DNA from: Metallibacterium scheffleri
Lineage (GTDB): Bacteria > Pseudomonadota > Gammaproteobacteria > Xanthomonadales > Rhodanobacteraceae
NCBI RefSeq assembly: GCF_002077135.1
Contig: NZ_LDOS01000002.1
Span: 1,513,865 to 1,577,864, forward strand
Direction: 5' to 3'
DNA: 64,000 nt
Shown here in pieces: positions 1 to 64,000 of the stretch. Numbering within the stretch: the stretch's first letter is position 1; each line of letters starts with the position of its first letter. The translations under genes and the position numbers were made by a program. The notes below the pieces were generated by a model. That model was not told the DNA's origin, made no database searches, and worked only from the letters and a program-made list of their open reading frames with translations.

Positions 1-669
1 TGCCTCCAGCGGCGCGCTGCAGCGCGTGTCGGGGGCGGCGAATTTCTCCACCGGCATCGATTCGCCGGTGAGGCTGGACTGATTGACGAACAAGTCCTTG
101 GCCGCGAGCAGGCGCAAGTCCGCGGGGATCATGTCACCCGCGGTCAGGTGCACGACATCGCCCGGCACCAGATCCTCGATCGGCAGCTCGCCGCGACCAT
201 TGGGCAGATCCGGACGGCGTACCAGCGCGGTATTGCTGACCATGCTGCGCAGCGCCGCGACCGCGCGCGAGGATTTGCTTTCCTGCACATAGCCGACGAT
301 CACCGCCACGCTGACCATCACCGTCATGATGCCGGCGCCCACCGGATCGGAGGTCAGGATCGATACCACCGCCAGCGCCAGCAGCAGCAGGTTGAGCGGA
401 TTGACCACGCGCCGCGCGATCTCGACGAACCACGGCGCGCGGGATTCGCTACCGACCACGTTGCGGCCGAAAGTCTGCAGACGCGCCTCGACCTGCCCGG
501 CGTCCAGGCCTGCGATGCTGCTGTCGCCCGCGGCCAGCGCTGCATCGACGTCCAACCGCGCCAGGCCCAGCAGGCGCCGCGCCTGCGCCTGACTTTGCGC
601 GGAGGTGGACTTGCTGCGCGCGCCGGCACGCTCGGGAGTCAGGCCGATCAGGGACCACCGTGCCGCCAT
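1..669 (-). CDS. mgtA: Mg2+-transporting P-type ATPase, N-terminal part (cut by window edge)
   Basis: The reading frame is open from an ATG at 669 to the window edge, giving 223 residues of a protein whose family is near 900. It shows the N-terminal cytoplasmic region, a first membrane pair (about residues 78-112, containing NPLNLLLLALAVVSIL) and the start of the actuator domain with the dephosphorylation motif SLTGES near residue 205. A motif like FVEIARRVVNPLN before TM1 is typical of the MgtA/MgtB group, which imports Mg2+ across the inner membrane using ATP. The phosphorylation site DKTGT and the pore helices lie outside the window, so the ion specificity is inferred from the N-terminal half only. 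It follows lpxK on the same strand after a 197-bp gap, so it probably has its own promoter. Confidence 0.8.
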   Translation of the reverse strand, partial: MAARWSLIGLTPERAGARSKSTSAQSQAQARRLLGLARLDVDAALAAGDSSIAGLDAGQVEARLQTFGRNVVGSESRAPWFVEIARRVVNPLNLLLLALAVVSILTSDPVGAGIMTVMVSVAVIVGYVQESKSSRAVAALRSMVSNTALVRRPDLPNGRGELPIEDLVPGDVVHLTAGDMIPADLRLLAAKDLFVNQSSLTGESMPVEKFAAPDTRCSAPLEA

Positions 670-866
670 GCCGCCTCCGCAACAATCAACGTCCGGCTGC
701 AAGACAGCCGCACCACGGAGTCATCAGGAGTCAGACTCCGCCAAGACCAACCCCACGCGGGAAGGCTGGCGGATGCCGGCTCAAGCGCGCGGGAGCAACA
801 ACAGGAGATTCAAGCAACTGCCCGGTTCCACGCGAATGCGCGCTCTGCCACCATGCCGCGTGGAGT

Positions 867-1871
867 CTAGCGAGGCTGGCTGACGCGAGGCAACGACAGA
901 ACGGTGACAGCCGCGAGCCGCTGCAGCAGCGCGATGACGAAACCGGGCGGCAACTGCGCGCGCACCGGCAGCGCCCACCAGTGCCGGCGCGCGAAAGCAA
1001 CGCACTTGACCGCGTCCTTCTCGGTCATCAGCAGCGGCAAGGCGCCGTCATCAAAAGCAAAATCCGCCGCTACGTAAGCGTGATGATCGGCGAAGGCATG
1101 CTCGTGCACGCGGTAGCCCAGTGCACGCAGGGTGGCAAAGAACCGCGCCGGATCACCGATGCCGGCAATGGCGTGGACCTCGGCGCCCGGCGGCGGCGCA
1201 GCCGCGCCGGCCGCTAGCGCATACGGCGTCCCGGCTTGCAACGACATCGGCACTTCGCCCGGCTGCGCTGCGCCGCCGTTGCACACCACGAAATCCACGC
1301 CGGCCAGGCGCGTCGCCGGTTCGCGCAGCGGGCCCGCGGGCAGCAGCCGCCCATTGCCGAAACGGCGCACGCCGTCGATCACGCACACCTCGATGTCGCG
1401 CCCCAGCGCGCGGTGCTGCAGTCCATCGTCACTGAGGATCACGTCCACGCCCCGCGCCAGCAGCAGTCGCGCCGCGTCCGCGCGCCGCGCACCCACCGCC
1501 ACCGGCACCTGGCCGCGCCGCTGCAGCAGCAGCGGCTCGTCACCCACACGCGCTGCCGTATCGGCGGCGGCAAGCAGGTGCGGCGTGCGCTGCATGCCGC
1601 CATAGCCGCGGCTGACCACACCCGGATGCCAGCCGGCCGCGTGCAAGGACTCGATCAGCGCCAGCGTCAGCGGGGTCTTGCCGCTGCCGCCGACGCCGAG
1701 ATTGCCGATCACGATCACCGGTACCGGCAGGCGCTGTATCCGGCGCAAACCCAGCGCGTAACGCGCATGATCGATCAGCCGCAACAGCCGATACAGCGGC
1801 ACCAGCGACCGCGCCCAGCGCGGCACCGGCTGCGCGCCATACCAGAATGCCGGGGCTTGCCCGCGCGGCAT
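867..1871 (-). CDS. lpxK: Tetraacyldisaccharide 4'-kinase
   Basis: LpxK phosphorylates the 4' position of the lipid A disaccharide at the inner membrane (Raetz pathway). The 334-residue product has the family's usual length. It carries an N-terminal hydrophobic stretch, the P-loop GNLGVGGSGKTP near residue 57 and a conserved DDGLQH motif near residue 148 that holds the catalytic Asp. The ATG lies 3 nt after the msbA stop codon, so the two genes are almost certainly translated together, as in many gammaproteobacteria where MsbA flips the lipid whose synthesis LpxK helps complete. In Xanthomonas relatives kdsB often follows; here the next gene is an MgtA-type ATPase instead. Confidence 0.95.
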   Translation of the reverse strand: MPRGQAPAFWYGAQPVPRWARSLVPLYRLLRLIDHARYALGLRRIQRLPVPVIVIGNLGVGGSGKTPLTLALIESLHAAGWHPGVVSRGYGGMQRTPHLLAAADTAARVGDEPLLLQRRGQVPVAVGARRADAARLLLARGVDVILSDDGLQHRALGRDIEVCVIDGVRRFGNGRLLPAGPLREPATRLAGVDFVVCNGGAAQPGEVPMSLQAGTPYALAAGAAAPPPGAEVHAIAGIGDPARFFATLRALGYRVHEHAFADHHAYVAADFAFDDGALPLLMTEKDAVKCVAFARRHWWALPVRAQLPPGFVIALLQRLAAVTVLSLPRVSQPR

Positions 1872-1874
1872 GGC

Positions 1875-3643
<1,769 letters not shown>

Positions 3644-3644
<1 letters not shown>

Positions 3645-4069
3645 CAATGCGCGCCCTGACGCGGCGTCGTGGCCAGCGCCAGATGGGTGAAGCCGAGGCG
3701 ACCCAGCGCGTCCATCGCGGTCACCACCGACTGGTTGGGCGACTCGGCGTCGGCGCGCAGGATCACGCTGCGTGTGCGATCGCTGCCCACGGCCCCGACG
3801 ATGGCCTGCTGCAGCGCGCGTTCGCCGTCGCCCTGCACCGGCGTGTTGCCGATGGCGTAACGACCGGCGCGGTCGATGACGATCACCAGCGCATCCGCGC
3901 TGGGCGCGCTCGGCGTGGCGCTGGATGTGGGCAGGCTGACCTTCATGTGCGTCTGCTGCACGAAGGTCGTGGTCAGCACGAAGAACATCAGCAGGGTCAG
4001 CAGCACGTCGATCAGCGAGATCACGTTGATCTCGAAGTCGTCGTGACGCTGTGCCGTGGTGATGCGCAT
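3644..4069 (-). CDS. exbD: ExbD/TolR-family proton-channel subunit
   Basis: The 141-residue protein has a short cytoplasmic N-terminus, one transmembrane helix at about 13-36 with the conserved protonatable Asp at position 21 (ISLIDVLLTLLMFFVL), and a periplasmic C-terminal domain. With ExbB it forms an inner-membrane channel that converts proton motive force into movement of a partner such as TonB. No tonB or receptor gene is nearby. The exbB stop and exbD start are separated, in transcription order, by the exbD gene lying just downstream of exbB. Genes of this pair next to msbA-lpxK are common in Xanthomonads, but the physiological partner there is not evident from sequence. Confidence 0.88.
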
Positions 4070-4072
4070 CGC

Positions 4073-4777
4073 TCAACGCTCCGCCGGCGCCGGCGCAACG
4101 CGCGCGCGCGTGGCGGACTTGGCGGGCGCGCGCGCGCTGCTGGCGGCAGATGCCGGCGTGGTCGCGGGCGGCGCGCCGGGCGCGTCGAGCTCATCGAGCA
4201 GGCGCGCGGCCTCCTGCTCCATGCTCACCGCGTAGCCGTCGATGCGACTGCGGAAATAGCGGTGAAACACGTACGCCGGGATCGCCACGACGAGGCCGGT
4301 CGCGGTGCAGATCAATGCCTCGCCGATACCGCCGGCCATCTTGGTCGGATCGCCGGCGCCGTGGACCATCACCGCCAGGAACATCCTGATCAAGCCGATG
4401 ACCGTGCCCAGCAAGCCCAGCAGCGGCGCGATCAGCGCGATCGTGCCGAGGGTATTGAGATAACGCCCCATGCGGTGCACGACGTGACGCCCGGTGTCCT
4501 CCAGGCGTTCCTTGATCAGCTCGCGCGGCCTGCCGCGCACGCGCACCGCGGCGGCCAGCAACTGGCCCAGCGGCGAACCAGCGGCCAGCGCGTCGATGTG
4601 CGCAGGGTCGAGCTTGGCCGCGCGCGCCCAGACGCGCACCTGCACGCCCAGGTCCGGCGGCAGCACGGCGCCGCGGCGCAGCGTCCAGAACCGCTCGAGG
4701 ATGATGGCCAGGGCCAGCGCCGAGGTCAGCAGGATCGGCAGCATCGGCCAGCCACCGGCAATCAGGATATCGAACAC
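4073..4777 (-). CDS. exbB: ExbB/MotA/TolQ-family proton channel
   Basis: The 234-residue product has a first membrane helix near the N-terminus (GGWPMLPILLTSALALAIIL), a long cytoplasmic loop, and two further helices (about 140-165 and 178-205) with the family signature around NTLGTIALIAPLLGLLGTVIG. It pairs with the ExbD encoded 3 nt downstream. The start is taken as GTG at 4777, because the residues before it match no family member and come from a region overlapping comEC in another frame; the next in-frame ATG (4744) would cut into the first helix. The C-terminus is an Ala/Pro-rich tail. The gene begins 73 nt after comEC. Confidence 0.87.
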   Translation of the reverse strand: MFDILIAGGWPMLPILLTSALALAIILERFWTLRRGAVLPPDLGVQVRVWARAAKLDPAHIDALAAGSPLGQLLAAAVRVRGRPRELIKERLEDTGRHVVHRMGRYLNTLGTIALIAPLLGLLGTVIGLIRMFLAVMVHGAGDPTKMAGGIGEALICTATGLVVAIPAYVFHRYFRSRIDGYAVSMEQEAARLLDELDAPGAPPATTPASAASSARAPAKSATRARVAPAPAER

Positions 4778-4850
4778 GCGCGTGATTCTCGTGCGACAAC
4801 AGGCGGGCCGGATGATAACAGCGCCGCGGCGTGCTTCCGTGGCCGGCGCC

Positions 4851-7229
4851 TCACTCGCGCCACCAACGCGGGGCATCCTCCCGGCTGAGCATGAGGTGCG
4901 GCCCATCCGCGCGCATGTCCACGCGCAGGGCGCCGTGATCCGCGGTGTTGAACAGCGGTACGCCACGCACGCGCAGGCGCGCCAGCACGTCTGGATGCGG
5001 ATGTCCGTAGCTGCTGCGGTAACCCGCCGAGACCAGCGCCAGGCGCGGACGCAGCGCATCCAGCAGCGCATCGGTGCTGCTGAAGCGACTGCCGTGGTGC
5101 GCCAGCAGTAACACCAGCGGCTGCGACGCGTGGCCGGTCATCGGCCCATCCTGCGCCAGTGCGCGCTCGCTGCGCGCGCCGATGTCGCCACTCAGCAGCA
5201 GCGTGCCGCCACGCCCGCGCACAGCCAGCACGCAAGAGGATTCGTTGCCACTGACCGCGCCGCCGCGGCGCGGATGCAGCACGCTAAACTCGACTTCGTC
5301 CCATATCCAGCGTTGCCCACGCACACAGGGCAGCAGCGGCAGGCCGACGCGTTCCGGCTCGCTGCCTTGCAACAGTGCGTGCGGGTAGGCCGCCAGCACC
5401 GCGCGTGCGCCGCCAGCATGATCGGCATCGCCATGACCGATCAGCAGTCGATCGAGTCGCTGCACACCCAGCGCCCGCAGGCTGGGCACCACCGCGGCTT
5501 CACCCAGATCGAAGCCCGAGCGATAACGGGGTCCGGCGTCATACAGCAGCGCGTGCCGTGGTGTTCGCAGCAGCACCGCCGAGCCCTGTCCCACGTCCAG
5601 CACCCAAGCCTGGAAATCTCCGCGCGCGGGCCTCTCCAGCGATGGCCACAACAATGGCAGCAGCAGCGGCAATCCGAGCACGCGCGCGGGCACTCCACGC
5701 GGCGCCAGCATCCACAGCACGCCGATGCACGCCAGCACGAACGCGCCGGCGCCCGCCCATGGCAGCCACGCCAGAGCCCACGGCCACGCCGCCATGTGCT
5801 GCAGCAGATCCCACTGCGCGCGCATCAGCCAAGCCGCGAAGCGCGTCAGCGCGACCCCGCCGGGCGCTCCGCTGACCAGCAGCAGACTGGCCACAAGCGT
5901 GATGGGCACAATGATGAAGCCCATCAGCGGCACCGCGACCAGATTGGCCAGCGGGCCAACGCGCGAGGCCTGTCCGAACAGCAGCACGGTCAAGGGCAGC
6001 AGCGCCAGCGCCATCACCCCCTGTGCCAGCCCCAACTCGGCCAGCCACGCGCGCCAGCCGCGTCCCGGCTGCAGCGCGTACACCAGCAGCGCCACCCCGG
6101 CGAAGGACAGCCAGAAGCCCGCGCCCAGCACCGCCAGGGGATCGAACACCAACACGGCCAGCAGCGCCAGCGCCAGTGTCTGCATGCCGCCCACGCCGCG
6201 CCGACGCGTGCTCGCCCAGGCCACCACCGCGATCATCAGCAGCGTACGTACCGTGGGCAGGCCATAGCCGGCGAGCGCGCCATAGGCCCACGCGGCGGCC
6301 AGTGCCACCGGTGCGGCCAGCACGCGCCGCGGCCAGTGCAGCAATACGCGCGGCCATAGCCAGGTGAATGCATAGACCAACAGCGCGCCGGCGATGCCGG
6401 CCAGACCCACGTGCAGACCCGAGATCGCGATCAGATGACCGACGCCGGTGGCGCGCAGCACGCGCCAGTGTGCCTCGCCGAGTCCACGCTGATCGCCCAC
6501 GGCCAGCGCCTGCAGCAGCGGCGTGGCGCGGTCGCCCGCGGGCAGCGCGGCGGCAATGGCCGCGGCGATGCGTGCGCGCATCGCGTCCACGCACACCGGC
6601 GCGCCGCCCAGTTGGCGTGCCCTGCGCGCATCGCGTACATAACCGGTGGCGATCAGCCCATTCAAGGCCGCCTGGCGCTCGCTGTCGTAGCCACCGGGAT
6701 TGACCTGCCCGTGCGGACGCTTGAGTCGCACCGTCAACTGCCAGCGCTGACAGGGCGTCACTGCCTGCGCGGCACCAAACCAGCTCAGCCGCACGCGACC
6801 ATGCAACGGCAGGGCGCGGCCAGCGCGGCTGGCATGCTCGATTGCCAGGTCGAAACGCTGCGCGTCGGCAGCGGCTTCGGGCAAGCCGACCACGCGACCT
6901 TCGATGTGCAGGTCCTGGCCTTGCAGTTGCGGCGGCAGGCGCGCATGCAAGACCAGCGTGGCCATGCCGGCAGTCCATGCGAAAGCCAGCAACAGCACGC
7001 CGAGCAGGCGCAGGCGCGACATGCGCAAAAGCAATGACAGGATCAAGCCCGACAACGCGCAGGCCAGCACCATCCATGGCGGCGGCAGGTGCGGCAACAG
7101 CGCCGCGCCGACCACACCGGCCAGTGCCGCCAATGCGTGCGTGGCGCCAAGGCCGGTGCTGCGCTGCGCCCGTGCCCAGCGCGCCCAGGCCGCGCCGGCA
7201 TCGCGCCCGAGCGCGCGGATGGCGACCAT
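4851..7229 (-). CDS. comEC: DNA-uptake channel ComEC/Rec2
   Basis: The predicted 792-residue inner-membrane protein has three parts: an N-terminal hydrophobic and OB-like region (DUF4131 type, about 1-200), the polytopic Competence domain (about 210-510) and a C-terminal metallo-beta-lactamase-like domain with GHGDADHAGG and later AHHGSRFSS. In naturally competent bacteria ComEC moves single-stranded DNA across the inner membrane, and the lactamase-fold domain is proposed to degrade the other strand. The His/Asp metal motif looks intact. The ATG at 7229 (MVAIRALGR) lies 44 nt after the lolD stop; the frame extends further upstream, but only as out-of-frame lolD sequence. Full length suggests that the organism may be transformable. 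Confidence 0.93.
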   Translation of the reverse strand: MVAIRALGRDAGAAWARWARAQRSTGLGATHALAALAGVVGAALLPHLPPPWMVLACALSGLILSLLLRMSRLRLLGVLLLAFAWTAGMATLVLHARLPPQLQGQDLHIEGRVVGLPEAAADAQRFDLAIEHASRAGRALPLHGRVRLSWFGAAQAVTPCQRWQLTVRLKRPHGQVNPGGYDSERQAALNGLIATGYVRDARRARQLGGAPVCVDAMRARIAAAIAAALPAGDRATPLLQALAVGDQRGLGEAHWRVLRATGVGHLIAISGLHVGLAGIAGALLVYAFTWLWPRVLLHWPRRVLAAPVALAAAWAYGALAGYGLPTVRTLLMIAVVAWASTRRRGVGGMQTLALALLAVLVFDPLAVLGAGFWLSFAGVALLVYALQPGRGWRAWLAELGLAQGVMALALLPLTVLLFGQASRVGPLANLVAVPLMGFIIVPITLVASLLLVSGAPGGVALTRFAAWLMRAQWDLLQHMAAWPWALAWLPWAGAGAFVLACIGVLWMLAPRGVPARVLGLPLLLPLLWPSLERPARGDFQAWVLDVGQGSAVLLRTPRHALLYDAGPRYRSGFDLGEAAVVPSLRALGVQRLDRLLIGHGDADHAGGARAVLAAYPHALLQGSEPERVGLPLLPCVRGQRWIWDEVEFSVLHPRRGGAVSGNESSCVLAVRGRGGTLLLSGDIGARSERALAQDGPMTGHASQPLVLLLAHHGSRFSSTDALLDALRPRLALVSAGYRSSYGHPHPDVLARLRVRGVPLFNTADHGALRVDMRADGPHLMLSREDAPRWWRE

Positions 7230-7273
7230 CGTCGTGATCCCTGCGACGCGAGCGCTTCCCTGCGGCACGGCGG

Positions 7274-8020
7274 CTATCCCGCGCGCATCTCGGCGAGGCG
7301 TCCGCCGGTCATTTCCAGCACGCGGTCCATGCGCGCAGCGAGGCGACTGTCGTGCGTGGCCAGCAACAACGCCGTGCCCGATTCGCGATTCAGCTCCAGC
7401 ATCAGCTCGTACACGCCGCGCGCGGTGCGCTCGTCGAGATTGCCGGTGGGCTCGTCGCCCAGCACGCACAGCGGCTTGGTGACCAGCGCGCGCGCCACCG
7501 CGCAGCGCTGACGCTCGCCGCCGGACAGCTCGCCCGGCTTGTGCTGCAGGCGATGCCCCAACCCCACGCGCTGCAGCAGCGCCGCCGCCTGATCGTGCGC
7601 GTCGCTGACCGCATCGCCGCGAATCAACAGCGGAAACGCAACGTTCTCGACCGCGCTGAACTCGGGCAACAGGTGATGAAACTGATAGATGAATCCCAGC
7701 GCTTCGTTGCGCAGGCGCCCGCGCGCGGCATCGCCGAGCGCGGAAAACCTGCGCCCGGCCAGCACCACCTCACCTGCAGTGGGCGTGTCCAGTCCGCCGA
7801 GCAAGTGCAGCAGCGTGCTCTTGCCCGCGCCCGAGGCGCCGATCACGGCGACACTCTCGCCGCGGCACACGGCCAGATCGATGCCCAGCAGCACCTCGGT
7901 GCGCAGCTTGCCTTCCGCGTAGGTCTTGGTCAGACCTTCGGCGCGCAGCACGGCATCCACCACGGGCACAGTGGCGACGACGCTGGCGGCAGCTGCCGCG
8001 TCACGCGCGAGCTCATTCAT
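7274..8020 (-). CDS. lolD: Lipoprotein-releasing ABC ATPase LolD
   Basis: LolD powers extraction of outer-membrane lipoproteins from the inner membrane for transfer to LolA. The 248-residue ATPase has Walker [11 protein letters not shown]-loop [11 protein letters not shown], signature LSGGERQR, Walker [12 protein letters not shown] and the H-loop ATHDSRL. The [12 protein letters not shown] segment is characteristic of LolD as opposed to other MacB-like ATPases. The ATG at 8020 overlaps the last 8 nt of lolC, which implies translational coupling. An extension of about 30 residues before the ATPase core is longer than in E. coli. Confidence 0.95.
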
Positions 8021-9251
8021 AGCGCAGCGCCTCCGCCGGCTGCGTGCGCGAGGCGCGCCACGCCGGATACAACGTGGCCAGCATCGAGAACACGAACGCC
8101 AGCAGCGCGATCCAGCCGACGTCACGCCACTCCAGGCGCGAGGGCAGATTGCTGATGTAGTAAACGTCCGGCGACAGAAACTGCACGTGGAACAGGGACT
8201 GGATGCCATCCACGATCGCCGGCAGATTGATCGACAGCAGCACGCCGCCAAGCACGCCCAGAGCGATGCCGATCAGGCCGCTGATCATGCCCTGCACCAC
8301 GAATACGCCCATCACCGTGCGCGGCGTGGCGCCCATGGTGCGCAGGATGGCGATGTCGGCCTGCTTGTCGGTGACCAGCATGACCAGCGTCGACACCAGA
8401 TTGAACGCCGCCACCGCGACGATCAGCGAGAGGATGATGAACATGACCTTCTTCTCCATGGCAATGGCCTTGAAGAAATTGGATTGGGTGTCCATCCACG
8501 TCGATACCGCGTACAGCCCGCCGAGTTTCTGCACCAATTCGCGGCCGACCTGATAGGCGAGAAACGGGTGATCGAGTTTGAGGCGGATGCCGGTCGGCCC
8601 GGATTGCTGATAAAGCTTTTCTGCATCCTGCATGTTGATTTCGGCGCGATTGGCAAAATCCGCATTTCCTGCTTCGAACAAGCCGCTGACGGTGAAGCTG
8701 CGCAAGCGCGGAATCGCACCGATCGGCGAGGCGGTGAAATTGGGCACGAACACCACCACGTGATCGCCCATGGTCACGCCCAGGCTCAAGGCCAGATTGC
8801 GCTCCAGCACGATGTTCCAACTTCCCGGCGTGAGGCTGGACAGGCTGCCCTGCACCATGTGCTGGCCAATGCTGGTGACCCTGGTTTCATAGGCGGGCAC
8901 AACGCCGCGGATGATCGCGCCTTGCGCGCGCTGGCCCTGCACGTAAGCCCCGTGCTCGACATACGGCGCGGCGGCCAGCACGTGTGGCAGCGCGTCGGCC
9001 ACGCGCACCGCGTGCGGCCAGTCGCGCACCGGGCCATCGACGCCGGAAATCGTGGTTTCGGCGACCATGCCGAGGATGCGGTCGCGCAGCTCGTGGTCGA
9101 AGCCGTTCATCACCGAGATCACCGCGATCAACGCGGTCACGCCCACGGCGATGCCCAGCATCGACACCATGGAAATGAACGAGATGAAACGGTTGCGGCG
9201 CTTGGCACGCGTATAGCGCAGGCCGATGAACAGGCTCAGTGGACGGAACAT
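8013..9251 (-). CDS. lolC: Lipoprotein-releasing permease LolC/LolE
   Basis: This 412-residue membrane subunit of the Lol exporter has an N-terminal helix ([23 protein letters not shown]), a large periplasmic domain (about 45-265) and three C-terminal helices in an FtsX domain. The N-terminal segment [16 protein letters not shown] is typical of LolC/E. Only one permease gene accompanies lolD here, so the complex could be a homodimer of a single hybrid (LolF-like) subunit. The alternative is that a second permease is encoded elsewhere. It starts 97 nt downstream of the ygfX stop. Confidence 0.93.
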
Positions 9252-9348
9252 GGACGGCTCATCGGGTTATCTCGGGGGGTGCGGAAATTGCGCCAGCGGG
9301 GCGCGCAGCGTGCACCAAGCCCGCGGCGCCGACAAGCGCGGCGCGGCC

Positions 9349-9774
9349 TCAGCGCGTGTGGGCTTGCGCCGACAGTCGCATGCGCAGCGCTCGATGCTGG
9401 TCGGCGTCAAGGCTGTCCGGCAGCAACCACAGCGTCGCGGCATGTGGGCGCGGGCCATCGCTCCAGACGAGACGCAGCACCAGCAGCGGGCCGAACACGC
9501 GCGCGGCGCGCCACTGCGCCGGCATGACATCGGCGCCACGCCAGATGCGCGCATCCTCGCGACCCAGCTCGAAGCTGCTGATTGGCGGCCTCAGCAAATG
9601 CCTCGCGGCAAGCGCAGCCAGCACCACGATCAGCCCGATGCCGGTGCCGCGCAGCGGCCAGGGAATATCCGCCAGCAGCAACGACAGCACGGCCAGTGCC
9701 GCAATCAGCATCAGCGCCAGCAGCAGGCTGGGCGATGCGCGCAGTTCAATGCGCAGCGCGGGCGCGGAAGTCAT
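9349..9774 (-). CDS. ygfX: YgfX (CptA)-like inner-membrane protein
   Basis: This small 141-residue protein has two closely spaced hydrophobic helices at about 15-35 and 40-60, followed by a soluble domain of about 80 residues rich in Trp and Leu (VFGPLLVLRLVW, ATLWLLPDSLD). It matches the layout of YgfX/CptA, which in enterobacteria is encoded with sdhE. Its start lies inside sdhE, giving a 29-nt overlap, and that conserved sdhE-ygfX pairing is the main reason for the call. YgfX has been reported as a toxin acting on cytoskeletal proteins with SdhE as partner. Whether that applies here is unknown, and a role linked to SdhE in respiration is equally possible. Confidence 0.75.
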   Translation of the reverse strand: MTSAPALRIELRASPSLLLALMLIAALAVLSLLLADIPWPLRGTGIGLIVVLAALAARHLLRPPISSFELGREDARIWRGADVMPAQWRAARVFGPLLVLRLVWSDGPRPHAATLWLLPDSLDADQHRALRMRLSAQAHTR

Positions 9775-10015
9775 CGATCAGCGCCTGCCAGTCGCTGCGC
9801 GGTGCCGCGCTGCGGCCCGTGCACCACGCCCACAAATCCGGGTCCTGCTGCTCGAGCAGTTCGGCGAACGCCGCGCGTTGCGCCGCACTCGCGCTGCGCC
9901 AGTGCGCATCCAGCCAGCCGCCCAGCAGCACGTCGAGCTCCTGCATGCCGCGCCGGCAGCGCCAGCGCAGACGGCCCAGTTGCGCTGCATCCGCAGGCGC
10001 CGCGGCCGCGCCCAT
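9746..10015 (-). CDS. sdhE: Succinate dehydrogenase FAD-assembly factor SdhE
   Basis: This 89-residue SdhE/YgfY/SDHAF2 protein assists covalent attachment of FAD to SdhA. The diagnostic RGxxE motif is present near the N-terminus as RRGMQELD, followed by the helical bundle ending in DPDLWAWCTG. The ATG is one base past the sdhB stop, so it is surely part of the sdh transcript. The N-terminal residues (MGAAAAPADAAQ) extend slightly beyond the E. coli protein. Confidence 0.92.
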   Translation of the reverse strand: MGAAAAPADAAQLGRLRWRCRRGMQELDVLLGGWLDAHWRSASAAQRAAFAELLEQQDPDLWAWCTGRSAAPRSDWQALIDDFRARAAH

Positions 10016-10016
10016 T

Positions 10017-10793
10017 TCAGCCGCGCCGCGCGACGATGAGTTTCTTGATCTCGGCGATGGCCAGCGCCGGGTTGAGACCCTTGGGGCAGGTCCGCGTGCA
10101 ATTCATGATGGTGTGACAGCGGTACAGGCGGAACGGGTCTTCCAGTTCGTCCAGACGCGTGCCCGTGTCCTCGTCGCGGCTGTCCACGATCCAGCGATAG
10201 GCCTGCAGCAGAATCGCCGGGCCGAGGTAACGGTCGCCGTTCCACCAGTAGCTCGGGCATGAGGTGCTGCAGCATGCGCACAGGATGCACTCGTACAGGC
10301 CGTCGAGTTTCCTGCGATCCTCCGGTGATTGCAGGCGCTCGCGGTCCGGCGCGGCGCTCTCGGTGCGCAACCAGGGACGCACTGCGGCGTGCTGGGCGTA
10401 GAAGTGGGTGAGGTCGGGCACCAGATCCTTGACCACCGGCATGTGCGGCAGCGGGTAGATGCTGATGTCGCCCTTGCACTCATCCAGACCCGTGGTGCAG
10501 GCCAGCGTGTTGACACCGTTGATGTTCATCGCGCACGAACCGCAAATACCCTCGCGGCAGGAACGGCGCAGGGTCAGCGTGGCGTCGATCTCGTTTTTGA
10601 TCTTCAGCAGCGCGTCCAGAACCATCGGCGAGCTGGAGACGTCGACTTCGAACGTGTCCAGGCGCGGGTTCTCGCCATCGTCCGGCGTCCAGCGGTAGAT
10701 GCGGAATGTACGCACCTGCTTGGCGCCGGCCGGCGCCGCGTGGTGCTTGCCCTTTTGCACCTTGGAGTTCCTGGGCAACGAGAATTCAGCCAT
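10017..10793 (-). CDS. sdhB: Succinate dehydrogenase iron-sulfur subunit
   Basis: SdhB carries electrons from the flavin in SdhA to quinone. The 258 residues show the ferredoxin-type [2Fe-2S] ligands in [19 protein letters not shown] and a downstream Cys, and then the [4Fe-4S] and [3Fe-4S] ligands in [12 protein letters not shown] and [14 protein letters not shown]. All expected cysteines are present. The N-terminus carries about 25 residues ([13 protein letters not shown]) not usual in E. coli SdhB but common in Xanthomonads. The gene follows sdhA by 12 nt. Confidence 0.97.
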
Positions 10794-10805
10794 GACTGCG
10801 ATTCC

Positions 10806-12593
10806 TCAATACACGCGCTTTTTCGGCGGCACCACGTCCACGTCTTTGCTCATCGTGGCCATGTGCACCGGGCGATGGTCGAAACGCGACTTGCCGGCGT
10901 CATCCACCCACACCAGAGTGTGTTTCAGCCAATTGACATCATCGCGATCGGGAAAATCCTCGCGCGCATGCGCGCCGCGGCTTTCGGTGCGCTGCTCGGC
11001 CGAGTGCATGGTGGCCACCGCCTGACCGAGCAAATTGGCAAGCTCCAGCGTCTCCACCAGATCCGAATTCCACACCAGCGAGCGGTCGCTGACGCCGATA
11101 TCGGCAAACTGGTCGCGCACGCGGCTGATGTTGGCGCAGCCTTCCTTGAGCGTCTCGCCCGTGCGGAACACCGCCGCGTCACGTTGCATGGTGCGCTGCA
11201 TGTCGCCGCGCAGCCTGGCCGTGGGCGTGCCGCCCTTGGCGTGGCGCAGGCCATCGAAACGCGCCAGCGCGGCATCCAGCACGCTGGCCGGCAAATCGGG
11301 ATGTGGCGTATGCGGTTTGACCTCTTCGGCGCAACGATTGGCAGCGGCGCGGCCGAACACGACCAGATCCAGCAGCGAGTTCGAGCCTAGGCGGTTGGCG
11401 CCATGCACCGACACGCAGGCCGCCTCGCCGATGGCGAACAGACCCGGCACCACGGCGTCGTTGTCCTCACCCTTGCGCTGCACGACTTCGCCGTGGAAGT
11501 TGGTGGGGATGCCGCCCATGTTGTAGTGCACCGTCGGCAGTACCGGAATCGGCTGCTTGGTCACATCGACACCGGAGAAAATGCGCGCGGTTTCGGCAAT
11601 GCCCGGCAGGCGCTCGTGGATCACGTCCTGGCCCAGGTGCATCAGGTTGAGCAACATGTGATCGTGCTCATCGCCGACGCCGCGGCCCTCGCGGATTTCC
11701 ACGGTCATGGCACGGCTGACCACGTCACGCGAGGCCAGATCCTTGGCGCCTGGCGCGTAGCGCTCCATGAAGCGCTCGCCCTTGCTGTTGGTCAGATAGC
11801 CGCCCTCGCCGCGCACGCCCTCGGTGATCAGGCAGCCCGCGCCATAGATCCCGGTGGGATGGAATTGCACGAACTCCATGTCCTGCAGCGCGAGGCCCGC
11901 GCGCAGCACCATGCCACCACCATCGCCGGTGCAAGTGTGGGCCGAGGTGCAGGAAAAATAGGCGCGACCATAGCCGCCGGTGGCCAGCACCACGGCATGG
12001 CCACGGAACAGATGCAGCGTGCCTTCGTTCAGATCCCAGGCCAGCACGCCGCGGCATACACCTGCGCTGTCGAATACCAGATCCAGCGCGAAATACTCGA
12101 CGAAAAACTGCGCCTGATGGCTCAGCGCCTGCTGGTACAGCGTATGCAGCATGGCATGTCCGGTGCGGTCGGCGGCGGCGCAGGTGCGTTGCGCGGTGCC
12201 CTTGCCGTAATGCGTGGTCATGCCGCCGAACGGGCGCTGGTAGATCTTGCCGTCCTCGGTGCGCGAGAACGGAACACCGTAATGTTCCAGCTCGATCACC
12301 GCGGGAATGGCCTCGCGGCACATGTATTCCACCGCGTCCTGATCGGCCAGCCAGTCCGAACCCTTGATGGTGTCGTAGAAATGAAAGCGCCAGTCATCCT
12401 CGCCCATGTTGCCCAGCGCCGAAGCGATACCGCCCTGCGCCGCCACGGTATGCGAGCGCGTGGGAAACACCTTGCTGATGCAGGCCGTGTTCAAACCCTT
12501 GGCGGCCATGCCAAACGTGGCGCGCAGACCCGATCCACCCGCGCCCACCACGATGACATCGAACTTGTGTTGCTGGATCTTGTAGCTTTCCAT
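10806..12593 (-). CDS. sdhA: Succinate dehydrogenase flavoprotein subunit
   Basis: The 595-residue catalytic subunit oxidises succinate to fumarate at the inner face of the membrane. It has a dinucleotide-binding [11 protein letters not shown] at about residue 14, the FAD-linking His in [10 protein letters not shown] near 50, and the active-site segments [21 protein letters not shown] and MGGIPTN. I chose the ATG at 12593 ([11 protein letters not shown]), 4 nt after the sdhD stop; upstream residues in this frame belong to sdhD. FAD attachment should involve the SdhE encoded three genes later. Confidence 0.97.
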
Positions 12594-12597
12594 GGTC

Positions 12598-12981
12598 TCA
12601 ACGTCCCAAAGCAATGCGCAGCACGGCGAGCGCCGCCAGCACCGCGGCCAGTACGGCGTAGAAGCGCACCGCGATCTGCAGCACGACCCCAAGCCAGCGC
12701 GAGTGCACGTAATCCTCGATCACCACCTGCAGCCCCAGCTGCATGTGCCAGAACAACGCGGTAATGAACACCAGCATCAGCACGGCATTGAGTGGATCGG
12801 CCAGCGTCGTGCGCGCTGACGCGTAATCGCCATGCAACAGCATCAGCACCAGCGCCATGAACCACAGCCCAAGGAAAACCAGCGCCACCGCGGTGATGCG
12901 CTGCCGCCACCAGTGGTTCACGCCCTCCTTGGCCGAACCCAGTCCGAGCGCGCGCTGCAGCGGATTGCGCAAGTCGTTCAT
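12598..12981 (-). CDS. sdhD: Succinate dehydrogenase membrane anchor SdhD
   Basis: A 127-residue protein with three membrane helices (about 28-50, 60-82 and 98-122). The central helix carries [15 protein letters not shown], the region that contains haem b and quinone-site residues in this family. The ATG at 12981 overlaps the sdhC stop by 4 nt (ATGA), so translation is coupled. Small hydrophobic anchors diverge quickly in sequence, and the position between sdhC and sdhA is as important as the motif for the call. Confidence 0.9.
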
Positions 12982-13373
12982 CGCGCACCCCCGGCCAGCA
13001 CGATCCACGCCCAGACCAGAATCGTCAGCAGCAGCGACAGCACCACCACAACCCAGCCATTGCGCACGAACGTCGGCTTGGCGAAGCCGAAGCCGGCGTC
13101 CTGCAGCAGATGCCTCACGCCGTTGCACAAGTGATAGGCAAAAGCCCAGGTCCAGCCAATCAGCAGTACCAACAGCGGGGGCGTCGCCAGAAATGATCGA
13201 TAGACCGCGAAAGCCGCGCTCCCGTCCGCCAGCGTCAACAACCCGCCCAGCAGCAGCAGCGTACCTACGGCCAGTGCGATGCCGGTCGCGCGGTGCAGGA
13301 TCGAGGAGACCATCTGCACCTGCCAGCGATAAATGCCGAGGTGCGGGGAAAGCGGGCGTCGCGTGTGATCCAT
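12978..13373 (-). CDS. sdhC: Succinate dehydrogenase cytochrome b556 subunit SdhC
   Basis: A 131-residue membrane protein with the family signature RPLSPHLGIYRW near the N-terminus, SSILHRATGIAL at the start of helix 1 and the haem-ligand helix HLCNGVRHLLQD near residue 82. Three transmembrane helices are evident. It anchors SdhAB and binds haem and ubiquinone together with SdhD. The gene begins 48 nt after the stop of a small SDHAF4-like gene, which suggests one transcript. Confidence 0.95.
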   Translation of the reverse strand: MDHTRRPLSPHLGIYRWQVQMVSSILHRATGIALAVGTLLLLGGLLTLADGSAAFAVYRSFLATPPLLVLLIGWTWAFAYHLCNGVRHLLQDAGFGFAKPTFVRNGWVVVVLSLLLTILVWAWIVLAGGAR

Positions 13374-13421
13374 GGCGGGTTCCTGGCGAGGGATCGGAGT
13401 CGGTGCTGACTGAGGAACGAT

Positions 13422-13595
13422 TCAAAAATCGATGCAACGGCCGTTCTTTTCCCAATCGCCGTAGCGCGTGGGATCAAGCGGCGCGTGCGACGCCGGAGGG
13501 GCGGACGATGGAACCTGCGGCGGCGAAAGCGATGGCGTGCCGTGGTGATCGGGCTTTGGCGCGGTTGCAGGACGTGGCAGGTATGGGTCAGACAT
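13422..13595 (-). CDS. SDHAF4-like assembly factor (DUF1674)
   Basis: Only 57 residues long: a Pro-rich, apparently disordered N-terminus (about 1-38) followed by the conserved C-terminal motif DPTRYGDWEKNGRCIDF. That ending is the hallmark of DUF1674, the family of eukaryotic SDHAF4/Sdh8, which binds the flavinated succinate dehydrogenase flavoprotein and protects it before assembly. The ATG at 13595 touches the first possible ATG of the divergent ygfZ frame (CATATG). Its location immediately upstream of sdhC, with sdhE at the other end of the sdh genes, supports the role. Confidence 0.85.
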   Translation of the reverse strand: MSDPYLPRPATAPKPDHHGTPSLSPPQVPSSAPPASHAPLDPTRYGDWEKNGRCIDF

Positions 13596-13670
13596 ATGCT
13601 TCACTCGCAAGGATATAACCTTACTCCACCATGGCTCAAGCTCAGGCGCGGATTTACGCGCCAACCGCGC

Positions 13671-14492
13671 ATGCAGAACGTGTTGTCCGAAGCACCTCAC
13701 GAAGCAGCGGTTGTGCATTTGCACGGCGCCGATGCCGAGCGTTTCGCGCACGCGCAATTCGCCTCGGACGTGCGTGCGTTGCCACTGCAGCGCTGGCAGT
13801 GGAGCGCATGGCTGGATGTGCAGGGCCGCGTGCGCGTCCTGCTGCAACTGGCACGCATCGCGGACACGCGCTTCCTTGCGCTGCTGCGCGGCGGTGACGC
13901 ACACACACTGGCCGCCGCACTCGGCCGTTTCCTGCTGCGCGACAAGCTGCAACTGACGGCACAGAAGATGCGCTTGTTGCCTGGCGCGGTGCTCGCCATG
14001 AACCAGGTCCAGTTGCAGGACCACGCGATTGCCCTCGGCATGGACACGCACAGCTGGATGCTCAGCGATGCGCAGGCCGACCCCGCGCAGCCATCCAACG
14101 TCATCGAGGATGCGTCGCGCGCAACGGCCTGGCTGCACGAGCTGCGCGCCGGTTGGCCGTGGCTGCCCGATGCCGCGCTGGATGCGCTGTTGCCGCCGGC
14201 GCTGGGACTGGAACATCTGGGCGCCGTGCGCTTCGACAAGGGCTGCTACCCCGGGCAGGAAATCGCCGCGCGCCTGCATTTCCGCGGCGGCAACAAACGC
14301 GAACTGGTACGCCTGCGCGGCGCCGCGCAAATCATCGAAGACCTGCTGCGTAACACGCCCGCGGCGTTGCAGGTTTTGCTCATGCACCGCGATGGCAGCA
14401 ACGACAGCGTCGAAATGCTCGGTGTCTTGAACACCGCCAGCGCGGCCGCAAGCGCCTGGACAGCATTGATCGTCGCGCGCTATCCGGCTTGA
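13671..14492 (+). CDS. ygfZ: Folate-binding Fe-S maintenance protein YgfZ
   Basis: YgfZ is a tetrahydrofolate-binding protein needed for the activity of some Fe-S enzymes. The 273-residue product carries the family signature KGCYPGQEIAARLHFRG near residue 190, including its essential Cys, and an N-terminal GCV_T-like fold (VVHLHGADAERFAHAQF). I place the start at the ATG at 13671 because family members have about 15-20 residues before the LxGxDA segment; an upstream ATG at 13596 would add 25 unmatched residues. It diverges from the sdh transcript, and the 75 bp between them should contain both promoters. A functional link to Fe-S-rich SdhB is plausible. Confidence 0.9.
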   Translation: MQNVLSEAPHEAAVVHLHGADAERFAHAQFASDVRALPLQRWQWSAWLDVQGRVRVLLQLARIADTRFLALLRGGDAHTLAAALGRFLLRDKLQLTAQKMRLLPGAVLAMNQVQLQDHAIALGMDTHSWMLSDAQADPAQPSNVIEDASRATAWLHELRAGWPWLPDAALDALLPPALGLEHLGAVRFDKGCYPGQEIAARLHFRGGNKRELVRLRGAAQIIEDLLRNTPAALQVLLMHRDGSNDSVEMLGVLNTASAAASAWTALIVARYPA

Positions 14493-14893
14493 CGCACGCC
14501 GCGCGCACAAGCACGGCATGCGCGTCTGGCACATTCCTCGAAACTGAACGAGATCACCCGGGCACTTGCGCAAGTCCTGCGCGATGCGTACCGTGCGCCG
14601 GCCTTTCCGGGACAGCGGCATCATCGCCGCGGTCCTGCGCGCGGCGATCCGGAAGCTCCGCATCGCAGCGTGCATGGCCTGCACAAGGCCACCGACAAGC
14701 CGCCTGCGTCATGCAGGCAGTCAGGCGCGGCGCCCAAGGCGCCCCTGACACTCGGCCGCACCCGCCGGTGCTGGCCTGTACCCCATGTGCGACACCGCGA
14801 CTGAACGCGGTGTCGTTGCCGGAAGCCCAGGACGAGCGGGCTTTCTCCCCATGCGTGCGCCGCAATCACGGGCGCCCACCAAGGAGTCGTGCG
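14493..14893. other. Gene-free gap between ygfZ and the SleB-like gene
   Basis: No reading frame here has family resemblance or a convincing ribosome site, apart from the AAGGAG at 14881-14886 that belongs to the next gene. The one striking structure is a perfect hairpin, listed separately. Most of the gap is GC-rich sequence with no recognisable RNA fold or repeat. Confidence 0.5.
14790..14815. other. Perfect 10-bp inverted repeat in an otherwise empty gap
   Basis: CGACACCGCG is followed by a 6-nt spacer (ACTGAA) and the exact complement CGCGGTGTCG. It lies about 80 nt upstream of the SleB-like start codon. There is no T-tract on either side, so it is not a typical intrinsic terminator. It could be an RNA hairpin in the leader of the downstream gene or a protein-binding site. 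Confidence 0.5.
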
Positions 14894-15340
14894 ATGAAAC
14901 TCGCCTGGTTGTTGTGGATGGCATCCTGGATGGCGCCCGTTGCGCCGCATCTGGCCAGCCAGACTTGTCTGGCGACCACGGTCTATCTGGAAGCCCGTGG
15001 CGAACCGCAAATCGGGCAGGCCGCGGTAGCTGAGGTTGCGCTACGCCGTCGCGAGATGGGCCTGTGGGGCAAGCACGTGTGCGAAGTCGTCACCGCGCCA
15101 AAACAATTCGCACCAAGCCTGGTGCCGCCGGGCACGCAGCTGGACAATCTGCAGTCGTGGCAACTGGCCTGGACCATCGCCGGCCGAGCGCTGCACGAAT
15201 GGTCGCTGCCACGCGACCGCCGCCGCTACGTCGTGCCGCACGCGATGAGCTTCTATGCCGCCGACATTCCCGCGCCGTCGTGGGCCACAGGCTCACCGCT
15301 GGCGGTGATCGGCGATCACCGCTTCTACGCGGTGAACTGA
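14894..15340 (+). CDS. SleB-like cell-wall hydrolase, secreted
   Basis: The 148-residue protein starts at 14894 after a strong AAGGAG (14881-14886). A hydrophobic N-terminus (MKLAWLLWMASWMAPVAP) acts as a signal peptide. The body matches the Hydrolase_2/SleB domain: VYLEARGEPQIGQAAVAEVALRR carries the conserved catalytic-type Glu, followed later by FYAADIPAPSW and DHRFY. Members hydrolyse peptidoglycan, best known in spore-cortex lysis but widespread in non-sporeformers, where they act on the periplasmic wall. The domain is short and stands alone, with no LysM or SPOR domain. Confidence 0.8.
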   Translation: MKLAWLLWMASWMAPVAPHLASQTCLATTVYLEARGEPQIGQAAVAEVALRRREMGLWGKHVCEVVTAPKQFAPSLVPPGTQLDNLQSWQLAWTIAGRALHEWSLPRDRRRYVVPHAMSFYAADIPAPSWATGSPLAVIGDHRFYAVN

Positions 15341-15434
15341 GCCGCTTGGAGAAACGCCGCGCCCGGCGCAGCGTTGCCACGGAAGCGTTGCCACATGAGC
15401 GGATCACACAGTACGTGACACGCCTGCATGTGGT

Positions 15435-15917
15435 TCAGTGCTCGCCACGCCAGCGCGGATACACGCGCCCGTCGCGAATGACCACCGCATCGCCTGGGCG
15501 CACATCCGGGTATTGATGCTGGATCAGACTCACGTCGCGGCCGTCGCTCATGCGCATCCAGATGCGCCACGCTGGCACCTGATTGCCGTTCTGCCCGGCC
15601 ACCGCGTTGCCCACCGCGCCGCCCGCTACGGCACCGACGATCGTCGTCGCAGCACGCCCCCCGCCATGCCCCAACTGGTTGCCCAGCGCGCCGCCGATGA
15701 CTGCGCCCAGTACGGTGCCCAGCGTGCTGTCATTCTTTTCGACGTAGACCTCTTCGACATGCTGAACCACGCCGCAATCCGCGCACACCTGCCCGCGCGC
15801 GTAACCTTGCTGCGGACCATACCCATTGCGGTAAGGCTGCTGGGCGCAGCCAGCCAGACCCACCCCCAATGCGGCGACCAGCAACAGACTTCCCATCGTT
15901 TGCATACGCACACGCAT
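15435..15917 (-). CDS. Glycine-zipper 2TM lipoprotein
   Basis: A 160-residue lipoprotein starting at 15917 after AAGGAG. A signal peptide ends in the lipobox GLAGC (Cys24). After a short linker with the pair CADCG comes the glycine-zipper segment (about 68-110: GAVIGGALGNQLG, GAVAGGAVGNAVAG) and then a C-terminal beta-rich domain (RIWMRMSDGRDV, GDAVVIRDGRVYP). This is the Rickettsia 17-kDa/SlyB-type layout, usually outer-membrane-associated envelope proteins. A clear paralogue lies at 29995-30456, sharing the CxxCG, zipper and C-terminal domain order but lacking the lipobox. Confidence 0.82.
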   Translation of the reverse strand: MRVRMQTMGSLLLVAALGVGLAGCAQQPYRNGYGPQQGYARGQVCADCGVVQHVEEVYVEKNDSTLGTVLGAVIGGALGNQLGHGGGRAATTIVGAVAGGAVGNAVAGQNGNQVPAWRIWMRMSDGRDVSLIQHQYPDVRPGDAVVIRDGRVYPRWRGEH

Positions 15918-16113
15918 GATCGACTCCTTGAACCAGGCCCGGGTATCACAGCATGCGCGCGCCATGCGCGCCTGCCGTTCCCGCAGCGGATTGCAGCAAT
16001 GCCAGACTGAACCCGAGCTTAGAGGATGACCCGCTGGCACGTGACGGTCGCTGTCACGTCGATCCACTGCGTTGCGGCAAGTAGGGTGCCGCAAAGTGCC
16101 TTATCGTTACTGC

Positions 16114-16896
16114 ATGCAGCAGCTGATCGACAGCCACAGCCATCTGGACGCCCATGCATTCGATGCTGATCGCGCGCAGGTGCTGGCGCGCGCAGACGCC
16201 GCTGGCGTGATCGCGCAGATCGTGCCCGCAACCACCGCAGCAAGCTGGCCGGCGCTCGGCTCACTCTGCGCCAGCCAGGCATCGTTGCACGCAGCCTATG
16301 GCTTGCATCCCATGTTTCTCGGCGCGCACGAGCAACGCCATCTGCAAGCGCTCGAGACACTGCTTGATCACGCTACGCCTTGCGTGGCGATCGGAGAATG
16401 CGGACTGGACCATTTCATGCCGGATATCGATCGCGCGCGACAACAGTTCTTTTTCGATGCGCAACTCGCCATTGCCACGCAGCGACATCTGCCGGTGATC
16501 GTGCACGCACGCCGCGCGCTGGATGCCGTGATCGCCAGCTTGCGACGCCACCCCGGCCTACGCGGGGTGGTGCACAGTTTCTCCGGCAGCGCGCAGCAAG
16601 CGGCGCAATTGTGGGATCGCGGTTTCATGCTGGGAATCGGCGGCCCGGTGACTTATGCGCGTGCGCAACGCCTGCGCGGCATCGTCGCGCGCATGCCGCT
16701 GCAATACCTGTTGCTGGAAACCGACAGCCCCGATCAACCCGACAGCGCTTGGCGCGGACAACGCAATGAGCCAGCACGCCTGCCGCACATCCTCGATGAA
16801 ATCGCCGCGCTGCGCGGGCAGGCTCCCGATGAAGTTGCAGCCGCCACGCGTGACAATGCCTGCCGCCTGTTCGGCTTGTCCGGCGACCCACCTTGA
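16114..16896 (+). CDS. tatD: TatD-family metal-dependent hydrolase
   Basis: The 260-residue TIM-barrel hydrolase has the metal-binding HxH in DSHSHLD at residues 8-10, a catalytic Glu in IGECGLD, and further ligands in VIVHAR, VHSFSG and ETDSP. TatD-family enzymes are Mg2+-dependent nucleases acting on DNA ends and damaged bases. The GECGLDH..D pattern and size fit the YjjV/YcfH/TatD group but do not separate the paralogues. The ATG at 16114 starts exactly at the conserved strand; a TTG at 16072 would add only an unmatched 14-residue leader. Confidence 0.88.
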   Translation: MQQLIDSHSHLDAHAFDADRAQVLARADAAGVIAQIVPATTAASWPALGSLCASQASLHAAYGLHPMFLGAHEQRHLQALETLLDHATPCVAIGECGLDHFMPDIDRARQQFFFDAQLAIATQRHLPVIVHARRALDAVIASLRRHPGLRGVVHSFSGSAQQAAQLWDRGFMLGIGGPVTYARAQRLRGIVARMPLQYLLLETDSPDQPDSAWRGQRNEPARLPHILDEIAALRGQAPDEVAAATRDNACRLFGLSGDPP

Positions 16897-16937
16897 GCAT
16901 GGGCGCTTGACGATACGCCAATGCAACATCGAGAATT

Positions 16938-16953
16938 ATTTCACCAGTGAAAT
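16938..16953. promoter_or_regulatory. Palindromic operator candidate for the MarR regulator
   Basis: ATTTCAC-CA-GTGAAAT is a perfect 7-bp dyad 16 nt before the marR start codon. It sits in an unusually AT-rich patch for this genome. MarR-family repressors bind such 16-20-bp AT-rich palindromes and commonly repress their own operon. A further half-site in inverted orientation (GGTGAA, 16961-16966) follows immediately. Confidence 0.6.
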
Positions 16954-16969
16954 TTAGGCCGGTGAATCA

Positions 16970-17491
16970 ATGGCTTTGGTCGCTGAATTCTCCTTGATCC
17001 GCGCAGGTGTCGAGCGCGTCAGCGGGCGTGGCGTTGGTCTACCCGTCGATGACGTGATGCTGGCACGCAAAGTCAAGCATCTGGGCATGGCGATGACGGC
17101 GCGCCTGCAGCGCCTGCTGCAGCCTCATGGTCTGGTCGAAGCCGACTTCAGCGCATTGATGCAACTGTTCGGCAGCCCCGGCAAGAGCGCCTCGCCCGGC
17201 GAGCTGTGCAATCTGACCGCGCAGCACCCGACCAACATGACGCGCATCGCGGATGCACTGGTGCGCAAGCGACTGGCAACGCGCACGACCGACGCGGACG
17301 ACCGGCGCCGCGTGATCCTGCGCATCACCGCACGCGGCGAACGTCTGGCGCGCATCCTGTTGCCGCAATTGAGTGCCGAAGTCCATGGCGCGCTCGCCGC
17401 CATGAGTGCGAGCGACAAACGACAACTCGATCGTTTGCTGCAACGGCTGGCCACATCGCTCGACGCCCACAGCGGGAAATCCCGTCCATGA
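16970..17491 (+). CDS. MarR-family transcriptional repressor of the efflux operon
   Basis: The 173-residue protein contains a winged-helix DNA-binding domain (about 60-130: PGELCNLTAQHPTNMTRIADALVRKRL followed by the wing DADDRRRVILRITARG) flanked by dimerisation helices. Layout and neighbours match EmrR/MprA-like regulators, which release DNA on binding hydrophobic drugs and so induce EmrAB. It is the first gene of a four-gene operon. Its stop codon overlaps the start of the outer-membrane factor gene (ATGA at 17488). Confidence 0.88.
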   Translation: MALVAEFSLIRAGVERVSGRGVGLPVDDVMLARKVKHLGMAMTARLQRLLQPHGLVEADFSALMQLFGSPGKSASPGELCNLTAQHPTNMTRIADALVRKRLATRTTDADDRRRVILRITARGERLARILLPQLSAEVHGALAAMSASDKRQLDRLLQRLATSLDAHSGKSRP

Positions 17492-18966
17492 ACCGAATCC
17501 GCGCCGTCAGCCTGATCGCATTGCTCTCCTTGCTCACTGGCTGCGCCGGGCTACCGCCTGCGCTGCCACCACCGTCGGCATTGCGCGGCGATGCACCGCT
17601 GCGCGGCTTGCCGAGCACCACGCAAGCGGCATGGCCGACGGCTGACTGGTGGCGCGATTTCGACGATGCGCAACTCGACGCGCTGATGCAGCAAGCGCTG
17701 AGCAGTTCTCCCGGTCTTGCCGCGGCGCGTGCGCGCGTGCGTGCTGCCGTGGCGCTGGCCGGACTCGATGCCGCCGCGCAACGCCCACGCATCGGCGCCA
17801 GCGCCGACCTGACGCGCCAGCGCTTGAGCGAAAACGGGCTGATTCCACCGCGCTTTCTCGGTTTCACCTGGTACACACAAAGCGACCTCGGTGCGCAACT
17901 CGATTACAGCTTCGATTTCTGGGGCAAGCAACACGCACAACTCGCCAGCCGCATCGATGACGTGCGTGCCGCGCGCGCCGAGGCCCAGGCTGTGCGCCTG
18001 GGCTTGACCACGGCCATCGCAAGCGCCTACTTCGCCTGGCAAACCGATCAGGCGCAACTGCGCGACGCCAATGCGCTGGTGCGGCTGCAACGACAACTGC
18101 GCGAACTCAGCGCCGCGCGCGTCCGCCAGGGTCTTGATCCGGAGGATCTCGACGCCGGCGCGCGGCTGCGTTGGGCGCAGGCCAATACCCAGCGCGCAGA
18201 ACTTGCCGGCATCGCGCAGACGCAGCGCGCCGTGCTCGCGGCACTGGTCGGTGTGGCGCCGGCGCAATTGCCACCGCTGCAGCCGCGCCCGTTGCCGGCG
18301 GTCAGCGCGGCATTGCCGGACGATGCGCGCCTGCAATTACTGGCGCGGCGCCCCGACCTGGTCGCGCTGCGCTGGCAGGTCGAGGCCATGGGCGAACAGG
18401 TTCGTGCCGCACGCGCCAGCTTCCTGCCCAATCTCAGTCTCGGCGCCATGGCCGGATTTTCCAGCATCGATACCAGCAAGGCACTGGCCCTGGGCAGCCG
18501 CGTGTTCGATGTCGGCCCCGCACTGAGCCTGCCGCTGTTCGATGGCGGTGCACTCAAGGCGCGCTACGGCTACAGCGTGGCACAACTCGATGGCGCCACC
18601 GCGCGCTACAACCAGGCGGTGCTCGATGCCGCGCGCGAAGTCGGCACGGCGGTGCTGGACTTGCAGCGTCTTGATGCGCAGCGCGCCAGCCAGCAGCAGG
18701 CGCTTACGGCCAGCGTCGAGTTGTCGCGCCAGGCCGCCGCACGCCTGCGTCAAGGCCTCACCGATGCCGCGCCCGCCATCGCCAGCGAGACCTCGCTGAT
18801 CACCCTGCGCGCCACGCTAACTGCACTGCACGGCCAGCAGCTTGCCGCCGAGGTCGCGTTGATCCAGGCGCTGGGCGGCGGCTACATGGACGGCGCCGCT
18901 ACCGCGACCCCTGCCGCCGCAGCCACCACACCCGCACCCGCCCACGCACCGGACACCACGCCATGA
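17488..18966 (+). CDS. NodT-family outer-membrane efflux lipoprotein
   Basis: A 492-residue TolC-like outer-membrane factor with a lipoprotein signal ending in LLTGC (Cys19). It contains two OEP repeats in which long alpha-helical hairpins alternate with beta strands (QSDLGAQLDYSFDFWGK in the first, VGPALSLPLFDGGALKARY in the second). It would provide the outer-membrane exit channel for the EmrA-EmrB pair encoded immediately downstream. The start overlaps the marR stop by 4 nt and its own stop overlaps emrA by 4 nt, so the whole tripartite pump is translationally coupled. The C-terminal 30 residues are a low-complexity Ala/Pro/Thr tail. Confidence 0.9.
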   Translation: MNRIRAVSLIALLSLLTGCAGLPPALPPPSALRGDAPLRGLPSTTQAAWPTADWWRDFDDAQLDALMQQALSSSPGLAAARARVRAAVALAGLDAAAQRPRIGASADLTRQRLSENGLIPPRFLGFTWYTQSDLGAQLDYSFDFWGKQHAQLASRIDDVRAARAEAQAVRLGLTTAIASAYFAWQTDQAQLRDANALVRLQRQLRELSAARVRQGLDPEDLDAGARLRWAQANTQRAELAGIAQTQRAVLAALVGVAPAQLPPLQPRPLPAVSAALPDDARLQLLARRPDLVALRWQVEAMGEQVRAARASFLPNLSLGAMAGFSSIDTSKALALGSRVFDVGPALSLPLFDGGALKARYGYSVAQLDGATARYNQAVLDAAREVGTAVLDLQRLDAQRASQQQALTASVELSRQAAARLRQGLTDAAPAIASETSLITLRATLTALHGQQLAAEVALIQALGGGYMDGAATATPAAAATTPAPAHAPDTTP

Positions 18967-20168
18967 GCGACGCACAAACCACGACTGCACCCACCGCGCG
19001 GGGCGCAGATACGCCGCCATCCAGACGCCGCGCCATGCTGTTGATTCTGGCCAGCGCGTTCATGCTGGCTGGACTGATCTGGCTGGTGTTGTGGTATTTC
19101 GTGTTCTCGCTGCGCGTGACCACCGACGACGCCTACGTGCACGGCAATCAGGTCAATGTGGCCGCCGCGGTGCCAGGCACCATCGTCGCAGTGCTGGCCG
19201 ACGACACCCAACTGGTGCGCGCCGGGCAGCCGCTGTTCAAGCTCGATCCGACCGATGCCGAGCTCAACCTGGCCAGCGCCCGCCATGCGCTGCAGCAGGC
19301 CGTGCGTGGTGTGGCCGCGCAATTCGCCCAGGTCGCCCAGGCGCAGGCTGAAATCGCCGCGCGTCAGGCACAGCTGGCGCAGGCCGAGGACACCCTGCGC
19401 CGCAGTGCGCCGCTGCTCAAGCAGCGTGCCGTTGCCGCCGAACAGGTGACCCGCTTGCGCAACGCCGTCATCGCCGCGCGCGCCGCGCTGCACGCCGCCG
19501 TGCAACAGGAACGCGCCGCGCGCGCCGCCGTGCAGGGCGCCGACATCGCGCGCAATCCCGGCGTGCTGCGCGCGCGCGACGCCTTCCGCGCAGCGTGGAT
19601 CAACCTGCAACGCCACGTGGTGCTGGCGCCGGTGACAGGCTATGTCGCGCAACGCACGGCGCAGCTCGGGCAGCGCATCCAGCCCGGCCAACCGCTGATG
19701 CAGGTGATTCCGCTCTCGCATCTGTGGGTGGATGCCAACTTCAAGGAAACCCAGCTCGCCGACATGCGCATCGGCCAGCCGGTCACACTGACCAGTGACC
19801 TCTATGGCAGCGGCGTGGTGTTCCATGGCGCGGTCGTGGGCCTGGGCGCCGGCACCGGCTCGGTGTTCGCGCTGCTGCCACCGCAGAATGCATCCGGCAA
19901 CTGGATCAAGGTGGTGCAGCGTCTGCCGGTGCGCATCTCGATCGACGCGAGCGATCTGGCGAAGCATCCGCTGCGCCTGGGCCTGTCGATGGATGTCGAT
20001 GTGGATATCCGCGACCGCAAGGGCCAGGTACTGGCGCAGCAGCCGAGCTCGCAGCCGGCAGCAATCACCACGGTGTACGCGCATGAGTTGACGGGCGCCG
20101 ACGCCGCCGCCACAGGCATCATCCAGGCTGCCGCCGCAGCCGCCACCGGGAACACGCGCGAGCCATGA
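18963..20168 (+). CDS. emrA: EmrA-type membrane-fusion adaptor
   Basis: The 401-residue HlyD-family adaptor has an N-terminal cytoplasmic tail, one transmembrane helix (about 20-47: LLILASAFMLAGLIWLVLWYFVFSL), a biotinyl-lipoyl half-motif (VTTDDAYVHGNQVNVAAAVPG), an alpha-helical hairpin rich in Ala/Gln (about 95-200) and beta-barrel segments including LAPVTGYVAQRTAQLGQ. It links the inner-membrane transporter EmrB to the outer-membrane factor. Start and stop both overlap neighbouring genes by 4 nt. Confidence 0.92.
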   Translation: MSDAQTTTAPTARGADTPPSRRRAMLLILASAFMLAGLIWLVLWYFVFSLRVTTDDAYVHGNQVNVAAAVPGTIVAVLADDTQLVRAGQPLFKLDPTDAELNLASARHALQQAVRGVAAQFAQVAQAQAEIAARQAQLAQAEDTLRRSAPLLKQRAVAAEQVTRLRNAVIAARAALHAAVQQERAARAAVQGADIARNPGVLRARDAFRAAWINLQRHVVLAPVTGYVAQRTAQLGQRIQPGQPLMQVIPLSHLWVDANFKETQLADMRIGQPVTLTSDLYGSGVVFHGAVVGLGAGTGSVFALLPPQNASGNWIKVVQRLPVRISIDASDLAKHPLRLGLSMDVDVDIRDRKGQVLAQQPSSQPAAITTVYAHELTGADAAATGIIQAAAAAATGNTREP

Positions 20169-21724
20169 GCCCAACGCAGGAGGCGGCGCCCAACGCCTAC
20201 GGCACGCCGCTGAAGGGCACGCCACTGGTGATCATGACGGCGGCGATCGCCTTCGCCACGTTCATGGAAGTGCTCGACCTGACCATCGTCAACGTGTCGG
20301 TGCCGACCATCGCCGGCAGCCTGGGCGTCAGCCCCGAGGAAGGCACCTGGGCGATCAGCTCCTACGCGCTGGCCAGCGCCATCATGCAGCCGCTCACCGG
20401 CTGGATCGCGCGGCGCTTCGGCGAGGTGCGCACCTTCACCACCTCGGTGCTGCTGTTCGTGGTGTTCTCGGGGCTATGCGGACTGTCCACCAGCATGCCC
20501 ATGCTGGTGTTCTTCCGCCTGATGCAGGGTATGGTTTCCGGGCCGATGGTGCCGCTGTCGCTGACCCTGCTGTTCAGCATCTACCCGCGCGAGAAACAGG
20601 GCGTGGCGCTGGGCCTGTGGGCCATGACCGTGGTGATCGCGCCGATTTTCGGACCGGTGCTGGGTGGCTACATCACCGATAACATGCATTGGTCGTGGAT
20701 CTTCCTGATCAATATCCCAGTCGGACTCGCCGCCGGTCTGCTCACCCTGACCTTGATGCGCGGGCGCGAATCGAAGACCTTCAAGGTGCCGATCGACATC
20801 GTCGGACTGGTGCTGCTGGCTGCGGGCGTGGGCTCGCTGCAGTTCATGCTCGACAACGGCAACAACATGGACTGGTTCGCCTCGCCGCTGATCCTGACCC
20901 TGGGCCTGACCGCGCTGGTGTGCTTGAGTTTCCTGATCGTGTGGGAACTCACCGACCGACACCCGGTGGTCGATCTGCGCCTGTTCAAATCGCGCAATTT
21001 CAGCATCGGCGTGCTGTCGCTGACAGTCGGCATGTTCTGCTTTTTCGGCATCAACGTGGTGTATCCGCTGTGGCTGCAGACCACACTGGGCTACACCGCC
21101 GAATGGGCCGGACTGGCCACCGCGCCGGTGGGCCTGCTGGCCGTGGTGCTGTCGCCGCTGGTAGGCAAAAACCTGCACCGCATGGACTTGCGCATGGCGG
21201 TAAGTTTCGCCTTCATCGTGTTCGCCTGGACATCGTTCTGGTTTGCCGGATTCAGCACGGACTCCACATTCTGGCAACTGGTCGAGCCACGCATCGTGCA
21301 GGGCATCGCCATCGCATTCTTCTTCATCCCGCTGAATCAGATCATCATCGCCGGCCTGCGCCCGGACCAGATCGCCTCGGCCTCCGGACTGGCCAATTTT
21401 TTCCGCACACTGGCTTCCAGCGTGTCCACGGCGGTGACAGTGACGCTATGGCAGCACCGCGCCGAATATCACCACGCCGTGCTCGCCGAACAGGTCAGCC
21501 TGGGCAATCCCGGCGCGGTGGCTTACATCGACAAGGTGCATGCACTGGGACTGCATGGACCACCAACTTTCGGCCTGATCGATCTGATCGTCAGTAAGGA
21601 GGCCTATACGCTGGCGGTGAACGATGTGTTCTGGCTGTTCGGCTGGCTGTTCATCGTCATCATCCCGCTGGTGTGGCTGGCGCGACCGCCATTCAACGCC
21701 GCGGCTGGCGCGGGCATGCACTAA
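20165..21724 (+). CDS. emrB: EmrB-type MFS drug:H+ antiporter (DHA2)
   Basis: A 519-residue, 14-helix major facilitator of the DHA2 family, the length of E. coli EmrB. The helix-1 signature FMEVLDLTIVNVSVPTIAG and the motif-A region GWIARRFGEVR are intact. It exports hydrophobic compounds in exchange for protons, using EmrA and the outer-membrane factor encoded upstream. It is the last gene of the operon; no clear intrinsic terminator is visible in the 75 bp after it. Confidence 0.93.
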   Translation: MSPTQEAAPNAYGTPLKGTPLVIMTAAIAFATFMEVLDLTIVNVSVPTIAGSLGVSPEEGTWAISSYALASAIMQPLTGWIARRFGEVRTFTTSVLLFVVFSGLCGLSTSMPMLVFFRLMQGMVSGPMVPLSLTLLFSIYPREKQGVALGLWAMTVVIAPIFGPVLGGYITDNMHWSWIFLINIPVGLAAGLLTLTLMRGRESKTFKVPIDIVGLVLLAAGVGSLQFMLDNGNNMDWFASPLILTLGLTALVCLSFLIVWELTDRHPVVDLRLFKSRNFSIGVLSLTVGMFCFFGINVVYPLWLQTTLGYTAEWAGLATAPVGLLAVVLSPLVGKNLHRMDLRMAVSFAFIVFAWTSFWFAGFSTDSTFWQLVEPRIVQGIAIAFFFIPLNQIIIAGLRPDQIASASGLANFFRTLASSVSTAVTVTLWQHRAEYHHAVLAEQVSLGNPGAVAYIDKVHALGLHGPPTFGLIDLIVSKEAYTLAVNDVFWLFGWLFIVIIPLVWLARPPFNAAAGAGMH

Positions 21725-21799
21725 CGGATACCAAAGCGGAAAACTGATCGGTGCCGCATCAACGCAGCGCGTGAATGTATGTTGCAACCTACTGCTGTG

Positions 21800-22546
21800 C
21801 TAGCGCAGCAGCAGTTCCAGCGTCTTGCCCGCGGCGGCCATGCCGAAACTTGCGGTGACGTGCATCACCGAGCCCAGACCGCCGCCGCAATCGAGGCTGC
21901 CAGGTTCACAAGCCGCATCGACATCCGGCGCGCGCCGCACGTTTTCCATCGAGTACACGGCGGCGATGCCGAAATAGCGCTCGGGGTTGCGCGCGAACCC
22001 ATGCTGCTGGCGCAGGCGTTTGCGCACCAGCGCCAGCAAGGCATCGTGCTCGGTGCGCGAAAGATCACGCACTTGCACGCGCACCGCGTCGCTGCGCCCA
22101 CCGGCCGAGCCCACCGTAACCACCGGCTGTTTGTTGCGGCGGCAGTGCGCGATCAACGCCACTTTCACCGCCAGGGCATCGCAGGCATCCAGGACCACAT
22201 CGCAATCGGCGAGCAGATCCATACGCTCGGTGGTGAGAAACCGTTCCACAGGTTGCAGGTGCAGCGCGGGATTGATCGCGTGCAGCCGCTCGCCCAGCAC
22301 CGCCACCTTGGGCTTGCCGTAGTTGCCGTCCAGCGCGTGCGACTGACGGTTCGTGTTGCTGATGCACACCTCGTCGGCGTCGATCAGACGCAACGTGCCA
22401 ACGCCGCTGCGCGCCAGCGCCTCGGCCGCCCACGAGCCGACGCCGCCGACGCCGACCACGCCGACACGCGCAGCGGCAAGGCGCTGCAAGGCCGCTGCGC
22501 CATACAGGCGCACGACACCGGCAAAGCGTGGATCGGATGCAAGCAT
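21800..22546 (-). CDS. tcdA: tRNA threonylcarbamoyladenosine dehydratase
   Basis: TcdA (CsdL) catalyses ATP-dependent cyclisation of t6A to ct6A at position 37 of ANN-decoding tRNAs. The 248-residue product has the E1-like nucleotide-binding motif VGVVGVGGVGSWAAEAL, the following acidic strand LIDADEVCISNTNRQ and a SVMHVTASFGM region near the C-terminus, all typical of TcdA. In E. coli the gene neighbours csdA/csdE; no such gene is visible here. It converges with emrB. Confidence 0.92.
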   Translation of the reverse strand: MLASDPRFAGVVRLYGAAALQRLAAARVGVVGVGGVGSWAAEALARSGVGTLRLIDADEVCISNTNRQSHALDGNYGKPKVAVLGERLHAINPALHLQPVERFLTTERMDLLADCDVVLDACDALAVKVALIAHCRRNKQPVVTVGSAGGRSDAVRVQVRDLSRTEHDALLALVRKRLRQQHGFARNPERYFGIAAVYSMENVRRAPDVDAACEPGSLDCGGGLGSVMHVTASFGMAAAGKTLELLLR

Positions 22547-22664
22547 GGGCGGGCGAGGCTAACAGCGTCGCGGCACCATGCAAAGCCGTGCAGCCGGCGC
22601 AAGCCCGGCGCAAGGTGCGGATGGTTATGCTTGCGCATCGGTTCCACGACACAAGGAAGATTGC

Positions 22665-23060
22665 ATGCGCTACGCGTTGGTCCTGATCCTCGGCATCGCC
22701 ATCGGCGCCCTGGCGATGAGCCAGGTCGGCAAGATCCTGGCCGCGCGCGATGCCTACCCGCGCGGCGTGATGGCGGTGATGCAGCAGCACTACGGCGCTC
22801 TGCGCCACGGCCTCGACACGGGCACATGCAATGCCGCAGATAACCAGAACAACCTGGCCTGGGTGGCGCGCATGAGCATGCAGATCAACCCGGCGCTGAA
22901 TCCGCATGCCGCCGATCTGCGCTTCGACACCTACGTGAGCAAGCTCGACGCGCGCATCGCCGCCGCGCAGGCGGTCGCGCCAGCCGACTGCCCGGCGCTG
23001 CGCCTAGCGGCGCAGCGCATCGGCGCCGCCTGCAGCGCCTGCCACGAGGTTTATCGTTGA
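22665..23060 (+). CDS. Cytochrome c'-like protein with one haem site
   Basis: A 131-residue exported protein with an uncleaved or signal helix at 1-22 (MRYALVLILGIAIGALAMSQ) and a predicted four-helix body. A single haem-attachment motif, CSACHEVYR, lies at the extreme C-terminus. That C-terminal CxxCH position is typical of class II cytochromes c' and c556. Two additional Cys are present in the body. The start follows AAGGAAG by about 9 nt. It ends 2 nt before the convergent Mpo1-like gene. Its electron partner cannot be deduced. Confidence 0.72.
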   Translation: MRYALVLILGIAIGALAMSQVGKILAARDAYPRGVMAVMQQHYGALRHGLDTGTCNAADNQNNLAWVARMSMQINPALNPHAADLRFDTYVSKLDARIAAAQAVAPADCPALRLAAQRIGAACSACHEVYR

Positions 23061-23062
23061 GG

Positions 23063-23365
23063 TTACAGCCGCACCTTGCCGCGCAACACATCGGCGAACA
23101 TGCGCCAGTCGCCGAGCAGGCTGTACCACGGGTGCTGGAACGTCGCCGGGCGATTTTTCTCGAACACGAAATGCCCGACCCAGGCAAAGCCATAGCCCAC
23201 CAATGGAACCAGCAGCAGCCACCACGCATCACGTGTCAACAACGCCGTCAGCAGCAGCAACAGCACGATGCAACTACCGGCGAAATGCAGTTGCCGGCAC
23301 ACGCGGTGGCGATGCTCGCCCAGATAGAACGGATAGAACTCGGCAAAGCTGCGGAAACGCGCCAT
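23063..23365 (-). CDS. Mpo1/DUF962-like membrane protein
   Basis: A 100-residue protein starting at the ATG at 23365. It has the family opening RSFAEFYPFYLGEHRHRVCRQLHFAG, with conserved His residues, two membrane helices (about 28-62) and the motif GFAWVGHFVFEKNRPATFQHP. These features identify the DUF962/YGL010w (Mpo1) family. In yeast, Mpo1 is an Fe2+-dependent dioxygenase for 2-hydroxy fatty acids; in bacteria the substrate is not established. Single-domain length is normal for bacterial members. Confidence 0.85.
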   Translation of the reverse strand: MARFRSFAEFYPFYLGEHRHRVCRQLHFAGSCIVLLLLLTALLTRDAWWLLLVPLVGYGFAWVGHFVFEKNRPATFQHPWYSLLGDWRMFADVLRGKVRL

Positions 23366-23474
23366 ACGCGGCCTCGGCGGTGTGAATCGGTGCGAAACAC
23401 ACCCTAGCTCGACTGGAACCGCATCGCCACACACGGGTCCATAGCGGCATTCGTTGGCCGTCGAGGAACCCATC

Positions 23475-24335
23475 ATGCAACGTACTTTGATGTTCGTAGC
23501 GCTGGCTGCCGCCGCCGCCACCGCGAGCGCCGCCAGTCTTCCCGCCATCCTGTCCGGCCACGACTGGGCAGCCATCAACCAAGCGCCCGCGCGGCTGATG
23601 CTCGCGCTGCGCGGTGACCGCAATCTGGATTGCCGACTCGAGCACTACGCCGGCGGCAGCACGCTGGACTGCGTGGCGCGCCAGCCGATGCACGTCCTCG
23701 GCCTGGATGTGGAGGAGTTTTACCTGCTGCACAACGCCAACGGCGAGCGCATGCTCAAGCTGGTTTCGCCGAGCGGCGTGGCGGCGGTGCGCCGAGCCGC
23801 GCAAGCCCACTTTCCGCATGCCGGGTTGGTATCCACCGGCGTCCTGCAGTGGAAGGCGGACCTCGGCGGCAAACACGAGTTGCAGGTCAGCCAGCGCAAT
23901 GACCTGGCCGGTGAACTTGCCTTCGTGAACTGGAGGCCCGTGGCCCCTGGCGCACGCAAGGCCGGCGCCAGCATCGACACCGGCGTGCTCGAAGGCACGA
24001 TCCGTGCGCGCGGACATGATCCACTGCGCGTCTGCGCGGTCAATGCCGAAAGCGGCCCGAGTCGCTGCGTGCGCGTGCCGATCGGCAGCAACCACTACCG
24101 CATCGATGGACTGCATGCAGGCAGCTATTTCGCCATCGGCTACGCCAGCAACGACCGCTGGCATCCAGCGCACGCGCACCAGTGGTCCAACTGCAAGCCC
24201 ACACGCAGCAACGATTGCACCAATGGCATCCTCAAGGCGCTGCGCGTGAACCCAGGCGAGGTCGTGCACGCCGCGCTCAACCATGCCTTCACGCAGCTAC
24301 CGGGCACGCTGAGCCAGGCGCCGATCAACACATGA
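23475..24335 (+). CDS. Secreted protein of unknown function
   Basis: The 286-residue product starts at 23475 after GAGGA and begins with a clear signal peptide (MQRTLMFVALAAAAATASA|A). I recognise no family. The mature chain contains six Cys, mostly in pairs consistent with periplasmic disulfides (CRLEH...LDCVARQ, RVCAVNAESGPSRCVRV, NCKPTRSNDCTNG). The C-terminal half looks like a beta-sandwich (LEGTIRARGHDPLRVCAV, YRIDGLHAGSYFAIGY), resembling the carboxypeptidase-regulatory or prealbumin-like fold in which a short polar peptide loop precedes GxY. This is a structural guess. It has no obvious operon partner. Confidence 0.65.
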   Translation: MQRTLMFVALAAAAATASAASLPAILSGHDWAAINQAPARLMLALRGDRNLDCRLEHYAGGSTLDCVARQPMHVLGLDVEEFYLLHNANGERMLKLVSPSGVAAVRRAAQAHFPHAGLVSTGVLQWKADLGGKHELQVSQRNDLAGELAFVNWRPVAPGARKAGASIDTGVLEGTIRARGHDPLRVCAVNAESGPSRCVRVPIGSNHYRIDGLHAGSYFAIGYASNDRWHPAHAHQWSNCKPTRSNDCTNGILKALRVNPGEVVHAALNHAFTQLPGTLSQAPINT

Positions 24336-24375
24336 TCGACATCGGTCGTGGGCGCGGCGCGCGCGCAGGGAGCCA

Positions 24376-25251
24376 TCAGCTCGGCGGCAACGGAATGAAT
24401 TCGTGCTCGCCGGGCACACTACCCATGCGTCCCGCGGACCAGTCGCGCCTGGCTTGCTCGATGCGCGCACGCTCACCGGCAACGAAGTTCCACCATAGGT
24501 GCGGCGGCGTGCCGTAAGGCGCGCCACCGAACAGCATCGCGAGCAGCGGCGTGCGGGCACACAGGTGCCCGGGCGTGCCGCCGATCTCGACCGCCAACTC
24601 GCCGGCGAGGATGGGGCGGCCATCCAGTTCCGCGACCCCATCGAGCACATACACCGCGCGTTCGGCATGTTCGGCGGGCAGCAGCAGTTCGGCGCCCGTC
24701 TGCGCCACGCAGGCCAGATCGAACAACGCCCCGAAAACCCGCACCGGCGCATGGCGGCCATAGGCACTGCCCGCGATCAGGCGCAACTGCGCGCCATCCT
24801 GCTGCCAGGATGGCAGCGCCACGGCAGCGTGATGCTGGAACGAAGGCTCGCACTCGGCCGCACCCGGAGGCAGCGCCACCCAGGTCTGGATGCCATGCAC
24901 GCGCTGTCCTGCCGCGCGCTGCGTCGGCGGCGTGCGCTCGGAATGCACGATGCCGCGCCCCGCGGTCATCCAGTTGACCGCGCCGGGCTCGATATCCTGC
25001 ACGCTGCCCACGCTGTCGCGATGACGCAACACACCCTCGAACAGGTAGGTCACCGTGGCCAGGCCGATATGCGGATGCGGGCGCACATCGAGACCCCGAC
25101 CCGGCGCGCAATCGACCGGTCCGAGGTGATCGAAAAACACGAACGGGCCGACCATGCGCCGCTGCACCTGCGGCAGTAGGCGCCGCACCATGAAGCCATC
25201 GCCCAGATCGTGCTGGCGACCGCTCAACAGCCAGCGTTGCGTGGTTTGCAT
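24376..25251 (-). CDS. Pirin family protein
   Basis: A 291-residue bicupin with the pirin N-terminal domain. The metal-binding motif RPHPHIGLATVTYLFEG and the later GIVHSE provide the expected two His, one His and one Glu. The C-terminal cupin (about 170-285) includes ERAVYVLDGVAELDG. Bacterial pirins are iron-binding; some have quercetinase activity and others bind metabolic enzymes, so no substrate is assigned. The start at 25251 (MQTTQRWLLS) follows GGAG. It lies just downstream of a co-directional ene-reductase. Confidence 0.88.
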   Translation of the reverse strand: MQTTQRWLLSGRQHDLGDGFMVRRLLPQVQRRMVGPFVFFDHLGPVDCAPGRGLDVRPHPHIGLATVTYLFEGVLRHRDSVGSVQDIEPGAVNWMTAGRGIVHSERTPPTQRAAGQRVHGIQTWVALPPGAAECEPSFQHHAAVALPSWQQDGAQLRLIAGSAYGRHAPVRVFGALFDLACVAQTGAELLLPAEHAERAVYVLDGVAELDGRPILAGELAVEIGGTPGHLCARTPLLAMLFGGAPYGTPPHLWWNFVAGERARIEQARRDWSAGRMGSVPGEHEFIPLPPS

Positions 25252-25287
25252 CGGCGCGCTCCTCCGGCAATCACGGTGCTTGCGCAC

Positions 25288-26346
25288 TCACCAGGCGCGG
25301 GCGTATTGCGGTGGTGGAGCGAGCGTGACTCCCAGCGCCTGCGCGGCACGGCGCGGAAAGTACGGATCGCGCAGCAACTCGCGCGCCAGCAGGATCACAT
25401 CTGCCTGCCGCGTGGCGAGGATGGTTTCGGCCTGCTGCGCGTCGGTGATCATGCCCACCGCGCCAGTCGCGATGCCGGCCTCGTTGCGTATGCGCGCGGC
25501 GAATTCAACCTGATACCCCGGCCCCGGCTCGATCTGCTGCCGCATATCCAGCCCGCCGGAAGACACATCGATCAGATCCACGCCGAGCTCACGCAACTGC
25601 CGGCACAGCGCGATGCTTTGCTCGATGTCCCAGCCACCTTCAACCCAATCGCTGGCCGAAATGCGCACCCACAGCGGCTTGTGCGCTGGCCACGCGGCAC
25701 GCGCCGCAGCGGTCACTTCCAGCAGCAGGCGGATGCGATTGTCGAAGCTGCCGCCATAACGGTCGGTGCGCTGGTTGCTCAGCGGCGATAGGAACTGGTG
25801 CAGCAAGTAGCCGTGCGCGGCGTGCAGCTCGATCAGGCCAAAGCCCGCGGCATCCGCGCGTCGCGCCGCGGCCACGAACTGCTGCACCAGCGCGGCGATG
25901 TCGGTGTCATCGAGTGCGCGCGGCTGACGATAATCAGCGCGAAATGCCCGCGCACTGGGCGCCAGCGGCTGCCAGCCGCCAGCGGCATCGTCCACACCCT
26001 TGCCGCCGTCCCATGGCGCGGCGGTGCTGGCCTTGCGCCCGGCATGCGCCAGTTGCATCGCCGGGATCGCGCCCTGCGCGCTGATGAACGCCGCGATGCG
26101 TGCCCATGCGTGCTGCTGCGTGTCATTCCAGATCCCGGTGTCGGCTGGCGAAATGCGGCCTTGCGGCGCCACCGCCGTGGCCTCGGTGAACACGACCGCG
26201 GCGCCACCTACCGCGCGCGTGCTCAGATGCACGAAATGCCAGTCGTCTGGCACACCATCGCGCGCCGAGTACTGGCACATCGGCGAAACCACGATGCGAT
26301 TGCGCAGTTTCAGTTCGCGCTGTTGGAACGTGGAGAACAAAAGCAT
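25288..26346 (-). CDS. namA: Old yellow enzyme, NamA/YqjM type
   Basis: A 352-residue FMN-dependent NADPH:enone oxidoreductase. The YqjM-type active-site segment MCQYSARDG provides the Cys24/Tyr26 pair characteristic of this subgroup. The substrate-binding histidines are in IELHAAHGYLLHQFLSPLSN, and the conserved RTDRYGGS follows. It reduces activated C=C bonds and is often linked to detoxification of electrophiles. The pirin gene follows after 36 nt, so both are probably co-transcribed. Confidence 0.92.
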   Translation of the reverse strand: MLLFSTFQQRELKLRNRIVVSPMCQYSARDGVPDDWHFVHLSTRAVGGAAVVFTEATAVAPQGRISPADTGIWNDTQQHAWARIAAFISAQGAIPAMQLAHAGRKASTAAPWDGGKGVDDAAGGWQPLAPSARAFRADYRQPRALDDTDIAALVQQFVAAARRADAAGFGLIELHAAHGYLLHQFLSPLSNQRTDRYGGSFDNRIRLLLEVTAAARAAWPAHKPLWVRISASDWVEGGWDIEQSIALCRQLRELGVDLIDVSSGGLDMRQQIEPGPGYQVEFAARIRNEAGIATGAVGMITDAQQAETILATRQADVILLARELLRDPYFPRRAAQALGVTLAPPPQYARAW

Positions 26347-26462
26347 GCGGGTTCCTTGGTCAAGGGCTGGTGCGAGCGGTCTGCCGACGCGTCACGTGAC
26401 AAGTATCGCAGCCAGGTCCGGCCGCGTGCGCGGCGATCATTGCCGCGGCCGAAACGAACCGT

Positions 26463-27338
26463 TCACGCCCTTCGTACGGCCCACGCCGCGATGGCACGCG
26501 CAACCGGTTGCGGTGCCTGCATCCAGCCAAAGTGACCCACCGTGGCCGTGCCAAAATCCGCAGCATCGAGCTGGATTTGCTCGCACGATGCATTGGGCAG
26601 TTTGGCCAGCAAGTGGTCGACTGCCGCTTGCGGCACCAACCGATCATCGCGCGCATGCAACACCAGCACCGGCTGACGCACCTCCGCCAGCGCAGCGTCG
26701 GCATCCATGTCCTGACCTGTGATCAGATAGCACCCGCTGCGCGCGCTGCGCGTCCAGTCGCGGATCACGCCACGCGATTCGTTGCCACCGAAACCGAGAC
26801 GGCGCCCGGGGTAATAACCCCATGTACCCGCGACCAGCGGCGCCAGTGCGAATGCAGCACGCAACGGCCACCGCTGCGGCCAGCGAAAATTGCGCCAGTA
26901 CGGCGTGCCGCTGCCGATCAGCGCCAGACCATCGATGGGCGCGCGGACCTGGCTGACATACAACAGCGCCAATTGTCCGCCGAGGCTGTGACCCCCCAGC
27001 AGCCAGATCAGCCCCGGCGCGGCCGCGCGTGCGGCCGCAAAGCTGGCACCGATATCGCGCAGCAGCTCGCCGTAACCCCAATCCCGCGCCCGACCGCGAC
27101 CGGCACGCAACGAACTGCTGCCGATGCCGCGCCATTCATGCACGGCGCAGGCAATGCCCTGCTCCGCGCAATGCGCAGCCAGGGGTGCATAGTGCCGCGC
27201 CGCGACACCCATGGCCGGAAGCCACAGCAGGCCGTACTGCGCACCTTCCGGCAGTACCAGGCTGATTTCCGCCGTTGCGCCATCCGCAGCCTGAACCGGG
27301 ATCGTCCTGGAGACGCTGGACAGCGTGATCGTCGTCAT
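26463..27338 (-). CDS. Alpha/beta-hydrolase fold protein
   Basis: A 291-residue cytoplasmic hydrolase with the nucleophile elbow GGHSLGG (Ser118), an acidic residue in LVLHARDDRLVP and a likely catalytic His in TVGHFGW. This order is a complete Ser-Asp-His triad. A Trp/Tyr-rich insert between strands (about 145-200: YWRNFRWPQRWPLR, WGYYPGRRLGFGG) fits the COG4757-type predicted hydrolases. The substrate is unknown. The ATG at 27338 follows AGGAAA; the longer open frame upstream is not protein-like. Confidence 0.82.
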   Translation of the reverse strand: MTTITLSSVSRTIPVQAADGATAEISLVLPEGAQYGLLWLPAMGVAARHYAPLAAHCAEQGIACAVHEWRGIGSSSLRAGRGRARDWGYGELLRDIGASFAAARAAAPGLIWLLGGHSLGGQLALLYVSQVRAPIDGLALIGSGTPYWRNFRWPQRWPLRAAFALAPLVAGTWGYYPGRRLGFGGNESRGVIRDWTRSARSGCYLITGQDMDADAALAEVRQPVLVLHARDDRLVPQAAVDHLLAKLPNASCEQIQLDAADFGTATVGHFGWMQAPQPVARAIAAWAVRRA

Positions 27339-27441
27339 GATTTCCTGATCCATTGATTGCAAGCACTTCCAGCAGGCGCGCGCGGCATGCGACTTGCTTG
27401 GTGAGCTGCCAATCACCGCGCAACGAGCCTCCATTTTGTTG

Positions 27442-29148
27442 ATGCCGCACTCCAATTCAAGCCGGATTTTGCTGGGCGTGCTCATGACACTGGGGTTGTC
27501 GTGCGCGCTGGCCCTGCCCGCACGAGCGGCGCAAGTGGCTCTGCGTGGCGCCTGGATGATGGCACCCGCGCAGCGGACAACTCCGGCACAGCCACCTGCC
27601 GTGGCCACGGCGCATGCGTTGCAGACATTCAACACGGGTGGCCTCGTGCACCTGCCGCGCGGCGTCAACGGCACCTGGGTACGCCTGCAACCGGCCGCAG
27701 GCACATGGCCTGCGGGGGTGTGGATGCTGGCCATCGATCAACCTGGACTGGGCGTGGTCAGGCTGTACGCTGCGGATCAGGCACCACAGCAACAAGCTCT
27801 GGAGAACCTCGATCGCGGTGTGTTGCATCCGCCAGGACAGCTGGTTTTTCGCCTCGAAAACCTGCGCGGCGACGCGCCGCTATGGCTGTTTTTCCAAGCC
27901 AACGCCTGGCTGGGCAGCTCCATGCATTTCGCCCTGCGCTCGCCGCAAGCGTGGGCAGTGCAAGCCAATGGCTGGCTGGCATTTGTCACCAGCGTGCTCA
28001 CCGTGCTGTCGGTGATGAGCTTGATGGGCCTGTGGTTTGGACTGCTGCTGCGCGATCGCGCCTACCTGTTCTACGCCGTGTACGTGCTGGCCTATGCGTT
28101 ACTGAGCGCAGTCAGCACAGGTTATGCGTTTCATCCATTGGAACTGGGCTGGGTGGCGGATGACCCGGCCATGGTCGCGCGCGTGGCCGGTGGCATGGCG
28201 GGTGCGGCGAGCATCCTGTTTGCTACACGTTTTGCCGACCTGCCACGCTATCTGCCGTGGTCGCGGCATATTCCACAAGGATTGGCGGGACTCTTCCTCG
28301 GCATCGTGCTGCTCAGTCTGGTGCCGTGGACGGCGGCGCGCGCACTCGGTGGCTGGCTGCAGAACCCGGTGGTGGTGCTGGCCGGGCCCAGCGTATTGAC
28401 CCTTCTGGTGCTGGCCTGGCTGCGCGGTAGTCGCTACGCCGGGTTCTTTCTGCTCGGCTGGTCGCCGCTGGTGATATTGACGGTGTGTGACAGCCTGCAG
28501 TCGTTCAACCTGCTGCAATCCTGGACCTGGCTGCAGCGCGCCAGTCTGGCCGCCGCGGCATTCGAAGCACTGGTGCTCATCGCCGGCCTTGCCGATCGCA
28601 CGCTGGCTGCGCGTCGCGACCATCGCCAGGCGCTGCACCGGGCCGAGGTCGATGCCCTGACCGGCACTTACAACCGCGGCGCGCTGCTGAGGCGCCTGCA
28701 GAACATGCTGGAAACGGAAACCGGGCCGCTCAGCGTGCTGTTCGTCGATCTCGACCACTTCAAGCGCCTCAACGATCACGCCGGGCATCAGGCGGGTGAT
28801 CAGGCATTGGTGGCCTTGGTGCGCACGTTGCGTTTGGAACTGCGCGAGCACGATGTGCTGGGCCGCTACGGCGGCGAGGAATTCATGGTGCTGCTGCCGG
28901 GACAGAGCCTTTCGCAGGCATTGGGCGTGGCCGAGCGCCTGCTGGAAGCAGTGCGCAACCGGCGTCTGGCGATCAGTGCCGATCTGCCCGGCCTGACCAT
29001 CAGCATCGGCGCAGCCGAGGCGCAGATGGGTGAATCCATGCCGCAATTGCTCAAGCGCGCCGATCAGGCCATGTACGCGGCCAAACACAATGGTCGCGAT
29101 CAGGTTCAAGCCGATCCGCGCTTGCCCGCACGCGCACCCGCAGGCTGA
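27442..29148 (+). CDS. 7TM-DISM sensor diguanylate cyclase
   Basis: The 568-residue inner-membrane protein has a signal peptide (about 1-33, ending PARAAQ) and a periplasmic sensory domain (about 34-175) of the 7TMR-DISM extracellular type. Seven helices follow (about 180-390), then a cytoplasmic GGDEF domain (about 400-555) with the active site RYGGEEF at residues 475-481. An RxxD inhibitory site, REHD, lies exactly five residues before GGEEF, so c-di-GMP feedback inhibition is expected. The function is synthesis of c-di-GMP in response to an extracellular, perhaps carbohydrate-like, ligand. A TTG at 27394 is an alternative start, but it lacks a ribosome site. Confidence 0.88.
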   Translation: MPHSNSSRILLGVLMTLGLSCALALPARAAQVALRGAWMMAPAQRTTPAQPPAVATAHALQTFNTGGLVHLPRGVNGTWVRLQPAAGTWPAGVWMLAIDQPGLGVVRLYAADQAPQQQALENLDRGVLHPPGQLVFRLENLRGDAPLWLFFQANAWLGSSMHFALRSPQAWAVQANGWLAFVTSVLTVLSVMSLMGLWFGLLLRDRAYLFYAVYVLAYALLSAVSTGYAFHPLELGWVADDPAMVARVAGGMAGAASILFATRFADLPRYLPWSRHIPQGLAGLFLGIVLLSLVPWTAARALGGWLQNPVVVLAGPSVLTLLVLAWLRGSRYAGFFLLGWSPLVILTVCDSLQSFNLLQSWTWLQRASLAAAAFEALVLIAGLADRTLAARRDHRQALHRAEVDALTGTYNRGALLRRLQNMLETETGPLSVLFVDLDHFKRLNDHAGHQAGDQALVALVRTLRLELREHDVLGRYGGEEFMVLLPGQSLSQALGVAERLLEAVRNRRLAISADLPGLTISIGAAEAQMGESMPQLLKRADQAMYAAKHNGRDQVQADPRLPARAPAG

Positions 29149-29229
29149 AATGCAAAGGTCAGGCTTGCATCGGCCCCCTGAGATCAGTTTGCACACCCGG
29201 GCATCCTTGCCGCGGTTTGCAAACAAACG

Positions 29230-29257
29230 GGCGCGGCAGAGCCGCGCCACTTTTGTT
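29230..29257 (+). terminator. Intrinsic terminator after the diguanylate cyclase
   Basis: The perfect 8-bp stem GGCGCGGC-AGA-GCCGCGCC is followed on the plus strand by ACTTTTGTT. It lies 82 nt downstream of the diguanylate cyclase stop codon. Confidence 0.7.
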
Positions 29258-29333
29258 GCAACAAGCACTTGCGTGCTCGTCGCGGCGGCACGTCCATGTG
29301 CCGGAGCGGTTGTGCAAATCGCTCTTGAAATGC

Positions 29334-29359
29334 AAAAGGCCGGCTTGCGCCGGCCCTTG
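29334..29359 (-). terminator. Intrinsic terminator of the cold-shock gene
   Basis: Read on the minus strand: GGCCGGC-GCAA-GCCGGCC followed by TTTTGCATTT, with A-T and G-T pairs extending the stem. It lies about 36 nt beyond the csp stop codon and is the strongest intrinsic terminator in the window. Confidence 0.8.
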
Positions 29360-29394
29360 TTGCACCCAACCCGGCCGGGCCGGGCACAAAGGCC

Positions 29395-29604
29395 TCAGAC
29401 GGCCTGAACCTCGTCGGCCTGCAAGCCTTTCTGGCCCTGCACAACCTTGAAGCTGACCTGCTGGCCTTCCTTGAGCGACTTGAAACCATTGCCCTGAATA
29501 GCGCGGAAATGCACGAACACATCCGGACCATCGTCACGGCTGATGAAGCCGAAACCCTTGGCGTCGTTGAACCACTTGACGGTGCCGACCTGACGATCTG
29601 ACAT
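29395..29604 (-). CDS. cspA: Cold-shock domain protein
   Basis: A 69-residue single-domain OB-fold protein with both RNA-binding motifs: [15 protein letters not shown] (RNP1) and DVFVHFRAI (RNP2). It acts as a single-stranded nucleic-acid chaperone. The start at 29604 follows AGGAG. The upstream minus-strand sequence holds a long gene-free leader, as is usual for csp genes whose 5' UTR folds control translation. Whether this paralogue is cold-induced or constitutive cannot be read from the sequence. Confidence 0.93.
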
Positions 29605-29994
29605 TGAAACACTCCTGGTAAACAAAAATGAGGCGAGGCGCACTGCAACGCCGGCTTACTGGGTTGTGCATGGAACAGGAGCGTAGCGATGGAGCGGATC
29701 GTTGGTACAAACCTTTGGATCAACCAGCATCGGGCCCGCGCTTGAGGACCTTGCAAACACAGTATCGACAACGATAGCAGAATTCAGACCGAATCGCCGC
29801 ACGATCTGAACACAACGATAATGTCGTCGTCGCCCGGCACACCGAAATATTACGCAGGAGTCACTAGAATCAGGGCGAAGACGATCCGGGCGGTCCAGTC
29901 GCTCGGATCGCAGCCTCCTGGTCGCAACATCCACTTCACCGCATATCCGATGATTCTTTTTTGTCTCCACGTCATTCAACCCGAGGGAAATCCC
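29605..29994. promoter_or_regulatory. Divergent leader region between cspA and the glycine-zipper gene
   Basis: These 390 bp contain no credible gene. They must supply promoters for cspA (minus) and the secreted glycine-zipper gene (plus). The part next to cspA is AT-richer (TTTTTGTTTACC on the minus strand just before AGGAG), consistent with a cold-shock 5' UTR. I could not identify a confident -35/-10 pair for either gene. Confidence 0.45.
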
Positions 29995-30456
29995 ATGAAC
30001 AAGGCATTGATCGCACTCACCGGAATCGCCCTGATCTCCAGCGCCATGGCAATGGCGGTGCCCGCGCAGGCGCAAAGCGTGATTACCCGCAACGGCGCTT
30101 ATTACGTGCGCTGCTATGACTGCGGGCGTGTCATCCAGGTCGAAACCAATATCACCCAGGGTGACAACCATCAGGTCGCTGGAACCATACTCGGCGGCGT
30201 CGTGGGCGGCCTGCTCGGCAACCAGGTCGGTGGTGGCCGTGGCCGCACACTGGCCACGGTCGCAGGAGCAGTCGGCGGCGGCTATGCCGGCAACCGCCTC
30301 GGCCAAGGCGGCCAGAACACGGCCTACGTGATCCGCATCCGCATGGCCGATGGCAACATCCAGCGTGTCCAGGTGCAGGACGCGCGCGGCATTCGCGACG
30401 GCGACATCGTGCGTGTTGACAACAAGGGCAATATCACCGTGGTCAGCCAGCGCTGA
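29995..30456 (+). CDS. Secreted glycine-zipper 2TM-domain protein
   Basis: A 153-residue protein with a Sec signal peptide (cleavage near PAQAQS) and no lipobox. The mature chain begins with a CYDCG motif, then the glycine-zipper segment (about 62-105: GTILGGVVGGLLGNQVGGG, GAVGGGYAGNRLG) and a C-terminal beta domain (YVIRIRMADGNIQRVQV, GDIVRVDNKGNI). It has the same domain order as the lipoprotein at 15435-15917, including CxxCG. It is probably an envelope structural or stress protein of the 17-kDa antigen group; the precise role is unknown. Confidence 0.8.
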   Translation: MNKALIALTGIALISSAMAMAVPAQAQSVITRNGAYYVRCYDCGRVIQVETNITQGDNHQVAGTILGGVVGGLLGNQVGGGRGRTLATVAGAVGGGYAGNRLGQGGQNTAYVIRIRMADGNIQRVQVQDARGIRDGDIVRVDNKGNITVVSQR

Positions 30457-30462
30457 TGGGCA

Positions 30463-30500
30463 CGACCAGCCGCGGCATTCATCAAGGCAGCGGCTGGTCG
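30463..30500 (+). terminator. Stem-loop after the glycine-zipper gene
   Basis: CGACCAGCCGC and GCGGCTGGTCG form a perfect 11-bp stem with a 16-nt loop beginning 6 nt after the stop codon. No T-tract follows, so it may be a weak or Rho-assisted terminator or an mRNA-stabilising hairpin. Confidence 0.45.
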
Positions 30501-30599
30501 CCTCACCCAATGGTCATCGCCACAACACGAATCGACTGACACGATCCGTGGCTTTCGCGAGTATCGTTCGCGGGATCCTGCCACGCCTCGGGAATCGCG

Positions 30600-31376
30600 A
30601 TGCCCACTTCCAGCTGCCATCCATCCGCTCCGCACCGCAAGCTGCATGCGCCCGACTGGTTCGTGTCGAGCCTCATGATGGAGCGCGCGCTGGATGCGAT
30701 CCTGCGCCGCGTGAAAAAGCTCGACCGCAGCCATGACATTCCCTATCTCGCCGGCTACAGCCTGGATGGCAAGACCATCTACATCGACCGCCACTTGCCG
30801 AAGAGTTTTCGCTACCGCGGTCGTGACATCGAAGTGGATCGTTATCTGATCTTGCACGAAGAGGTCGAGAAAACCCTGATCGACCAGCTCGACCTGCACT
30901 ATCTGCATGCGCACCAGATCGCGACGCGCGCCGAAGAAGCCGCCGTGCATGCGGACCGGGTCGCGTGGCGCGCCTACGACCGTTTCATGCAGAAATACGT
31001 CAAGTCGATCGGCGATGAACGCCTGAAGAAAATCCCCGATGATCTCGACCTCAAGCCCTATCGTGATTACCACGACTATGACTTGCTGCAGCGCATGGAC
31101 CGCGCACTGACGCGCAGCAGCACGCCGCGCAGCATGGCCAGCAAGGCGTTTCGCCAGGAACTGGCCGACTACATGACCGCATTTCACGACCAACACCGGC
31201 TCGATCTGCGCCACGGCAAAAGCGCCGCGCGCGCGCGCGCGGCGAACCAGCCTGCGCCACGCGCGACGGCAACCAGAAAACCAGCGGCAGGCAGCATGAC
31301 CACCAGCGGCAAGCCGGTGACGCGCGCGAGTACCGCGCCAGCCCCCCGCGCGCGTGGCGGAAAAACCACCGCCTGA
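30600..31376 (+). CDS. Conserved protein of unknown function with HEEVE motif and basic tail
   Basis: A 258-residue cytoplasmic protein that I can describe but not assign. Residues about 15-175 form a globular region with the segments IPYLAGYSLDGKTIYIDRHLP, VDRYLILHEEVEKTLID and LHYLHAHQIATRAEEAAV. The helical HEEVEK plus later HxxAHQ recalls zincin-like helices but is not a true HExxH. Residues about 205-258 are a low-complexity Ala/Pro/Arg/Lys/Thr tail like bacterial histone-H1-type extensions, suggesting nucleic-acid or membrane contact. The start at 30600 follows GGGA. No operon partner is evident; it converges with the asparaginase gene. Confidence 0.6.
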   Translation: MPTSSCHPSAPHRKLHAPDWFVSSLMMERALDAILRRVKKLDRSHDIPYLAGYSLDGKTIYIDRHLPKSFRYRGRDIEVDRYLILHEEVEKTLIDQLDLHYLHAHQIATRAEEAAVHADRVAWRAYDRFMQKYVKSIGDERLKKIPDDLDLKPYRDYHDYDLLQRMDRALTRSSTPRSMASKAFRQELADYMTAFHDQHRLDLRHGKSAARARAANQPAPRATATRKPAAGSMTTSGKPVTRASTAPAPRARGGKTTA

Positions 31377-31386
31377 TGAGCCGCGC

Positions 31387-32337
31387 TCAGCGCGGATTGC
31401 AAACCCGCGGCGCCTCGCGCCCGATCGCGATCCGCGCCACGCCTGCGGCATCCATGCTGCCGCGATACATGCCCGCGGTATTGAACGGCAACGCGAAGCG
31501 ACCGTCCGCCGCGAGCACGATGGCGCCCCCACTGCCACCCAGCGCAGGAATCTGCTGCATGATCACGGCATCGGCCGCGACATCAGGCGCTGCGCCGGCC
31601 GCGATCCGCGTGCATATTCCATGCGCCGCGCAGGTGCGCAGATAAAACTCGCCCCAGCCAGTGCACGACACCGCAGCGCATGAATCGGCATAAGTACCAG
31701 CGCCGATCACCGGCGTATCGCCGATGCGTCCCCAGCGCTTGCCGGTCATGCCGCCGGTCGAAGTCGCCGCAGCCAGTTGGCCACGGGCATCCAGCGCAAC
31801 CGCGCCGACCGTACCAAAATAATTCGTGGAGGATGCAGTCCCGGGGCCCTGCGCCGCGTGCAGATAATCACGCCATTCCTGGTATCGCTTCGGCGTATCG
31901 AAATAGGCCGGCTCGACCATTGCCACGCCCACCACGCGGGCGAAATCCTCGGCGCCCGCGCCGGCCAGCATCACGTGGGGAGACCGTTCCATTACCGCGC
32001 GTGCCAGCTGCACCGGATTGCGCACATGGCGCAACCCTGCCACGCTGCCGGCGCGCAACGTGGCGCCGTCCATTGCCGCGGCATCGAGTTCGTGCCGACC
32101 GTCGTGCGTATACACCGCGCCATGGCCGGCGTTGAACCAGGGCGCATCCTCGAGAACAGTGACCGCTGCGACCACCGCCTCCAGCGCAGCCGCGCCCGCT
32201 TCGAGCAGCGCATGACCCGAACGCAGCGCATCCGTCAGCGCCGCGCGGATGGCACGCGCGTCCTCGTCATCCAGCGCTTCGGGAATGGCGCCAGCGCCAC
32301 CGTGGATCAGCAGCGTTGGCTTGAGGCTTGCGTTCAT
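31387..32337 (-). CDS. iaaA: Isoaspartyl peptidase/plant-type L-asparaginase
   Basis: A 316-residue Ntn-hydrolase. The precursor is expected to self-cleave before Thr176 in YFGTVGAVALD, giving alpha and beta subunits with Thr as nucleophile. Supporting motifs are IHGGAGAIP at the N-terminus, NAGHGAVYTHDGRHELDA, RIGDTPVIGAGTYAD and GSGGAIVL. It hydrolyses isoaspartyl dipeptides and, more weakly, L-asparagine. The start at 32337 (MNASLKPTLL) follows GGGAG. No glutathione or peptide transporter genes lie next to it. Confidence 0.92.
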   Translation of the reverse strand: MNASLKPTLLIHGGAGAIPEALDDEDARAIRAALTDALRSGHALLEAGAAALEAVVAAVTVLEDAPWFNAGHGAVYTHDGRHELDAAAMDGATLRAGSVAGLRHVRNPVQLARAVMERSPHVMLAGAGAEDFARVVGVAMVEPAYFDTPKRYQEWRDYLHAAQGPGTASSTNYFGTVGAVALDARGQLAAATSTGGMTGKRWGRIGDTPVIGAGTYADSCAAVSCTGWGEFYLRTCAAHGICTRIAAGAAPDVAADAVIMQQIPALGGSGGAIVLAADGRFALPFNTAGMYRGSMDAAGVARIAIGREAPRVCNPR

Positions 32338-32440
32338 CAATATCTCCCGACGCGCAATTGCGATGCTGTGCATGATGCCAACAACAGCGCCGCGCGACAT
32401 GTCGCATCGCGACGCGGGAACCGGGAAGGCAAGCCGCCGC

Positions 32441-33745
32441 TCAATCCTTGATCAAATGCGCGTTGGGAAAGCGCACGCTGACCGTGGTACCTGCATTCAA
32501 CTTGCTGGCAAAGCCGATTTCCCAACCGAAGCGCTCGGCCAGACGTCGTACGATATTGAGTCCGATGCCATGGCCATCGCTGTGCCCACGTTGCGCACGA
32601 AAAAACGGCGTCGTCAGCTGCGCCAATTCATCTGCGCTCATGCCGATGCCGGTATCTACTACGCGCACGCCGTTTTCGGCGATCACTACACGGATGCTGC
32701 CGTGCTCGGTATACAGGCAGGCATTGCGGATCAGATTGGCCATCAGCACCGCGAAAGCACGCGCAGGTGCGTACAAACCGAGGCGGGCCTGTTCCACCAG
32801 CTCCAGCTTGACCGGCTTGCCGGCTACCAGATCCTGGGCTTTGTCGATTTCCTCGCGCAGTACGTCGTTGACCACGAAGTCTTCGTCGGGAAGCCCCACA
32901 TCGCCCTCGCGCGCCAGAATCAGGAACGCCTGGATCAGGGATTCCATATCGCGGACCGCGCGGCGAATGCGCTGCACCGAACGCTGCCCGAAGGCGGTCA
33001 GACTGGCCTCCTCCTCAAGCACATCGGCGGCGACCTTGATCACAGTCAGCGGACTGCGCAACTCGTGGCTGGCGTCACGCGTGAAATTGCGCTCACGCTC
33101 GATGAATTGCTCGTTGCGGCTGGCGAAACGATGCAGGGCGCCCGCCAGCACCAGCACATCGCCATCGGCATCGGAAGGCAGGTGATCCGGCGCCAGAAGA
33201 CCGAGGTCAGGATGCAGTGGATCGAGTTCGCGGACCACGCTGGCCAGCGCGATCACCGGCGACAGCGCACGGCGCGATGCACGGTAGGTGAAATACAGGG
33301 TGATGTAGATGATCAGCAGCACCACGGTCAGCGGCACGAAGCCAAAGAAGAACGCCAGCTTGTCAACCTGCTCCTGCTTGAACACCAGGAACAGTCGGCC
33401 ATTGGGCCAGTCGCTGACATAAACGAGGTCGTGCCCATTGGGCCGGTTGAGCCGGTGATAGCCCAGCGTGAAACTGCGCAGGTAATCAGGCAGTACAGCG
33501 ACCCCCTGCCCCGATGGCTGCAGAAACCCGCGCAGGTTGGCCGTGTTCGGAGGCTTGGCCACCGGATTGTGCTCGATGCGCTGCCAGTAGTGCGCGGCTT
33601 CCTCGACCAGGGCACGCTTGATCAGCACATCCTCGAGCACCGCGGCGGCACCGTAGACCCCCAGAATGGTGGCGAAAGTGATCGCCGCCAATTGCAGGAC
33701 GAACATCGCCCAGATCTTGCGGCGTATGCCATCGATACGACGCAT
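32441..33745 (-). CDS. Sensor histidine kinase
   Basis: A 434-residue EnvZ-like kinase. It has TM1 at about 8-33 (IWAMFVLQLAAITFATILGVYGAA), a periplasmic sensor region of about 105 residues, TM2 at about 140-165 (FFFGFVPLTVVLLIIYITLYF), and a HisKA domain with the phospho-acceptor His227 in DASHELRSPLTVIK. The HATPase domain has the N-box NLIRNACLYT, G1 VVDTGIGMS and G2 GHGIGLNI. The N-box is short (RNAC), as in PhoQ-type relatives. It follows its response regulator by 31 nt. The signal is not predictable from the sensor sequence. Confidence 0.9.
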   Translation of the reverse strand: MRRIDGIRRKIWAMFVLQLAAITFATILGVYGAAAVLEDVLIKRALVEEAAHYWQRIEHNPVAKPPNTANLRGFLQPSGQGVAVLPDYLRSFTLGYHRLNRPNGHDLVYVSDWPNGRLFLVFKQEQVDKLAFFFGFVPLTVVLLIIYITLYFTYRASRRALSPVIALASVVRELDPLHPDLGLLAPDHLPSDADGDVLVLAGALHRFASRNEQFIERERNFTRDASHELRSPLTVIKVAADVLEEEASLTAFGQRSVQRIRRAVRDMESLIQAFLILAREGDVGLPDEDFVVNDVLREEIDKAQDLVAGKPVKLELVEQARLGLYAPARAFAVLMANLIRNACLYTEHGSIRVVIAENGVRVVDTGIGMSADELAQLTTPFFRAQRGHSDGHGIGLNIVRRLAERFGWEIGFASKLNAGTTVSVRFPNAHLIKD

Positions 33746-33776
33746 GCGTGGTATCCCGGTGGAGGCTTGGTTGATC

Positions 33777-34511
33777 TCAGCCGATCTGCTGCGCGCCGCC
33801 AGCCACTTCATGGTCCAGATCGGCCAGCCGGTAGCCCGCGCTGTGAATGGTGTGCAGCAGCGGCCGCTGGAAGGGTTTGTCGATGATCTTGCGCAGATTG
33901 TAGAGGTGGCTGCGCAGCGTATCCGAATCGGGCAGTGCATCGCCCCAGATTTCGCGCTCGATGTCCTGGCGGCTGACCACCCGCGGCGATTCACGCATGA
34001 GGATACCGAGCAGCTTGAGGCCGATCGGCGAGATCTGCAGATCCTGTCCGGCGCGCATCAGGCGCAACGTGGCGGTGTCCAGCACCAGATCGCCAACGCG
34101 CAGCACCTCGGTGGACACCTGACGCCGATCGCGGCGGATCAGCGCGCGCACGCGTGCCTCCAGCTCGCGGATCTCGAACGGCTTGACCAGGTAATCATCC
34201 GCGCCCGCATCCAGCCCGGTGAGCTTGTCCTGCAGCGTGTCGCGCGCGGTCAGCATCAGCACCGGCGTGGATTTTTTGGCGTCCTGGCGCAGCTTGCGGC
34301 ACAGGTCGAGGCCGTCCATGCCGGGCAGCATCAGATCCAGCACGATCACGTCGAAGCTCTGACTGACCGCAAGATGCAGACCCGTGACGCCATCGCTGGC
34401 GTAATCCACGACGTAGCCGCGACGCTCGAGAAACTCGCCCACCATTTCCGCGATGGCGCGGTTGTCCTCGATCAACAGGATCAATCCAGCGGGTTCGTCA
34501 CGTGTATTCAT
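33777..34511 (-). CDS. OmpR-family response regulator
   Basis: A 244-residue protein with a receiver domain (phospho-acceptor Asp59 in VIVLDLMLPGMDG, Lys in YLVKPF) and a C-terminal winged-helix DNA-binding domain (about 145-240, with SDTLRSHLYNLRKIIDKP as the recognition region). It is encoded directly upstream of its cognate kinase. The start at 34511 (MNTRDEPAGL) follows CGGAG. A tight cluster of short inverted and direct repeats lies 23 nt upstream of the start codon and could be its own binding site. Confidence 0.92.
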   Translation of the reverse strand: MNTRDEPAGLILLIEDNRAIAEMVGEFLERRGYVVDYASDGVTGLHLAVSQSFDVIVLDLMLPGMDGLDLCRKLRQDAKKSTPVLMLTARDTLQDKLTGLDAGADDYLVKPFEIRELEARVRALIRRDRRQVSTEVLRVGDLVLDTATLRLMRAGQDLQISPIGLKLLGILMRESPRVVSRQDIEREIWGDALPDSDTLRSHLYNLRKIIDKPFQRPLLHTIHSAGYRLADLDHEVAGGAQQIG

Positions 34512-34533
34512 GGGCTTGCTCCGGGAGGGCTCG

Positions 34534-34573
34534 GCACTCTTCACTCATGTGAAGAGTGCACCTGCCAAGAGTG
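34534..34573. promoter_or_regulatory. Repeat cluster upstream of the response regulator (autoregulatory site?)
   Basis: GCACTCTTCAC-TCAT-GTGAAGAGTGC (34534-34559) is a perfect 11-bp inverted repeat. A second direct copy of AAGAGTG lies 15 nt downstream (34552-34558 and 34567-34573). OmpR-family regulators bind tandem 7-8-bp repeats, so this could be an autoregulatory operator. The region also lies downstream of tesA, so a terminator-type hairpin is an alternative, but no T-tract is seen. Confidence 0.5.
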
Positions 34574-34605
34574 ATCCCGGCGTGAAGATCACGCGGTGCT
34601 GAGGT

Positions 34606-35265
34606 TCATCGCGGCAATCCGCTGAGCATCGGCTGCAGCGCCGGCCACACCGTATCCAGCACCAGCGGCTCACCGGCCGCGCGCGGATGCAGGCCGTCGT
34701 CCTGCATCAGCGCCGGTTGTAATGCGACTTTGGCCAGCAGGAACGGCACCAGCGGCAGCCTATAGCGTCGCGCCAAGCGCGCATAAATCGCCTGCAACCC
34801 GGCGCGATAGCGCGGACCGTAATTCACCGGCAATTCGATACCCAGCAACAGCACCTTCGCGCCCGCCTCACGGCTGCGCACGATCATGCGCTGCAGGTTG
34901 CGTTCGATCTCGATCAACGGCAGCCCGCGCAGGCCGTCGTTGGCGCCCAGTTCGATGATCACCAACGCGGGTTTGTCGCGCGCAAGCAACCGCGGCAGGC
35001 GCGCCAGGCCATCGGCGGTGGTCGCGCCGCTGATGCTGGCGTTGATAACCTCGCGCGGTGGCCGCATCTCGGCCAGACGCGCGCCCAGCAGATGCACCCA
35101 ACCTTGCGCGCGCGGGATGTTGTAAGCAGCCGAAAGCGAATCGCCCAGCACCAGAACGGGGCGCGACGTCACAGCCCGATTGGTGGCAAGCGCTGCCACC
35201 CCCTGCGTCGGCAGCGCCAACAATCCGATCAGCAACAGCCAGCACCACGAGGACCACCGCACCAT
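34606..35265 (-). CDS. tesA: Periplasmic SGNH esterase/thioesterase I
   Basis: TesA is a multifunctional acyl-CoA thioesterase, esterase and lysophospholipase acting in the periplasm. The 219-residue precursor has a signal peptide (about 1-25). The SGNH blocks are GDSLSAAYNI (Ser43), a conserved Gly in ISGATT, GANDGLRG and the C-terminal DGLHP with catalytic Asp and His. The ATG at 35265 follows GGAG. Its start codon overlaps the start codon of the divergent ybbA gene. tesA opposite ybbA-ybbP is a conserved arrangement in gammaproteobacteria. Confidence 0.93.
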   Translation of the reverse strand: MVRWSSWCWLLLIGLLALPTQGVAALATNRAVTSRPVLVLGDSLSAAYNIPRAQGWVHLLGARLAEMRPPREVINASISGATTADGLARLPRLLARDKPALVIIELGANDGLRGLPLIEIERNLQRMIVRSREAGAKVLLLGIELPVNYGPRYRAGLQAIYARLARRYRLPLVPFLLAKVALQPALMQDDGLHPRAAGEPLVLDTVWPALQPMLSGLPR

Positions 35266-35953
35266 GGATTCCGACTCCTGCATGCTTGAAGCCCGCGATG
35301 TTAGCAAGCACGTGCGCAGTCCCGACGGCGAGGCACTGGAAATCCTCGATGCGGTGGACTTGTGCGTGCCGCGTGCTGCCAGCGCCGCGATTGTCGGCGC
35401 TTCGGGCTCGGGCAAGACCACGTTGCTGGGGTTGCTGGCCGGGCTGGATCAGCCCAGCAGCGGACGCATCGTGCTCGATGGCCATGTGCTCACCGATCTG
35501 GATGAGGAGCGCCGCGCACGATTGCGGCGCCGGCTGGTGGGCTTCGTGTTCCAGTCGTTCCAGCTGCTGCCGGCGCTGAGCGCATTGGAAAACGTGCTGC
35601 TGCCGCTGGAACTGGAGGGTAGCCGCGACGCGGTCACACGGGCCACGGATGCGCTGCGCGCGGTGGGTCTGGCGCAGCGTCTCGGGCATTACCCGGCGCA
35701 GCTTTCCGGCGGCGAACAGCAGCGCGTGGCGATCGCACGCGCCTTCGTGCACCAGCCGCGCGTGCTGTTCGCCGATGAGCCCACCGGCAATCTCGACCGA
35801 CGCACGGGCGCGGCCATCATCGACCTGCTGTTCGAGTTGAATCGCGCACAGGACACGACGCTGGTGCTGGTGACCCACGACACCAATCTGGCGGCGCGTT
35901 GCGATGCGTTGCTGGAACTGGTCGACGGGCGCATTCGCGCCACGCAGGCATGA
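35264..35953 (+). CDS. ybbA: ABC ATPase YbbA
   Basis: A 229-residue ATPase of the MacB/LolD group with Walker A GASGSGKTT, Q-loop FQSFQLLP, signature LSGGEQQR, Walker [12 protein letters not shown] and H-loop VTHDTNLA. It pairs with the FtsX-like permease encoded by the overlapping downstream gene. The E. coli complex is of uncertain function, possibly linked to periplasmic esterase substrates given its constant association with tesA. I prefer the ATG at 35264 (GAGGA about 12 nt upstream) over 35282, which has no ribosome site. Confidence 0.88.
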   Translation: MDSDSCMLEARDVSKHVRSPDGEALEILDAVDLCVPRAASAAIVGASGSGKTTLLGLLAGLDQPSSGRIVLDGHVLTDLDEERRARLRRRLVGFVFQSFQLLPALSALENVLLPLELEGSRDAVTRATDALRAVGLAQRLGHYPAQLSGGEQQRVAIARAFVHQPRVLFADEPTGNLDRRTGAAIIDLLFELNRAQDTTLVLVTHDTNLAARCDALLELVDGRIRATQA

Positions 35954-38433
35954 AAGCGTTGCCGCTGGCCTGGCGTGGCCTGCGCCGCGAATGGCGCCTG
36001 CCCGAGCTGCGCACGCTGGCGGCGGCGCTGGTGCTGGCGGTCGCGGCGCTGGGCGCGGTCGCCAGTCTCGGTGCGCGCGTCGAGCAGGCGCTGCTGGCGC
36101 GCGCCGCCGAGATGATCGGTGGCGACCTGGGCGTGTCCACCGACTATCGCAAGCTGCCAGCCGACTTCAGCAGCGAGGCGGCACGTCTCGGACTGCAGCA
36201 GAACCGCAGCGCCAGTTTCCCGAGCATGGCGTTCCACGGTGATTCCAGCCAGCTGCTGGATGTACTCGCCACCGACCCTGCCTGGCCCCTGCGCGGCCAT
36301 GCGCAACTGGCCGCGGACAACGGGCGCGTGTACGACGGCCACGGTCCGGCGCGCGGCGCGGTGTATCTGGACCAGCGCGCGCTGGATGCGCTGCATTTGC
36401 GCGTCGGCGACACGCTGCAATTGGGCGGCATGCAACTGCGCATCGCCGCGCGCCTGGTGCAGATGCCCGACGGCGGCGCGCTGTTCGCGCTGGCGCCGCG
36501 CGCCGTGGTCAATCTGGCCGACGCCGATGCGGCCGGATTGCTGGGCGCGGGCAGTCGCGCCACCCATCGCCTGTTGCTGGCCGGCACGCCAGCGCAAATC
36601 GCCGTGTATGCGCGCTGGGCCAAGGCGCACCTGCCCAGCGGCGCGCGTCTGATCACGCCGAGCGACGTTCAACAACGGCTGCGTTTCGCATTTGATCGCG
36701 CCAGCACGTTGCTGCGACTGATCGCGCTGTTGTCGGCGCTGCTGTCCGGCATCGCAATCGCATTGGCGGCGCGACGCTATGCGCTGCGCAAGATCGACGA
36801 GGTGGCACTGCTGCGCGCCCTCGGCGCGCCGCGCCGCCAGGTACTGGGACTGCTGGCCACGCGCCTCGGCAGCATCGCGCTGGTGGCGCTGGCGCTGGGC
36901 GTATTGCTGGCGCTGGCACTGGCGGCGCTGGCCTGGCATCTGGCGCAAGCCTTGCTGCCGCAGCCAGCGCCGCCGCTGTCGATCGCGCCGGCACTGGGCG
37001 CGGCGCTGGCCGGAGTGGCGGTGCTGCTGGGCTTCGCGCTGCCGCCGCTGGCGCGCCTTGCCTCGGTGCCGCCGCAAGCGGTGTTCCGGCGCAGCTCCGG
37101 CGCGCTGCGCTGGCGCGACCGGCTGCTGTATCTGCTGCCGCTGCCGGTCGCGCTGGGCCTGATCCTGGCGCAGGGCGGTGGCCTCAACCTCAGCCTCGGA
37201 CTGGGGCTGGGTCTGGTCGGCGTCGGTACGGCCGCGGCGCTGATCAGCGCCGCGCTGCTGACGCTGGCGCGGCATTCCGCCGCGCATGCGCATCCGGCGC
37301 TGCGCATCGGCCTGGCCTCGCTGGCGCGGCGCCGTGGCCTGAGCCTGCTGCAGTCCGTGGCTTTATCGCTGGGGCTCAGCGCGCTGCTGCTGCTGGCCGT
37401 GGTCACACCCGCACTGCTGGGTCAGTGGCAGCGCGAGCTGCCGCCTGACACACCCAACTGGTTCGCGTTGAATGTGCAGGGCGCGCAGCGCGCAAGCTTC
37501 GCGCGGCAGGTCGCGCAAGCAGGCGGCACCGAGCTGAACATGCTGCCGCTGATAGTCGGCAACTTGAGCACCATCAACGGTATACCGATCGCGCAGCGCC
37601 ACTTCGCCGATGCGGCCACGCGCCGCTGGGCCGAGCAGACGTTGCGTCTGTCCTGGTCGGCGCTGCCGCCGCCTGGCAACCGCGTGGTGGCCGGGCACTG
37701 GTTCAGCGCGCAACCGCGCGTGGCCGAGGTGTCGGTGGATCGCGGCTGGGCGCAACGCTTCGGCATCAAGCTGGGCGATACGCTGGGTTTTCAGGTCGGC
37801 GAGCACCGCCTTGATGCGCGCGTCACCAGCCTGCGTGAGGTGCGCTGGGATTCATTCCGGGTGAATTTCTTCCTGTTGCTCGATCCGCTGCATGGGCACA
37901 GCCTGCCGCACAACTGGCTGGCCAGCTTCTACCTGCCAGCAGGCCAGGCGACACGTCTGCAGGCTGCATCGCGCGCACTGCCCAACGTCAGCCTGATCGA
38001 TGTCGACAGCCTGCTGGCGCGGGTACGCGGGATCATTGCCCAGGTCGGCGCTGCGCTGCGCTGGGTACTGGGTTTCAGCCTGTTGGCGGGCGCACTGGTA
38101 CTGGTCGCCGCGCTGACCGCCAGCGCGCGTGAGCGCCGCCACGAGGCCGCCCTGCTACGCACCCTCGGCGCCGATCGCCGCCAGTTGCTGCTGGCCAGCG
38201 TCGCCGAGTTCGCCATGCTCGGCGCGATCGCCGCGTTCACCGGCGCCCTGGGCGCGCTGGCCACCGGTCAGTGGCTGGCCAGCAGCGTGCTGGATTTGCC
38301 GCATTTCGTCGTGCCCTTGCGCCCGCTGCTGCTGGCCATGCTGGTCACGGTCATCGCGGTCACGCTGCTCGGCCTGGCCGGAACGCGCAAGCTGCTGTCC
38401 AGTTCGCCCTTGCGCATCCTGCGTCAGGAATGA
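35950..38433 (+). CDS. ybbP: FtsX-domain permease YbbP
   Basis: An 827-residue membrane protein beginning with a hydrophobic helix (about 22-45). A periplasmic domain precedes a first FtsX cluster (about 250-390), then come further helices (about 395-465), a second periplasmic domain (about 480-690) and a final FtsX cluster (about 700-820). This double-FtsX arrangement, close to E. coli YbbP in length, matches the ABC3 permeases used with YbbA. Its ATG overlaps the ybbA stop (ATGA). Such pumps act on lipids or proteins in the envelope rather than small solutes. Confidence 0.88.
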   Translation: MKALPLAWRGLRREWRLPELRTLAAALVLAVAALGAVASLGARVEQALLARAAEMIGGDLGVSTDYRKLPADFSSEAARLGLQQNRSASFPSMAFHGDSSQLLDVLATDPAWPLRGHAQLAADNGRVYDGHGPARGAVYLDQRALDALHLRVGDTLQLGGMQLRIAARLVQMPDGGALFALAPRAVVNLADADAAGLLGAGSRATHRLLLAGTPAQIAVYARWAKAHLPSGARLITPSDVQQRLRFAFDRASTLLRLIALLSALLSGIAIALAARRYALRKIDEVALLRALGAPRRQVLGLLATRLGSIALVALALGVLLALALAALAWHLAQALLPQPAPPLSIAPALGAALAGVAVLLGFALPPLARLASVPPQAVFRRSSGALRWRDRLLYLLPLPVALGLILAQGGGLNLSLGLGLGLVGVGTAAALISAALLTLARHSAAHAHPALRIGLASLARRRGLSLLQSVALSLGLSALLLLAVVTPALLGQWQRELPPDTPNWFALNVQGAQRASFARQVAQAGGTELNMLPLIVGNLSTINGIPIAQRHFADAATRRWAEQTLRLSWSALPPPGNRVVAGHWFSAQPRVAEVSVDRGWAQRFGIKLGDTLGFQVGEHRLDARVTSLREVRWDSFRVNFFLLLDPLHGHSLPHNWLASFYLPAGQATRLQAASRALPNVSLIDVDSLLARVRGIIAQVGAALRWVLGFSLLAGALVLVAALTASARERRHEAALLRTLGADRRQLLLASVAEFAMLGAIAAFTGALGALATGQWLASSVLDLPHFVVPLRPLLLAMLVTVIAVTLLGLAGTRKLLSSSPLRILRQE

Positions 38434-38552
38434 CTGGCGGCGCGCGCGCAGGCCATGTATTCGCGCGCGACAGGATCGAGCACGGGTGAACGCCGGGCGC
38501 GCTGCGCATGCCGGACTGAGCGGCCGCAACGCCACCACGTCCGGGCTCGCGA

Positions 38553-39380
38553 TCAGTGCGCGCCGCGCTCCGCGGCCTTGACCGCATCCCACAGTACGTC
38601 CTGCGCGGCAAGATCAAGCTGCGCCATGTCCAGGCCACGCTCGCGCGCGCGACGTTCCATGGCGCGGAAACGGCGCTCGAACTTGGCGTTGGCGTGGCGC
38701 AGGGCGCGCGCCGGATCGATGCGCGCGTGGCGTGCCAGATTGACCGCGACGAACAACAGGTCGCCCAGCTCATCCTCGATGCGCGCGACGTCGGCTGGGA
38801 CCGCCACAGCACGGCCGAACTCGGCGCGCAGCTCGGCCATTTCCTCGTCGAGCTTGTCCAGCACCGGCCCGGGTCCGGGCCAGTCGAAGCCGACCGTTGC
38901 GGCGAGTTCCTGCAGCTTGAGCGCACGCTGCCATTCGGAATGTCCGCGCGAGGCGCCATCGAGCACGCTGTCCGACAGCACATCGCCGCGCGCACGACGC
39001 TCCTCGGCCTTGATTGCCTCCCAGGCGCGCGTCTGTTCGGCGGCATCGCGATAACGTGTATCACCGAACACATGCGGATGGCGACGCACCAGCTTGCCAG
39101 CGATGGCCTGCACCACATCGGCGTAGGCGAAATGCCCGGCCTCCTCGGCCATGCGTGCGTGGAACACCACCTGGAACAGCAGATCGCCAAGCTCGTCGCG
39201 GATATCATCGAAGTCACGGCGCTCGATGGCATCGACGACCTCATGGGCCTCTTCCAGCGTGTAGCGCGCGATGGAATCGAAGTCCTGCCGCACGTCCCAT
39301 GGGCAGCCGCGCTGCGGATCGCGCAGGCGCGCCATGATCGCCAGCAGGGCATCGGTGTCGTAGCGCGATTCATCGGTCAT
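38553..39380 (-). CDS. mazG: Nucleoside triphosphate pyrophosphohydrolase MazG
   Basis: A 275-residue tandem-domain MazG that removes pyrophosphate from NTPs, including damaged ones, and lowers (p)ppGpp levels in E. coli. The N-terminal domain carries CPWDVRQ, EEAHEVVDAIE and DELGDLLFQVVFH, and the C-terminal domain repeats EEMAELRAEF and EDELGDLLFVAVN. Both metal-binding EExxE..ExxD sets look intact. The start at 39380 (MTDESRYDT) overlaps the end of cysQ by 11 nt, placing the gene third in a nudE-cysQ-mazG operon. Confidence 0.93.
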   Translation of the reverse strand: MTDESRYDTDALLAIMARLRDPQRGCPWDVRQDFDSIARYTLEEAHEVVDAIERRDFDDIRDELGDLLFQVVFHARMAEEAGHFAYADVVQAIAGKLVRRHPHVFGDTRYRDAAEQTRAWEAIKAEERRARGDVLSDSVLDGASRGHSEWQRALKLQELAATVGFDWPGPGPVLDKLDEEMAELRAEFGRAVAVPADVARIEDELGDLLFVAVNLARHARIDPARALRHANAKFERRFRAMERRARERGLDMAQLDLAAQDVLWDAVKAAERGAH

Positions 39381-40194
39381 GGTCAGTGCGCTCCGGCGTG
39401 AGGCCAAGTTGACCCAGCCAATCGCGCGCGGGATCGGCAACGGCGATGAAACTGGGGTTGAGCAGCGAGTCCTTGCGGTTGTAGCCGAGTGCGTTCCCGC
39501 GCAGGTCAAGCACCGCGCCACCGGCCTGTTCGAGTATGCATTGCGCGGCGGCGGTGTCCCATTCCGAGGTCGGCCCGATGCGCAGGTACACATCGGCGCT
39601 GCCGTCGGCCAGGCGCAGAAACTTCAGCGACGAACCCAGCTCCAGACGCTGGTGCGGCCCCAGTCGCGCCAGCATCTGTTGTTCCTCGGCACTGCCATGC
39701 GAGCGGCTGCAGGCCAGCAGCGGGCGCACCGGTGCGGTGCGCACGCGCAACGGCCGCGGCATCTGCGTCGGCGTGTCCTGCAGCCACGCGCCCTCGCCTG
39801 CCACCGCCCAGGCCAGCTCGCCGCTGACCGGCGCATGCACCACGCCGAGCACGCTGCGGTGGTCCTCGATCAGCGCCACGTTGACGGTGAATTCGCCGTT
39901 GCGCTTGACGAATTCGCGCGTGCCATCCAGCGGATCGACCAGCCAGTAACGCGACCATGCTTGCCGCTGCGACCATGGCGCCGCGGCCGCTTCTTCGCTG
40001 AGCACCGGCACACCGGGCGCCAGCCGTGCCAGGCCGTGCAGAAGGATGCGTTGCGCGGCCAGATCGGCGGCGGTCAGCGGCGAGGTGTCGGCCTTGTGCT
40101 GCACGCTGAAACTGCCGGCATAAATCTCGAGGATCGCCTTGCCCGCGTCGCGCGCGCAGGCGCCAACCGCACGCGCCAGGTCCAGATCGGTCAT
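39370..40194 (-). CDS. cysQ: 3'(2'),5'-bisphosphate nucleotidase CysQ
   Basis: CysQ converts PAP (and PAPS) to AMP (APS), preventing build-up of the by-product of sulfate assimilation. The 274-residue product has the inositol-phosphatase-fold metal motif WLVDPLDGTREFV near residue 86, an upstream Glu in SEEAAAAP, and the second motif WDTAAAQCILEQAGG. The start overlaps the nudE stop by 4 nt (ATGA). Association with nudE and mazG fits a nucleotide-cleaning operon seen in related bacteria. Confidence 0.92.
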   Translation of the reverse strand: MTDLDLARAVGACARDAGKAILEIYAGSFSVQHKADTSPLTAADLAAQRILLHGLARLAPGVPVLSEEAAAAPWSQRQAWSRYWLVDPLDGTREFVKRNGEFTVNVALIEDHRSVLGVVHAPVSGELAWAVAGEGAWLQDTPTQMPRPLRVRTAPVRPLLACSRSHGSAEEQQMLARLGPHQRLELGSSLKFLRLADGSADVYLRIGPTSEWDTAAAQCILEQAGGAVLDLRGNALGYNRKDSLLNPSFIAVADPARDWLGQLGLTPERTDHDR

Positions 40195-40745
40195 GGTGAA
40201 TAGCGTCCGGCCAGATGCTCGCGTGCCATGAACAGCGCCGCGATGGAACGACCTTCGCTGACCTCGGCATGGCCAAGGAGGGTATGCAGCTCGGCGAGCT
40301 TCCACGGCACCACTTCGAGCGGCTCCGGCTCATCGCCTGGCAAGCGTCGCGGGTACAGATCCTGCGCCAATACCACGTGCGTGCGATGCGTCATGTAGGC
40401 CGGCGAGAGGGTCAGCGTGGTCAGCCGCAGCAGGCGCCGCGCGCCGTAGCCGACTTCTTCCTGCATCTCGCGCCCGGCACCGGCCTCGATGCTCTCGCCC
40501 GGCTCGATGCGTCCCTTGGGCAGGCCCAGCTCGTAACGTTCCACGCCCACCGCATATTCGCGCACCAGCAATACGGTTTCGGCATCCAGCATCGGCACGA
40601 TCATCACCGCGCCCAGACCGGATGGCAGCATGCGCTCGAAGGTGCAGCGCACGCCGTTGGAGAATTCCAGATCGACCTGTTCGATGCGCAGGAATGACGT
40701 GGCGGGCGCGGGTCGGGTGGCGAGAATGCGCGGCGGCTTGGGCAT
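40191..40745 (-). CDS. nudE: ADP-compounds Nudix hydrolase NudE
   Basis: A 184-residue Nudix enzyme with a complete Nudix box at residues 78-100 (GRIEPGESIEAGAGREMQEEVG). Flanking segments such as RYELGLPKG, LSPAYMTHRTHVVLA and YPRRLPGDEPEPLEVVPW are typical of NudE, which hydrolyses ADP-ribose, Ap3A and NADH. It is the first gene of the three-gene operon and starts at 40745, 83 nt from the divergent bioA. Confidence 0.9.
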   Translation of the reverse strand: MPKPPRILATRPAPATSFLRIEQVDLEFSNGVRCTFERMLPSGLGAVMIVPMLDAETVLLVREYAVGVERYELGLPKGRIEPGESIEAGAGREMQEEVGYGARRLLRLTTLTLSPAYMTHRTHVVLAQDLYPRRLPGDEPEPLEVVPWKLAELHTLLGHAEVSEGRSIAALFMAREHLAGRYSP

Positions 40746-40828
40746 GATGCGTGATTGTACCCGCGGCAACCGGGCCTGAGCCGCACGCCGCACTTGAGCC
40801 GCGCACGCGCAGCCGCGATCATGCCTGG

Positions 40829-42205
40829 ATGAACTCTGTTGACGATTTCATCCGCCGCGATCTCGCCGCGATCTGGCATCCCTGCACGCAAATGCACGAT
40901 CACGAAACCGTGCCCATGCTGGCGATCGCGCGCGGCGAAGGCGCCTGGTTGATCGGCATGGATGGCCAGCGCTATCTGGACGCGATCAGCTCGTGGTGGA
41001 CCAATCTGTTCGGTCACGCCGAGCCGCGCATCGCAGCCGCCATCGCCGCGCAGGCGCAAACACTGGAACAGGTGATCTTCGCCGGCTTCACGCATGCACC
41101 CGCCGTCGAACTGGCCGAACGCCTGCTCGCGCTGGCGCCGCCGGGACTGGCACGCGTGTTCTACGCCGACAACGGCTCCAGCGCGGTGGAAGTGGCGCTG
41201 AAGATGAGCTTCCACTACTGGCGCAATCAGGGCCATGGCGAGCGCCGGCGTTTCATCGCACTCAGCGGCGGCTACCACGGCGAGACGCTGGGCGCGCTGG
41301 CGGTCAGCGATACCGGTCTGTATCGCGAAGCCTATGCGCCGCTGCTGATGCAGCGCATCGTCGCGCCATCGCCGGATGCCTACGAGGCCGCACCAGGTGA
41401 AAGCGCCGAGCAGGTGGCGCTGCGTCGACTCGACGATCTGCACGTGCTGCTCGAACGCCACGCGCACGAGGTATGCGCGCTCATCGTCGAGCCGCTGGTG
41501 CAGTGCGCGGGCGGCATGCGCATGTACCACCCGCGCTATCTCAGCGGACTGCGCGCGCTGTGCGATCGGTTCGACGTGCACCTGATCGCGGATGAAATCG
41601 CGGTGGGCTTCGGTCGCACCGGCACGCTGTTCGCCTGCGAACAGGCACCGCCACCGCATGCGGGCGCGGCCCCCGGCATCACGCCCGATTTCATGTGTCT
41701 GTCCAAGGGGCTGACCGGAGGCTTCATGCCGCTGGCCGCGGTGTTGACCACGCAGCGCGTGTACGACGCCTTCTACGCCGAATACAGCGCCGGCAAGGCG
41801 TTCCTGCATTCGCACAGCTACACCGGCAATCCACTGGCCTGCCGCGCGGCGCTGGCCACGCTGGATATCTTCCGCGACGAACCGGTACTGCAGCGCAACC
41901 GTACCCTGGCCGCCTATGTGGCCGCGCGCCTGGCCCCGCTGGTCGATCATCCACACGTGGCCGAGGTGCGCCAGACCGGGCTGATCGCCGCGGTCGAGCT
42001 AGTCGCCGACAAGCGCACCCGCACGCCCTTTCCCGCGCACGAGCGCCGCGGTCTGCGCGCGCGCCTGGACGCCTTGACGCACGGCGTGGTGCTGCGTCCG
42101 CTGGGCGAAGTCATCTACACCATGCCACCGTACTGCATCACGCCCGGGGAGATCGACCGGATCGTCGACGCCATCGCCAGCGGCATCGATGTCGCGTGCC
42201 GCTGA
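40829..42205 (+). CDS. bioA: Adenosylmethionine-8-amino-7-oxononanoate aminotransferase
   Basis: BioA transfers an amino group from S-adenosylmethionine to KAPA in biotin synthesis. The 458-residue class III aminotransferase has PLP-binding Lys293 in LSKGLTGGF, the DEIAVGFGRTG motif and the BioA-specific N-terminal signature IWHPCTQM. The trailing EVIYTMPPYCI region is also conserved. An SAM-specific Tyr is plausible in the ISSWWTNLFGH segment. Other bio genes are not in the window. rsmE starts 5 nt after its stop. Confidence 0.95.
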   Translation: MNSVDDFIRRDLAAIWHPCTQMHDHETVPMLAIARGEGAWLIGMDGQRYLDAISSWWTNLFGHAEPRIAAAIAAQAQTLEQVIFAGFTHAPAVELAERLLALAPPGLARVFYADNGSSAVEVALKMSFHYWRNQGHGERRRFIALSGGYHGETLGALAVSDTGLYREAYAPLLMQRIVAPSPDAYEAAPGESAEQVALRRLDDLHVLLERHAHEVCALIVEPLVQCAGGMRMYHPRYLSGLRALCDRFDVHLIADEIAVGFGRTGTLFACEQAPPPHAGAAPGITPDFMCLSKGLTGGFMPLAAVLTTQRVYDAFYAEYSAGKAFLHSHSYTGNPLACRAALATLDIFRDEPVLQRNRTLAAYVAARLAPLVDHPHVAEVRQTGLIAAVELVADKRTRTPFPAHERRGLRARLDALTHGVVLRPLGEVIYTMPPYCITPGEIDRIVDAIASGIDVACR

Positions 42206-42210
42206 TCCAT

Positions 42211-42942
42211 ATGCGCTGCATCCGTCTCCATGTCGACGCAGTGCTCACGCCGGGCGTCGAACTGGCGCTGCCCATCGCCGCCAGCGAGCACGCTACGCGC
42301 GTGCTGCGCCTGCGTCCTGGCGATGCACTGACGTTGTTCAACGGCGATGGCCACGACTATGCCGCACGATTGCTCGACGCCGCGCGCGGCGGCGCGCGCG
42401 TGCGCATCCTCGAACGCATGACCCCCGCGGCTGCGGAATCGCCGCTGCGTCTCACCTTGGTCCAGGGCATCGCGCGCGCCGAAAAGATGGACTGGATTCT
42501 GCAGAAGGCCACCGAGCTGGGCGTGGCCGGAATCGCCCCGGTGCTGACCGTGCGCACCGAAGTGCGCCTTGATGCACAGCGCGGCGAGAAACGCATCGCG
42601 CACTGGCGCGGTGTGATCGCCAGCGCCTGCGAGCAGTGCGGGCGCGCGCGCCTGCCGCACCTGCTGTTGCCGCAATCGCTGGCGGCGTGGCTGCGCACGC
42701 GCGAACCCGACGCGGCACTGTTCACGCTCGATCCGCAGGCAACGCTGCGAATACGCGATCTGCCGGCGCTGTCCGCGGCGCAACTGGTGATCGGGCCCGA
42801 GGGTGGCCTCGATGCCGCCGATCTACTGATGTTGCGCGCAGCAGGCGCCAGGGGTCTGGCGCTGGGTCCGCGCGTGCTGCGCACCGAGACCGCCGGACTG
42901 GCCGCGCTGGCGATGCTGCAAAGCCATCTTGGCGATGCCTGA
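42211..42942 (+). CDS. rsmE: 16S rRNA m3U1498 methyltransferase RsmE
   Basis: RsmE methylates U1498 of 16S rRNA. The 243-residue SPOUT enzyme has an N-terminal PUA-like domain (about 1-70) and a knotted C-terminal domain with the SAM-binding loops VIGPEGGLDAAD and LGPRVLRTETA. The QKATELGV segment is also diagnostic. The ATG at 42211 lies 5 nt after bioA, so the two are co-transcribed. It converges with mdh across a short hairpin. Confidence 0.95.
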   Translation: MRCIRLHVDAVLTPGVELALPIAASEHATRVLRLRPGDALTLFNGDGHDYAARLLDAARGGARVRILERMTPAAAESPLRLTLVQGIARAEKMDWILQKATELGVAGIAPVLTVRTEVRLDAQRGEKRIAHWRGVIASACEQCGRARLPHLLLPQSLAAWLRTREPDAALFTLDPQATLRIRDLPALSAAQLVIGPEGGLDAADLLMLRAAGARGLALGPRVLRTETAGLAALAMLQSHLGDA

Positions 42943-42947
42943 AACGC

Positions 42948-42971
42948 AGCGGCGACCCGCAGGCCGCCGCT
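42948..42971. terminator. Hairpin between convergent rsmE and mdh
   Basis: AGCGGCG and CGCCGCT form a perfect 7-bp stem with a 10-nt loop in the 55-bp gap between two convergent genes. It could serve as a terminator for either strand, but no long T-tract is present. Confidence 0.4.
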
Positions 42972-42997
42972 TGAACTCGGACCCGTGCCGTGGCTGC

Positions 42998-43981
42998 TCA
43001 GCGCCCGAGCAGATGCTCGACGCCGGCGCGCTCCTCGCGCAGTTCCTTCTCGGTGGCGGCGATGCGCGCACGCGAGAACTCGTTGATCGCCAGCCCCTGC
43101 ACGATGGTGTACTTGCCATCCTTGCAGGTGACTGGATAGCCGAAGATCAGGCCGGGCGCGATGCCATAGCTGCCCTCGGAAGGAATCGACATGGACACCC
43201 AGTCGCCTTCCGCCGTGCCCATCACCCAGGTGCGCATGTGGTCGATCGCGGCACTGGCGGCACTGGCGGCAGAGGATGCGCCGCGGGCCTTGATGATGGC
43301 CGCGCCGCGCTGCTGCACGACGGGAATGAAGTCCTTCTCGTACCAGGCCTGATCGACCAGCGCCAGCGCCGGCTTGCCGTCGACGCTGGCGTGGTGCAGA
43401 TCGGGATACTGCGTGGAACTGTGGTTGCCCCATACCGTCACTTTGCGGATGCCGGTGGTGTGCGTGCCGGTTTTTTCGGCCAGCAGTGACAGCGCGCGGT
43501 TGTGGTCGAGCCGCACCATCGCGGTGAAGCACTTCGGGTCGAGATCCGGCGCGTTGGCCTGTGCAATCAGCGCGTTGGTATTGGCCGGGTTGCCCACCAC
43601 CAACACCTTGACGTGACGCTTGGCATGCGCGTTCAGCGCCTTGCCCTGCGGCGCGAAGATGCCGCCGTTGATCTCAAGCAGATCCTTGCGCTCCATGCCG
43701 GGGCCACGCGGGCGCGAACCGACCAGCAGCGCGAAATCGACGTCCTTGAAAGCGACGTTGGCGTCATCGGTGGCGACGATGCCGTGCAGCAGCGGAAACG
43801 CGCAGTCGTTGAGTTCCATCACCACGCCCTGCAGCGCCGGCAGCGCGGGCGTGATCTCGAGCAGATGCAGGATGACGGGCTGATCCTTGCCCAGCATGTC
43901 GCCAGCGGCGATGCGAAACAACAGGGCGTAGCCGATCTGGCCGGCGGCGCCGGTGACGGCAACACGTACGGGGGTTTTCAT
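42998..43981 (-). CDS. mdh: Malate dehydrogenase
   Basis: A 327-residue NAD-dependent malate dehydrogenase of the TCA cycle. It shows [19 protein letters not shown] for the Rossmann turn, the substrate Arg cluster in [15 protein letters not shown], and the proton-relay Asp and His in RLDHNRALS and [12 protein letters not shown]. The sequence belongs to the group that resembles cytosolic eukaryotic MDH, common in Xanthomonads and Burkholderia. The start at 43981 follows GGAG. The short Ala/Ser stretch [11 protein letters not shown] (about 240-250) is slightly unusual. Confidence 0.96.
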
Positions 43982-44068
43982 GAGGGAGACTCCGCTTGGG
44001 GATTGTGAAAGCTTGGGTGCCGGCCACCGACGGCGGCACACGACATGGCCAGCGACCGGCTATCCGAC

Positions 44069-45268
44069 TCAGACCAGCGCCGCGCAAAACGCGGCGATGC
44101 GCTGGAGGCCAGGCTCAAGCTGTGCCGCCGGGCAGGTGTAGGAGATGCGCAGCGCGCGCGGTTCGCCGAAGGCCGAGCCGGGCACGCACGCCACGCCCTG
44201 GTGCTCGAGCAGCGCGGCGCAAAACGCGACGTCATCGGCGATGACCTGGTCACCGCAGCGTTTGCCGAAGAACGCCGAGATATCGGGGAACGCATAGAAC
44301 GCGCCCTGCGGACGCGGGCAGGACACACCGGGAATCGCGCTGAGCGCAGCGTGCACGCGGTCGCGACGCCGGGTGAAATCGGCGCATTCGCGCGCGGTCA
44401 CGTCCTGCGGACCCGTGAGCGCCGCCACTGCGGCAGCGGTGACGATTTCCGGCAGATTGGTGATGTGGTTGGAATTGAGCGTGGTCACCGCCGTGGCCAC
44501 GGCCTTGGGTCCAGCCATGAAGCCCACGCGCCAGCCCGGCATGCCGTAAGTTTTGGACAGTGAATCGACGAAGATCGTGCGCTCGGTCAGCTCTGGTCTG
44601 AGGTGCACGAAATTGTGATAACCAAGGCCGTCGAACACCATGCGGTGGTAGATGTCGTCGGTGATGATCCATGTGTCCGGCTTGCGCACCAGCACCTCGG
44701 CCAGTGCGGCGATCTCGGCGCGCGTGTAGACCATGCCGGTGGGATTGGACGGGTTGTTGAACAGGAACACGCGCGTGGATGGCGTCAGTGCGGCATCGAG
44801 CTGCTGCGGCGTCAGCTTGTAACCCTGCGTGGGCGGACATGGCAGCAGCTTGACCCTGGCGCCGACGATCTCGGCGATGTCCATGTAGCTGGTCCAGTAG
44901 GGCGTCGGAAAGGCGATCTCGTCACCTTCGTCGAGCAGCGCTTCGGCCAGGTTGTACAGCACGTGCTTGGCGCCCACGCCGGTGGACAGATTCTCGCGCG
45001 CATAGCCACTGAATCCGGCCTGCTGCAGATGCTTCAGGAAGGCATCCAGCAGTTCGTTGCTGCCGCGGTTGGAGCCGTATTGCCCGCTGTCGTGCTCCAG
45101 CGCCTTGCGCACCGCCTCGTAGACGTGCGGACCCGGCAGGAAATTGGGTACGCCGATGGAAAAACTGATCACATCACGGCCCGAGGCCTTGAGCGCCTTG
45201 GCCTTTTCGGCGATGACCATGATCGCGCTGGGCTTGGCGCGACCCATGCGCTGGGCGAGCTGCAACAT
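44069..45268 (-). CDS. Class I aminotransferase, probable aspartate aminotransferase
   Basis: A 399-residue fold-type I PLP enzyme with Lys239 in VDSLSKTYGMPGWRVGF, NNPSNPTGMVY for the PLP-binding Asn and TDDIYHRMVFDG for the Asp/Tyr pair. The conserved substrate Arg is in LRISYTC. The sequence resembles subgroup I-gamma aspartate aminotransferases, also found as prephenate or glutamate-pyruvate transaminases. Substrate specificity cannot be settled from motifs. The start at 45268 follows AGGAA. Confidence 0.85.
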   Translation of the reverse strand: MLQLAQRMGRAKPSAIMVIAEKAKALKASGRDVISFSIGVPNFLPGPHVYEAVRKALEHDSGQYGSNRGSNELLDAFLKHLQQAGFSGYARENLSTGVGAKHVLYNLAEALLDEGDEIAFPTPYWTSYMDIAEIVGARVKLLPCPPTQGYKLTPQQLDAALTPSTRVFLFNNPSNPTGMVYTRAEIAALAEVLVRKPDTWIITDDIYHRMVFDGLGYHNFVHLRPELTERTIFVDSLSKTYGMPGWRVGFMAGPKAVATAVTTLNSNHITNLPEIVTAAAVAALTGPQDVTARECADFTRRRDRVHAALSAIPGVSCPRPQGAFYAFPDISAFFGKRCGDQVIADDVAFCAALLEHQGVACVPGSAFGEPRALRISYTCPAAQLEPGLQRIAAFCAALV

Positions 45269-45407
45269 CGGAATTCCTCGCGCGTCAAAGCCGCAATTCT
45301 ACCACGCGTGTTGCAGCGCCCGGCCACGCGTTGCCGCCACGACGGCGCGCCGCGTGCGTCGCGCCGCTGCCTGTCGCATCATGACGCCAGTATCGGGTGG
45401 AGGCACC

Positions 45408-45656
45408 ATGCACTGGATCGCGGTCTTCATCATCGGCTTGATCATCGGCCTGCTGGCGCGTGCGCTCACGCCCGGCCGCGGCCCGCACGGCATCATCCTC
45501 ACCGCGCTGCTCGGCATCGCCGGATCCATCGTCGGCACCTGGGCCGGTCAGACGCTGGGCTGGTACGCGCCCGGCCAGCCTGCCGGCTTCATCGCCTCGG
45601 TGGTCGGCGCGATGCTGCTGCTGTTGCTGCACCGGATGCTGACGCGGCAATCCTGA
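45408..45656 (+). CDS. GlsB/YeaQ/YmgE-family small membrane protein
   Basis: An 82-residue protein with three hydrophobic segments and glycine-rich helices (GLIIGLLARAL, LTALLGIAGSIVGTWAG, ASVVGAMLLLLL). This is the transglycosylase-associated family, often induced under stress; its biochemical function is unknown. The start at 45408 follows GGAGG by 3-4 nt. It is convergent with the cyclophilin gene. Confidence 0.87.
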   Translation: MHWIAVFIIGLIIGLLARALTPGRGPHGIILTALLGIAGSIVGTWAGQTLGWYAPGQPAGFIASVVGAMLLLLLHRMLTRQS

Positions 45657-45670
45657 GCGTGCGGACGCGC

Positions 45671-46177
45671 TCAACGCGCGTCGAGCACCTTGTTCCACTC
45701 GGCCACGCGCGCGGCCTGCGCGGCGAGCACCGCGTCGGCATCGCCTTCCAGGGTGATGCGTTCCAGCTTGTCATCGGCGCGGATGGCATCAACCATTTTC
45801 TGATCGTCGGCACCAAGCACCGCGCCGAAGACGGTGTGCTTGCCATCCAGCCACGGCGTGGCCACATGGGTAATGAAGAACTGGCTGCCGTTGGTGCCGG
45901 GACCCGCATTGGCCATCGACAGGATGCCGGGTCTGTCATGGCGCAGGTCACTGCGGCACTCGTCCTCGAAGCGGTAACCCGGACCACCACGCCCGTCGCC
46001 GTTGGGGCAACCGCCCTGGATCATGAAATCAGCGATGACGCGGTGGAAATTCAAGCCGTCGTAATAGCCACGCCTTACCAGATTGACGAAGTTGGCCACG
46101 GTCAGCGGCGCCTTGTCGGCGAACAGTTCGACGCGGATCGGCCCGCGAGCGGTGTGGAAGGTGGCGATCAGTGACAT
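45671..46177 (-). CDS. ppiB: Peptidyl-prolyl cis-trans isomerase, cyclophilin type
   Basis: A 168-residue cytoplasmic cyclophilin with no signal peptide. Catalytic-site motifs include [43 protein letters not shown] and HTVFGAVL. It catalyses proline isomerisation during folding. The start at 46177 ([12 protein letters not shown]) begins at the first strand. Some residues differ from E. coli PpiB, so the symbol is tentative. Confidence 0.9.
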
Positions 46178-46370
46178 GGGTGGCCTCGCAAGTGGAAATG
46201 ATGTTCGCGCCAGGCTCGGCACGGGGCGCACACGATACCCGAGATCGCCGCGGACACTGCGGTCAAGCGCGCGCCGATGCTGCAGCGCACCCAATGGCGA
46301 TGCGAACGGCTACACTAGGCGGCTATTCCACCACCGGCAGGGTCTGCGGCGTATCCGCGGGCGTTCTCGC

Positions 46371-48200
46371 ATGTCCATCGAAAATCTGCGCAACATCGCC
46401 ATCGTCGCCCACGTCGATCATGGCAAGACCACGCTGGTCGACCAGCTGCTGAAGCAGTCCGGCACGCTCAGCGAGCGCGCCGTGGTGCCGGACCGCGTGA
46501 TGGACTCGAACGATCAGGAACGCGAGCGCGGCATCACCATCCTGGCCAAGAACACCGCGATCAACTGGCGTGAAAACCGCATCAACATCGTCGATACCCC
46601 GGGCCATGCCGATTTCGGCGGCGAGGTCGAGCGCGTGCTGTCGATGGTCGACTCGGTACTGATCCTGGTCGATGCCATGGATGGCCCGATGCCGCAGACG
46701 CGCTTCGTCACGCAGAAAGCCTTCAACATGGGCTTCAAGCCGATCGTGGTGATCAACAAGATCGACCGCCCCGGCGCGCGCCCGGATTGGGTACTGAACG
46801 CCACGTTCGATCTGTTCGACCGCCTCGGCGCGAGCAACGAGCAACTCGACTTTCCGGTGGTCTACGCCTCGGCGCTGCACGGCTACGCCAGCGATGACCC
46901 GGAGGCGCGCGACGGCGACATGACCCCGCTGTTTGAAGCGATCATGCGTCATGTGGCGCCGCCGCAGGTGGACCCGGAAGGCCCGTTCCAGATGCGCATC
47001 AGCCAGCTCGATTATTCGAGCTATGTAGGCCTGATCGGCATCGGCCGCATCCAGCGCGGGCGCATACGCACCAACACCGCGGTGACGGTGGTCGACCGCG
47101 AAGGCAAGCGCCGCAACGGACGCGTGCTGCAGGTACTGGGCTTTCTCGGCCTGGATCGGCGCGAGGTGCCGGAAGCCACGGCCGGTGACATTGTCGCGAT
47201 CTCGGGCCTCGAGGGCCTGAGCATTTCCGATACGGTGTGCGACCCGTCCGCACCCGAGGCGCTGCCAGCGCTGACCGTGGACGAGCCGACCATCAGCATG
47301 ACGTTCCAGGTCAATACCTCGCCGTTCGCCGGCAACAAGGAACACGGTGGCGGCAAGTACCTCACCAGCCGCCAGTTGCGCGAGCGCCTGGCGCGCGAAA
47401 CACTGCACAACGTCGCGCTGCGCGTGGAGGAAACCGAGGACGCCGACAAGTTCAAGGTATCCGGCCGCGGCGAGCTGCACCTATCGGTGCTGATCGAGAA
47501 CATGCGGCGCGAAAGTTACGAGCTGGCGGTATCGCGTCCCGAGGTCATCATCAAGGAAATCGACGGCCAGATGATGGAACCTTACGAGCAACTGGTGGTG
47601 GATCTCGAAGAGTCCTACCAGGGCGGCGTGATGGAGCGCTTGGGCATGCGTCGCGGCCAGTTGAAGAACATGGTGCCGGACGGCAAGGGCCGTGTGCGCA
47701 TCGATTACGTCATCCCGGCGCGTGGACTGATCGGCTTCCAGACCGAGTTTCGCACCCTCACCGCGGGCACTGGACTGCTGTTCCACGTGTTCGATCACTA
47801 CGGCCCGCGCGGCGATGGCGCCATCGCCAAGCGCCCCAACGGCGTGATGATCTCCAACGGCACCGGCCGCGCCCCGCCCTATGCGCTGATGGCGCTGCAG
47901 GAACGCGGGCGCCTGCTGGTGGGCGGCGGCGAGGAAATCTACGAAGGCCAGCTGGTGGGCATCCACGCCAAGGACAACGACCTCACCGTGAACGCGCTGC
48001 GCGAGAAGCAGATGACCAATATCCGCGCTGCCGGCAAGGACGAAAATGTCTCGCTCACGCCGCCAGTGAAGATGTCGCTGGAACAGGCGCTGGAATTCAT
48101 CGAGGAGGATGAGCTGGTCGAGGTCACGCCCAAGGGCATCCGCCTGCGCAAGAAAAACCTCACCGAGAATGACCGCAAGCGCGCTTCGCGCACGGGCTGA
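46371..48200 (+). CDS. typA: Ribosome-associated GTPase TypA/BipA
   Basis: A 609-residue translational GTPase that binds the ribosome and acts in subunit assembly and stress adaptation. The G-domain shows AHVDHGKTT (residues 13-21), the switch region [15 protein letters not shown] and NKIDRP. It is followed by EF-G-like domains and the family-specific C-terminal domain with [17 protein letters not shown]. The ATG at 46371 ([12 protein letters not shown]) matches the family start. It is divergent from the cyclophilin gene. Confidence 0.96.
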
Positions 48201-48349
48201 GCGATTACCGTATCGCATTGCGCCATGCCGTTGTGCACCGCGCATGCACCACGCGTCCATGCCCGGCACGGGCCGGGCGTGTACGTCATGCTCATGTCTC
48301 GCCCGCGCTGTTGCGTGCATCACGCTGGATGAAATCGTAGCGTGTGCGT

Positions 48350-48380
48350 TTGACACAATCGTTCACAATCATGCTATAGC
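48350..48380 (+). promoter_or_regulatory. Promoter of the haem-oxygenase-like gene
   Basis: A perfect TTGACA (48350-48355) is followed 19 nt later by an extended -10 element, TGCTATAGC (hexamer 48375-48380). This AT-rich segment stands out from the surrounding GC-rich sequence and lies 30 nt before the start codon. The spacer is 2 nt longer than ideal, which the TGn extension may offset. Confidence 0.65.
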
Positions 48381-48410
48381 TTGCTTGCATCCACCCCTGA
48401 GGAGCGAGCA

Positions 48411-49190
48411 ATGAACAACGAATTTGTGCGTACCGGTGCACTGAAGGATCTGCGCAGTTATCCGCTGTGGGCACAGGAGGTCATGGAAAGCTGCGAACCG
48501 GCCAAGCGTGCGGTACTCGAGCATCCGATCTGGGCCATGATGCGCGAGGGCAGCCTGTCCGACGCTGCGATGCAGCGTTTCATCCTCAGCGCCTGGCCGG
48601 TGATCGAGCAATTCCCGCAGTACATGGCCATGAATCTGCTCAAGGCGCGCTATGGCCGCAGCCGTGGCGAAAACATGGCGCGGCGCTGGCTGGTGCGCAA
48701 TATCCGTGTAGAGCAAAACCACGCCGATTACTGGCTGGACTGGTCCGATGCCGTTGGTGCGCCACGCGAAGTGGTGCTCGGCGACAATGCCGCCGCGCCC
48801 GAGGCCGGCATCCTCAGCCACTGGTGCTGGCAGGTCAGCGCCAGCGACACCCTGGCTGCCGGCATGCTCGCAACCAACTATGCGGTGGAAGGCATCACGG
48901 GTGAATGGGCGCAGCTGGTCACCCAGGACGACATTTATGCCTATGGATTCGAGGCGCGCATTCGCGCCAAGGCGATGCGCTGGCTCAAGTTGCACGCCGA
49001 GTATGACGATACCCATCCTTGGGAAGCATTGGAAATCGTCAGCACGCTGGTCGGCCCGCACCCCAGCCCGGAAACGACCAATCACCTGCGACGCTGCGTA
49101 CTCAATACCTATGTCTACAAACGCATTGCCCTGGAACATTGCATGCAGGCACAGCAGCGCAACACCAGCGTGCAGGCGGTTGCGGCCTAA
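48411..49190 (+). CDS. Haem-oxygenase-like (HDO/TenA-PqqC fold) putative diiron enzyme
   Basis: A 259-residue, all-helical protein starting at 48411 after GAGGAG. The metal-ligand pattern of haem-oxygenase-like diiron oxidases can be followed: E101 and H104 in RVEQNHADYW, E160 in YAVEGITGEW, and H195/D199/H202 in LHAEYDDTHPWEALE. The last triad has exactly the H-x3-D-x2-H spacing of CADD-type proteins. The first Glu-His pair is closer together (E-x2-H) than in CADD (E-x6-H), so the first ligand is less certain. Relatives include CADD and its homologues that make para-aminobenzoate, N-oxygenases and decarboxylases. The substrate here is unknown and no biosynthetic cluster adjoins it. Confidence 0.72.
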   Translation: MNNEFVRTGALKDLRSYPLWAQEVMESCEPAKRAVLEHPIWAMMREGSLSDAAMQRFILSAWPVIEQFPQYMAMNLLKARYGRSRGENMARRWLVRNIRVEQNHADYWLDWSDAVGAPREVVLGDNAAAPEAGILSHWCWQVSASDTLAAGMLATNYAVEGITGEWAQLVTQDDIYAYGFEARIRAKAMRWLKLHAEYDDTHPWEALEIVSTLVGPHPSPETTNHLRRCVLNTYVYKRIALEHCMQAQQRNTSVQAVAA

Positions 49191-49262
49191 GTTCCCGCTT
49201 TGCCATCATCTCCGCCGCGGCGCAATCGGGTACCGTGGCGGCGTTGGTGGAGAATGATGGGC

Positions 49263-52034
49263 ATGCGCAAGATCGACCCGGACCCGCGACCGCTGCCGTT
49301 GGAGCAGCAGTTGCGTCCGTTGCTGGTCAGCATGATCGCGATCGTGATGCTGGTGCTGCTGTTGACCTGGTTTGCCCTGCAGGTGCAGGTTGCCGTCGCC
49401 GGGTTCCTCAATGGCGAGAGCATCTGGTCGAAGGCGCAGAAGCAGGCCATCATCGAGTTGTATGCCTACGCCACGCATGGCGATGCTCGGAATTTGCGCG
49501 GGTATCAGGACAACATGCGGGTCGTCATGGCTGATCGCGCCGGGCGCGATGCCGTGGCCGGCGCGCACCCGCAACCCGCGCTGGCCCGACGTGCATTCGC
49601 CAGTACCGGTGCCCTGCCGCAATCCATCCCGCTGCTGGTCTTTGCCATGCAGCATCTCGCTGCAGCGCCGTATATCAGCACGGCGTTGCGCAGCTGGCGC
49701 GCCAGCGACCCCGCCATGGATGAATTGCCGGGCATCGCGCAGCACCTGCAGGCGCTGTACGCGCAGCCGCATCCCTCGCCCATCGAAACCAGCGTCGAGG
49801 CCGCGCGCATCCTGCGGATCAATGCCACCGTGGCGCCGCTGGCCGATACATTTTCTAGAAGCATCGCCCTCGGCGCAGCCTGGTTGGCGCGCGTCCTGTT
49901 CTGGTCGATGTGCAGCGCCACGCTGCTGATGCTGGCGATCTGGTTGTACTTCGCGCGGCGCACCCTGCGCGCATTACGCGGCTCCGAATCGCGCTATCGC
50001 ACCCTGCTGGACGGCGCGCACGACGCCATCGCCGTGGTCGATGCCGGCAGCGGCCGCATTCTCGAAATCAACCAGGCCGCCGAGCACATGATCGGCGGCA
50101 GCCGCCAGCAAATCAGTGGCCGCCTCTTCGCCAGCCTGTTCCCGGAGGGCCTGCCCAGGCTTGACGACGCGGCCGCACCCAGCGCGCATGCCGACGTGGC
50201 GCTGGCCGGCAACGGCGATCGCGTGCGCCATGTCGCCATCAGCCTCAGCCGCAACCAGTGGGGAGAGCGCGCCGTGCAACTGGCCATCATGCGCGACATG
50301 ACCGAGCGCCTGCGCATGGAGGAAGACCGTCGCGTCGCCGCAGAAGCGCTGGCCAACATCGCCGAAGGCGTGCTGATTGCCGATGCCGAGCGCCGCATCA
50401 TCAGTGGCAACGCCGCCGCCGAGGCGCTGACCGGATACAGCGTCAGCGAACTGATCGGCACGCCGCTGGACGCGCTGCGCAGCCAGTCGACTGGTGCTGC
50501 GCTGGATGTCGCGTTGTGGCAGGAAGTCGCCTATGTCGGTCACTGGCAAGGCCGCGTGCAGAGCCGGCGCAAGGACGGGCGCACGTATCCGGAACGACTC
50601 AGTCTGAGCGCGATCCGTGCCAGCGACGGCACGCCGCACCGTTATGTCGCGGTGTTCGACGACATTTCCGAATCCGAAGCCTATCAGCGCCAGCTTGAAC
50701 ACCTCGCCCTGCACGATCCCCTGACCGGGTTGCTGAATCGCGCCGCATTCGAGCAGGAGGCCGCGCGCCTGCTGATCGATATGCGCCGCCACGGACGTGG
50801 CGCAGTTATGCTGTTCCTTGATCTGGATGGCTTCAAGGCGGTCAACGACAGCTACGGGCACGCCTTCGGCGATCAGTTGTTGCAGCAGGTCGGACAGCGT
50901 CTGCAAAACCAGATCGCCGGGCAGAACCGCGCCGGTCGCATCGGCGGCGACGAGTTCACTTTGCTGCTCTTCGATCCCGGCTCGCGCGACGAGGCCCTGC
51001 CCGTCGTGCGCAAGCTGCTGCTGTTACTCAGCGAACCTTTTCATGTGCTCGAACACGAGATTTTCCTGTCCGCCAGCATTGGCGTCTCCAGCTTCCCCGA
51101 GGATGGCGACGATCCCGCCACGCTGATCGCCAATGCCGATGCGGCGATGTATTCGGTCAAGGCCGACGAGCGCAACAGCTATCGCGTCTATACCAAGGTC
51201 ATGCAGGCGTCGACGCGCACGCGCCTGACTCTGGCCGGGGAATTGCGTCAAGCCATCGCGCGCGGCGAGTTTCATCTCGTCTACCAGCCCAGCCTCGATT
51301 TGCGTACGCGCAAGCTGATCGCGGTGGAAGCATTGCTGCGCTGGCAGCACCCCGAGCGCGGCGAAATCTCACCGGCCGAGTTCATCCCGCTCGCCGAAAG
51401 CCTGGGCATGGTACGTGCGGTGGGCGCATGGGTGATCGACGCGGCCTGCCGACAGATCCGCGCCTGGCTGGATGCCGGCCTGCCGATGCTGCGCGTGGCG
51501 GTGAATATTTCGGCCAGCCACCTGCGTCATCTACAGTTCGTCGAGGATCTGCGCACCACGCTGCAGCAGCACCGCTGCCCGCCCGAGGCGCTGATGATCG
51601 AGTTGACCGAAAGCGCGATTCTGCACATCGGCGAGCGCTCACGGCACACGCTGGCGGCGTTGCACGAGCTCGGCATCGGCGTGGCCGTGGACGATTTCGG
51701 CACGGGTTACTCGTCGCTGGCCTATCTCAAACTGCCGGCGATCCGCACCATCAAGGTCGACCAGTCCTTCGTCAATGGTCTGCCCGACGACGCCAACGAC
51801 GCCGCGATCACGCGTGCCATTCTGGCGCTGGCGCAAAGTCTCGGCCTGGAAGCCATCGCCGAGGGCATCGAGACCGAACCGCAGCTTGCTTTCCTGCTCG
51901 CGGCAGGCTGTCTAGAAGGCCAGGGCTACCTGTTCGCACGCCCGCTGCTGCCGGATGCCATCGCGGCGCTTCTGGCAGAGTCCCGGATGCCGCCTACATC
52001 AGGCGCTGCGCCGAACGCCGCAATGCCAGGGTGA
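49263..52034 (+). CDS. Membrane PAS-GGDEF-EAL c-di-GMP protein
   Basis: A protein of about 923 residues. Two membrane helices (about 20-45 and 210-238) flank a periplasmic region, and then come two PAS domains (about 248-370 and 375-490). The GGDEF domain has an intact RIGGDEF near 559-565 and the EAL domain (about 660-910) has EALLRW near 689. The EAL catalytic set appears complete (AVNISASHLR, ELTES, DDFGTGYSS, KVDQSF, EGQGYLF). There is no RxxD inhibitory site before GGDEF. Synthesis, hydrolysis or both are possible. Three clustered ATGs (49254, 49257, 49263) leave the start uncertain; I prefer 49263 for its spacing from GGTGGAG. The 3' end overlaps the convergent hdeD-like gene by 41 nt. 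Confidence 0.88.
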   Translation: MRKIDPDPRPLPLEQQLRPLLVSMIAIVMLVLLLTWFALQVQVAVAGFLNGESIWSKAQKQAIIELYAYATHGDARNLRGYQDNMRVVMADRAGRDAVAGAHPQPALARRAFASTGALPQSIPLLVFAMQHLAAAPYISTALRSWRASDPAMDELPGIAQHLQALYAQPHPSPIETSVEAARILRINATVAPLADTFSRSIALGAAWLARVLFWSMCSATLLMLAIWLYFARRTLRALRGSESRYRTLLDGAHDAIAVVDAGSGRILEINQAAEHMIGGSRQQISGRLFASLFPEGLPRLDDAAAPSAHADVALAGNGDRVRHVAISLSRNQWGERAVQLAIMRDMTERLRMEEDRRVAAEALANIAEGVLIADAERRIISGNAAAEALTGYSVSELIGTPLDALRSQSTGAALDVALWQEVAYVGHWQGRVQSRRKDGRTYPERLSLSAIRASDGTPHRYVAVFDDISESEAYQRQLEHLALHDPLTGLLNRAAFEQEAARLLIDMRRHGRGAVMLFLDLDGFKAVNDSYGHAFGDQLLQQVGQRLQNQIAGQNRAGRIGGDEFTLLLFDPGSRDEALPVVRKLLLLLSEPFHVLEHEIFLSASIGVSSFPEDGDDPATLIANADAAMYSVKADERNSYRVYTKVMQASTRTRLTLAGELRQAIARGEFHLVYQPSLDLRTRKLIAVEALLRWQHPERGEISPAEFIPLAESLGMVRAVGAWVIDAACRQIRAWLDAGLPMLRVAVNISASHLRHLQFVEDLRTTLQQHRCPPEALMIELTESAILHIGERSRHTLAALHELGIGVAVDDFGTGYSSLAYLKLPAIRTIKVDQSFVNGLPDDANDAAITRAILALAQSLGLEAIAEGIETEPQLAFLLAAGCLEGQGYLFARPLLPDAIAALLAESRMPPTSGAAPNAAMPG

Positions 52035-52518
52035 ACATCAGGCCGCTGATGCCATTGACGATCAACACCGCGCCCAGCAGCGTACCCAGCGCCCACGCGC
52101 TGCTGGCCGGCCAGCCCAGGCCGATCATCAATCCCAACACGATGCTGACGACACCATCGATCAACAACCAGCGCGCGCCCTGCGCCGGCCGATGCCGATA
52201 CCAAGCCAGCAGGCGCAGCACGCCACCGGTGAAAAAAACGACTGCCAGCACCAGGGTCATGCTCACCAGCGCCAAGCCCGGCACATACACCAGATACAGT
52301 CCTGCAGCCACGTACAACAATCCCAGCGCCACGTGCACTGCACGGCTCTTGGCGCGATGCGCGTGGAAGGCGGCGGCGACATGGAACATACCGCCGATGA
52401 CCAGCAGCCACGCAATCACCAGCGCGGAAATGAATCCGGCCGCCAGCGGCAGCGCGAAGGCCAATACACCGACGATGATCATCGCCAGCCACAACACGAT
52501 CCAGCCAATGCCGCGCAT
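51994..52518 (-). CDS. HdeD-family inner-membrane protein
   Basis: A 174-residue protein with six closely packed hydrophobic helices in three similar pairs (GWIVLWLAMIIVGVLAFALP, ALVIAWLLVIGGMFHVAAAFHAH, ARWLLIDGVVSIVLGLMIG and others). This matches the DUF308/HdeD repeat family, linked to acid resistance in E. coli. The start at 52518 has a strong GGAGGA site; upstream ATGs lack one. It is convergent with the GGDEF-EAL gene and divergent from the PP-loop gene. Confidence 0.88.
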   Translation of the reverse strand: MRGIGWIVLWLAMIIVGVLAFALPLAAGFISALVIAWLLVIGGMFHVAAAFHAHRAKSRAVHVALGLLYVAAGLYLVYVPGLALVSMTLVLAVVFFTGGVLRLLAWYRHRPAQGARWLLIDGVVSIVLGLMIGLGWPASSAWALGTLLGAVLIVNGISGLMFTLALRRSAQRLM

Positions 52519-52605
52519 GCCATGTCCTCCAAGGATCAATCCGGTAGACATGCTGCGGCACGCCATGCGCGCGCGTCAATGCGGTTGCGCACCAAGCGGC
52601 TTGCG

Positions 52606-53301
52606 ATGAGCGCGCCGCGTCCTGTCCTGCTGGCGTGGAGCGGCGGCAAGGATTGCCTGATGGCACTGCAGCGCCTGCGCGCCGATCCCGCCTGGCGCGT
52701 GTGCGGCCTGCTGACCACGGTGACCGGCGCGTTTGATCGCGTCGCCATGCATGGCATCCGCCGCAGCGTGCTGCACGCGCAGGCTGCCGCGCTGGCTCTG
52801 CCACTGCTCGAATCGGTACTGGACTGGCCGGCCAGCAACACCAGCTACGCACAAACCTTCGCCGCCAGCCTCGAACAGGCGCGCGTTGCCACGCCCGATT
52901 TGGCGCACATCGCCTTCGGCGATCTGTTTCTGGCCGACGTGCGCGCGTGGCGCGAAGAACTGCTGGCCGACCTGGGCTGGAAGGGTGTCTTCCCGCTGTG
53001 GGGGTCGGATACCGCGGCGCTGGCGCGCAGCTTCATTGCTGCCGGGCACCAGGCAGTGCTCACCTGCGTGGACACCACCCAGCTCGACGCCGACTTCAGT
53101 GGCCGCGCCTTCGATGCCGATCTGCTGGATGCCCTGCCCGCCAACGTCGACCCTTGTGGCGAGCACGGCGAGTTCCACACGCTTTGCCACGAGGGCCCAC
53201 TGTTCGCCCAAGCCTTGCCGATCCGGCGCGGCACTACGCTGCTGCGCGAGCAGCGCTTCCAGTACACCGACTTCGAGCTCGCCGACCACCCGGCAGGCTG
53301 A
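52606..53301 (+). CDS. Dph6/MJ0570-like PP-loop ATP-binding protein
   Basis: A 231-residue protein of the ATP-pyrophosphatase (PP-loop) superfamily with WSGGKDCLMAL at residues 11-21. Later motifs are FGDLFLADVRAWRE, GVFPLWG and the C-terminal PCGEHGEFHTLCHEGPLF. The GExGEFHT ending is shared with Dph6, the archaeal/eukaryotic diphthamide synthetase. Bacteria lack diphthamide, so the true substrate is unknown; it is often annotated as an ATP-binding or adenine nucleotide hydrolase-like protein. The ATG at 52606 is preferred, with 52579 as an alternative. Confidence 0.82.
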   Translation: MSAPRPVLLAWSGGKDCLMALQRLRADPAWRVCGLLTTVTGAFDRVAMHGIRRSVLHAQAAALALPLLESVLDWPASNTSYAQTFAASLEQARVATPDLAHIAFGDLFLADVRAWREELLADLGWKGVFPLWGSDTAALARSFIAAGHQAVLTCVDTTQLDADFSGRAFDADLLDALPANVDPCGEHGEFHTLCHEGPLFAQALPIRRGTTLLREQRFQYTDFELADHPAG

Positions 53302-53430
53302 ATCACTCCGGAGTCAGCAATCACGGGAACAGATTCAGTAGCAGGCGGCTCGAAGTTTGAATGATCCTTACAGGCTCGTCATCCCTTCGCTCGATAGGGG
53401 TCGGGAAGGCTCATCACCTCCCCGCCCTCC

Positions 53431-53463
53431 GAACCGTGCGTGCGGTTCTCCCGCACACGGCTC
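53431..53463 (-). ncRNA. Domain V of the group II intron
   Basis: The minus strand begins GAGCCGT and ends ACGGTTC, forming a 7-bp lower stem. It has the catalytic AGC triad, an inner GTGCGG/CCGCAC stem, a GAGAA loop and a 2-nt bulge, the standard domain V architecture of about 33-34 nt. It lies between the RT stop codon and the intron 3' end. Confidence 0.8.
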
Positions 53464-53480
53464 TCCAGTGGGTGGTTGCT

Positions 53481-54803
53481 TCATCGAGATCGGCACGCCA
53501 AGGCATGGGCTTGGGTTAACGTGAAAAGCCCCTGCTGAGCGAAGTAGCTATTGGGCCAGCGCTGATGGTCCTCGCGGGTGTGACCGTGCCCACGCCGACC
53601 CTCGTATGCACGAAGGATAGAGCGCAGACGCCGGCGGATAAACCCGTCGAGCTTGCTGAAAGTGATCCGGTGGGCATGCCTGAAGTACTGGTACCAGCCC
53701 CGCAGCATCGGGTTGATCTGGCTGATGATGCTCGCCAGCGAACGCCCCTTGGTACGCGGCGTGTGCTGTCGAATTTTGTCCAGCATCGCGTTCCAGCTCT
53801 TCGTGCGTACCCGGCGTTGACCGGCCTCGAACCGATAGCCCAGAAACTCGAACCCGCGGCCTACCTGTCGGCAGTCGCCGACGTGGGTCTTGTCCGGGTG
53901 CAAGGTCAGCTCGTGGGCGTCCACCCACGTGCCAATCTCGGCCAGCGCACGTTGCGCCTCATCCGCGGTCTGACACAGCACCACGAAGTCATCGGCATAA
54001 CGCACCATCCGATAGCCGCCTGCGGCCATCGTCTCGTCGAGCCCATGCAGGTAGATATTGGACAACAGCGGACTGATCACCGCACCCTGCGGCGTACCGC
54101 CCGTGGGGATCCAGCGTTCCAGTCCCGCCATCACTTCCTGCTTGAGCCACGATTCCAGCAAGCGCAGTACGCGGCCATCCGCGATCTGCTCGCGCACCCG
54201 CGCCATCAGACCGGCGTGCGGAATGCTGTCAAAGTAGCCGGCAAGGTCGGCATCCACCACATGGCAATACCCCGCCCGCAGCAGTGCATCCACCTCCCGC
54301 AGCGCACGCTTGGCACCGCGGCCGGGCCGAAACCCGTAGCTGTGTGCGCAAAAGAGCGACTCGAAGATCGGCTCAATCACCAGCCGTACCGCCGTTTGCA
54401 CCACGCGATCCTTCACCGTCGGTATCCCCAGTGGACGGGTTTGGCCCCGCCCTTTGGGAATCTCGACCCGCCTGATCGCTTGGGGCCGGTACGTGTCACT
54501 GCGCAGCGCCCTCGCCAGCTCGTCGAGGTAGCGCTCGGCATGGGCCGCGAACGCGTCCACACTTTGACGATCCACCCCGGCCGCTCCGCAATTGCGCACC
54601 ACCCGTCCCCACGCCGCTTGCAGCGTCGCCGGACGCATCACCTTGTCCATCAGGCTGAACCATTTTCCTCCCTTCACGCCGTTGTCCAGCGCTGCCAACA
54701 TTCGGTCCGTCCATACCGAGGCTTCCACCCAACTCCAATCGCGAGTCTGGGTATCTTCATCGTGCTTAGCCGTTACCGGCACTTGCGATGAGTTTGCGTG
54801 CAT
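53481..54803 (-). CDS. ltrA: Group II intron reverse transcriptase/maturase
   Basis: A 440-residue intron-encoded protein. The RT domain spans about 60-330 with RT blocks RRVEIPKGRGQTRPLGIPTVKDR, FRPGRGAKRAL, the catalytic YADDFVVLC and FLGYRF. It is followed by a maturase (domain X) region with GWYQYFRHAHRITFSKLDGFIRRRLR. No HNH endonuclease domain follows. Retrohoming may therefore depend on nascent-strand priming, as for other endonuclease-less introns. I chose the ATG at 54803, with GGGAGG 9 nt upstream, over the TTG at 54812. All key residues are present. Confidence 0.93.
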   Translation of the reverse strand: MHANSSQVPVTAKHDEDTQTRDWSWVEASVWTDRMLAALDNGVKGGKWFSLMDKVMRPATLQAAWGRVVRNCGAAGVDRQSVDAFAAHAERYLDELARALRSDTYRPQAIRRVEIPKGRGQTRPLGIPTVKDRVVQTAVRLVIEPIFESLFCAHSYGFRPGRGAKRALREVDALLRAGYCHVVDADLAGYFDSIPHAGLMARVREQIADGRVLRLLESWLKQEVMAGLERWIPTGGTPQGAVISPLLSNIYLHGLDETMAAGGYRMVRYADDFVVLCQTADEAQRALAEIGTWVDAHELTLHPDKTHVGDCRQVGRGFEFLGYRFEAGQRRVRTKSWNAMLDKIRQHTPRTKGRSLASIISQINPMLRGWYQYFRHAHRITFSKLDGFIRRRLRSILRAYEGRRGHGHTREDHQRWPNSYFAQQGLFTLTQAHALACRSR

Positions 54804-55239
54804 CGTTCTCAACCTCCCGAATCCACCTTCCTGCCTCCCTTCCCTCCACGCGGTTTTGCTAGCCGCGCTTCGCGGACCTCAACTCAAGATCCTGCGGTAC
54901 TACGAAGGCTCTGACTCCCGCACCCGTTCACATCGGGCGCGGGTCTCCCCGCTTACTGCATCGCACCTTCCCAATGTTCCGTCCCCAACCACACGGTGTG
55001 CCCGATCATCGCTTTGACAGCCACCTCAGCGTGATCGGTGAGTTCCAGGCTTCGCCATGAATGAGCAGGCTCGCCGCAACACCCCGCCGAAACGGGTTCG
55101 CTTTACTACGGACCATCAGTTCGCTTCCGGTTGCTCTCCACCCCGCCTCTCAGCGACGCAGTTACCTTCAACTACAGGGCCTGTGGCTTGCCCCGACGCG
55201 GATTTGCACCGCGCTGATACGATGCCCTCACGGGCGCAC

Positions 55240-55329
55240 TCATCCCCGCGCAGGCGGGGATCCAGTGACTTCGGGGAGCGTGGATTTCCGCGCCAGTCTT
55301 CACGGAGGCAGGCTCTGCGCGGAGATGAC
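55240..55329. repeat. REP/BIME-like palindromic repeat bordering the intron
   Basis: Plus strand: TCATCCCCGC-GCAG-GCGGGGATCCAG, with an 8-bp stem at 55242-55261. A second, larger hairpin (TCCGCGC at 55287-55293 with GCGCGGA at 55317-55323) ends in GATGAC. The two ends are thus inverted copies of GTCATC. This composite resembles the dispersed extragenic palindromes of Xanthomonads and other proteobacteria. The intron sits exactly at its left edge. The remaining sequence to 55495 holds no recognisable feature. Confidence 0.72.
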
Positions 55330-55495
55330 AGCCTGATCGTTTTCGATATTTGCGCTGGATGCCCGCTGTGCACCGGAGCGACGCAGTCGGATCGAGGAGC
55401 CCGGCCACGCCCACCAAACTGCCGACTAGCGGCTACCGATTCCTGAGATAGCCATGCGGATGTTCCGGTCAGCACTGGAGAAAGTCATGGCGAAA

Positions 55496-56065
55496 TCAGC
55501 CGGCCAGCGCCGAGAGCACCTGCTGACGCTGCGCCAGGCCGCTTTCCAGGCCCGACTGCGCGAGCAAGTCCGGCATCTGCATCGCCAGCGCGGCGGCATC
55601 GCCCTGCGCCAGCGCGGCATCGCTGAAACCCTTGGCGGCCAGCACCAGCTCGCCATCGACACTGACCAATTGCTCGAGCGTGTCGCGCTCGTTGCGGTGA
55701 CGCTGGTTGATGCGATCCATCTCGGGCACGCCGACGGTGCGCACGCGCAGTTCCAGCGCCTCGATCAACTGCTGGGCCCGTTGCATCTGCTGCACACTGG
55801 CCACCGCCGCGGCATCCGCGTAGGGGTGCTCGCGCGTCGGTTCCGGCAGGTGCTCGCGGCGCCATGCACGCTCCAGGTCGGCCAGATGCGCGCGCGCGGC
55901 AACCAGCATCTCGCTGATCTTGGCGCGCACCAGCAAATCGTCTGCGCGCAGCTGGTTTTCCTTGCGGTAGAAGTTGTAGCCCCAGCCGTAGAACAGGTTC
56001 GACAGAAACTGCTTGGTCGAACCCGCGCTGTCGATGGGATTGGCGACGGCCTTGAACTCGGTCAC
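55496..56065 (-). CDS. Unknown protein paired with the SPFH gene
   Basis: The 189-residue product (GTG start at 56065 with GGAG upstream) has no signal peptide or membrane helix. The N-terminal segment SAGSTKQFLSNLFYGWGYNFYRKENQLRADD is aromatic and distinctive. Residues about 40-190 are mostly Ala/Leu/Arg/Glu helices with coiled-coil character (VRAKISEMLVAARAHLADLERAW, MDRINQRHRNERDTLEQLV). I recognise no family. It lies 63 nt downstream of an SPFH protein gene on the same strand and is probably in the same operon, so a complex with the SPFH assembly is a reasonable guess. Confidence 0.62.
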   Translation of the reverse strand: MTEFKAVANPIDSAGSTKQFLSNLFYGWGYNFYRKENQLRADDLLVRAKISEMLVAARAHLADLERAWRREHLPEPTREHPYADAAAVASVQQMQRAQQLIEALELRVRTVGVPEMDRINQRHRNERDTLEQLVSVDGELVLAAKGFSDAALAQGDAAALAMQMPDLLAQSGLESGLAQRQQVLSALAG

Positions 56066-56128
56066 GGTGTGCTCTCCATGGAAGCCGCGCGCGGACCGCC
56101 GCGCATGTGGCGGTCCGCATCGTCCAAC

Positions 56129-56977
56129 TCAGGGTTTGCCGGTCAGCGGCGCGGAAGCATCGCCCGATGGGATCGGGTAGGTGCCCATGGTGGCGCCACC
56201 GATCTGGAACGGCGTGCCGCAGGCCGCATTCGGCGCCGACACCAGGCCCTTCTCGGCCATCTTCAGGGCCGTGTAGTAGCGCACCGCCTCGATCTCGCTG
56301 AGACCAAACGCGCGCAGCGAAATCAGCTCGCGCATGCGCTCGTCCTTGGGCAGCACCAGCACCTTGGCGTCGTTCAGGGTGATTCCGTACACCGCCAGAA
56401 AGGCGCTCATGTGCTCCTTCACCAGTTCCACGATCTCGTGGATGTGCTCGTTGATGTGCTCCATCGGCGTCACCTGGATCACCTGGTTGATCGCCTGTTC
56501 CACCACCGGACCGGCGTAGCTCGCCACTTCCTCGGCCTTGATGTAGTGCCCGCCGAAAGGCATGTGCGTGGTCAGCTTGAGCGCATCATCCTTGCTGTCC
56601 ACGTGGATGTAGTAATCCACGGTGTAGGTCATCTCGGCCATCTCGGCCGAGGTCGCCACGCCGGTATTGCGTACCAGCAACTTGGCGCGATTGACGTACA
56701 GAACTTCGTACTGCCAAGGTGAATTGCCGCCGAAGAAACCGGTGACGAAACCACCGAGTAGCGGCTTGTCCGGGGTCTGCACCGGATACTGCCCGGTGTC
56801 ATAGACGGCCAGCACCGCGCCGCGCGATTTCAGCACCGCGAAATGGTTGGCTTCGACCGTCAGCAGACTGCCGGAAACGATGCTTGCATCGGGATAATGA
56901 AAGCCGAGGATGTCCGGCCCCATGATGTCGGTGCCATCGTCCTTCAATGTGGAAATCACTTGCCGCGTCAGTGCCAT
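56129..56977 (-). CDS. SPFH-domain (stomatin/prohibitin-like) protein
   Basis: A 282-residue protein with a band-7/SPFH domain (about 35-240), recognised by VEANHFAVLKSRGAVLAVYDTGQYPVQTPDKPLLGG, EVLYVNRAKLLV and the C-terminal helix AFLAVYGITLNDAKVLVLPKDERMRELISLRAFGLSEIEAVRYY. There is no N-terminal membrane helix, as in the cytoplasmic YdjI-like subgroup. The C-terminal 40 residues are Gly/Pro-rich and include a short CGTPF segment. SPFH proteins form large rings or cages at membranes and scaffold proteases or stress factors. The start at 56977 follows AAGGA. Confidence 0.8.
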   Translation of the reverse strand: MALTRQVISTLKDDGTDIMGPDILGFHYPDASIVSGSLLTVEANHFAVLKSRGAVLAVYDTGQYPVQTPDKPLLGGFVTGFFGGNSPWQYEVLYVNRAKLLVRNTGVATSAEMAEMTYTVDYYIHVDSKDDALKLTTHMPFGGHYIKAEEVASYAGPVVEQAINQVIQVTPMEHINEHIHEIVELVKEHMSAFLAVYGITLNDAKVLVLPKDERMRELISLRAFGLSEIEAVRYYTALKMAEKGLVSAPNAACGTPFQIGGATMGTYPIPSGDASAPLTGKP

Positions 56978-57371
56978 GCTCGGTCCTTGGTTGCGGGCCG
57001 CGCAGTGCGCGGCGTGGGAGGCCGGCAACGGCCCCGATAGCGCCCGTCCGCTGGCGCGATGTCCGCGCCGGTCTGCGACGGGCGTGGCATGTGACCGGAT
57101 GAAACGCGCAGAGTTCAACCGTTCTCGAGACCCCGCGCACTGCGCGTTGACGCCATGGCCATCACGATCGGGATACGCACGCCACGTTGCGCAGCCGCAG
57201 CGCATGCATGACGTCCATGCAGCCGAGACCATTCATGAAAAATCAACAACCCAAGGGCTGGACTCGCAGTCCGGCCCCGGTTCATATTTCACACGATGCA
57301 ACCGGGCCAGACCATCGCCGCGTCGAGGCGCGGGTCACACCACCCGCTCTGCAAGCGGGGCGGCATCGCGA
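56978..57371. other. Gene-free gap upstream of the SPFH gene, with two hairpins
   Basis: I see no credible coding sequence in these 394 bp. They should contain the SPFH promoter and the end of the DUF6159 transcript. A hairpin close to the DUF6159 stop is CCCGCT-CTGCA-AGCGGG (57343-57359). A second, listed separately, is a better terminator candidate. Confidence 0.45.
57255..57277 (-). terminator. Terminator candidate for the DUF6159 gene
   Basis: A 10-bp stem (one G-T pair) with a CGC/GCG triloop: GGGCTGGACT-CGC-AGTCCGGCCC. On the minus strand it is followed by TTGGGTTGTTGATTTTT. It lies about 95 nt beyond the DUF6159 stop. The T-rich run is not immediate, so efficiency is uncertain. Confidence 0.45.
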
Positions 57372-58232
57372 TCAAGCCTTGACGCGAAACGCCTGCGCCA
57401 GCGTCGTGGCCTCGAAACCGTCGCCGGCGCTGCCGACGGTGGCATAGCGGTACAGCGCGGCGGAATAGATGCCCTGCAGCGCGCTCTGGATCAGTCCAAG
57501 CAGGATGAAGGCCAGCACGAACACCGCCGCCACGACCCCGTTCACTGCGAGTGAATGCGAGCCGCTCGCCAGAAACATCGCGCCGCCCAACAACGCGATG
57601 GCCACAAACAGCACGCCGAAGGCCATGCTGATCCCGGCATTGCCGATCAGGTTTTCGCCCCAGGTGCGGCGTAGCAGCTTGGCGCTTTCCTTGACCGCTT
57701 GGGCAGGTCCGAGATCAGTCGCTGCCAGGATCGGCACGACCAGAAAAGTGGCCACGGTCCAGGCAACGCCGAGCAGGCCGATGACCCAGCGGCCGATCAA
57801 TCCGGCGCGTTGCTCCAGCGCGCGCAACAGCATGCCCACCGTGGCGGCGATCAGCGCATAGCCGAGTATGGCGGGCAACCGGCTCCACGCCAGGCGCAGG
57901 CCATCGGCGAGGGTCGGGTTATCACCATCCAGACGCATCATCGCTGCTCCCACCAGGGCCGTGTTGAAAAAGAAGATCACCGTGTACTGGCACAGGTAGA
58001 ACAGGAACAGAAGCGCATATCCGGCGACGCCAAACCCGCCGCCGGATCGGGCAGTGACATCGTGCAGATGCGCCAGTCCGCCCGTGGCCAGCAATGGCAG
58101 CGCGAAACTGGCGACCACCAGCAGCGTGGCCACACCCGACAACAGCGGGAACACGAGCAACTCGCGGTCGCTCCTGAGCACCGCAGCGCTCGCCTTGACC
58201 AGTGCCCAACTGGTTGCAAATTTGCCTGCCAT
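57372..58232 (-). CDS. DUF6159-family integral membrane protein
   Basis: A 286-residue protein with six or more transmembrane helices and the family opening SWALVKASAAVLRSDRELLVFPLLSGVATLLVVASF. Later segments are PAILGYALIAATVGMLL, VPILAATDLGPAQAVKESAKLLRRTWGENLIGN and a final SALQGIYSAALYRYAT. These are characteristic of DUF6159 proteins, whose function is not known. The start at 58232 follows GGGGA; an in-frame ATG at 58271 has no obvious site. Confidence 0.8.
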   Translation of the reverse strand: MAGKFATSWALVKASAAVLRSDRELLVFPLLSGVATLLVVASFALPLLATGGLAHLHDVTARSGGGFGVAGYALLFLFYLCQYTVIFFFNTALVGAAMMRLDGDNPTLADGLRLAWSRLPAILGYALIAATVGMLLRALEQRAGLIGRWVIGLLGVAWTVATFLVVPILAATDLGPAQAVKESAKLLRRTWGENLIGNAGISMAFGVLFVAIALLGGAMFLASGSHSLAVNGVVAAVFVLAFILLGLIQSALQGIYSAALYRYATVGSAGDGFEATTLAQAFRVKA

Positions 58233-58414
58233 GATCGTGTCCCCGATGGATTCGCCCTTGCGTTTTAGCATCGCGCGATGACGCTTGCCAGAGGCATGTG
58301 CCCGGCGGCGCTTGCGCGTGTCATGGCTCCGACAGCTTTGCCAGAAAAATCATGCCAACGCGCACGGAACAAGCGCGGAGCCATCCTCATGGACGACCCC
58401 GCGTGAAACCCAGC

Positions 58415-60595
58415 CTACTTGCCGCCCGGCGCGTCCGGGTTGCTCTTGGGCGCTGCGCTCACGCCGAGGTTGTTGGCCATGAACGCGAGGATGTCGGCCG
58501 ACTGGCGGATGCGCTTGTCGGTGGGCATGTAATTGTGGCTGGTGTCGGTTTCCACGCGCAGCAAGATGGGGTTGGCGCAGGCCTGGTCGTGCTGCAGGGC
58601 GGCGGCGAACTTGTACGAATGGCTCGGCACCACGCGGTCGTCGTGGTCGGCGGTGGTGATCAGCGTCGGCGGGTAACAGCTGCCCTTGCGCACGTTTTCC
58701 ACCGGCGAGTACTTGATCAGCCACGCGAAGTCTTTTTTCACATCCGAGGTTCCGTACTCCGGCGCCCACAGCGCGCCGCCGGAGAACTTCTGGTAGCGCA
58801 GCATGTCCATCACGCCCGCGCCGGCATAGGCGGCACCGAACAGGCGCGGGTTCTCGGTGATGCTGGCGCCGACCAGTAGCCCGCCATTGGAGTAACCCTG
58901 GATACCCAGGCGCCTGACCTCGGTATAGCGGTTCTTGACCAGCCACTTGGCGGCCCAGGCGAAATCATCAAAGACATTCTGCTTGTTGCCGAGCATGCCG
59001 GCCTTGTGCCACGCCTCGCCGTATTCGCCGCCGCCGCGGATGTTGGCCACGGCGTAGATGCCGCCCAGCTCCAGCCATACCGGCAGGGTCGGAGAGAAGC
59101 TCGGCGTGATGCTGATGTTGAAGCCGCCATAGGCATACAGCAGCGTCGGGTTCATGCCATTGCGCTGCAGGCCCTTGCGGTAGGTCAGGAACATTGGCAC
59201 GCGCGTGCCATCCTTGGAGTGGTAGAACACCTGTACCGTTTCGTAGTGGCTGGGGTCGAACGGCACGTCAGGCTTGAATACCATGCGGGTTTTGCCGTCG
59301 CTCACGTCGTAGTTGAAGATCGTGGTCGGATACAGGAACGAAGTGAACGCGTAGTACACCTGCCTGCTGTCGACGTGGCTGCTGATGCCACCGACCGAGC
59401 CCAGCGTAGGCAGCGGCAGCGTGGCGAGGTGCTTGCCATCGCTGGCGTACAACTCGACCTCGCTCTTCACGTCCTTGAGCTTGTTCACCAGCACGCGGCC
59501 ATCGGCGAGGCTGGCGGACTGGATCACCGCCGCGGTCTGCGGCACCACCACGCGCCAGTCGGCCGGCGCGGGATGCGCGATGTTGAAGGCGACGATGCGC
59601 CCGCGCGGCGCACCCAGCGTCGTCCGCAGGTATACGGTGTCGCCGATCGTGCCGATCGGCTGATACACGGCATCGTTTTGGGTGAACAACGGCTTGATGG
59701 GCGCGACCAGCCTAGGCGCCGCACCGGCACCAATTTCCTTGACGAACAGCTCGTTGCGGTTGGCGGTGCCATTGACCAGGCTGATGAACAGGTATTTGCC
59801 GTCGTGGCTTACCGCGCCGCCGACGATCCACTCGGGCAAGTCCGGGCGCTTGTAGACCAGCACGTCATCGGCCTGCGGCGTGCCGAGGCGGTGGTAGTAC
59901 AGCGCCTGGTTGACGACGCGGTCGCTGATCGCCTCGCCCTGGGGCGGTGCCGGATAGCGCGAGTAGAAAAAGCCCTTGCCGTCGTGCGTCCATGCGATGC
60001 CGGAAAACTTCACCCACTGCACGTCGTCGCTGAGTGTCTTGCCGGTGGCCACGTCCATCACGTGCAGCGTCTGCCAGTCGGAGCCGCCCTGCGACAGGCC
60101 GTAGGCCAGGTAGTGGCCATCCTCGGACGGCTGCCAGTCCAACAGCGCGATGTCGCCGTTGGGCGAGAGCGTGTTCGGGTCGATCAACTCGCGCGGCTTG
60201 CCGCTGGCGCCGTCCTGCACGTAGACCGGCGACTGGTTCTGCAAACCGGTGTTGCGGCTGAAGAACAGATACTTGCCGGCCTGCACCGGAACGCTTTCTT
60301 TGGCGTAGTTCCACAACTGCGTCAGGCGCTGCTCGATCCACGGCCGCGTCGGCACCTTGGCCAGGTAGGCGTGGGTGAGCGCGTTTTCCTCGCCGACCCA
60401 CTTTTTCAGACCCGGCGCATTGAGGTTCTCCATCCACTGATACGGCGCCGGCACCTTGTCGCCAAAGTAGTTGTTGACGATGTTGTCGCGCTGCGCCACG
60501 GGGTAGCGCAGCGGCGCGGCGGCAAGCGCGGGCATGGCGATCATGACCGCAGCCAGGGCCAGTCCAAGGTGGGCAGAGATCCGTTGATGCGACAT
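58415..60595 (-). CDS. Secreted prolyl oligopeptidase family serine peptidase
   Basis: A 726-residue S9A-type peptidase with a signal peptide (about 1-25, ending ALAAA), an N-terminal helix pair (NYFGDKVPAPYQWMENLN) and a seven-bladed beta-propeller (about 95-450). The C-terminal hydrolase domain has the nucleophile in GYSNGGLLVG, Asp in ADHDDRVVPSHSYKF and His in DTSHNYMP. It cleaves short proline-containing peptides in the periplasm. The start at 60595 follows AGGAGT. The length is close to that of typical bacterial prolyl oligopeptidases. Confidence 0.93.
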   Translation of the reverse strand: MSHQRISAHLGLALAAVMIAMPALAAAPLRYPVAQRDNIVNNYFGDKVPAPYQWMENLNAPGLKKWVGEENALTHAYLAKVPTRPWIEQRLTQLWNYAKESVPVQAGKYLFFSRNTGLQNQSPVYVQDGASGKPRELIDPNTLSPNGDIALLDWQPSEDGHYLAYGLSQGGSDWQTLHVMDVATGKTLSDDVQWVKFSGIAWTHDGKGFFYSRYPAPPQGEAISDRVVNQALYYHRLGTPQADDVLVYKRPDLPEWIVGGAVSHDGKYLFISLVNGTANRNELFVKEIGAGAAPRLVAPIKPLFTQNDAVYQPIGTIGDTVYLRTTLGAPRGRIVAFNIAHPAPADWRVVVPQTAAVIQSASLADGRVLVNKLKDVKSEVELYASDGKHLATLPLPTLGSVGGISSHVDSRQVYYAFTSFLYPTTIFNYDVSDGKTRMVFKPDVPFDPSHYETVQVFYHSKDGTRVPMFLTYRKGLQRNGMNPTLLYAYGGFNISITPSFSPTLPVWLELGGIYAVANIRGGGEYGEAWHKAGMLGNKQNVFDDFAWAAKWLVKNRYTEVRRLGIQGYSNGGLLVGASITENPRLFGAAYAGAGVMDMLRYQKFSGGALWAPEYGTSDVKKDFAWLIKYSPVENVRKGSCYPPTLITTADHDDRVVPSHSYKFAAALQHDQACANPILLRVETDTSHNYMPTDKRIRQSADILAFMANNLGVSAAPKSNPDAPGGK

Positions 60596-60738
60596 GCGAC
60601 ACTCCTGAGGGTGAGAAGATCGTAAGCCGCCATTGTGCCCGTTGCTTCCGGCACGCGCATGCGCAGGCGCAGCAAGCGCCAGCGCAATACCACATGCGCA
60701 CGCCAGCCGCGATCTGGTGCCCGGCCACCAGCGCGTGC

Positions 60739-63700
60739 TCAAGACGTGGCCCGCTCTGCATGGCGCGTCGCGACGGTCGCGGCGCGGTCCGCGCCCAACG
60801 GCCGGCCGACACGCAGGCGACGACGCTCGAGCAGGCGATAGCCTACCGGGATCACCAGCATCGACAGCAGCGGCGCGGTGATCATGCCGCCGACCATCGG
60901 CGCGGCGATGCTGCGCATCACCTCCGAGCCGGCGCCGTGGCCAAACATGATCGGCATCAGGCCAGCCAGGATCACCACCGCGGTCATGGCGATCGGCCGC
61001 ACCCGCAGCACCGCGCCGGCGTCGATCGCTTCATCCAGCGCCAACTCATCGGCGCCGCCGGCCTCCACCCGTTGCCGCCACGCGTTGCGCAGATACAGCA
61101 GCATCACCACCCCCAGTTCGGAGGTCACACCCGCCAACGCGATGAAGCCGACCATGGTCGCCACCGACACCGGGTGCCCCAGCAGCCACACCAGCCAGAC
61201 GCCGCCGACCAGCGCGAACGGCAGTGTCAACATGATCAACAGGGCTTCGGGAATGCGCCGGAACACGCTCCAGATCAGCACGAAAATGATCAGCAGCGTC
61301 AGCGGCACGATGGTCTTCAGCCGCTGCACGGCGCGCTCGAGGAAAGCGTACTGGCCGGCCCACTCCAGCGTGTAGCCCGGTGGCAACACGACCTGCCGGT
61401 GGATCGCATCCTGCAAGCGCGCCACCACGCCGCCTAAATTGCTGCTCGAGTTATCGATATACACGTAGTTGGCCAGTTGTCCATCCTCGCTAGTCAGCAT
61501 CGCCGGGCCGCCGATCACGGACACCGTCGCCACCGCATCCAGCGGCAGTTGCGTGCCATCAGGCGCGACGATCAGCAGGTGGCGCAGCGCCGAGGCGCTC
61601 TGTCGCTGCACGCGCGGATAGCGCAGCACGATCGGAAAGCGCTCGCGGCCCTGCACCGTCTCGCCAATGGGATCGCCGCCCACCGCGGTGGCGATGATGG
61701 TCTGCAGGTCAGCCTGGGTCAGGCCATAGCGCGCGGCCGCATCGGGCCGGATGCGCACGTCGAGGTAGCGCCCGCCATTGCTCTGGTCGGCGGCGGCCGA
61801 GCCGACCCCGCGCACGCGCTGCGCGACGCGCACGATCGCGTTCGCGAGATGCTGCAGCACGGCGGGATCCGGACCCAGCACCTTGATGCCGATCGGGCTC
61901 TTGATGCCGGTCGACTGCATCGACACGCGGTTAGCGATCGGCGGCACGAACAGCGGTGTCAGCCCAGGAATGCCGCTGACGGCACGCTGCAGTTGCTCCT
62001 GGACCTTGGCCATGGTCATGCCCGACGGCCATTGGCTGCGCGGCTTGAAGGTGATCGTGGTCTCGAACATGTTGATCGGCGCGGGATCGGTCGCGGTGTG
62101 GGCGCGGCCGGCCTTGCCGAACACGGTCGCCACTTCGGGCACGGTCTTGAGCAGACGATCAGTCTGCTGCAGCAGTTGCGCGGCCTTGCCGTAAGACAAG
62201 CCCGGCAACGCGGTCGGCATGTACAGCAACGTGCCTTCGTTCAATGGCGGCATGAACTCGCTGCCGAGATGCAGCAGCGGCCATGTGCTGGCCGCCAGCA
62301 CCAGCGCCACACCCAGCAGTACCGCCCAGGAGCGCCGCAAGGCACCATGCAGCAGCGGCCGATAGCCGCGGATCAGTGCGCGGTTGAGCGGATTCCTGTT
62401 CTCGGGGCGGATACGGCCGCGAATCAGATAGCCCATCAGTACCGGGACCAGCGTCACCGCCAGCGCCGCCGCCGCGGCCATCGCGTAGGTCTTGGTGAAG
62501 GCCAGCGGCGAGAACAGCCGGCCTTCCTGCCCCTGCAGCGCGAATACCGGCACGAAGGACAGTGCGATCACCAGCAGGCTGACGAACAGCGCCGGCCCCA
62601 CCTCGGCGGCCGCTTCGGCGATGACCTCCCAGCGTTCGGCGCCATCGGGGTCGCGACCTTGCGCCTCACGCCAGTGCTCCAAATGTTTGTGCGCGTTCTC
62701 GATCATCACCACCGCGGCATCGACCATCGCGCCGATGGCGATGGCGATGCCGCCCAGCGACATCAGGTTGGCGCTGACGCCCTGGTAGTACATGACCAGA
62801 AAAGCCGCCAACACCCCCAGCGGCAGGGTGACCACCGCCACCAGCGAGGAGCGCAGGTGCCAGAGGAACAGTCCACACACCAACGCCACCACCAGGAATT
62901 CCTCCAGCAGTTTCTCGCGCAGGTTGTGCGCGGCCTCCAGGATCAACTGCGAGCGATCGTAAGTGGGCACGATCGCGACGCCCTTGGGCAGGCTGCGCTG
63001 CAACTGTGCGATACGTGTCTTGACCGCCTCGATCGTTTTCAGCGCGTTGGCGCCCTCGCGCTCGATGACCACGCCGCCGACGACCTCGCCCTGACCATCG
63101 AGATCGGCAATGCCGTTGCGCAGCGTCGGCCCACGGCGCACCACGGCGACCTCACCGAGCCGCACCGGCACACCGCCCGGTCCGGTCGTCAGCGGAATCC
63201 GGTCGAAGTCTTCGCGGGTATGCAGATAACCGATGCTCTGCACCATCAGATCGGCTTCGCCCTGCGAAATCACGGAGCCACCGGTGGCCCCATTGGCTAC
63301 GCGCACGGCCTGTTCCACCTGTGCCAACGTCAAGCCGTAGGCGGCCAGCTTGACCGGATCGACCACGATCTGCCAGGCGCGCCGCATGCCGCCGATGCTG
63401 GCCACCTCGGCCACGCCCGGCACGGTTTTGAGTTGATAACGCAGATACCAGTCCTGCAGCGCGCGCAACTGGCCGAGATCCATCGTGCCATCGCGGTCGA
63501 CCAGTGCGTACTCGTAGACCCAGCCCAGGCCGGTGGCGTCAGGCCCGAGTTCCGGATCGACGCCCTGCGGCAGCCGTGCACGCGCCTGGCTCAGATATTC
63601 CAGCACCCGCGATCGCGCCCAATACAGATTGGTGCCGCTGTGAAAAATCACATACACCAGCGAATAGCCGAACGAGGAATACGCGCGTACGGCCTTGACA

Positions 63701-63933
63701 TCGGGCACGGAGAGCATCGTCGTCGCCAATGGATAGGTGAGCTGGTCCTCGACCACCTGTGGCGGCTGCCCGGTCCAACTCGTCTTCAGGATGACTTGCG
63801 TATCGGAGAGGTCGGGCAAGGCATCGAGCGGGATGTGCAGCGCAGCCCATACCCCCCAGCCGGCGAGCAGCAATGCGCCCATCAGTACCAGCAAGCGGTT
63901 GCGGATGGCGGCGCGGATGATGGCGACGATCAT
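60739..63933 (-). CDS. cusA: CusA/SilA-type heavy-metal RND efflux pump
   Basis: A 1064-residue RND transporter with 12 helices in two halves and two large periplasmic loops. HME-RND signatures include ALPDLSDTQVILKTSWTGQPPQVVEDQLTYPL near the N-terminus, the TM4 segment GAMVDAAVVMIENAHKHLE with acidic proton-relay residues, FMPPLNEGTLLYMPTALPG, and the Met-bearing RVSMQSTGIKSPIGIKVLGP typical of monovalent (Cu+/Ag+) pumps. It extrudes metal with a CusB-type adaptor and an outer-membrane factor. The ATG at 63933 overlaps the stop of the preceding gene, whose Met-rich tail agrees with copper or silver handling. Confidence 0.93.
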   Translation of the reverse strand: MIVAIIRAAIRNRLLVLMGALLLAGWGVWAALHIPLDALPDLSDTQVILKTSWTGQPPQVVEDQLTYPLATTMLSVPDVKAVRAYSSFGYSLVYVIFHSGTNLYWARSRVLEYLSQARARLPQGVDPELGPDATGLGWVYEYALVDRDGTMDLGQLRALQDWYLRYQLKTVPGVAEVASIGGMRRAWQIVVDPVKLAAYGLTLAQVEQAVRVANGATGGSVISQGEADLMVQSIGYLHTREDFDRIPLTTGPGGVPVRLGEVAVVRRGPTLRNGIADLDGQGEVVGGVVIEREGANALKTIEAVKTRIAQLQRSLPKGVAIVPTYDRSQLILEAAHNLREKLLEEFLVVALVCGLFLWHLRSSLVAVVTLPLGVLAAFLVMYYQGVSANLMSLGGIAIAIGAMVDAAVVMIENAHKHLEHWREAQGRDPDGAERWEVIAEAAAEVGPALFVSLLVIALSFVPVFALQGQEGRLFSPLAFTKTYAMAAAAALAVTLVPVLMGYLIRGRIRPENRNPLNRALIRGYRPLLHGALRRSWAVLLGVALVLAASTWPLLHLGSEFMPPLNEGTLLYMPTALPGLSYGKAAQLLQQTDRLLKTVPEVATVFGKAGRAHTATDPAPINMFETTITFKPRSQWPSGMTMAKVQEQLQRAVSGIPGLTPLFVPPIANRVSMQSTGIKSPIGIKVLGPDPAVLQHLANAIVRVAQRVRGVGSAAADQSNGGRYLDVRIRPDAAARYGLTQADLQTIIATAVGGDPIGETVQGRERFPIVLRYPRVQRQSASALRHLLIVAPDGTQLPLDAVATVSVIGGPAMLTSEDGQLANYVYIDNSSSNLGGVVARLQDAIHRQVVLPPGYTLEWAGQYAFLERAVQRLKTIVPLTLLIIFVLIWSVFRRIPEALLIMLTLPFALVGGVWLVWLLGHPVSVATMVGFIALAGVTSELGVVMLLYLRNAWRQRVEAGGADELALDEAIDAGAVLRVRPIAMTAVVILAGLMPIMFGHGAGSEVMRSIAAPMVGGMITAPLLSMLVIPVGYRLLERRRLRVGRPLGADRAATVATRHAERATS

Positions 63934-64000
63934 GGCGTGTGGCCTTTCGTGGACGCTGGCATGGCCATGCCGGGCATGGCGTCCTGTGCCGGTGGCTTCA
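63930..64000 (-). CDS. C-terminal end of a CusB-like adaptor (cut by window edge)
   Basis: Reading upstream from the TGA that overlaps the cusA ATG gives a frame ending KPPAQDAMPGMAMPASTKGHTP. Three Met spaced by Gly/Pro/Ala plus a His form a plausible Cu(I)-binding tail, as found in some adaptors or CusF-like extensions. Only 22 residues are visible. The gene identity is inferred from its position directly before cusA and the 4-nt overlap. Confidence 0.6.
   Translation of the reverse strand, partial: KPPAQDAMPGMAMPASTKGHTP

Follow-up and report, generated by a model that had tools for sequence, protein, structure and literature searches.

A predicted UndA-type decarboxylase gene in a conserved locus with a c-di-GMP sensor gene in Metallibacterium scheffleri

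Organization of the undA locus

The window, that is, the whole 64,000-nucleotide stretch of Metallibacterium scheffleri DNA analysed here (contig C2, NZ_LDOS01000002.1, positions 1513865-1577864), belongs to a 3.76-Mb genome in five contigs with a completeness of 99.56%. It carries a gene for a predicted haem-oxygenase-like diiron protein, identified below as an undA ortholog, and, beginning 63 nt past its end on the same strand, a partner gene for a membrane sensor protein with two PAS stretches, a GGDEF and an EAL domain (Table 1). Inspection of the sequence confirmed that the undA reading frame is real, with an ATG at 48411, an end at 49190 and AGGAG before the ATG. The same-strand neighbour upstream is typA/bipA; the typA-undA same-strand arrangement was seen in loci of the window's genus only, and in one locus (L043) typA adjoins undA on the opposite strand. 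Elsewhere in the window, a gene for a group II intron reverse transcriptase/maturase (RVT_1, GIIM; 53481-54812, minus strand) lies beside a diphthamide-synthase-like gene.

Table 1. Features of the undA locus, in window coordinates
Feature	Position	Strand	Basis
typA/bipA, upstream neighbour of undA	46371..48200	+	
Promoter-like block, TTGACA (48350-48355) and TATAGC (48375-48380), 19-nt spacer	48350..48380	+	sequence; genus alignment
AGGAG ribosome-binding site	48400..48404	+	sequence inspection
undA ortholog, 259 aa, predicted haem-oxygenase-like diiron fatty-acid decarboxylase	48411..49190	+	profile, structure and alignment comparisons
Codons spanning ligands E101 to H104 (E-x2-H)	48711..48722	+	
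Codon of ligand E160	48888..48890	+	
Codon of W191, which corresponds to W190 of UndA (radical initiation)	48981..48983	+	
Codons from ligand H195 via D199 to H202 (H-x3-D-x2-H)	48993..49016	+	
Partner gene, membrane sensor-PAS-PAS-GGDEF-EAL, 926 aa with a start at 49254 (alternatives 49257 and 49263)	49254..52034	+	
RbdA-type sensor at the N-terminus, all-helical, bounded on either side by membrane helices as judged by inspection	49287..49967	+	alignment A3, profile-profile match, model
GGDEF domain, GGDEF motif intact	50706..51176	+	Pfam PF00990, motif listing
EAL domain, EALLR and DDFGTG intact	51240..51944	+	Pfam PF00563, motif listing

Among the best 80 of 561 protein matches, the nearest named relative of the undA product comes from a Rhodanobacter MAG (isolate SulCav_PC08, 97% identical), followed by proteins from metagenome bins whose labels stop at Proteobacteria, Pseudomonadota or Lysobacteraceae; further relatives in that set belong to Rhodanobacter, Dyella, Frateuria and Rudaea, and Pseudomonas appears at 51-53%. 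One undA copy (L009:1501-2277, from genome G007) contains an in-frame TGA, which reflects either decay or an assembly error.

Upstream region of undA

The first-pass annotation, made from the sequence alone, described a strong dedicated promoter with a TTGACA hexamer ahead of undA. The hexamer is indeed present on the plus strand (Table 1), and the strength ascribed to it finds no backing: a promoter scan that allowed spacers of 16-18 nt called no sigma-70-type site upstream of undA, the -10-like TATAGC is poor and stands 19 nt from TTGACA, and an upstream alignment of ten undA copies of the genus and three from other genera (L009 excluded) retained TTGACA in 4 of the 10 genus copies. A strong sigma-70 promoter is therefore unsupported by both the scan and the genus alignment. 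A block of the form GACACA..TTCAC..TATAGC/TATCAC occurs in nine of the 10 genus copies, with its TTCAC..TAT part in all ten, and was seen in none of the three copies from other genera. Because the block is kept in nine of the 10 genus copies, a conserved element likely lies upstream of undA. In a separate observation made by eye, an imperfect palindrome, CACAAT...ATTGTG, was noticed upstream of undA in L010, and L008 and L030 are much alike; in these three loci a regulator may bind to the palindrome, which would overlap the promoter.

Identification of the enzyme as UndA

The undA product matches the Pfam family Haem_oxygenas_2 with 39 bits (cut-off 28.9). Its best matches among solved structures are 3oql (E 8e-87), 4wwj (2e-82) and 6p5q (3e-82), whereas CADD follows at 1e-4; identity is 46-52% to UndA-type structures and 17-19% to CADD, and over the full length no other solved HDO is as similar to it as UndA. 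An AlphaFold model of the window protein, computed from 41 sequences, has a mean pLDDT of 91.2. Foldseek ranks 3oql, 6p5q, 4wx0 and 4wwj first for this model, and VIA-align gives Z scores of 36.6-37.4 and rmsd values of 1.0-1.5 Å against UndA-type structures, with CADD next at Z 23.5; the overlay of the predicted model with 3oql and 4wwj spans 244-255 residues at 1.0-1.5 Å. Judged from the sequence comparisons and the predicted fold, the window gene encodes an UndA ortholog and not a CADD variant. The earlier description of the protein as CADD-type is contradicted by these E values and by its score of 40.8 bits on the CADD model TIGR04305, far under the cut-off of 200. As an enzyme it is ordinary, an added member of a known family. 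Since the protein is an UndA ortholog, its predicted reaction is one already assigned in Pseudomonas, and the suggestion of a reaction not yet assigned falls away.

TenA is not known to have the metal site. Identity as TenA, the orthology that the first-pass annotation had set against its own reading, is rejected on both score and similarity: the protein reaches 20.3 bits on PF03070 (cut-off 22), structures labelled TenA other than 3oql share 7-16% identity with it, and TenA/PqqC structures align at Z 17-22 (maximum 22.0).

Metal ligands and proposed chemistry

The H-x3-D-x2-H triad recognised at first reading corresponds to H195-D199-H202; E101 and H104 are the first Glu and His, correctly counted as three residues apart. 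Together with E160 they make a complete set of three His and three carboxylate residues, each aligned with an identical residue in 3oql, 4wwj and 6p5q (the numbers of the UndA ligands themselves we presume). As to the overlay proposed at first reading, the six residues align with the UndA ligands, and the predicted model as a whole fits UndA-type structures closely; the fold and the ligand set of a haem-oxygenase-like dimetal enzyme are borne out, and the idea of a novel CADD-like site is not. The spacing of E101 and H104 had been regarded as altered. E-x2-H stands at the aligned place in the same three structures and is UndA's own pattern, so CADD was the wrong yardstick and the spacing is not altered. 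The six ligands and W191 are invariant in 29 aligned family sequences (alignment A1, without L009 and its in-frame TGA) and in 41 sequences including Pseudomonas (A2, picked for diversity and not covering all loci), and both the ligands and the tryptophan are also kept in a remote UndA homologue in genome G268.

UndA is a diiron decarboxylase that converts lauric acid to 1-undecene, and enzymes of this kind turn medium-length fatty acids into volatile alkenes. The fatty acids of Rhodanobacteraceae may differ in being iso-branched, and for this reason the true substrate here may be other than lauric acid. We propose that a free medium-chain fatty acid would bind by its carboxylate to the predicted diiron site formed by the six ligands, where O2 would be activated; a terminal alkene would then leave along with CO2, and W191 probably relays the electron, as in Pseudomonas. 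According to PMC13108848, the acid carboxylate of the UndA substrate sits on Fe1 and O2 gives a peroxo-diferric species; either C3-H or the carboxylate is then oxidised, leading to CO2 and the 1-alkene, and a radical presumably starts at Trp190.

An UndA fold might also serve a shifted substrate, such as an iso-branched, 3-hydroxy or longer acid, or a different outcome such as desaturation, in which case the product would be a lipid acting in the membrane or in signalling rather than a volatile 1-alkene. About half of the residues differ from Pseudomonas UndA, a structure with bound beta-hydroxydodecanoate exists (4wx0), and the outcomes of HDO enzymes vary widely, as PMC13108848 (section 4) sets out; yet all ligands and the radical tryptophan are kept, and the alignment contains no large insertion or deletion relative to UndA, so that we consider such a shift improbable.

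Relationship to p-aminobenzoate formation

The CADD comparison had also brought up para-aminobenzoate (pABA) formation, together with the question of whether the genome lacks pab genes. It does lack two of them, as profile searches for pabB and pabC found neither gene in the host genome. The host (G000) has one chorismate-binding match (PF00425), below the pabB cut-off, which by eye is TrpE-like (L031) and followed by TrpG- and TrpD-like genes, and two class-IV aminotransferases (L123 and L124) that by eye resemble IlvE and, at 62-76 bits, fall short of the pabC model's cut-off of 177. A self-sacrificing pABA synthase of the CADD/NePabS kind, replacing the lost pabB and pabC, could be fitted to this background, for the host keeps DHPS (L121), the step of folate synthesis that consumes pABA, in fold CADD comes second to UndA, and the undA product is the sole match to PF14518 and PF03070 in the genome. 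We nevertheless judge it very improbable, given that the similarity to UndA is far above that to CADD, that the score stays below the TIGR04305 cut-off, and that the position of the sacrificial Tyr27 of CADD is occupied by Trp41 in the window protein; since 10 sequences in the UndA alignment of 41 have Tyr there, this residue does not discriminate by itself. The alignment with CADD ends ahead of Lys152, the amine donor of that enzyme.

The distribution of the genes within the genus speaks against replacement as well. G004-G008 carry pabB and pabC side by side; the pair was not found in G000, G002, G003 and G009-G012, a set in which completeness falls to 77-90% for G002, G003 and G010. All five genus members with pabBC have undA, as do five of the seven without the pair (Fisher p 0.47); G001, in which not even a TrpE match was obtained, is left out of this table, and a lone chorismate-binding match accompanied by no pabC match was taken as TrpE, an assignment inspected by eye for G000 only. 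In G011, which is 99% complete, undA and pabBC are both missing, so pABA must come from elsewhere there. The gene does not behave as a pabBC replacement, and a CADD-type pABA synthase is rejected on similarity, on the TIGR04305 cut-off and on distribution relative to pabBC.

The partner gene

No Pfam match was found for the N-terminal region of the partner protein. This sensor region carries a largely conserved GES-x-WSK-x-QK motif, and its model is all-helical (pLDDT 88); Foldseek returned no match for the sensor fold at E <= 0.001, and the best VIA-align Z of 11.8 is within the chance range for helical bundles. Profile-profile comparison with hhalign indicated that the sensors of Pseudomonas and Rhodanobacteraceae are homologous (probability 99.8, E 2e-30, 214 columns).

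The catalytic part has another affinity. The module of the window partner scores 364-385 bits against structures named "Motility regulator", which we take to be MorA, and a related "Diguanylate cyclase" structure, 246-247 bits against DosP and 191 bits against PA0861 (RbdA). For two Pseudomonas partners, by contrast, the scores against RbdA PA0861 were 804 and 848 bits. The partner in L043 follows the same MorA-over-PA0861 pattern as that of the window. These scores do not identify the PAS-GGDEF-EAL module as an RbdA ortholog; by bit scores, as distinct from a tree, the partner keeps an RbdA-type sensor on a MorA-like catalytic module. At the place of the RxxD site of Pseudomonas RbdA, presumably an inhibitory site, the motif listing reads AGQN.

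Linkage of undA and the sensor across genomes

With a sensor profile made from 36 sequences chosen for diversity and not covering all loci (A3), the sensor was detected in 29 of 29 undA-bearing genomes and in 6 of 32 others among 61 relatives (Fisher p 1.4e-11, a value that ignores relatedness). In these 61 genomes, every one of the 31 undA copies is followed by the sensor on the same strand, with 88-196 nt separating the matched segments, and two genomes (G004 and G025) hold two undA-sensor pairs each. Named loci gave a similar picture: the sensor flanks undA in 77 of 80, in the order undA-sensor in 65 and sensor-undA in 12, with three loci showing no sensor; these 80 are the best of 561 matches, closely related and partly from the same genomes as the 61, and the counts are not independent. 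The sensor-undA order comprises 11 Pseudomonas loci and one from a Pseudogulbenkiania MAG. The first-pass view of undA as a stand-alone gene is refuted by this linkage across relatives and named loci.

The three loci with no sensor are of two kinds. In an Oxalobacteraceae MAG (L093:2062-5750), undA adjoins a divergently oriented PAS-GGDEF-EAL gene that lacks an RbdA-type sensor, and two Methylibium loci (L062 and L092) gave no GGDEF-EAL match in the flanks examined. Just upstream of undA in the former of these (L062:2737-4507, a Methylibium MAG), a hydrolase resembling lysophospholipase or monoacylglycerol lipase by eye was noticed, and a source of free fatty acid is a possible role for its product.

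An even sample of the class (369 genomes) contained an UndA match in four, namely the host, G318, G268 and G369, and the sensor in 13; the G369 match is truncated by a contig end and was left uninterpreted. In G318, undA and the sensor gene lie side by side. In G268, from another family, the remote UndA homologue mentioned above follows a GGDEF-EAL gene by 22 nt (L142:1390-4702), and the sensor profile gave no match in that gene. Eleven of the 13 sensor-bearing genomes had no UndA match at E 1e-10, with up to seven candidates scored per genome. Loci L126-L141, from several other families, hold RbdA-type sensors in genomes with no UndA match or, in L132, apart from undA. The sensor family is wider than its link to undA. 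When 36 linked sensors and 16 unlinked ones were placed in a FastTree tree, the linked ones split into three or more groups separated by unlinked sensors, the largest purely linked clade containing 25 sequences; a single clade of undA-linked sensors was not found in this one tree, and either repeated loss or repeated association of the sensor with undA could account for it.

A further alternative is that the GGDEF-EAL neighbour of a genuinely active UndA is simply a co-inherited passenger with no functional link to it. The arrangement within Rhodanobacteraceae could be one inherited event, and the sensor occurs also where undA does not, but the undA-sensor association outlasts both an inversion of gene order and an exchange of the catalytic module, GGDEF-EAL genes of a different kind adjoin undA in G268 and L093, and G004 and G025 carry the pair twice. 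We therefore consider a passenger relationship rather unlikely, though it is a more serious alternative than a shifted substrate.

Proposed role of the locus

We think it probable that the window holds a gene for an alkene-forming UndA decarboxylase in a conserved two-gene unit that would be coupled to c-di-GMP signalling. Its role would most likely be a volatile or membrane-lipid output tied to a c-di-GMP-controlled lifestyle, in which the helical extracytoplasmic domain of the partner would sense a related hydrophobic molecule.

The biology reported for Pseudomonas is compatible with such a role. In PMC10614000, biofilms of P. fluorescens MFE01 mature poorly once undA is lost, a defect repaired by wild-type vapour; 1-undecene is presented there as an airborne signal that matures biofilms, dedicated receptors are hypothesised, and work on RbdA is planned. 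The same source credits Rui et al. 2014 with the observation that undA always occurs with rbdA in various Pseudomonas genomes. For RbdA itself, the cues named in the parts of the literature covered are NO, glutamate and others (PMC11372557) and, as a proposal, Mn2+ (PMC10294637). Our partial coverage of the literature yielded one paper that names RbdA together with undA or undecene and no report joining undA, undecene and c-di-GMP, and a limited search yielded none of 1-undecene in Rhodanobacteraceae; the undecene of PMC8772769 concerns a Pseudomonas.

The pairing of undA with a sensor gene recurs in bacteria that are only distantly related, and this suggests that UndA chemistry may be what the sensor detects. 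More specifically, and tentatively, the RbdA-type sensor could be a receptor for the alkene (e.g. 1-undecene) or for its medium-chain acid precursor and set c-di-GMP turnover in response. Such a hydrocarbon-sensing circuit would be common to Pseudomonas and Rhodanobacteraceae, its sensor and undA having stayed linked through changes of gene order and catalytic module. The occurrence of the sensor apart from undA and the other cues tied to RbdA in print are counterweights to a coupling of this kind. The locus matters more than the enzyme alone: a linkage that outlasts inversion and module exchange in another bacterial family makes the receptor hypothesis directly testable, and the UndA enzymes from outside Pseudomonas are candidates for 1-alkene production.

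Comparison with known systems

The closest known enzymes are the UndA proteins of Pseudomonas (PDB 4wwj, 4wx0 and 6p5q, and 3oql), with which the window protein has in common its predicted fold, the six ligands, E-x2-H, the radical tryptophan and a similar length, and from which it differs by a one-residue insertion near residues 121-124 besides its overall divergence. The structure 3oql, P. syringae PSPTO1738, was deposited as a "TenA homolog" and groups with UndA. TenA and PqqC themselves share the overall fold with the window protein, at low identity and a score below the Pfam cut-off. The pABA synthases CADD and NePabS likewise share the haem-oxygenase-like fold seen in our model and, according to PMC13108848, a 3H/3C dimetal ligand set like that of the window protein; in CADD, the first Glu and His are seven residues apart by the account given in the first-pass annotation.

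At the level of the locus, the nearest counterpart is the undA-rbdA arrangement of Pseudomonas, where undA stands beside a same-strand gene for a membrane sensor-PAS-GGDEF-EAL protein (RbdA, PA0861) with a sensor of the same, homologous family. In the window, by contrast, the gene order is inverted, with undA first, and the partner has two PAS stretches and a MorA-like GGDEF-EAL module. The conserved locus of undA and a c-di-GMP sensor gene described here thus both extends and varies the Pseudomonas undA-rbdA arrangement.
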